Virus record (IMG/VR): IMGVR_UViG_3300024948_000004
Span: 1-20,130 of that record
DNA from: a virus
Strand: one strand, 5' to 3'
DNA: 20,130 bases
Part shown: positions 1-20,130 of the stretch, one piece after another
How the letters are laid out: each line of letters starts with the position of its first letter
How positions within the stretch are numbered: position 1 is the stretch's first letter
Position numbers and translations under genes: made by a program
Notes under the pieces: model-generated
Databases searched by the model: none
Seen by the model: only the letters and a program-made list of their open reading frames with translations
What the model was told of the DNA's origin: nothing

Positions 1-99
1 AGCAGCTTCTTTCACTGTCTCAGCTTCTTTTGCTGCAGCTTCTGCGGCTGCCTTTTCAGCAGCTTCTTTCACTGTCTCAGCTTCTTTTGCTGCAGCTTC
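1..99. repeat. 42-bp perfect direct repeat, period 57 bp
   Basis: Bases 1-42 and 58-99 are identical. The 57-bp period is 19 codons, so the repeat stays in frame inside the coding region that starts at 132 and duplicates a helical Ala/Glu/Lys segment. More copies may lie to the left of the window. Confidence 0.9.
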
Positions 100-132
100 A
101 TCTACTGCTGTTTTATTTTTTTGTGTTGTCAT
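1..132 (-). CDS. Ala/Glu/Lys-rich protein, partial (gp35-position head gene)
   Basis: Only the first 44 codons are inside the window; the gene continues past base 1. The start ATG at 132 follows a GGAG Shine-Dalgarno about six bases upstream. The visible residues are almost only Ala, Glu, Lys, Thr and Val and would form a charged helix or coiled coil, with a 19-residue period encoded by a perfect 42-bp direct repeat. In Mu-like phages the gene just after the major head protein is the gp35-type protein, which often has a low-complexity N-terminus, so that identity is inferred from position only. No family motif is visible. Confidence 0.7.
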   Translation of the reverse strand, partial: MTTQKNKTAVDEAAAKEAETVKEAAEKAAAEAAAKEAETVKEAA

Positions 133-161
133 TTTGTTCTCCAGATAAGTTTTTATAACTG

Positions 162-191
162 GCAGCCTGCTTTTAATCTAACGCAGGCTGC
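162..191 (-). promoter_or_regulatory. 9-bp stem hairpin between capsid gene and next gene
   Basis: GCAGCCTGC at 162-170 and GCAGGCTGC at 183-191 are perfectly complementary around a 12-base loop. The hairpin lies just downstream of the major capsid stop codon. It has no T-run on the minus strand, so it is not a classic terminator. A role in mRNA stability, processing or attenuation is inferred. Confidence 0.6.
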
Positions 192-206
192 AGTATTGCT
201 TAGTGA

Positions 207-1235
207 TTAACCTGCACCGGTTGAACCTATAGCCAGCTGCCAGAAACCATAGCCGCCCGCAGCGCGCGCTTCAGCACCAAACTTGAATTTCTTGCGGTTA
301 AATACATCGTCATTCTCAGCGCTTGTTTGCTCAACAAACACCGGGGCTTTACGTTCCTGATAAATGAATGGCTTAACTGCTTTTGTCGTATCCAACAGGA
401 ACCATGCAGTGTCAGATGTGATTCGTGCATCAACTACGACCTCGGCAGTACCTTTGTATGGGTTTGCCTTGCCATCATCCAGACGATCATTATTCACAAT
501 TGCTAGGGCAATATGCTCAAGTGCAGGGCCTACTAACAGCACGTTTGGCGTGATGTTGAGTGGACGGCCTTCGTCATCCTTGAATTTACGCATTGCAGTA
601 CGTGCTGCACCATAGCTGGCAATTGCGGCAGCCTGTGTTGCAACAGAAAGCGCAACCGTTAATTTGTTAGATACGCTGGCACCGGCGACCACGTGATCAG
701 TATCAAAGAAATACTGGCCATCAAAACAGGTGTTAGCAAAGCCGCCGTTAACCAGATCAATCACTATTTCATCAGGCAGTTGCGCTGCAGACTCACCGGC
801 CATTTGGGCTTGTGGACCATAGATGCCCAGCTGGTCATCTTCAATGTCGTTGCGATCAACTTCTACTGTGGCCTCCCAGTCTTTATTTGGGATTGTGTAT
901 TTAGCAGCCTCAAGCGATTTAACGTTTTTATCGCCAACCCATGCACGCATTTTTGGAAACTTACTTAACCAGGCATAGTCATTCTGGCTGGTAGTCGAAG
1001 TGATCTTCATTGCCAGTTTTTGCCATACTGAAGGCGCAGCGCTAAAGGCATTGTTAAAAGTGGTTTTCAGGCTGATAAAGACATTCCCAATGCTTTCTTT
1101 ATTTACCAGCATGCCAAGCATGCCGCCTGTCATGAGCGTTTCATTGCTAAACTCATGCGCATGCAGTGGCACTGCAAACGTCGCGGCCATTGCTGCAGCT
1201 GCAGCAAGACCTAATACTAAAATTCGTGATTTCAT
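207..1235 (-). CDS. T: Mu-like major head (capsid) protein, gpT family
   Basis: Forms the icosahedral capsid shell. The 342-residue product has the gpT-family N-terminal region: LKTTFNNAF around residue 56, then a stretch matching the family pattern of small/polar residues followed by YAWLSKFPKMRAW (about 87-99) and VEVDRNDIEDDQLG further on. Head-module order supports it: protease, decoration-like gene, capsid. The oddity is the first 28 residues, which look like a Sec signal peptide: basic MKSR, a long Ala/Leu core, and an AHA motif. The first ATG has a strong AGGAG Shine-Dalgarno six bases upstream, whereas the internal ATGs at 1133, 1121 and 1112 have none that is convincing. The segment is therefore probably translated. 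Confidence 0.93.
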   Translation of the reverse strand: MKSRILVLGLAAAAAMAATFAVPLHAHEFSNETLMTGGMLGMLVNKESIGNVFISLKTTFNNAFSAAPSVWQKLAMKITSTTSQNDYAWLSKFPKMRAWVGDKNVKSLEAAKYTIPNKDWEATVEVDRNDIEDDQLGIYGPQAQMAGESAAQLPDEIVIDLVNGGFANTCFDGQYFFDTDHVVAGASVSNKLTVALSVATQAAAIASYGAARTAMRKFKDDEGRPLNITPNVLLVGPALEHIALAIVNNDRLDDGKANPYKGTAEVVVDARITSDTAWFLLDTTKAVKPFIYQERKAPVFVEQTSAENDDVFNRKKFKFGAEARAAGGYGFWQLAIGSTGAG

Positions 1236-1281
1236 TGTGTTCTCCTGAAAGTTAATTTACTGATTGAACCTAAAGCTTTAA

Positions 1282-1680
1282 TTACTCGACCCAGATGCCG
1301 TCTGCATCAACCTGAATCACCTTGCCAGCTGCCGAGCGGGTATTACCACCGTTGGTTTTGGCTACAGTCTGGTCGTCTACGATGTAGCAGGTAGCGCCAA
1401 GATCAGCTTGCACAACTGCATCAGCCCCGTGGTTAAGCCATTTAAAAGCCTTGCCGCGACGCACTAAAATGCTTTTGTCACCGGCAGCACCAGCCGCGTT
1501 ATCAACCCACTCTTCAGCTCGGCCAAAGTATTTAAGTGTGGTGGCCACCGCACCAGGTGTTGCAAAACCTGCTGCGTTAATCGCCACCAGTGAACCTGCA
1601 TAAATCTTTACTGCTGCAACCGGTACTGATACCAACTCACCATCTTTCAACGGTGTATTACGGTCATTTGCAAGTGCCAT
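1282..1680 (-). CDS. Probable capsid decoration (cement-like) protein
   Basis: A 132-residue product from the ATG at 1680, chosen because AAGGAG lies seven bases upstream; a longer reading from 1704 lacks such a site. The protein is rich in Val, Ala and Gly, with alternating hydrophobic stretches such as GELVSVPVAAVKIYAGSLVAI that suggest a small beta-barrel. It lies between the protease/scaffold gene and the major capsid gene, where Mu-like phages often carry a small head structural protein. A cement or decoration role is inferred from position and fold-like pattern; no diagnostic motif is visible. A hairpin with a 4-base loop lies just upstream at 1698-1715. Confidence 0.6.
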   Translation of the reverse strand: MALANDRNTPLKDGELVSVPVAAVKIYAGSLVAINAAGFATPGAVATTLKYFGRAEEWVDNAAGAAGDKSILVRRGKAFKWLNHGADAVVQADLGATCYIVDDQTVAKTNGGNTRSAAGKVIQVDADGIWVE

Positions 1681-1697
1681 TTCTTCTCTCCTTGATA

Positions 1698-1715
1698 GCC
1701 TCATTTACATGAGGC
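1698..1715 (-). promoter_or_regulatory. Hairpin with GUAA tetraloop upstream of decoration gene
   Basis: GCCTCAT (1698-1704) and ATGAGGC (1709-1715) pair perfectly. Read on the minus strand the loop is GTAA, a GNRA-type tetraloop. It lies between the stop of the protease gene and the Shine-Dalgarno of the decoration gene. It lacks a following T-run and is more likely an mRNA-stabilising or processing element than a terminator. Confidence 0.6.
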
Positions 1716-1742
1716 GTTAATATGTAAATCGTTAAACCTAAG

Positions 1743-2312
1743 TTAAGCGCTGGCGCTCAAAGTCTTTTTGTAGTCTTCAGGTGATACGCCCATCTGTTTG
1801 CATACGGCTAATTGCGATTCAGTCAGGTCGGTAACACCGTCGCCATCGGGAATCTTGCCGCCGGTTTGCGTGTTGGTTAAAGCCACAATTGGTTGGGCTG
1901 TATCAAGATAAGATTTCAAAGCGGCGATATCTTTAGCGCCAAGTTCACGCGCCCAAGCTTCCTGCGCTGGCAACAATCGGCTACTAGATAAAGCGACCGT
2001 TACCAGGTCTTCTACTTCGCCGTCGTTAATCTGTTTGTTAAGCGCTGCGAGTTGCGTTTGCAGGTCTTGCATGACTGATAGCGGCACAAACTTGGCAGGG
2101 TCAGGGGTTTCAATCTGCGCGGTCAGGCTTGCGATTGATTGATGCTGTTCCCTTAAGTGGTTAGTCAGGTTAAAGCTTGTCGCAGCCGTAGCGTTGTCAG
2201 CTTTAATCAGATCTACCGCTTTATTGACCTCAGTCAAAATGTCATCAGCAGTGGCCAAAGTTGGCAGGTTGAACATCCAGCGCAAGCGCTCTAGTAATTC
2301 GTCTAAGTCCAT
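1743..2312 (-). CDS. Probable nested scaffold protein (Mu Z-like), in frame within I
   Basis: An in-frame ATG at 2312 (MDLDELLERLR) is preceded by GGAGAG about nine bases upstream, better than the Shine-Dalgarno of the full-length gene. The 189-residue product would be the helical, charged C-terminal half of the protease polypeptide, rich in Leu, Gln and Glu and ending in a Lys-containing tail. In phage Mu the scaffold gene Z is nested in frame inside protease gene I, so the same arrangement is expected here. The start is inferred from the ribosome-binding site and helical composition. Confidence 0.6.
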   Translation of the reverse strand: MDLDELLERLRWMFNLPTLATADDILTEVNKAVDLIKADNATAATSFNLTNHLREQHQSIASLTAQIETPDPAKFVPLSVMQDLQTQLAALNKQINDGEVEDLVTVALSSSRLLPAQEAWARELGAKDIAALKSYLDTAQPIVALTNTQTGGKIPDGDGVTDLTESQLAVCKQMGVSPEDYKKTLSASA

Positions 2313-2843
2313 TGTTAAACTCTCCGTGTTGGTTAAAAGTTTGGAGGCTGCCGCTACGGCAACCTCACTCATGCCGTCTAATGCCGGGTTGTTGGTGATT
2401 GCGCCAAGCAGTACGCTCTCGACTGCACCAGTCTTTTTGCTGTAACTGAATACGGGGGAGAAATAGAGGTACTCTTTGGCTTCGATGTGTGCTTTGGCTG
2501 CGTCGGTCCATTCAACGCCAATCGCATAAAGACCATCGCCTTCACGCCATTCAAGCTGCTTAAACCAACCGGCGGCTGGGGCAGGCTTGCCATTCTCTGC
2601 GGCTAAAAGGGTTTGATGTTCGTAGTCAATCACCAGACGGTTTTGACGGGCTGATACTTCAGCAATGATTGAGGCTGCAATGGTGGCGTCGATATACCAG
2701 GCTTTAACATCTGTTGGCCTGCCATCTGTGGCACGAAACTCACCGGCAGGAAGAATCTGCAGATCGGCACCGGTAGTTAATTCAAAACTACAAGCCGCGA
2801 TTGCGGCGTTAATCAGCTTGCGTGGGTTTTGTTTGTGTTTCAT
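1743..2843 (-). CDS. I: Mu-like head maturation protease (protein I, gp32-like)
   Basis: Processes head proteins during capsid assembly. From the ATG at 2843 the product is 366 residues; in-frame ATGs at 2852 and 2858 would add three or five residues. The N-terminal half carries the Mu I-like pattern: a short N-terminal region with FELTTGADLQILPAGEF, then RLVIDYEHQT, AAGWFKQLEW, YLYFSPVFSY and LLGAITNNPALDGM. The C-terminal half is helical and charged, as expected for a scaffold. It is the first gene of the second late unit. No good Shine-Dalgarno precedes any of the starts (at best GGTG two bases before 2843). A conserved dyad lies 37 bases upstream of 2843, and a CCCAT-GAAA-ATGGG hairpin (2848-2861) covers the alternative starts. 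Confidence 0.88.
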   Translation of the reverse strand: MKHKQNPRKLINAAIAACSFELTTGADLQILPAGEFRATDGRPTDVKAWYIDATIAASIIAEVSARQNRLVIDYEHQTLLAAENGKPAPAAGWFKQLEWREGDGLYAIGVEWTDAAKAHIEAKEYLYFSPVFSYSKKTGAVESVLLGAITNNPALDGMSEVAVAAASKLLTNTESLTMDLDELLERLRWMFNLPTLATADDILTEVNKAVDLIKADNATAATSFNLTNHLREQHQSIASLTAQIETPDPAKFVPLSVMQDLQTQLAALNKQINDGEVEDLVTVALSSSRLLPAQEAWARELGAKDIAALKSYLDTAQPIVALTNTQTGGKIPDGDGVTDLTESQLAVCKQMGVSPEDYKKTLSASA

Positions 2844-2896
2844 GGCACCCATTTTCATGGGGCATGGGGTTTAGTGCGATACTGAGTGGCTTCAGT
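2844..2896 (-). promoter_or_regulatory. Late promoter 2 (head genes): dyad and -10-like element
   Basis: A dyad, ACTGA-N6-TCAGT, occupies 2881-2896 and is an exact 16-bp copy of the one at 9377-9392. It lies 37 bases before the ATG at 2843. A -10-like GAAAAT lies at 2856-2851 on the minus strand, about 37 bases below the dyad centre. No -35 element is evident. This matches the known Mu middle/late design, in which a Mor/C-family dimer binds near -43 and replaces the -35 contact. Activation by the Mor homologue is inferred. Confidence 0.6.
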
Positions 2897-3099
2897 GAGG
2901 GTGTGCAGGGGTTAGAACGTTGCCACTTTTTTAGACTACGCCTTATAAAAAATACTGGCAACTGTTAGTTTTATTAATAACGCTTTCTATTCTCGATAAA
3001 AACACCGCCTAGAATAGCGTTAAACCCCCGTTAAAAACGATTGTTTAATATTTTGCTAGTGTATGCCGCTTAAAACTATCTTATCGCCTTTAATCGGCC
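2875..3099. other. Non-coding gap between head gene units
   Basis: No gene is visible in these 225 bases. It holds the late promoter dyad (2881-2896), an 18-bp A-tract element (2926-2943) shared with the other late promoter, and an interrupted inverted repeat: AACGCT 2979-2984 and ATTCT 2989-2993 against AGAAT 3011-3015 and AGCGTT 3016-3021. A transcript ending downstream of the minor head gene would be expected here, but I see no clear stem followed by a T-run on the minus strand. Confidence 0.6.
2926..2943 (-). repeat. A-tract element shared by both late promoters (copy 1)
   Basis: Matches 16 of 18 bases with 9421-9438. Both copies lie 28-29 bases outside the promoter dyad on the upstream side. 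On the minus strand the shared core is GCGTAG followed by an A-run. It could be an upstream promoter element, a bend, or a remnant of the duplication that produced the two promoters. Confidence 0.55.
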
Positions 3100-3882
3100 T
3101 TAACTATTTTTTGCAGCTTTTGCCAGATCATCAGGTAAACGTGCCATTTTTTCGGCAAGCATTTTATTCAGATTTTGCTGGCGGCCACCGGGTGCGTAAT
3201 TAAACGCCGGATCTACGCCCTTGGGTACCTGCTGCACTTCACCGGTGCGTTTGTTGGTATAGCTGTACTTAGGCACGGCAGGTGCTTCAGATACCGTTAA
3301 ACCACGGCGCTCAAGCATGCCAGCGCTCATTTGAATCACACGGCATTTGCAGCCCCAAGCTTTAACCGGCATGTGTGATTGCCAGAAAGGATCATCAGCA
3401 GGCAGTATCATGCCATCCCATGCAGCATGTGCCAGACGTGGGTGTTCGCTGTTATTGCCATCGTATTGCAGGTAGGGGAATGATGCCTTGCTCTCCTGTA
3501 TGCGCTGCCACTGGCCTTCGCTATGCGCTGTACGCAGGTTGGTATCGTAGATCACCTTCAGTCTACGGGTGCTACCCAGCTGCACGTTCTTTATCTCGCC
3601 TGTCAGCGGGTCTTCAACATCAGCCTTACCCCACCATCCTTTTTGAACCAATAACGGTTTAAGCAGCTTGCGAAACGTGGCAAAGGTTGTGCCATCTGCC
3701 AGTGCAGCATCAACCGCCTGGCGAATATCTTCAAGCAGATCTATTTGCATAGCTTTGGCCACGGTGAAGGCGGCTTGATGTTCTTGCTGCCATACATCCT
3801 CCCAGCTAAAGCCAACAAGATAACCTTTCTGCCTGAAGTATTCGATGGCCTCTTTAGGAGGTAGTGGTTTTAGCTCAAACAT
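3100..3882 (-). CDS. F: Mu F-like minor head / head morphogenesis protein
   Basis: A 260-residue minor capsid protein of the Mu F / SPP1 gp7 family, expected to lie inside or at the portal vertex and assist head morphogenesis and DNA ejection. The family signature is clear: YDTNLRTAHSEGQW (about 112-125), HPRLAHAAWDGMILPADDPFW (147-167), HxPVKAWGCKCRV (170-182) with the paired Cys 178 and 180. The start overlaps the portal stop by one base (TAATG-type junction at 3882). It is shorter than Mu gp30 and looks like the single-domain form. It is the last gene of the first late unit in this window. Confidence 0.92.
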   Translation of the reverse strand: MFELKPLPPKEAIEYFRQKGYLVGFSWEDVWQQEHQAAFTVAKAMQIDLLEDIRQAVDAALADGTTFATFRKLLKPLLVQKGWWGKADVEDPLTGEIKNVQLGSTRRLKVIYDTNLRTAHSEGQWQRIQESKASFPYLQYDGNNSEHPRLAHAAWDGMILPADDPFWQSHMPVKAWGCKCRVIQMSAGMLERRGLTVSEAPAVPKYSYTNKRTGEVQQVPKGVDPAFNYAPGGRQQNLNKMLAEKMARLPDDLAKAAKNS

Positions 3883-5441
3883 TATTCAGTGTCTGGGCCA
3901 TTCACTCGCCCCCAAATGCCTGCAGCAAACTGACCTTGCGTTAAAGCTTCAGTTACCAGGCTAATATCCATGCCAGCTATTAATTCTGGCAATCTGGATT
4001 GAAACTCCTCATAACTTTGCACCGATGCAGCTAACGCGGCAATTGGCTCAATTAACGGGTTAGTGACTCGCTCCCAGTCGCCTGCCAACTCTTCAGATAA
4101 AACATCAAACTCATCTTGATCAAGCAACGCCGTCGCGGCAGCAACTCTTGTTGCAGCTGCTTGGTTAGTTTGTCCTGGCACTTCTTTTTTTGCAGGCTGC
4201 AGTACTGCTTCACCTTCTTTTGGTAACGGTATTCCAAGCTTCTCATGCGCCCAATTAACAGGCACTTGCACGCCAATGGCAACCAATGGAGGCAGTGCGT
4301 CTGAGTAGGTCTTAATGTCTTCAGGCTCACGTAGATCAAACTGCCATTTAGGCATGCGGCGTGCATCTTCAATACCGCCAAGGTTAAGCGCAATCAATGG
4401 GTAAACAATATCCCTGGTGAGCGTACCTGCAAGCTGCATTGCATCTGACATCATCAAGTCATGACGTACTTCGTTGTGTACATTGCCCAGTGCATTAGTG
4501 CTGCTTTTTCCGTCAGCTTGGCTTGTAAGTGTGCCGCCAAGAATCGCCTTACTTTGGGTACGTTCGCACCAATCAATCATTGCTTGGAATGGTTCATGTG
4601 AGCCTTGGGCCGCATCTTTAAAATCAATCTCCATGCCCTCAGGAATAATGCCAGCGGCATCATGGCCAATAGCTAACACAGCACGTAGTAGCGTGGCTTT
4701 TTCATCATCACCTGATCCGCTTGGGTATTTTCCTAGGCGCAATGGCAAACCATAAATCTCAAGGAATTCTGCAAGATCTCGTACACTGTAATTTTTGAAC
4801 AGGTATGGCCATGCCAGTACACGGTGCAGACCTGATCTTGCAATGTAGCCGGACTTTGCCTTGTGAATATGTTTAACCCAGCCGAACGGTTGCAGTGCTT
4901 GGCCGTTAAGTGAGTTATCACGTAAGCGAAGCTCAGTGCGTGTTTCATTATCGGTTTTAAACCAGCTTTGTGGTCTGTGCGTTATTTCTTTTGGCAGCCA
5001 AGTGCGGCCAAGCAATTGCCACTCAATTTCTTGGCATGAAAAACCGTGCCCAATCGCATCAAGCGCATCAAGTATCACGTCTTCAATATTGGCAATATCC
5101 ATCACCAGCTCTTTAGCTTCAGCTGCGATCTTCTTTTCTTTCGCACTTGGGTTGCGTGGCGGCACTATGTCCCAGCTAATCTTCAACAAAGCACGCTTAC
5201 GCTTGCTCATCTCAGAAAAGATATGGCCGTCTTTCTCTTCCATATCTAAAAACAGATCATGCTGCGCACGAATGTCGCCTTGCTCGGCATTTTCCATAAT
5301 TCGCGCCAGTTTTATAGGCGTTAAACCACGGCTTGGGTGACCTGCAAACTCATGATGTAAACCGCCAACTTTGGCGGTCTGTGATTCTTTTAACTCCGGC
5401 TTTTTAATTGGCTGCCCGTGTTGATCTAGTATCGCTACCAT
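3882..5441 (-). CDS. Portal protein, DUF935 family (Mu gp29-like)
   Basis: A 519-residue portal, the dodecameric ring at the head vertex through which DNA is packaged. Recognisable DUF935 features include TPIKLARIMENAEQGD near residue 40, a SEMSKRKRALL segment, HPRQSWF-type residues in the middle (HRPQSWFK), PYLFKNYSVRDLAEFLEIYGLPLRLGKY (about 213-240) and IIPEGMEIDFKDA. It overlaps the end of the terminase large subunit gene by seven bases and is followed by the F-like gene, which is the standard Mu head order. The last 100 residues are acidic and helical. Confidence 0.94.
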   Translation of the reverse strand: MVAILDQHGQPIKKPELKESQTAKVGGLHHEFAGHPSRGLTPIKLARIMENAEQGDIRAQHDLFLDMEEKDGHIFSEMSKRKRALLKISWDIVPPRNPSAKEKKIAAEAKELVMDIANIEDVILDALDAIGHGFSCQEIEWQLLGRTWLPKEITHRPQSWFKTDNETRTELRLRDNSLNGQALQPFGWVKHIHKAKSGYIARSGLHRVLAWPYLFKNYSVRDLAEFLEIYGLPLRLGKYPSGSGDDEKATLLRAVLAIGHDAAGIIPEGMEIDFKDAAQGSHEPFQAMIDWCERTQSKAILGGTLTSQADGKSSTNALGNVHNEVRHDLMMSDAMQLAGTLTRDIVYPLIALNLGGIEDARRMPKWQFDLREPEDIKTYSDALPPLVAIGVQVPVNWAHEKLGIPLPKEGEAVLQPAKKEVPGQTNQAAATRVAAATALLDQDEFDVLSEELAGDWERVTNPLIEPIAALAASVQSYEEFQSRLPELIAGMDISLVTEALTQGQFAAGIWGRVNGPDTE

Positions 5442-7048
5442 GCGCCACCTCCTGTTGATTCTCTATTTGATTTACCTGCGCCTTGGTAGTCCATACCGCC
5501 GCCTAATGAAAGGGCGGCTGCCCACAGCATTTGTAGCGCGTCTGGCCCATCGTCATGATCTGCTTTTGGCCAGTGCCTTAATTGCTCAATAAGCGTATGG
5601 AGGCTAGGGTGCAGCCTGATTAAGCCGTTAGCCATGTGTGGTTGCATGCTTTCAATACGCAGTTCTTTATCTGTTGACGGAGTTACGCCACGTGCAGGCA
5701 CTGGCACTCTTCGCTTTGCAGACCTTTTCACCAACTCGGTACGCATAAACTCCTGAAACTGTACCGATTCAACTAGCCATAACTGGCACTTGTACTCAAT
5801 CTGGTAGCTGATTACGTCTTCAATAATGCGATCAGGCAGTCGTTTGCGAATGCTGGCTTCAACCACATCGAGTATGCCAGTGCTGCGGTTATAGCCGCCT
5901 ACCAGAATTGCTGATGGGTCACGGCCTGCGCCTTTTTTGCCAAGGCTTGGGTCGCATGCACCATAAAATACCCACTCGTTAAGGCGGTTAACCCAAAAGG
6001 TAATGCACTTGGCAAAGGGTGCGTCGTCATCACTGAGCGGGTCGTTTTGCAGCTCAGAGTCAAACGCTGCATGCCCGTCACGGGCGCGTATTGTCATTAA
6101 CACAACCAGCGGGCGGGCGGTTGGCCAGCTCACTGCTGCGCCTGCTTCCATCTGTGGTTTGTGTGCCTGGTAAAACTCTTCTGCCAGCTGCTTGCCTACA
6201 TTAAGCAGTAGCTCTTCCCATCGATCCCACAGGTCCATTCTGTTAGGCCATGTGATCAGTGCGCGAAATTTTTTGCCATTCCACAGCGGGTTTTTAATCA
6301 GGCGTGATAGCACGCTGTCGTAGTGCAGAATGGTGCCAATGATGATGACGTCGAACTTTTCGCCCGGCTCACCAAGTTTAAGCACGGCTTTGTTGATCCA
6401 CGCTTCAAGTTTGTCGCGCTGGGCAGGGCTGGCTACGTTCTCATCGTTCTCAAGGTCATCGCCCACAAACAGATCAGGGCGATATGGGCCATGCCTACGG
6501 CCACGAATGCGTTTCCCGCTGCCTACGGCCTCAATTTTTACGTTACCGGCGGTCAGTATCACTTCAGCACGCCAGATACGGCCTTGGCCTGTAGCGGTTG
6601 GATAATCCATTATCAAACGCGGGTTGTATGCCAGCTCGGCTTTAATCGCCTCCAGCATAATGGCGGCCTGATCAAAAGCATCCATGCCGATAATGGGGTA
6701 ATGCTTGCGGCCAGTGATCACGCACCAGATCACAAACAACTGTGTGGTGATGGTTGATTTAGCCTCACCACGCGGCGCTGCCAGTGCGTCGGTTTCGCTC
6801 TCGGTGCTGTTTACGATCTCCGGCAGGCGCTTGTACAGGTGATCATGCAGAATGCTGTTGTCTTTTTTAACGTAGTGCGGAAAGTAGGTTTTACAAAAGA
6901 ACTCAAAGTTATCGTGCGCCTGCAAACGGCGCTGACGTGCGCTTTCAGCATCAGACTTGAAGCCTGAAACGTCCGCTTCAATCTTATTGCGTAGTGATTG
7001 GCCAAGCTCTGCCAGCTGCTCTAAAAACTCTTTGCCGTTCTTAGCCAT
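5435..7048 (-). CDS. Terminase large subunit (Mu gp28-like)
   Basis: ATPase and nuclease that cuts and packages DNA headful-wise into proheads. Residues 91-99, APRGEAKST, form the Walker A-like loop (Lys97); LFVGDDLEND at 193-202 is Walker B with the acidic pair. VIIIGTILHYDS (234-245) is the coupling motif. The RNase H-like nuclease carries CDPSLG (Asp366), Glu427 in WLVESVQFQEF and the C-terminal DHDDGPDALQ (Asp499-503). At 537 residues it is normal for the family. It starts just inside the small membrane protein gene and overlaps the portal gene, so translation is likely coupled. Confidence 0.95.
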   Translation of the reverse strand: MAKNGKEFLEQLAELGQSLRNKIEADVSGFKSDAESARQRRLQAHDNFEFFCKTYFPHYVKKDNSILHDHLYKRLPEIVNSTESETDALAAPRGEAKSTITTQLFVIWCVITGRKHYPIIGMDAFDQAAIMLEAIKAELAYNPRLIMDYPTATGQGRIWRAEVILTAGNVKIEAVGSGKRIRGRRHGPYRPDLFVGDDLENDENVASPAQRDKLEAWINKAVLKLGEPGEKFDVIIIGTILHYDSVLSRLIKNPLWNGKKFRALITWPNRMDLWDRWEELLLNVGKQLAEEFYQAHKPQMEAGAAVSWPTARPLVVLMTIRARDGHAAFDSELQNDPLSDDDAPFAKCITFWVNRLNEWVFYGACDPSLGKKGAGRDPSAILVGGYNRSTGILDVVEASIRKRLPDRIIEDVISYQIEYKCQLWLVESVQFQEFMRTELVKRSAKRRVPVPARGVTPSTDKELRIESMQPHMANGLIRLHPSLHTLIEQLRHWPKADHDDGPDALQMLWAAALSLGGGMDYQGAGKSNRESTGGGAW

Positions 7049-7235
7049 TTTTTAAGCCTGTCTTAATGGTTTTTATAATGGAAAGTACCCACACAAGCGG
7101 CCAAAATAAGGATAAGAAAAACAGATATGACCATGCAAATAGCTGCTTATAAAAAGGCTCTTTATTTAACATTTCTGACAGCAAGCCTATTGAGTAGCAA
7201 AAAAAACATAAGGCAATGTGAAAATACAAACTCAC
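7041..7235 (-). CDS. Small two-helix membrane protein
   Basis: A 64-residue product with a GTG start sharing GTGA with the stop of the terminase small subunit, and a stop eight bases inside the terminase large subunit gene. GGGGTG lies about five bases before the start. Two hydrophobic segments (about 3-19 and 32-53) flank a short polar loop, and a basic tail follows. It is more AT-rich than its neighbours. No family is recognised. Placement between the two terminase genes is unusual and suggests an inserted accessory gene. A holin-like role is possible but not shown. Confidence 0.65.
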   Translation of the reverse strand: MSLYFHIALCFFCYSIGLLSEMLNKEPFYKQLFAWSYLFFLSLFWPLVWVLSIIKTIKTGLKNG

Positions 7236-7732
7236 CCGAACACCCCGCTGATTTTCTCGCCGAATGGCTCCAGCATGGTTAAGAATGGCTCTGTAAGGTG
7301 TGGGTGCTGCTCCTGAATAAATCCAGCCAGCATTTGCAGTACTTCCATTGCCACCGCCAGTTTGTTAAGTTTCGGGTTAGATTTAGCCGCCGCGCTCATG
7401 GCTTTGTTATAAGCATCGCTCAAGCGTGACAGCGCCTCGGCTTTAGCCATTGGTGTGCCTTTTACATCAGTTTTGAGCTGCTCTATGGTGCTTTGAAAAA
7501 GCGTCATAAACTCTTGCAATACCATCTGGCTAACGGCTTCGTGGCCTGCACCAGCCATCATTGAGGCTGTGCGGGCTTTATCCCAATCGTCACCGGCGGC
7601 CTTGGCTTCGCGCTTCCAGCGGCTGGCAGTACCAAACGAGATACCAAGCTGTTCTGCTGCGGCTTCAAGACTTAGCGCTTTATGTACATTGGCGCTGCGT
7701 AACGCGCGACGTGTTTCTTCACCGTAGGCCAT
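7232..7732 (-). CDS. DUF1804 family protein, probable terminase small subunit
   Basis: A 166-residue protein with an N-terminal helix-turn-helix: SLEAAAEQLGISFGTASRWKREAK at about 21-44, followed by the DUF1804-type KAAGDDWDKARTASMMAG. The remainder is helical, consistent with oligomerisation. In Mu-like phages this gene precedes the large terminase and is taken to recognise the packaging site. It starts just downstream of the coiled-coil membrane protein gene and shares its stop with the GTG of the next small gene. Confidence 0.88.
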   Translation of the reverse strand: MAYGEETRRALRSANVHKALSLEAAAEQLGISFGTASRWKREAKAAGDDWDKARTASMMAGAGHEAVSQMVLQEFMTLFQSTIEQLKTDVKGTPMAKAEALSRLSDAYNKAMSAAAKSNPKLNKLAVAMEVLQMLAGFIQEQHPHLTEPFLTMLEPFGEKISGVFG

Positions 7733-7735
7733 TGA

Positions 7736-7969
7736 TTAACGCATCCCGGTCACTGTTTTTAATTTTTCAATGGCAATAGCCATGCCTATGCTGATAATGC
7801 CGCCAGAGATAGCGCCATTTAACGCGGCTTTGTTTTCTACCTTGCGCAGGCGTTCATCTAAGCCATCAAGCTTTTTTTCAAAGGTTTCTTTTTGATCGGC
7901 TTGGCCATCAATCACGAGATCAAGCTTTCCCTTGATCTCACCCAGCAAACGACTCTCATCGGAATTCAT
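7736..7969 (-). CDS. XhlA/holin-associated-like coiled-coil membrane protein
   Basis: A 77-residue product. Residues about 5-48 are charged with heptad-like spacing (EIKGKLDLVIDGQADQKETF, KLDGLDERLRKVENK), and residues 50-68 (NGAISGGIISIGMAIAI) form one membrane helix. This layout is typical of XhlA-like proteins in phage lysis cassettes. It could assist or act as a holin. It lies between the DksA-like zinc-finger gene and the terminase small subunit. Confidence 0.65.
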   Translation of the reverse strand: MNSDESRLLGEIKGKLDLVIDGQADQKETFEKKLDGLDERLRKVENKAALNGAISGGIISIGMAIAIEKLKTVTGMR

Positions 7970-7988
7970 TATTGTTTTTCTCCATTAT

Positions 7989-8216
7989 TCAAGGCAGGCG
8001 CCCGTACTGTTCACTAAAGGCCTTACACTCCGTACAAAGCCGCACACCCGGGTAGGCAATCCTTCGCGCCTCCGGTATTACTTCACCGCAACTCGGGTTA
8101 ACACATACTTCGGCAGAGGGCAGCTTTCCTGCGTTTTTGACTCTTGCCCTAACCGTATCAATGCCACTGTCTCTTTCAGCGAATTCAAGCCGCTGCGCTT
8201 CGTCTGCTGGCAGCAT
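7989..8216 (-). CDS. TraR/DksA-type zinc-finger protein
   Basis: A 75-residue protein. The C-terminal half is CVNPSCGEVIPEARRIAYPG followed by VRLCTECK, which matches the TraR/DksA zinc-finger pattern. Such proteins bind in the RNA polymerase secondary channel and can alter host or phage promoters without ppGpp; TraR is the plasmid example. The first Cys pair (38 and 43) is separated by four residues, not the usual two. The gene starts immediately after the stop of the membrane-anchored protein gene. It is common in late modules of Mu-like phages. Confidence 0.88.
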   Translation of the reverse strand: MLPADEAQRLEFAERDSGIDTVRARVKNAGKLPSAEVCVNPSCGEVIPEARRIAYPGVRLCTECKAFSEQYGRLP

Positions 8217-8828
8217 TTACCACCTCACCCATGCGCCGGTGCCAATAAAATAATCAGTGTCTTGCCCGTTACCAAGCTGCTGATCTACCGAGCCGATTAA
8301 GCCAAAATGCAAAGCCTTAACCTGTAGCAACCCTTGCTTGGCTTCGAGCCGAGCCGTGGGGGTGCCGTTTTTAATCCCCATGTACATGCCTGCTTCACCG
8401 TGGGTATCTACGGCCAGCCAAGGCAGCGGGTCACGTTTAACAAAGGTCTGGCTCTCGCCGGTTTCGGTGTTAATCAGCGTGGTGATGGTTTGTGGATGGT
8501 CGTCAGCCGGTACCTGGTTAGATGCAATTACATCAAGATCAGGGTTGTCCTGAATAATCTGCGGCAGTTTGATGGTGTTTTTAACGGCGGCAGGGTAAAC
8601 CTTAACGGTCTTGGCCTTGATTGGCTTGGCTACCGGCGTCACCTTTTTAACCTCTGGGGCTGGCGTGGCAACAATGTTTAAGCCGACGGGTGCGGTTGGC
8701 AGCGTTGATTGATAGCGCTGGTAGGCGTGATTAATGCCATAAATAGCGCCAATAAGCACAGCAGCTACAAACAGCCACATGAAGGCTTCTGTTCGTTTTA
8801 GATTATCCAACAATGGGTTGCCCTCCAT
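8217..8828 (-). CDS. Membrane-anchored lysis-cassette protein, unknown
   Basis: About 203 residues from the ATG at 8828; a TTG at 8849 is the alternative. A short cytoplasmic N-terminus is followed by one membrane helix (MWLFVAAVLIGAIYGINHAY, about 17-36), a Pro/Lys/Val-rich linker, and a C-terminal domain with Gly-rich turns ending in GTGAWVRW. The predicted topology is N-in with a long periplasmic part. It overlaps the endolysin gene by 26 bases, so a lysis role is plausible (spanin-like or endolysin helper), but I recognise no family and see no Rz/Rz1 pair. Confidence 0.7.
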   Translation of the reverse strand: MEGNPLLDNLKRTEAFMWLFVAAVLIGAIYGINHAYQRYQSTLPTAPVGLNIVATPAPEVKKVTPVAKPIKAKTVKVYPAAVKNTIKLPQIIQDNPDLDVIASNQVPADDHPQTITTLINTETGESQTFVKRDPLPWLAVDTHGEAGMYMGIKNGTPTARLEAKQGLLQVKALHFGLIGSVDQQLGNGQDTDYFIGTGAWVRW

Positions 8829-9339
8829 CTGCCGGAGCGACAGGCGCAATGGGCGTTAAACACATGGCGCGTTCAGCCTGGCGGCGCTTGGTCAACCCAA
8901 ACACCGGCACCAGCTTGCCGTTTACCCTGGCTTTGTTGTAAGCCAGTATGCGGTCACACGCGGCGGTGTAATTGCCTTCGTTGAGCTCATCAATCAGGTA
9001 CTTGTTTTTAGGCAGGCCAGACTTGCACACGGTGCCTGCGCCCACGTTGTAGGCGAGCGATACAAAAGCGTTGTATTGGTTTTGGTTCATCGGTACATTC
9101 ACGCAGGCCAGCACAGCCTTGCCGTGTGCGGTTAGCTCTTGCTTGAGCAGCGTATCGCACTCTTTTTTGCCGTAGGTTTTGCCCTTGATAATATCCGGGC
9201 CGGTGTAGCCATTGCATACTGTGAGTACTCCGGCAATGTCGTGATAGGGCTTTAACTCGGTGCCCTCCCAGCCGCCAACAAAGGCGAGTAGGGATGCACT
9301 GGTAACGCCTGCTAATAGTATTTTGTATGATGCTCTCAT
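8803..9339 (-). CDS. Endolysin, GH24 lysozyme with signal-anchor (SAR-type) N-terminus
   Basis: Hydrolyses the N-acetylmuramic acid-N-acetylglucosamine bond of peptidoglycan at lysis. From the ATG at 9339 the catalytic triad is Glu25, Asp34 and Thr40, with the same spacing (+9, +15) as T4 lysozyme. Residues about 7-22 (ILLAGVTSASLLAFVG) are weakly hydrophobic and rich in Ala, Ser and Gly, as in signal-anchor-release endolysins. Six Cys residues could form redox-sensitive disulfides. A GTG at 9378 is an alternative start but lies inside the promoter dyad. There is no Shine-Dalgarno before 9339. It is the first gene of late unit 1. Confidence 0.92.
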   Translation of the reverse strand: MRASYKILLAGVTSASLLAFVGGWEGTELKPYHDIAGVLTVCNGYTGPDIIKGKTYGKKECDTLLKQELTAHGKAVLACVNVPMNQNQYNAFVSLAYNVGAGTVCKSGLPKNKYLIDELNEGNYTAACDRILAYNKARVNGKLVPVFGLTKRRQAERAMCLTPIAPVAPADGGQPIVG

Positions 9340-9392
9340 GTAACCGATGGTATGGCATGAGGCTTGTGAATGCGCCACTGAGTGGCTTCAGT
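9340..9392 (-). promoter_or_regulatory. Late promoter 1 (lysis/packaging genes): dyad and -10-like element
   Basis: ACTGA-N6-TCAGT at 9377-9392 is identical over 16 bp to the dyad at 2881-2896. It lies 37 bases before the ATG at 9339, exactly the same distance as at the other site. TACCAT at 9352-9347 (minus strand) is a -10-like hexamer in the same position as GAAAAT at the other promoter. The site follows a strong terminator, as expected for a new transcription unit. Binding by the Mor-family protein is inferred. Confidence 0.62.
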
Positions 9393-9395
9393 AGC

Positions 9396-9427
9396 AAAAA
9401 GGGGCGCTGAACAGCACCCCCTTTTTT
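9396..9427. terminator. Bidirectional rho-independent terminator
   Basis: GGGGCGCT (9401-9408), loop GAAC, AGCACCCC (9413-9420) form an eight-pair stem with one G-U pair. Read on the minus strand it is followed by TTTTT (from 9400-9396); read on the plus strand it is followed by CTTTTTT (9421-9427). It ends transcription of the early region and lipoprotein gene before the late lysis promoter. Confidence 0.87.
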
Positions 9428-9438
9428 AAACTACGCTT
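9421..9438 (-). repeat. A-tract element shared by both late promoters (copy 2)
   Basis: 16 of 18 bases match 2926-2943, at an almost identical distance from the 16-bp dyad (28 versus 29 bases). Here it overlaps the T-run of the terminator, so part of the match may reflect terminator function. Confidence 0.5.
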
Positions 9439-9452
9439 GATTTAATTTTTAG

Positions 9453-9896
9453 TCAACATGCTGAATTCGAGCATTTAAGTATACCTTTTAATGCAATTAT
9501 TGCCTCCGTGTGAGGTTGACCGCTCTTTCTTAAACCCACATAAAGTGCTGCATTTTCTGCGAATTTTGAGTCTTTAATATAAGCCAAAGTAGTTGCTTCC
9601 AACATTTCCATTGGGCTGACATCAATACCTTCAGCCTTGATAATTTTAGAGGCTTTAACTGCCATATCTGCAATATTTTCTTGAGGCTCATCATACTGCT
9701 CACTAGCTCTTTGCAGCAGCTCTTTTGCACGAATTGTAGTTTTGTCTGAAGCATCAACCTCATGACCAGCATTGACTATAGCAAATTGATGTTCAATGCT
9801 TAATTTTTTATAATCCAATTCTGCATGCTGCTCATCAGCTCCACATGCAACCAATAAAGTCATAGCCAATATTACTAATATATTTTTTATCGTCAT
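9453..9896 (-). CDS. Predicted outer-membrane lipoprotein (moron-like cargo)
   Basis: A 147-residue protein with a lipoprotein signal peptide: basic TIKN, hydrophobic ILVILAMTLL, and lipobox L15-V16-A17-C18. Gly at +2 favours outer-membrane sorting. The mature part is helical and charged, ending with two Cys (KCSNSAC). GAGG lies seven bases before the ATG. It is AT-rich compared with its neighbours, has a palindrome upstream at 9918-9935 and a strong terminator downstream, so it forms a small separate unit between early and late regions. Such units often act in the lysogen, for example in superinfection exclusion. No family is recognised and that role is inferred. Confidence 0.75.
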   Translation of the reverse strand: MTIKNILVILAMTLLVACGADEQHAELDYKKLSIEHQFAIVNAGHEVDASDKTTIRAKELLQRASEQYDEPQENIADMAVKASKIIKAEGIDVSPMEMLEATTLAYIKDSKFAENAALYVGLRKSGQPHTEAIIALKGILKCSNSAC

Positions 9897-9917
9897 TTTG
9901 TAGCCTCATTTTTTTAA

Positions 9918-9935
9918 TTTTAGTACATACTAAAA
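9918..9935. promoter_or_regulatory. 18-bp palindrome at the end of mor
   Basis: TTTTAGTA-CA-TACTAAAA is a perfect inverted repeat with 8-bp arms. It overlaps the stop codon of the Mor-family gene and lies 21 bases upstream of the lipoprotein ATG. No T-run follows on the minus strand, so it looks more like an operator or promoter element than a terminator. Confidence 0.5.
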
Positions 9936-10340
9936 CAACTGAGTCTGCCCGTCACCCATTTCAGTTTTTTTAAGTATGTTCCAGATCTGTCTATCACTCA
10001 AACTATGTTCTCTGGCAAGGTTTTCAACAGCTTCACCTTCGTTAAAGCGGTTCACAATCTCGCGGTCTCTTTTCAGGCGCAGGCCATCTGCACAGCGCGG
10101 TATATATACGTAACGGCTGGCACCGATGGCTTGTATTAACTGGTGCAGCTTTTCTTTACCGATCACCTTTGCAAACTCGTGTTCGTCTGTTGCATTCCGT
10201 ATGGCTGGTAGGCGTTGCGTAGTGCCGCCATACACGTTGATTAATTCAAGCGTGAGTGATTCGCCAATCACTGCAATGACTTCATCCAGTGAGGCTGGCA
10301 GCTTGATTGAGCATTGGTAGTTTTCAATTGCTTTAACCAT
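9930..10340 (-). CDS. mor: Mor-family transcription activator
   Basis: Activates middle or late phage promoters by binding a dyad upstream of -10 as a dimer and contacting RNA polymerase. The 136-residue product has the Mor/C layout: an N-terminal dimerisation region (about 15-90) with GGTTQRLPAIRN and YVYIPRC, then RDREIVNRFNEGEAVENLAREHSLSDRQIWNILKK (93-127), the helix-turn-helix. It overlaps the gp16-like gene by eight bases and ends the early operon. No second activator (Mu C) is seen in the window, so this protein may drive the late promoters directly. Confidence 0.92.
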   Translation of the reverse strand: MVKAIENYQCSIKLPASLDEVIAVIGESLTLELINVYGGTTQRLPAIRNATDEHEFAKVIGKEKLHQLIQAIGASRYVYIPRCADGLRLKRDREIVNRFNEGEAVENLAREHSLSDRQIWNILKKTEMGDGQTQLF

Positions 10341-10740
10341 TGTTTGCCTTTTGTTTGTTCTTTTGTTTGTTCACTAACGCCACAATAATGCCGCGTAGTT
10401 CGGCTGGTTTGCACCACTGCAGCTTGGCGCGTTTGTACATTTGGTTTGCAATGCCGTCTGCATATGCCCAACTCAGGCCCATGTCTGCCAGCAATGCACC
10501 AATCTTGCCAATCAATGCTTGTTTGGCTTTTGCGACATCAGGTGTAGAGGATTTACTTTGCCAACCACGAGCTTTCATGTGGGCAAGTACTGCATCTCTG
10601 CCAGCCTGGTCTAATTCACTGCTGCTTTTTACACGCGCAACAGTAAACAGCATGCCGCGATAGGTTTCATCATCAAGGCCAAGTGCTTTCTTAGCGATGT
10701 GGATCATCGCTAAATCGGCTGATCTGGTATCTTTTTTCAT
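10333..10740 (-). CDS. gemA: GemA / Mu gp16-like regulatory protein
   Basis: A 135-residue protein matching the gp16/GemA family: DLAMIHIAKKALGLDDETYR with MLFTVARVKSSSELDQAGR in the N-terminal half, and SWAYADGIANQMYKRAKLQW plus ELRGIIVALVNKQ in the C-terminal half. Mu GemA is reported to affect host gene expression and DNA topology; the exact role here is unknown. It lies directly before mor, as in many Mu-like phages, and mor starts inside its end. Confidence 0.88.
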   Translation of the reverse strand: MKKDTRSADLAMIHIAKKALGLDDETYRGMLFTVARVKSSSELDQAGRDAVLAHMKARGWQSKSSTPDVAKAKQALIGKIGALLADMGLSWAYADGIANQMYKRAKLQWCKPAELRGIIVALVNKQKNKQKANNG

Positions 10741-10747
10741 TTAATTG

Positions 10748-11155
10748 CTAAGCCTCAACAATTTCAATTGATTCACACACTTTGCAAAGATGGCTGATAG
10801 CAGCCTTACCGCTAGCAAAATCAGGCATGTAAGTTACATGTTTTTTTTGATACGACTCATCCTTTGCCACTGCGCGTTTACCGAAAATCTTCTCCATTTT
10901 TGCTTTATAAGCAGCTGAGTAAAGTGGACGGGCGCTTTTTCTAAGAAACTTTTGTTCTGTATGTTCTTGAGTTGATGAAACCCACAAGCCGAGGAACTGA
11001 CCATTAACGTAAGTCATGACGCGATATGACATGCCACCTTTCATTCTTTGCACTTGCAGGTCTATCGTAAAGCCGTCACAAATCAGCTTTACTGCTCCCC
11101 AAGGGGAGGTTAGCTTTTGTGCCAATTCAGTTTTTTGTTCTTTTGTAAGTTTCAT
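10748..11155 (-). CDS. Conserved phage hypothetical protein
   Basis: A 135-residue basic protein. GGGA lies six bases before the ATG at 11155. The first third is helical (LTKEQKTELAQKL), the middle looks like beta strands (LICDGFTIDLQVQRMKGGMSYRVMTYVNGQFLGLW), and the rest is Lys-rich with a CKVC pair near residues 124-127. I recognise it only as the kind of accessory protein found before gp16 in B3-like transposable phages. No function can be assigned. Confidence 0.75.
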   Translation of the reverse strand: MKLTKEQKTELAQKLTSPWGAVKLICDGFTIDLQVQRMKGGMSYRVMTYVNGQFLGLWVSSTQEHTEQKFLRKSARPLYSAAYKAKMEKIFGKRAVAKDESYQKKHVTYMPDFASGKAAISHLCKVCESIEIVEA

Positions 11156-11180
11156 ATTAATTCCCGTTAAATCGTCTTAC

Positions 11181-11205
11181 TTAGGCCGCCGTTTTAACGG
11201 CCTAA
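11181..11205. promoter_or_regulatory. Hairpin between HU-like gene and next gene
   Basis: TTAGGCCG (11181-11188) pairs with CGGCCTAA (11198-11205). An alternative inner stem CCGTT-TT-AACGG is also possible. There is no T-run on either side. It may limit readthrough or stabilise mRNA. Confidence 0.45.
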
Positions 11206-11219
11206 AGATGAAAATCTAA

Positions 11220-11504
11220 CTAAACAGTCACAGCATCCTTTAATGCTTTTAATGCGCTGAAATGCGGCACATTCTTCTCTGGAATAGCCAAGGATTCACC
11301 AGTTGCAGGGTTGCGGCCTGTACGTGCTGTACGTTTTTTAACGCTTAGTTTGCCAATGCCTGGTAAGGTGATTTCACCGCCTTTTGATAGCTCATCTTTC
11401 GTAACATCAGCCAGAGCATCTAACACAAACTTAATTGCCACTTTGCTAGTGCCAGTGTTGGTGTGGTGGTCTGCAATTGCATTGACTAAATCAGCTTGAT
11501 TCAT
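11220..11504 (-). CDS. HU/IHF-family DNA-bending protein
   Basis: A 94-residue, full-length member of the bacterial HU family. The pattern is complete: MNQADLVNAIADH helix, DALADVTKDELSKGGEITLPGIGKLSV, then the DNA-binding arm KKRTARTGRNPATGESLAIP and the closing helix FSALKALKDAV. AAAGG lies eight bases before the ATG. Mu needs host HU and IHF to build its transpososome and enhancer loop, so a phage copy could support transposition in varied hosts or help condense DNA. It lies mid-way in the early operon. Confidence 0.94.
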   Translation of the reverse strand: MNQADLVNAIADHHTNTGTSKVAIKFVLDALADVTKDELSKGGEITLPGIGKLSVKKRTARTGRNPATGESLAIPEKNVPHFSALKALKDAVTV

Positions 11505-11582
11505 ATTTGTTACCTTTCATGGTTGGTTGATTTTTTTGAAAGGCTTTATTGCTAAAACCCTTCAGAAAAACCACCAGCAGCG

Positions 11583-11744
11583 CTAGTGATCGTATAAAAA
11601 AGTTACTGTGGCGGTGATTGCCAGGGCTGATATCCAGTAGCAGACATCAGCCCATTTAGCCTCATATGCCCAGCGGCAGGCATTCAACAGGTACAGCACC
11701 ATAATCAGGTAGTTGAATGCCTTCGGGTCTGTCAGTAGGCTCAT
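11583..11744 (-). CDS. Small membrane protein, 53 residues
   Basis: Reads MSLLTDPKAFNYLIMVLYLL at the start, then a Trp/Tyr-rich loop, a second hydrophobic segment (WISALAITATVTFLY) and a TAG stop at 11583. The ATG shares ATGA with the stop of the upstream membrane protein gene. AGG of an AGGTG site lies nine bases upstream. Two membrane helices are likely. It fills what would otherwise be a 236-base gap and is therefore probably real. Function unknown. Confidence 0.7.
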   Translation of the reverse strand: MSLLTDPKAFNYLIMVLYLLNACRWAYEAKWADVCYWISALAITATVTFLYDH

Positions 11745-11995
11745 GCACCAACACCTAAATGCACGTCATCATCGTGGTACTTTTGCACGGAATGCACCTT
11801 GTTAAAGAAACGGCGCAGGCAGTAACTACGAATAATGCTAACTACTGTATAAACGCCACCTAGCGCCAAGTTTTGTGTCAGGCTTATATGCCAGCCGAAC
11901 AATGGAAACACGCTAAAGTTAAGTAGCATGTTGATGGTGAAACCAACCAATATATTGATTAGGGCTTCAAACATCGATTGCATGCGGCTTTGCAT
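11741..11995 (-). CDS. DUF7220-like small membrane protein
   Basis: From the ATG at 11995 (MQSRMQSMFEALINILVGF) the product is 84 residues. This start shares TAATG with the stop of the DUF3164 gene; an upstream reading from 12031 lies fully inside that gene and is less likely. Two or three hydrophobic segments are seen: ALINILVGFTINMLLNFSVF, then LTQNLALGGVYTVVSIIRSY, followed by a basic RRFFNK tail. The motif QSR..S..EA..N...GF....L.N....P.FG is one I associate with DUF7220 phage membrane proteins. Function unknown. Confidence 0.75.
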   Translation of the reverse strand: MQSRMQSMFEALINILVGFTINMLLNFSVFPLFGWHISLTQNLALGGVYTVVSIIRSYCLRRFFNKVHSVQKYHDDDVHLGVGA

Positions 11996-12615
11996 TAGGC
12001 ACCTGCCACATCTAAAGCGATTGCTGACCATTTATCACTATCACCGACGCGCTCATACACGCGCACATAGCTTTTGCTGCCGACGACTTGAATCGCGTCA
12101 CTAATGGCCAGCATGGCTTTCTGCCATTTTTCATCAGTGATATTCAGGCGGCGTAAACCAAGCACGCGGCCTATGCTGATATTGCCTTCTTTATCCACCT
12201 GAAAAGCATCGTTAACCAGTGCGCGAATGTTGTCATTAGCACCTTCAGACCATGTGTGAATGCACTCATCAATTAACTGTTTTGATGCTTGTAGGCGCTC
12301 ATCAAATGTGATGCTCTCAGCTACTGCGCGTTGTATCTTGTAGCGCCCATCAAAGCTGATTAAGGTGACATTGCCCTTATTGCCACCGATTTTTGCGCCA
12401 TACTGCTCTGCGCTCATTTCAATAAAGGCTTGCACATCGGCAAAGGTCTTAAGCTTAAAACCGCTAATGCTTTGATTTAGCTCTTTTGCGTTCTCTACGA
12501 TCTCATTCACAATCTGGTCACGTGCAAGATCAATTGGCTTAATCGTAGATTCAGGCACATAACTGCCGTCATGCTTCAGGCGAAAGCCTGCTGGTATTGT
12601 TGTTGGTGCGTTCAT
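11995..12615 (-). CDS. DUF3164 family protein
   Basis: A 206-residue protein from the ATG at 12615, chosen because GGAG lies about eight bases upstream and the N-terminus then reads MNAPTTIPAGFRLKHDGSYV, as in the family. Other family signatures are VTLISFDGRYKIQRAVAESI (about 109-128), FDERLQASKQLIDECIHTW and ALVNDAFQVDKEGNISIGRV. DUF3164 proteins are common in the early region of Mu-like phages and are sometimes misannotated as sulfate transporters. No membrane segment is present here. Function is not known. Confidence 0.9.
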   Translation of the reverse strand: MNAPTTIPAGFRLKHDGSYVPESTIKPIDLARDQIVNEIVENAKELNQSISGFKLKTFADVQAFIEMSAEQYGAKIGGNKGNVTLISFDGRYKIQRAVAESITFDERLQASKQLIDECIHTWSEGANDNIRALVNDAFQVDKEGNISIGRVLGLRRLNITDEKWQKAMLAISDAIQVVGSKSYVRVYERVGDSDKWSAIALDVAGA

Positions 12616-12631
12616 TGTTTGTTTCTCCTGT

Positions 12632-12952
12632 TTAAGTACGTAAGTGAAGTTGGCCAACCAAATCGGCCAACGGGATTTTTGATAATTGGCTTGCCTTGCG
12701 TAACTCATGCATGGCACGGCATTTATGAAACTCTATGGTGCTTTTTAGCTCTTTCTCACAGCTGGCAATGTAATAGCCGGTGCTTGGATGGCCACAAATC
12801 GCGGTAGCGTCTTGCTCAATCGTTTGGCTGATTAGCTTGCGCAATTCACGAGTTGAAACATTCAGCAAGTGCGCTAGATCTTGTCCACGGATACCTTTAG
12901 CCGCGCCAATGTGCTCACTTAGCACTTGTAATAAATCGTGTTTAGTTGCCAT
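12632..12952 (-). CDS. Winged-helix-like early protein
   Basis: A 106-residue protein. Residues about 19-45 (AKGIRGQDLAHLLNVSTRELRKLISQT) form a helix-turn-helix and the following AICGHPSTGYYIAS looks like a wing hairpin, so it is probably a DNA-binding winged helix. The C-terminal half is helical and amphipathic. The start overlaps the upstream CPCC protein gene by 11 bases, with AGGAAAGG upstream. Similar small proteins occur at this position in transposable phages. The target is unknown. Confidence 0.72.
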   Translation of the reverse strand: MATKHDLLQVLSEHIGAAKGIRGQDLAHLLNVSTRELRKLISQTIEQDATAICGHPSTGYYIASCEKELKSTIEFHKCRAMHELRKASQLSKIPLADLVGQLHLRT

Positions 12953-13484
12953 GTTGCTGGGCCTTTCCTGTGATTTCCTTCAATACACCGCCAATCGTTC
13001 TGCTTGTATTGCGGGTTGTTTTTACTGGCTCTGTGTGTGCCGTATGGTCTGCTGCTGTTTTAATCGCTCCATACTTGCGGCCTTGCTCACCTTTACGTTC
13101 CTGTGCTGCTGCTGCACGGTTGCCAAAACTTGCGATAATTTCATAAAGATAACCGTGGCTTTTTAATGGCAGGCTTAGCTTGTCTCGGCTGCCAAGCATA
13201 GTTTCAATTGCACTGCGCCAGTACTCTTGCGGAGCAGGGTAGATGGTGCCGCCACGTGTGATTTGTCCTGCTTTAATATCAACAAGCAGCTCATCTAATA
13301 TGCGTACCAGGACAGGCATTTTTAATGCCTGTTTGGCTGGTTTAAATAAGCCAACATATGGCAACAACACATCACCGAGTGGTGTAAGGCTAAATGCACG
13401 TGCAATAGCCTGGCGAGCTGATACATCACTCATGGCGGCCTCTAGTGGGAACTCTGCAGCGCAGCATGGGCATACAATCTTCAT
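12942..13484 (-). CDS. Conserved transposable-phage protein with N-terminal CPCC motif
   Basis: A 180-residue protein. It opens with VCPCCAAEFPLEAA, a Cys motif (5, 7, 8) that may bind metal, then ARAFSLTPLGDVLLPYVGLFKPAKQALK, LDELLVDIKAGQITRGG and LSLPLKSHGYLYEIIAS, a pattern I recognise from early regions of Mu-like phages. The C-terminal 50 residues are Lys/Thr-rich and probably disordered. It shares ATGA with the SANT-like gene upstream. A replication-associated or DNA-binding role is possible but not shown. Confidence 0.8.
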   Translation of the reverse strand: MKIVCPCCAAEFPLEAAMSDVSARQAIARAFSLTPLGDVLLPYVGLFKPAKQALKMPVLVRILDELLVDIKAGQITRGGTIYPAPQEYWRSAIETMLGSRDKLSLPLKSHGYLYEIIASFGNRAAAAQERKGEQGRKYGAIKTAADHTAHTEPVKTTRNTSRTIGGVLKEITGKAQQHGN

Positions 13485-13738
13485 GATGCGTCCATACCTT
13501 TTATGCGTTTATGCCAAGATTTCTTTTTCTGCATAAGACCATCTTTTCTCAGTTTGTAAGCACGCGTCATAACCGTATGTATAGTGCGTTCTAATGCAAA
13601 ACTAATTTGCTCTGGCCCAAGTTCTGCATAGTTTTCAATCAGGAACTTTTCATCAGAAACCATCCACGGTGTATTTTGTTTGCCATGAAAATCAGGGTGG
13701 TAATTCATCCGTCCATATTTGTCATAAGTCACATCCAT
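13481..13738 (-). CDS. SANT/Myb-like DNA-binding protein
   Basis: An 85-residue basic protein. TPWMVSDEKFLIENYAELGPEQISFALERTIHTVMTRAYKLRKDG (residues 23-67) fits a three-helix SANT/Myb-like fold of the type seen in GcrA and phage regulators: Trp near the start, ENY at the end of helix 1, and a basic recognition helix with TVMTRAYKLR. It starts one base after the stop of the 50-residue gene and ends in ATGA with the CPCC gene, so it is translationally coupled to both. Confidence 0.78.
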   Translation of the reverse strand: MDVTYDKYGRMNYHPDFHGKQNTPWMVSDEKFLIENYAELGPEQISFALERTIHTVMTRAYKLRKDGLMQKKKSWHKRIKGMDAS

Positions 13739-13739
13739 C

Positions 13740-13892
13740 TTAAGCCGCCACTTTCCAAGCCACAGGTAGGCTGTAATTTGTAGTCATTACCAAATGCAAT
13801 GTGTGTAATCCTCGGATGATTAAGCCGCGCTTGTTAGGGAGTGGCTTAGGTGAAAATGGCGCAATAACGATTGCTTGATTACGTTTACACAT
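13740..13892 (-). CDS. Small basic protein, 50 residues
   Basis: Reads MCKRNQAIVIAPFSPKPLPN followed by KRGLIIRGLH and a C-terminus ending in SLPVAWKVAA, with TAA at 13742-13740. A strong GGGAGG Shine-Dalgarno lies six bases before the ATG at 13892, better than most genes here. The ORF overlaps the end of the preceding 60-residue gene and stops one base before the SANT-like gene, which fits the packed operon. No domain is recognised. Confidence 0.7.
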   Translation of the reverse strand: MCKRNQAIVIAPFSPKPLPNKRGLIIRGLHTLHLVMTTNYSLPVAWKVAA

Positions 13893-14064
13893 GCTTAGCC
13901 TCCCTGAGTGGACGCACGGTTACTGTTAGGTTTGGCGATTCAATAGCAAGCAACTGCAACACCAAGCAACCTGCGCTCCAGCTATTTTTAGCAACTGCTT
14001 CAACTGTACGAGTCACCGTTTCATTGCCTTTTGGTGTGCGGATTTTCACTTCATATCTATTCAT
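13885..14064 (-). CDS. Small hypothetical early protein, 59 residues
   Basis: Starts at the ATG at 14064 (MNRYEVKIRTPKG), where GGAG lies six bases upstream; a GTG at 14085 is less likely. The product alternates beta-like stretches (YEVKIRTPKGNETVTRTVEA) with a helix containing WSAGCLVLQLLA and ends with TVTVRPLREA, so it looks like a small alpha/beta domain. Function unknown. It overlaps the end of the Cys-cluster HTH gene and the start of the 50-residue gene. Confidence 0.72.
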   Translation of the reverse strand: MNRYEVKIRTPKGNETVTRTVEAVAKNSWSAGCLVLQLLAIESPNLTVTVRPLREAKHV

Positions 14065-14395
14065 ATTTAGCTCCATTTTTTTCACCGTTATTTGGGCAAG
14101 CCTGGCATGCTCTCCATAGGCGCATAGCGCGAGGACTGCTTGTAGGTGCGCTTTCGCTATGGTGGCGTTTGCATTGCGTAATGGTGATTTGTTCGGCTAG
14201 ATGAGGGCAGTCAACACGGCTATATAAAGCCATTACTAGCGCCTCAATCTTGTCGGTGCTTGCTGGGTATTTATCATTCATTACCAAGCTGATTGTGGTG
14301 CGAGATACACCAAGCTCATCAGCAACTGCCTGCTTACTGCTTTTATCAACAGCTTCAGTCAATAGCTTTAGCCATACTGTATTTTTTAAAGACAT
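14057..14395 (-). CDS. HTH regulator with C-terminal Cys cluster
   Basis: A 112-residue protein. Residues 19-44 (SSKQAVADELGVSRTTISLVMN) form a LacI/Xre-like helix-turn-helix. The C-terminal half has four Cys: C63 (DCPHL), C75 (TQCKRHH), C97 and C100 (WRACQACPNN), suitable for binding zinc or an Fe-S cluster. Similar proteins occur in transposable phages next to the B-gene accessory cluster. The start overlaps the upstream gene by ten bases. Its operator is unknown. Confidence 0.78.
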   Translation of the reverse strand: MSLKNTVWLKLLTEAVDKSSKQAVADELGVSRTTISLVMNDKYPASTDKIEALVMALYSRVDCPHLAEQITITQCKRHHSESAPTSSPRAMRLWRACQACPNNGEKNGAKYE

Positions 14396-14970
14396 GCATG
14401 CTCCAATTCTGTATTTGGGTCATACACAGTTTTTGCAGATATACGCCACACAGGAGCTTGTATGCCTGTATTACGTTCAGGGATTAGCCAGTAACGCTTG
14501 TGGCCGTTGCTTGTAATGGCGCTGCCTTTTTCGCGCTTGCCCATTTCAGCAAGATAACCAGCCTTTTGCAGGGCGCGTACATACTTGCCGATGTTGCTTG
14601 TGATATCTTTCTCACCACCTTGCGCTACTAACATCGCCAGCTCAGGTATTGAAAACTTGCTACGGATGCGCATGGCGCGCCAAACCTTGATGCGTAGGCT
14701 GTTCTTGTTGATTCTTGCAGCTGACTGCTTACCGTTAGGGCCGCTGATGATTTTTTTGCCTTCAGCCATTGCAATACGGCCAGCTTCAGTAATGGTGTGG
14801 CAACCTTGACCACACTTATCTAAGAAGCCATGCTTACGCAGTTTTAAGCATGCGCGATCAACTTGTGTTTCGGTTAGGCCAGTGCTGTGAACAAGGTCAG
14901 CTTCGCGCACGCAATCGACGTGATAAGCATCTGCAATGGCAGCTAAAATAATGTTAGATGTCCAGATCAT
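14386..14970 (-). CDS. Winged-helix early protein, two HTH-like segments
   Basis: A 194-residue basic protein. The N-terminal part (VREADLVHSTGLTETQVDRACLKLRKHGFLDKCGQGCHTITEAG, about 21-64) reads as a MarR-like winged helix. A second HTH-like segment at about 93-141 (LRIKVWRAMRIRSKFSIPELAML ... YVRALQKAGYLAEMGKREKG) resembles another winged helix. The start shares ATGA with the zinc-knuckle gene. It is a typical accessory gene downstream of B in Mu-like phages. DNA binding is inferred. Confidence 0.77.
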   Translation of the reverse strand: MIWTSNIILAAIADAYHVDCVREADLVHSTGLTETQVDRACLKLRKHGFLDKCGQGCHTITEAGRIAMAEGKKIISGPNGKQSAARINKNSLRIKVWRAMRIRSKFSIPELAMLVAQGGEKDITSNIGKYVRALQKAGYLAEMGKREKGSAITSNGHKRYWLIPERNTGIQAPVWRISAKTVYDPNTELEHACL

Positions 14971-15236
14971 TTAACGGACTCCAGTCTTAACTGACCGTGA
15001 CGCTCTAACTCTTCTGCAGAAGGCCTATAAGCAGGCAAGTTAAGTGGATCAACTTCGCAACACTCAATGGCATCAGCCTCTCTAAAATGAGGATTACTGC
15101 AAACGGGGCAGACATAAACTTCTACCACTTCTGGCTGGCAGCATTCTTCAGCTTGTGATTCACGGTCATGAATGGTGTCGCACTGGTCACATTGATACTG
15201 TTTTTTAATGGTAACTATTTGACTAATTTGCGCCAT
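14967..15236 (-). CDS. Duplicated zinc-knuckle protein
   Basis: An 89-residue acidic protein made of two copies of a 27-residue module. Each module has C-x2-C-x3-H-x-R-E-x2-A-x-E-C-C: Cys16, 19, His23, Cys32, 33 in the first and Cys43, 46, His50, Cys59, 60 in the second. Each probably binds one zinc ion. The C-terminal 28 residues are charged. It begins two bases after the stop of the B gene. A protein- or nucleic-acid-binding adaptor role is possible; no named family is recognised. Confidence 0.8.
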   Translation of the reverse strand: MAQISQIVTIKKQYQCDQCDTIHDRESQAEECCQPEVVEVYVCPVCSNPHFREADAIECCEVDPLNLPAYRPSAEELERHGQLRLESVK

Positions 15237-15238
15237 GA

Positions 15239-15979
15239 TTAACGTACTCCCGCTTTAACAATACGTGGGCGGCGTGATTGCCAGTCATGGGTGAGGCTTT
15301 GGCCTGCCATGTCAGCTAGCGTCACATTGGTTGCGCCATTGCGTTTTGCAGTGTTTTCTATAGTGGCAATTGCATTCATGATGTCGCGCATGCGGCCTCC
15401 ACTTGCACGATGAATCTCAGCCACTAAATCATCGGCAATGTCTACTTCTGCCAGTTGCTTGCATGTGATTAACACGTCGTTGATGCTGGCAGGTTGAAAC
15501 TCCACCACACGTGCAATACGGCTGCTAATTTGTCTGTGGCGTGCAATACGAGCCTGCACCTGATCCATACCAACTAATATGACTAGTACTTCAGTTAAGT
15601 CGCTCAAATCGCGCACGGCCTCAAGTACAGCTGCATTGTTTTCAAGGCAATGTTCAACCTCATCAATCACAATAGGGATTTGGTTGCTGCCTATGTAACC
15701 GGCAATACGTGCAAACATATCTTTTGGTCTGCCGCGAGTGTCTAGTTTTAAGTTTTCTGCTAACTCACTTTTGAACCATGCAGGCGTCCAGCCCTCTTTG
15801 GCACGCACGTAAGCTGCACCGCTTTGAATTGCCCAGTGATCTACCGTTGTGCTCTTGCCAAAACCAGCTTCAGCCGTCACCAGCATTAAGCTAGCCTCGG
15901 CTGCGCCACGGTTCTCAACAGCGGTAATACCTGTTCTAAATCGTTCGTAATTTTCTGTTTTTACAAATTGTTTTTTCAT
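15239..15979 (-). CDS. B: Transposition target-capture ATPase, MuB-like (AAA+)
   Basis: Binds DNA as an ATP-dependent filament, delivers target DNA to the transposase and confers target immunity. The start at 15979 (MKKQFVKTENYERF) is chosen because GAGAG lies about seven bases upstream; the reading from 16021 is less likely. Walker A is TAEAGFGKST (35-44, Lys42), Walker B IPIVIDEVEH (101-110, Asp106), sensor 1 VILVGMDQ (133-140), and arginines in RHRQISSRIARV (147-158) are arginine-finger candidates. At 246 residues it lacks the extra N-terminal domain of Mu B (312) and resembles B3-type or IstB-like forms. Confidence 0.93.
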   Translation of the reverse strand: MKKQFVKTENYERFRTGITAVENRGAAEASLMLVTAEAGFGKSTTVDHWAIQSGAAYVRAKEGWTPAWFKSELAENLKLDTRGRPKDMFARIAGYIGSNQIPIVIDEVEHCLENNAAVLEAVRDLSDLTEVLVILVGMDQVQARIARHRQISSRIARVVEFQPASINDVLITCKQLAEVDIADDLVAEIHRASGGRMRDIMNAIATIENTAKRNGATNVTLADMAGQSLTHDWQSRRPRIVKAGVR

Positions 15980-16004
15980 GTAAACTCTCTCTTGCTTGTT
16001 GTAA

Positions 16005-16023
16005 AGGTGATTTTTAAACACCT
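16005..16023 (-). promoter_or_regulatory. Small hairpin between A and B
   Basis: AGGTG (16005-16009) and CACCT (16019-16023) pair around a nine-base A/T loop in the 71-base gap before the B start. Only a short T-stretch follows on the minus strand, so it is at best a weak attenuator that could adjust the A:B ratio. Confidence 0.3.
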
Positions 16024-16050
16024 GTGGTAAAGGTCATGCGGTAGCGCTAA

Positions 16051-18159
16051 CTACCGTATGGCCGCTTCTCTATCTCCGAATAAATCCTCATATTCGGCAG
16101 TTATTCTGTAGTAATTCAACCAAGCCTCATCCTGCACAGTGACCTCTGCATCGTTAGATAAAAGCCACCTGTACTTTGCTGCGTCTGTCTCAAAGTAAGG
16201 GCGAACAGCTTTGGTTATTGGCATTTCAATCACGTTGGCCAACATGCCTGTTTCGAGGAATTTCACCTCTGGAGTCGCAGGCGTTCCTATTTCTCGCTTG
16301 GTATTCATAGTCATCACCGGCAGCTCTATTGGTGCGTCATAAACCAATTGTTGTGGTGGGTTAAGTTCCTGCTCGGCTTCGTCAATCTTGGCTTGAGCAC
16401 GTTGAATGCGGCCTTTGGCGCGTTTTTCAGCAGCTTGCTCAATGAATGATTGAGGGAAGTAACTGCGTTTATTCGCTTCAAACATAGCCACAGTAACTAG
16501 CTGGCCAGCTTGATTACGCACCCATACACGGCTGGCATCGTGAATGTCATAACCTACGCGCATGGTTTCACCGTGATAGGCTTCAAGGTCGTGGCTAAAG
16601 TATGTGTTGGTGAACAAAGTAATCTCGCCACGGCGTGTAACGGCTTCTTTGTATGGCCTGAATAAATCATCAGCCTCGTGTGGCTCAACTAACACTGGTT
16701 TGAAACCCTCACTCACTGCTGAGGCCCATGCCTCATTCGGTGATTGGTGGCGCTTCTTACCGGATACTTCGTCATAAACCTTAGGTAATGAGCGGTGAGG
16801 GCGGTTGTTGTATGCATCAATTTGCACCTGACACCACTCAATAAAAGTTAACCAGGGCATGAGTTTTTTAGATGATCCAGCTGCTTTAATATCAGCACGA
16901 GTTACCTTAAACGCAGCTTGTTTTGCCTGAGCGTCCATATCAGCGCCCATATAAGTAGGCAACTCTTTAGCACCACGCACCCAAATACTTTGGTGTGAGC
17001 GCTCTTCAATACCACGTGCTTGTGAGTTGTAAGGCAGACTGTGCGTCAGTGTGATAGATAACCTAGCCATAAAGCCTGTTGCTTCATTACTCATGGCTGC
17101 ATTTTTAAAGCCTGATCCATTATCAACATAGAAAATAGCAGGAATGCCACCATTAAGACTGGCGTGGCGTAGCGCATCCACCACGCCCCATGTGGACTCA
17201 GCCAAACCAACAGACCAACCAACACACTTGCGTGTGGCGATATCTAAAACACTGGTGATTTCTGGTCTAAATGCCTTGCCATGTGCAGGGTGTGCAACCT
17301 CAGCATCAAATGCATGCCCGTCAGCTGTGTAAGCATCACATGGCCACATTTGACTGGTGTCACGTCGTATAAAAGGTTTAATGTTCTTTATTTCACGGTT
17401 ACCTATGCGGCCTTTTTGCGCCTCAACATTGCTTATTTTCTTAATAAATCGGTTAGCAGCTGAGTAACTTGGCACCTCAATAGTTGCAGGTAAGTGCTTA
17501 GGTAGTTGTTCAATGCAGTAAGCTAAGCTTGGTTTTTGTGGTTGACCATAAAGGCTCATCAAGTATGGAGCCCAAGCTGGTACCTGAATTTTTTCACATG
17601 ACTTAGGTGCTAAAGTCGCAACACCACCTTCAGCATCAGTTAACCAGCGATACATTGAACGGCGGCTCAATGTGCGCTTTCCTGCCTTACCTGACCGAGC
17701 GTTAGCTAACGGTGCAAGTTGTTGCAGGTGATCTGGTAGGGTGCCGGTAGCTGCCATGTCGACTAATTTCATGATGGCGCGATCAGTGCCGCCAACTGCT
17801 GCAAGTCTTTTAATTTCTTGGCATATTGCTGCGCGTGCCTCGGCTGTCTGGCGTTGCCAGTCTTTCAAGTCGGTGCTGCTTTGTTTGGTAGCAACCGTTA
17901 ACTCAGTTAATTGTGGCTTGTCGATTAACGGTTGTTTAACTGTCTGTATTTCGATATTTAGCTTTGCAGATTTAATTAAATCCATGATTGCTTTAGGCGG
18001 TTGGTATTCTGTCTTAACGCCACCTTTGCCACCCTTTGCATTCACTTCACGCTTAATCCAACCCTCAGATTCAGCTCTCATTTTTATGCCTGGTCGCGAT
18101 GCAGGGATTCCAGCAAGCTTCATATCAGCCAATTCGGCGCATGAGTAATATTGTTTCAC
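16051..18159 (-). CDS. A: Transposase A (MuA-like DDE recombinase)
   Basis: Cuts and joins phage ends to target DNA in replicative transposition. The 702-residue product has an N-terminal MuA-type winged HTH (YYSCAELADMKLAGIPAS to TEYQPP, 4-55), a helical end-binding region with TLSRRSMYRWL (163-173), the DDE core with Asp275 (PCDAYTADGH), Asp346 (FYVDNGSG) and Glu386 (GIEERSHQS), a beta-barrel (about 480-565) and a charged C-terminal tail of the type that contacts B and ClpX. Length is close to Mu A (663). It shares ATGA with the upstream gene. Operator boxes at 19,006-19,135 and end repeats at 19,977-20,121 are its likely binding sites. Confidence 0.97.
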   Translation of the reverse strand: MKQYYSCAELADMKLAGIPASRPGIKMRAESEGWIKREVNAKGGKGGVKTEYQPPKAIMDLIKSAKLNIEIQTVKQPLIDKPQLTELTVATKQSSTDLKDWQRQTAEARAAICQEIKRLAAVGGTDRAIMKLVDMAATGTLPDHLQQLAPLANARSGKAGKRTLSRRSMYRWLTDAEGGVATLAPKSCEKIQVPAWAPYLMSLYGQPQKPSLAYCIEQLPKHLPATIEVPSYSAANRFIKKISNVEAQKGRIGNREIKNIKPFIRRDTSQMWPCDAYTADGHAFDAEVAHPAHGKAFRPEITSVLDIATRKCVGWSVGLAESTWGVVDALRHASLNGGIPAIFYVDNGSGFKNAAMSNEATGFMARLSITLTHSLPYNSQARGIEERSHQSIWVRGAKELPTYMGADMDAQAKQAAFKVTRADIKAAGSSKKLMPWLTFIEWCQVQIDAYNNRPHRSLPKVYDEVSGKKRHQSPNEAWASAVSEGFKPVLVEPHEADDLFRPYKEAVTRRGEITLFTNTYFSHDLEAYHGETMRVGYDIHDASRVWVRNQAGQLVTVAMFEANKRSYFPQSFIEQAAEKRAKGRIQRAQAKIDEAEQELNPPQQLVYDAPIELPVMTMNTKREIGTPATPEVKFLETGMLANVIEMPITKAVRPYFETDAAKYRWLLSNDAEVTVQDEAWLNYYRITAEYEDLFGDREAAIR

Positions 18160-18587
18160 TCTGCTTCTCCCAATTGTCTTTTCAATACTTTAATTTTGTT
18201 GGCAGCTTCATCGCGCTGGCGTTCTAACTTACCTAGCTCACTATTGAGGGCATCTTTACCAACCGCCAACTTGGCTCCCAGCTTGCGAGCCATCAAGTTA
18301 GATAATGTATGAGTGCTTGTTGCCATATCAAAAGCAATGGCACGCTCAAAGCTTGGATGATGCTCTTCGCGACTTTCTGAGCAGTAAGCATCCAGCATAT
18401 TCTTGGTAACCTCTTGACCTAGCAACTTACTCATTTCTGCAGCAACAATGTAACGGTCATGGTCACGCAAAGCCTCAGACATTGCATGTGCAACCTCTAC
18501 TCTGCAACACAGAGCGCCAGCTACAGGCGCAACAGGTTGCGGAATAATGAACAGATCACCGGTTCTATCGTCGCGATGCTTACGCAT
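18156..18587 (-). CDS. Conserved accessory protein upstream of transposase
   Basis: A 143-residue protein. The central part, HAMSEALRDHDRYIVAAEMSKLLGQEVTKNMLDAYCSES, with a following hydrophilic helix, is a pattern found in proteins just before the transposase in many transposable phages. Residues about 112-143 (LNSELGKLERQRDEAANKIKVLKRQL) form a coiled coil. The gene starts within the stop of ner (TAATG) and ends in ATGA with A. The role is unknown; early-phase DNA transaction or regulation is inferred from position. Confidence 0.82.
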   Translation of the reverse strand: MRKHRDDRTGDLFIIPQPVAPVAGALCCRVEVAHAMSEALRDHDRYIVAAEMSKLLGQEVTKNMLDAYCSESREEHHPSFERAIAFDMATSTHTLSNLMARKLGAKLAVGKDALNSELGKLERQRDEAANKIKVLKRQLGEAE

Positions 18588-18985
18588 TACGCTGCCACCT
18601 TGTCTAATGCATTTACATTGCGAGAATTAATGATGGTGGTATCATTGGCTTTAGTTTTTGAAGCTGATGTTAATTGTGCTGGGTATCTGCCAATGCCACG
18701 TTCTCCGCGCCCACTTTTAGGTGTGCCGTCAGAGTTGTAACGGCTTGGCCAAATAACCTGTGGTGAGATTCCTAAATGCTCAGCAATGATGCGTTCGCTT
18801 TTAGGGTAAGGTCTGTATAAAGCCTGACCGACTGCAGCATTACATAGGTTGTGCTCACGACTTATACGCTGCAGGCTTGTGCCAGTTTTGCGAATCGCAG
18901 CAACAACATCTACTGGATGCCAGTCTTGGACTTTTTCTTTGGCTGGTTTTTTTAGCATGTTTAATGTTTTGTAATTAATGAACAT
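18587..18985 (-). CDS. ner: Ner-like transcriptional regulator
   Basis: A 132-residue DNA-binding protein of the Ner/SfsB (Nlp) family: DWHPVDVVAAIRKTGTSLQR, ISREHNLCNAAVGQAL, YPKSERIIAEHLGISPQVIWPSRY and the closing GxPKSGRGERG pattern (about 21-95). In Mu, Ner represses the early promoter and counters the repressor. Two starts are possible, 18985 and 18958 (MLKKPAKEK); neither has a Shine-Dalgarno. A -10-like TATAAC at 18999-18994 would place the transcript start about two bases before 18985 or 29 bases before 18958. It is the first early gene and faces the repressor across the operator region. Confidence 0.9.
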   Translation of the reverse strand: MFINYKTLNMLKKPAKEKVQDWHPVDVVAAIRKTGTSLQRISREHNLCNAAVGQALYRPYPKSERIIAEHLGISPQVIWPSRYNSDGTPKSGRGERGIGRYPAQLTSASKTKANDTTIINSRNVNALDKVAA

Positions 18986-19135
18986 GTGGCAATGTTATAA
19001 GAAACTTTACTACTTTGCAACTGTTTACAACTTAAACATGCGATTATTTTTCATTTAATTTATGTTTTACATATAAATCAATGATATAGGCAACTTTACA
19101 ACTTGCATTTACTTTACAACTAAGGTTTACAACTT
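18986..19135. promoter_or_regulatory. Early operator/promoter region with repeated TTTACAACTT boxes
   Basis: Boxes on the plus strand: 19006 (TTTACTACTT), 19014 (TTTGCAACTG), 19024 (TTTACAACTT), 19095 (TTTACAACTT), 19113 (TTTACAACTA) and 19126 (TTTACAACTT, touching the repressor ATG). They fall in two clusters, one near ner and one near the repressor, separated by about 60 AT-rich bases. A -10-like TATAAC (18999-18994) with TTGCAA (19020-19015, 15-base spacer) may be the early promoter. In Mu the equivalent operators are bound by both repressor and transposase; the same is inferred here because the two proteins share a DNA-binding domain. Confidence 0.75.
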
Positions 19136-19957
19136 ATGCATAAAAGTAGTAAAGCTAATTTGGAATGGTTTTCTGCTGCTGATTTAGCCGAGTTTGGTAA
19201 AAACTGGGTGGCTGGTCTACCGACCACATCTGTAGGCTGCAAAGGCAGAGCAGTAAGCAAAGGCTGGGAGTCCAGGCAAGTACAGGGGAAGGGTGGTCCC
19301 AATGGCCTTTTAACTGAATATAAGCCGCCACAAGAGGTATTGGAAGCCATTCGTATCTACATAGCCGATAAAGATACAAAAGCTAATTACGAGCCTTCAG
19401 AGAGCATACCGGCACCAAAATCAAAAGAAAGTAGAGCCAAATATGCATCTGTAGATGCGCTGTTCGAGCTATCAGCCAATGAAGAGCAAAGTGCCTCTAA
19501 ATCATTAGTCCAAAAGAAATACGCTGATGCCATATATATTGAGCAACTAACAGATGTTCGTGCTGCTGCTGGTGGAGGTCAAGTTACGCCAACCGATCAA
19601 GTAAGTGTAATGGTAGCAATTAATGCCATTAACTGGCGTAACCGTGTCGGAGCCAATGCCGATAAGGTTAAAATTATCACTGTATATGGTGACAGCATGG
19701 AGGGTACGCTATCTCATGGTGATCAGGTTTTTGTAGATACAGCGTGTAATAAGTTTATTGACGATGCCATCTACGTCATTATGCAAGATGATTTGCTGCG
19801 TATAAAGCGCGTTAAACTTAAGCTTGATGGCTCTATATTGGTTAAAAGTGATAACGAAAATGGCTTCGGCATTGAAGAATACACAGCTGAACAAGCTGCA
19901 AACTTCAGAGTGATAGGTAAAGTGCTTCCATTTAAATTCGGTCAATTCAAAATGTAA
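19136..19957 (+). CDS. c: Prophage repressor: MuA-like HTH fused to LexA/S24 peptidase
   Basis: Maintains lysogeny by binding the operator boxes beside it. Residues about 10-70 (WFSAADLAEFGKNWVAGLPT through RAVSKGWESRQV to TEYKPP) match the N-terminal domain of transposase A. A linker (80-140) leads to an S24 domain with Ser187 in YGDSMEGTLSHGDQVFVDT and Lys224 in LLRIKRVKLK as catalytic pair. The Ala-Gly run at 143-148 (AAAGGG) lies about 41 residues before the Ser, where LexA-type self-cleavage is expected. Induction by RecA/SOS is therefore likely. The start has only AAGG ten bases upstream, and a box abuts the ATG, so autoregulation is probable. Confidence 0.93.
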   Translation: MHKSSKANLEWFSAADLAEFGKNWVAGLPTTSVGCKGRAVSKGWESRQVQGKGGPNGLLTEYKPPQEVLEAIRIYIADKDTKANYEPSESIPAPKSKESRAKYASVDALFELSANEEQSASKSLVQKKYADAIYIEQLTDVRAAAGGGQVTPTDQVSVMVAINAINWRNRVGANADKVKIITVYGDSMEGTLSHGDQVFVDTACNKFIDDAIYVIMQDDLLRIKRVKLKLDGSILVKSDNENGFGIEEYTAEQAANFRVIGKVLPFKFGQFKM

Positions 19958-19976
19958 TCAATAACTATCTATTCTT

Positions 19977-20121
19977 GTGCCAAATCTTGCGCAAAACTAA
20001 TCAAAAATTGTTAATTTAGTTCTATTTTGTGCCAAATCTAATTTTTAGGTAATTTCATCTTATAGCCTTATTTTACGGGGCTTTCTTGGCTTTTTTTGTG
20101 ATGTCTTAATAGTGCCAAATC
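19977..20121. repeat. Left-end transposase binding sites (three GTGCCAAATC repeats)
   Basis: Exact copies at 19977-19986, 20029-20038 and 20112-20121, all in the same orientation and spaced 52 and 83 bases. They lie between the repressor stop and the window edge, where Mu carries L3, L2 and L1. The outermost copy is five bases from the probable prophage end. Assigned as MuA-like binding sites by position and repetition. Confidence 0.8.
20064..20097 (+). terminator. Possible weak terminator downstream of the repressor
   Basis: AGCC (20064-20067) can pair with GGCT at 20079-20082 or at 20088-20091; the latter is followed by a run of T (20091-20097). The stem is short, so this is only a candidate end for the plus-strand repressor transcript. 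Confidence 0.3.
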
Positions 20122-20130
20122 AATCACTCC
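20112..20130. other. Probable left prophage end (attL) and host junction
   Basis: After the outermost GTGCCAAATC repeat the plus strand reads AATCA then CTCC. Read inward on the minus strand the phage would start 5'-TGATTGATTTGGCAC, with the terminal TG that Mu-like elements share, so the end is placed at 20126. Bases 20127-20130 would be host DNA (part of the 5-bp target duplication). An end at 20122 (TGATTTGG) is not excluded. Confidence 0.55.

Follow-up and report, generated by a model that had tools for sequence, protein, structure and literature searches.

It is generally assumed that both folding and assembly of the capsid proteins of tailed phages take place in the cytoplasm. In HK97, an N-terminal segment of the capsid protein, the delta domain, is removed during maturation. 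A phage coat protein that does carry a leader is the M13 procoat, in which the leader is followed by an acidic loop and a second hydrophobic segment; the latter forms a complete transmembrane helix, and M13 coat protein stays in the membrane once mature. We are not aware of a signal peptide on any HK97-fold capsid protein, and among the matches listed in a search of the open-access literature (titles and the starts of abstracts) no precedent for a signal-like leader on such a protein was found. The T4 prohead is described as assembling on the inner membrane, via the portal protein gp20, gp40 and YidC (PMC9958956).

The protein described here belongs to the Mu-like gpT family (PF10124), to which the capsid proteins of Mu, JBD30 and JBD5 also belong. 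The window, that is, the whole stretch of 20,130 nucleotides of viral DNA that was analysed, shares with these phages the capsid body, the HK97 fold and the gene order with the gpI protease. The solved homologues lack a leader, their first residue being the canonical one, whereas the gpT of the window has 41 residues more.

Results

The minus-strand ORF at positions 207 to 1,235 encodes a product of 342 residues with the N-terminus MKSRILVLGLAAAAAMAATFAVPLHAHEFSNETLMTGGMLGMLVNKESIGN, which we assign, from profile matches and an AF2 model, as a gpT-like major capsid protein with an N-terminal extension. The PF10124 (Mu-like_gpT) match starts at residue 51 (E 5.2e-97; 325.1 bits against a cut-off of 20.1) and that to phrog_371 (major head protein) at residue 42 (E 2.5e-107). 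Most phage matches found by tblastn also start at residue 42, with which residue 1 of Mu gpT (9jod) is aligned. The canonical body, as delimited by PF10124, phrog_371, AF2 and Foldseek, comprises residues 42-342 (207..1112, minus strand), and residues 1-41 (1113..1235, minus strand) are surplus over the canonical Mu-like start, in agreement with the initial annotation, which had placed the usual gpT start near residue 42. In the AF2 model (49 rows; mean pLDDT 86.5), residues 2-20 form a helix, residues 22-39 have a pLDDT below 50, and the capsid fold follows. Its best Foldseek matches among PDB chains are the JBD30 procapsid (8rkx; E 3e-17, TMq 0.51) and the Mu capsid (9jod; E 2.6e-16, TMq 0.44).

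The order of segments in the capsid body of the window differs from that in Mu and JBD30. Residues 55-183, 277-339 and 214-279 match residues 15-143, 169-231 and 245-303 of JBD30 gpT, the last two segments being swapped relative to JBD30 and Mu. These two types of gpT are each found with and without a leader. The leader signature occurs on the Mu/JBD30 order in L128, L135, L294, L295, L296, L367 and L368 (L numbers denote loci of our sample), and relatives of the same order that have no leader are L297 (81% identical to L135) and L310 (79% identical to L128).

Relatives were collected from four scans, for which the proteins of the window, L102, L049 and L079 served as queries, and from one genome scan and four annotated phage loci. 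Classification was obtained for 275 of 292 loci, amounting to 210 distinct proteins. The other 17, with no anchor motif or no match, were left out; re-examination of 11 of these found L135 and L223 to be extended, and L074, L200, L215, L219, L241 and L266 were outside the re-examination. Among the distinct relatives, 156 of 210 have the canonical residue as their first, and a Shine-Dalgarno sequence (SD) is present there in nearly all of these; 50 begin 36-56 residues upstream of it. The extension is thus conserved in a part of the family only.

One may ask whether the extension lies outside the functional protein, with true initiation at Met39 or Met42 or with neutral drift of upstream coding sequence. 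In-frame ATGs are indeed present in the window at residues 35, 39 and 42, but these, like the one at residue 16, have 0-3 matching SD bases in a scan of L001, the protein of which is 100% identical to that of the window, whereas in non-extended relatives a strong SD stands at precisely the canonical start. The first ATG, in contrast, is preceded at 6 nt by AGGAG (1242..1246, minus strand), which bears out the earlier statement that it has the best SD and that the downstream ATGs lack one. The same holds in the family: the upstream start has 4-7 matching SD bases in 49 of the 50 extended relatives (three in L128), and at their canonical position the SD is absent or weak. Moreover, the residue at that position is Met in 25 of the 50, Leu in 23, Val in one and Ile in one, so that initiation from an ATG is impossible there in half of them. 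This loss of the canonical Met provides the strongest evidence that the extension belongs to the capsid precursor. Neutral drift is also at odds with the recurrence of the pattern in 50 distinct sequences and with dN/dS values below 1 in the five measurable pairs (0.09-0.44 for the leader, 0.05-0.14 for the body), which indicate that the leader is under purifying selection. SD placement and Met loss rule out an internal start or an upstream artefact for the family, and a non-functional extension is barely credible. Since a good SD is found at the first ATG only and the Met of the usual start is lost in 25 of 50 relatives, it can be concluded from the sequences that the extension is translated from the first ATG. 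The same observations speak against the case raised in the initial annotation, in which nothing upstream of Met35-42 would be translated.

Within the window, the leader begins with a basic n-region, MKSR (residues 1-4; 1224..1235, minus strand), followed by a hydrophobic core, ILVLGLAAAAAMAATFAV (residues 5-22; 1170..1223, minus strand), that overlaps the AF2 helix. A linker free of Lys and Arg, HEFSNETLMTGGMLG, occupies residues 27-41 (1113..1157, minus strand), and a second, Gly-rich hydrophobic block, apparent in the hydropathy, extends over residues 34-44 (1104..1136, minus strand) into M42-L-V-N. Directly before the linker there is a putative but weak signal-peptidase site, LHA|H. The AHA cleavage-like motif reported earlier is absent, residues 24-28 reading L-H-A-H-E. 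Of conventional (-3,-1) pairs, those closest by are L24/A26, T19/A21 and A15/A17, which makes the cleavage site of the window weaker than that of most relatives; the site nearest to the end of the core is L-H-A, and the highest-scoring one, A-M-A, lies inside the core. The description of the N-terminus as signal-peptide-like, a basic tetrapeptide and then a hydrophobic core, was otherwise upheld, both by these residues and by the relatives.

A simple signal-peptide rule is passed by 48 of the 50 extensions (the failures being L044 and L045), whereas in 200 rounds of shuffling a mean of 5.9 and never more than 12 of the 50 pass; several of the 50 distinct leaders are close kin (e.g. L044/L045, L051/L054 and L232/L262). 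For the window's own extension, 112 of 2000 shuffles pass. The rule is loose, and yet none of the 156 non-extended gpT proteins is flagged by it. In six other ORF clusters near the capsid gene it flags 34 of 965 N-termini, taken from longest-ORF starts, a background of ∼3.5% (12/200, 22/194, 0/194, 0/157, 0/114 and 0/106 per cluster).

The charges are distributed asymmetrically along the leader. Lys and Arg make up 99 of 337 residues in the n-regions of the family and none of 750 in the 15-residue cores. In the linkers, from core to canonical start, they make up 7 of 1133, compared with 10.7% in the capsid body (binomial 2.5e-45, overstated since the rows are related); Asp and Glu contribute 83 of these 1133 residues. 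In most relatives the candidate site has small residues at -3 and -1, mostly as an AxA-like site, and the best-scoring predicted site (49 of 50 have one) is followed by a median of 22 residues free of Lys and Arg (range 2-36). Averaged hydropathy reveals two blocks separated by an acidic dip at -10 from the canonical start, where 25 of 50 leaders have Asp or Glu; the second block covers -8 to +2 (11 residues). Position -1 is Gly in 46 leaders, Gly41 in the window, Ala in three and Leu in one. The three atypical leaders, L044, L045 and L114, all have Ala there. The second block and the conserved Gly suggest that the chain returns or stalls and that it has a hinge or a point of processing. The leader of L013 contains a lipobox-like LSAC (VLSAC within LLVLSACDITHAG) and might be read as a lipoprotein signal.

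Most members appear to carry the full set of sequence features of an export signal: with Sec/LepB signal peptides the leader shares the basic tip, the uncharged core and the following stretch free of Lys and Arg, and in most cases probably the small -3/-1 residues. It differs from them in its conserved Gly-rich hydrophobic block, in the weak cleavage site of the window and in being part of a capsid protein for which cytoplasmic assembly is expected. Taken at face value, these features could mean that gpT is exported partly or wholly via Sec, yielding a periplasmic or secreted form (as a decoy, or with an effect on the envelope) while another pool assembles. In outline, this is comparable to hepatitis E virus ORF2 or to the hepatitis B precore protein. 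Hepatitis E virus ORF2 is described as existing in both secreted and capsid forms (PMC6472401). However, the extended relatives have no conserved internal start from which a cytoplasmic pool could be made, the canonical Met being absent in 25 of 50 and the SD absent or weak, and export of a large share would cost virions. We therefore consider genuine export quite unlikely.

The leader is present in some relatives and absent from others that are equally close. Bodies with and without it are 92.7% (L116/L117), 92.4% (L001/L005), 90.4% (L147/L148) and 90.4% (L152/L149) identical. In the alignments of L116/L117 and L152/L149 its presence or absence behind a conserved SD-ATG is clean; for L147/L148, L029/L033 and L001/L005 the agreement is less clear, owing to differing upstream regions or to an imperfectly positioned alignment gap. 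On a tree from a quick LG+G4 search (206 rows, 51 extended), built on a single gene that may recombine, the leader label needs 27 changes, at least 15 of which are forced by well-supported branches, versus 45.8 with shuffled labels. L238, at a contig edge, counts as extended in this tree only, and L115 and L282, at edges that cut off the leader, were removed from it. In addition, the 39-residue leaders of L044 and L045 are 97% identical and their bodies have diverged (dS 1.3), suggesting that this leader was exchanged between bodies. The extension is therefore a recurrent, optional module in many Mu-like phages rather than a one-off, and the earlier idea of an acquired coding extension is supported, provided that it is widened to include loss. 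It could also have been standard and long known in close homologues; it does occur in dozens of relatives, but it is absent from equally close ones, and among the literature matches listed we found no description of it.

A benefit that is only conditional would suit this history. Docking at the membrane might, for example, keep the monomers of the capsid protein, or their N-terminus, out of reach of a host sensor or of premature assembly, and both the frequent gain and loss (at least 15 forced label changes) and the faster change of the leader than of the body are consistent with such sequestration. Yet no defence system or target was identified, and the pattern also suits relaxed constraint on signal peptides, so that this explanation appears very unlikely.

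The titles of leader-bearing records name Nitrosovibrio, Nitrosomonas, Sideroxydans, Herbaspirillum, Rhodocyclaceae, Gallionella, Nitrosospira and Mariprofundus; hosts of leader-bearing prophages that are named to the strain are Mariprofundus ferrooxydans PV-1, Nitrosomonas communis Nm44, N. halophila Nm1, Nitrosospira sp. NpAV and Herbaspirillum sp. ST 5-3. In 399 genomes from one order, 4 of 20 readable gpT loci bear the leader, the seed included. Leader-bearing named phages were sought by tblastn (214, 215 and 81 records matched), and no match listed begins in the hydrophobic core; with the query of extension plus junction no record reaches 80% coverage (81 matching records), and short divergent leaders can escape tblastn. 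Mu-like gpT genes were also seen in 57 plasmid records, 25 of them predicted to be conjugative (e.g. from Yersinia ruckeri, Klebsiella and Citrobacter), and are probably Mu-like prophages on plasmids; the matches listed for these begin at query residue 46 or later and have no leader.

Upstream of gpT lie a phrog_1731 virion structural, decoration-type capsid gene (1282..1704, minus strand) and a gpI-like prohead protease/scaffold gene (1743..2858, minus strand). Genes of the phrog_1731-type cluster accompany 49 extended and 151 non-extended gpT loci, and gpI is upstream of gpT in both kinds alike. We looked for a neighbouring head gene that tracks the leader and found no partner among the ORF clusters within ∼3.3 kb of gpT. 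The gpI ORF appears longer in extended loci (median 368 versus 344; rank-sum P 7.6e-5), but we base no claim on this difference, as longest-ORF starts are uncertain and close pairs are mostly alike (336/335, 371/375, 391/377 and 408/396), the exceptions being L147/L148 (355/326) and L110/L022 (375/235, L022 having a short ORF). Two further observations were made by eye. At positions 1-132, near-repeats of ∼60 bp, rich in Ala, Glu and Lys when read on the minus strand, lie at the start of the gene after gpT, which runs past the window edge, and an endolysin-like ORF (8803-9378, minus strand) has an N-terminal hydrophobic segment resembling the signal-arrest-release type.

The presence of gpI bears on what we regard as the main rival explanation, next after a transient membrane leader: a cytoplasmic assembly peptide, similar to a short scaffold or delta domain, placed in the procapsid or at its edge and cut by protease I, its likeness to a signal being incidental. 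Hydrophobic helices would then cluster within capsomers, and the cut would fall at the conserved Gly|Met/Leu junction. The protease is encoded in the window, the conserved -1 Gly (46 of 50), directly before the canonical start, has the look of a hinge or of a site of processing, and trimming of the capsid protein at its N-terminus by a prohead protease is common among tailed phages (the conversion of T4 gp23 to gp23* is described in PMC9958956). Nevertheless, while the T4 gp23 peptide and the HK97 delta domain are N-terminal segments that are removed, the gpT leader is signal-like and occurs with a separate gpI scaffold. That a separate scaffold is present follows from the nearly full-length PF10123 match of gpI (profile positions 2-330 of 330), whereas a fused scaffold of the HK97 delta type replaces the separate scaffold gene. 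This full-length protease/scaffold is there in extended and non-extended loci alike, near-identical capsids do without the leader, and a role in the interior has no evident need for a tip rich in Lys and Arg and a linker poor in them. An assembly peptide thus seems somewhat unlikely.

Discussion

The architecture of the leader, its charge asymmetry and its patchy presence can be read directly from the sequences. The basic tip, the uncharged core, the mostly AxA-like site and the nearly Lys/Arg-free stretch favour engagement of the membrane, and of the roles proposed initially, membrane tethering would best fit the charge pattern (the positive-inside rule is described in PMC9360617). The reading that we favour, and to which we give an even chance, is that the leader is an optional membrane-targeting segment by which nascent gpT docks at the inner membrane, its removal preceding maturation or taking place in the course of it. 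Contact with the membrane, topology, cleavage and its site, and the benefit, which may be delayed or membrane-localised assembly, are inferred.

According to this model, the basic tip and hydrophobic helix of nascent gpT would enter the insertion machinery of the host (Sec and/or YidC) while the N-terminus stays cytoplasmic. The linker, short, acidic and free of Lys and Arg, would cross or dip into the membrane, and the second Gly-rich block, and then the first Lys, would return or stall the chain, so that the capsid domain remains cytoplasmic and is tethered through its N-terminus. Subsequently, the leader would be cut off, behind the hydrophobic core by the signal peptidase of the host, at the conserved Gly|(Met/Leu)-(Leu/Ile)-Val-Asn junction by the protease of the phage, or in both ways. 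Removal would leave roughly the N-terminus of the non-extended relatives, with the N-arm free for its usual change on maturation. In JBD30, the N-arm (residues 6-25) is described as a helix in the procapsid that unfolds on maturation, with N-arm hooks that meet at pseudo-twofold axes, across capsomers (PMC11445458). A hydrophobic leader of 41 residues, if retained, should get in the way here, which argues for its removal.

Similarities to known systems are partial. Like M13 procoat, the gpT leader has an acidic loop between two hydrophobic segments and basic residues outside them, but its second block, of ∼11 residues, is below membrane-spanning length, and a 300-residue HK97-fold domain follows. 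The T4 prohead is membrane-linked until maturation, as is proposed here, but in T4 the contact is made by the portal and not by every subunit.

Several points speak against a membrane leader. The second block is too short for an ordinary transmembrane helix, L044 and L045 fail the signal rule and L114 is also atypical, and the signal-peptidase site of the window is weak. A fully effective signal peptide would yield a periplasmic capsid protein, useless for packaging. No flanking head gene tracks the presence of the leader, and since bodies that are 90-93% identical lack it, capsids of that type can be assembled without it. One may speculate, as a tentative possibility, that the leader turns the capsid protein of some Mu-like phages into a precursor inserted in the membrane, and that icosahedral, DNA-packaging heads are built in a procoat-like manner from membrane-tethered subunits which processing sets free, the leader having been gained or lost many times.

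For annotation, leader-bearing gpT proteins could be trimmed by start calling, and in predicted secretomes they would figure among the exported proteins. As natural matched pairs, more than 90% identical, exist with and without it, the question of what the leader does is directly testable. That a recurrent signal-like leader, maintained by selection, is borne by the structural protein of greatest abundance suggests that these phages either couple head assembly to the membrane or use the export machinery in a way not yet described.

Follow-up and report, generated by a model that had tools for sequence, protein, structure and literature searches.

The 20,130-base virus fragment analysed here, which we call the window, contains two copies of one dyad, and comparison with related phages supports reading them as the sites at which an activator acts on two late promoters of Mu type, PI (protease/capsid) and Plys (endolysin/terminase/portal). 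We consider it likely that each promoter combines activation by a Mor-family protein with a late RNA that has next to no leader and with a lock on the start codon in RNA that reads through from upstream. In this model the Mor-family protein would bind the dyad, which is centred approximately 45 nt before the start codon, would substitute there for the -35 contact and would bring the polymerase of the host to a -10 hexamer located 24 nt beyond the dyad. The RNA would begin at the A of the AUG, or no more than 2 nt from it, so that the mRNA translated for the first gene would have no leader or almost none. Read-through transcripts would carry an entire inverted repeat, fold and hide the start codon; the late transcript would start past the left arm of that repeat and leave the start codon open. 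The lysis and capsid genes would then stay silent until the activator appears, as is the case for T4 lysozyme. The hairpin structure is supported statistically, and from it we infer the effect on translation.

Two dyads and their -10 hexamers in the window

The dyad is the 16-mer ACTGAAGCCACTCAGT, on the minus strand, as are all dyad coordinates given here. It is located at 2896-2881 (PI) and at 9392-9377 (Plys) and is identical in both places. A pattern search for ACTGA-N6-TCAGT returned these 2 exact matches and no others in the whole 20,130-base record. At both promoters 37 nt separate the end of the dyad from the ATG (at 2843 and 9339). The hexamers GAAAAT (2856-2851) and TACCAT (9352-9347), also on the minus strand, each begin 24 nt past the dyad and stop 7 nt short of the ATG, and a sigma-70 promoter scan listed no -35/-10 pair at PI or Plys. 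An earlier sequence-only reading had described the identical dyads, each 37 bases from its ATG, and the two -10-like hexamers at one offset without a -35, and had taken them for Mu-type late promoters. Exact matching and the comparison with related phages bear out these points.

GAAAAT is a poor -10 hexamer. The assignment is made by a third copy of the dyad, found in four relatives (L204, L205, L206 and L207) approximately 12 kb downstream of PI, between baseplate genes. Because TATCCT or TATTCT sits at the identical spacing in these four, 24 nt past the dyad, GAAAAT and TACCAT are taken as the -10 elements; the third site thus fixes which of the window hexamers are the predicted ones. The -10 position found in 93 PI regions (see below) agrees for GAAAAT. 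The third site is preceded by a terminator-like hairpin, folded in one of the four relatives. The same element stands before lys and I in the window, which is truncated, and in the tail region of the four relatives, as in Mu, although the third site is placed after the Mu PP region rather than inside it.

The first gene of the PI unit encodes protease I of the Mu gene I family (1743..2843, minus strand; PF10123, E 6e-114) and that of the Plys unit an endolysin, the phage lysozyme (8803..9339, minus strand; PF00959, E 1e-34). Protease I has three in-frame ATGs, at 2858, 2849 and 2843. The start at 2843 is backed by relatives, with L010 having the equivalent ATG only, and relatives likewise back the endolysin start MRASYK. 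Of 145 ATGs in the window that were compared in register with the upstream region of the protease, the endolysin ATG resembles it most closely (score 18; the runner-up scores 13). The window PI-lys pair also scores above each of the 92 foreign PI regions tried against that sequence. RNA folding places stable structures upstream of both units, with a clear terminator at lys. This terminator-like hairpin (9396..9425, minus strand; fold -20 kcal/mol, z -4.67) ends the upstream mor unit directly 5' of Plys, its stem running into a T-run. Since both units stand behind stable structures, little read-through may reach them.

Dyads in related phages and the Mor-family activator

Protease I loci were collected from viral contigs (80) and bacterial genomes (80), and the usable upstream regions were reduced to 93 that are non-redundant. 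An exact search of viral_contigs for the 16-mer found 5 stretches, 2 of them from the sample that yielded the 100%-identical relatives L003 and L007. Among named relatives the closest is a Methylotenera prophage, carried by a MAG (L124; protease 77% identical), from which we infer that the host is probably a Methylophilaceae bacterium. The dyad is kept in near relatives, as ACTGAAGCCGTTCAGT in L008 and L009, ACTGAAGCCCCTCAGT in L012 and ACTGAAGCTCCTCAGT in the Methylotenera prophage. More distant phages have other dyads in the same place, including GCGGAA-N4-TTCCGC, AGGAGG..CCTCCT, TGCTGACACGTGTCAGCA, GACGAACCCCGTC and CTAAAGCGCTTTAG. The dyad sequence thus varies between lineages, yet it is often matched between PI and Plys within one phage.

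An automatic dyad finder run on single regions often chose other repeats first, so tests based on register and co-variation were used instead. Counting perfect inverted repeats whose arms are 6 or longer, the 93 PI regions contain 27, where shuffles give 6.7. Roughly half of the 27 centre between -47.5 and -42.5 from the ATG, seven of them exactly at -44.5. The window dyads, which lack a -35, centre at -44.5/-45.5 from the ATG, a Mu-type position if the predicted start site is correct. The Mor dyad of Mu Pm extends from -51 to -36, centred at -43.5 (PMC4287176); it is 16 bp long, as is that of the window.

The best partner of the PI dyad region often lies upstream of the phage's own lysis unit, as in L009, L010, L014, L021, L023, L032, L142 and L177. 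When each PI region was compared with the 92 foreign ones on the same stretch, the phage's own region came out on top of the 93 in 16 of 70 loci (0.75 expected), and its p was <= 0.05 in 26 of 70 (3.5 expected); significance values are approximate as the phages share ancestry. No significant PI-lys match was present within the searched 10 kb in 44 of the 70 loci. For Mu the best partner of the PI region is the annotated Plys, a match that is not significant alone.

The window encodes a single Mor-family activator (9930..10340, minus strand; PF08765, E 1e-13; phrog_836, late transcriptional activator, E 1e-28). Its recognition helix is LSDRQIWNILK (9969..10001, minus strand), and this helix co-varies with dyad class across phages: SDRxxWxxL is found with TGAA..TTCA, TDRWAQ with GACGAAC..GTC, TERxxR with CGGAA..TTCCG, and TEMRVR with CTAAAG..CTTTAG. 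The association persists after correction for similarity in the remainder of the protein (partial r 0.26, permutation p 0.0015). The co-variation supports direct activation by this protein, which is very probably the activator that binds both dyads. A single-sequence search found no solved Mor structure; the sole match, AlbB, is at chance level (E 0.093).

Does this one protein replace the two activators of Mu? The sequence-only reading had proposed that it switches on both late units directly and that the Mor-to-C relay of Mu has been collapsed into one step. The protein does appear to be the likely binder at both units, on the strength of the helix-dyad co-variation, but the collapse of the relay finds no support, because most phages of this kind have just one such protein: among loci with a Mor-family protein, 69 of 76 have one and 7 of 76 have two. 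The two-copy cases that could be identified are Mu and Morganella-type phages. One Mor-family protein is present in the window, which is a fragment, and likewise one in near relatives with longer records, such as the 33.7-kb relative G001. The one-activator layout is thus the common state, and the two-step relay of Mu could equally be derived.

Three other accounts of the promoters were weighed against activation by the Mor-family protein. The phage may have lost C, leaving Mor to perform both steps of the Mu relay, as the single copy in the window and in the near relatives with longer records would suggest. We think this improbable, given how common the single copy is and how scattered the two-copy phages are; nor does the Mor tree reveal a direction, as it has too many long branches to tell whether one or two activators is ancestral. 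A still less probable account makes the dyads operators for another regulator, either a phage repressor or a host protein. The phage also encodes an S24 repressor, an HTH_35 protein and an HU-like protein, and binding of the dyads by Mor is a prediction. Against this, the dyad position equals that of the Mor dyad of Mu Pm, the -35 element is absent, the dyad sequence tracks the Mor recognition helix, and the same comparison carried out in Mu recovers the C-dependent Plys. Finally, could the repeat be a product of chance, with no function? By simple arithmetic, assuming equal base composition, approximately 0.09 identical 16-mer pairs are expected per 20 kb, and matches to ACTGA-N6-TCAGT with 2 mismatches are at chance level in the window. 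By itself the repeat is no more than mildly surprising; the same offset before two start codons is not a chance expectation. Conservation, matching within phages and the fixed spacing in relatives contradict this account, to which we give almost no credence.

Predicted leaderless starts and the start-codon hairpin

In the 93 PI regions aligned at the ATG, A is present at -11 in 66% and T at -7 in 55%, and the commonest letters that follow are GGCGGC-ATG. The best -10-like hexamer begins at -12/-13 in 50 of the 93, where approximately 5 are expected. Shine-Dalgarno pairing in these regions does not rise above that of shuffled sequence (-1.93 kcal/mol compared with -2.32), whereas other ORFs give -4.98. 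The PI regions thus mostly show the arrangement expected of leaderless genes, with the -10 at -12 to -7 from the AUG and without a Shine-Dalgarno. Because the -10 lies mostly at -12/-13 and the Shine-Dalgarno is absent, the 5' end of the PI mRNA probably lies at the AUG or 1-2 nt upstream, and the late mRNAs would be leaderless or nearly so. The endolysin of the window has the same -10-to-ATG spacing as PI, and transcription is predicted to start at 2843-2845 (PI) and 9339-9341 (Plys). Leaderless starts are not universal among Mu-like phages, because Mu and the Pasteurellaceae phages have short leaders with Shine-Dalgarno sites.

The -10 is enclosed by a further inverted repeat, whose end lies at the start codon or within it. 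Examples are GCCACCG-TAAAAC-CGGTGGC and GCCGCC-CGCACAAT-GGCGGC, each followed directly by ATG, and AGGCCAGC-CTCCTAA-GCTGGCCT-C-ATG. At protease I of the window this repeat covers the -10 and the start codon (2841..2866, minus strand; fold -11.6 kcal/mol, z -2.80), and at the endolysin it covers the -10, the start codon and the first endolysin codons (9332..9363, minus strand; fold -11.0 kcal/mol, z -3.50). In both cases the hairpin could form only in RNA derived from upstream. None of 200 shuffles was as stable as the endolysin repeat, and L009 and L010 retain the pairing at the endolysin start with left arms that differ. By its short-stem score the PI repeat of the window is unremarkable, with 0.099 of the background at least as good; at this site the full fold alone is significant.

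The arms of the hairpin co-vary, because exchanging left arms between phages lowers the stem score from a mean of 7.22 with the phage's own arm to 5.07 (sd 0.25). This exchange was made among the 50 PI regions with the -10 at -12/-13, and replaced column-by-column pair Z-scores, which were noisy. Folding of the stretch from -34 to +12 has a mean z of -2.04 at PI, whereas the start regions of 677 other ORFs average -0.11 (p 8e-19). The folded stretch ends sharply, a 40-nt window beginning at the ATG having z +0.57. At 28 lys promoters the mean z is -2.83 for read-through RNA and +0.39 for the predicted late RNA. The start regions of Mu behave likewise (AF083977), with z -5.15 in read-through against +1.44 in late RNA for I, and -2.74 against +0.77 for lys; these values refer to positions 9523-9568 and 1940-1992 of the Mu sequence (L092), with late starts placed from the -10 and the promoter annotation. 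The left arms of the Mu hairpins are CTGCTCA (PI) and CTGCCATCA (lys). The predicted folds thus sequester the start region in read-through RNA, in the manner of a T4-type lock, and the left arm would be absent from the late RNA if transcription starts where the -10 and the dyad place it.

The start-codon repeats may instead serve Mu-type late promoters in some other way, by aiding promoter opening, protecting RNA ends or terminating upstream transcription, without locking translation. Termination is suggested by the lys promoters of L041, L173 and L177, in which a T-run between the start-region hairpin and the ATG could be an overlapping intrinsic terminator, and a role in opening by the Mu promoters lys, I and P, where C acts on the closed-to-open step and DNA structure at the -10 could matter. 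However, the sequence just before the ATG is T-rich in only 5 of the 93 PI regions, none of them in the window. The PI and lys arms of one phage differ and both still pair, the ATG marks the precise end of the folded stretch, and shuffled sequences fold more than the late RNA does. We consider a function other than the lock to be unlikely, though it is a more serious contender than the other accounts of the promoters given above.

Comparison with Mu, lambda and T4, and other features of the window

The promoters of the window resemble Mu Plys and PI, which are activated by C, and Pm, which is activated by Mor, in having a dyad upstream of the -10, before the same two genes. They are also like the Mu late promoters in the lack of a good -35 and in having one Mor/C-family activator per site. 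The lys and I promoters of Mu share a 10-bp match, which parallels the shared dyad of the window, and their start regions also fold in read-through RNA. Unlike Mu, the window has a different dyad sequence, one Mor-family protein in place of the Mor-to-C relay, and a start predicted at the AUG where Mu has its short leader.

The cI mRNA that phage lambda makes from PRM is leaderless. As at PRM, the predicted 5' end of the window mRNAs is at the AUG and the -10 lies approximately 7 nt before it; unlike cI, which encodes a repressor, the genes concerned head late structural or lysis operons.

Translation locks are known from the T4 genes e (lysozyme), soc, 49 and I-TevI; for gene e, the lysozyme start is concealed in the long early transcripts, and the 5' arm is missing from the late ones (PMC3014915). 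As judged from predicted folds, the late promoters described here likewise overlap the 5' arm of the hairpin, and a lysis gene is the case shared with T4. T4 differs in that it relies on a late sigma factor of its own and has a Shine-Dalgarno in the leader, whereas here an activator-dependent promoter would be used by the host polymerase and the Shine-Dalgarno is absent in most PI regions. We lean, if only slightly, towards a general statement: that Mu-like late operons, Mu included, are doubly gated, by a lineage-specific Mor/C dyad and by a start-codon hairpin around the -10, with the late RNA starting at or near the AUG outside the lock and often leaderless. The logic of T4 lysozyme would then have been reached independently in transposable phages.

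While promoters of this type are known, the leaderless geometry and the start-codon lock appear unreported in the literature searched, which lies mostly outside subscription journals and contained no prior report of leaderless or locked Mu-like late genes. A single repeat would lead to a general rule by which the late regulon and the activator specificity of Mu-like phages could be predicted from sequence. For the classic model, the prediction would be a lock on Mu lys and I in read-through RNA that the late promoter releases. If the late mRNAs are leaderless, they would also offer a natural system for leaderless translation of highly expressed genes.

Other features of the window, all on the minus strand, were noted. 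The major capsid protein (207-1235; Mu gpT family), whose gene has a strong Shine-Dalgarno, starts with MKSRILVLGLAAAAAMAATFAVPLHAHE, an N-terminus resembling a signal peptide, which is odd on a cytoplasmic capsid protein; similar capsid N-termini are found in L009, L010, L012, L013, L014, L015 and L124. Between mor and the endolysin lies a small lipoprotein-like ORF (9453-9896; phrog_36538, which has no assigned function). The phage-encoded HU-like DNA-binding protein (PF00216) is at 11220-11504. The start of an Ala/Glu/Lys-rich protein with near-identical repeats occupies 1-132, where it is cut by the end of the record.
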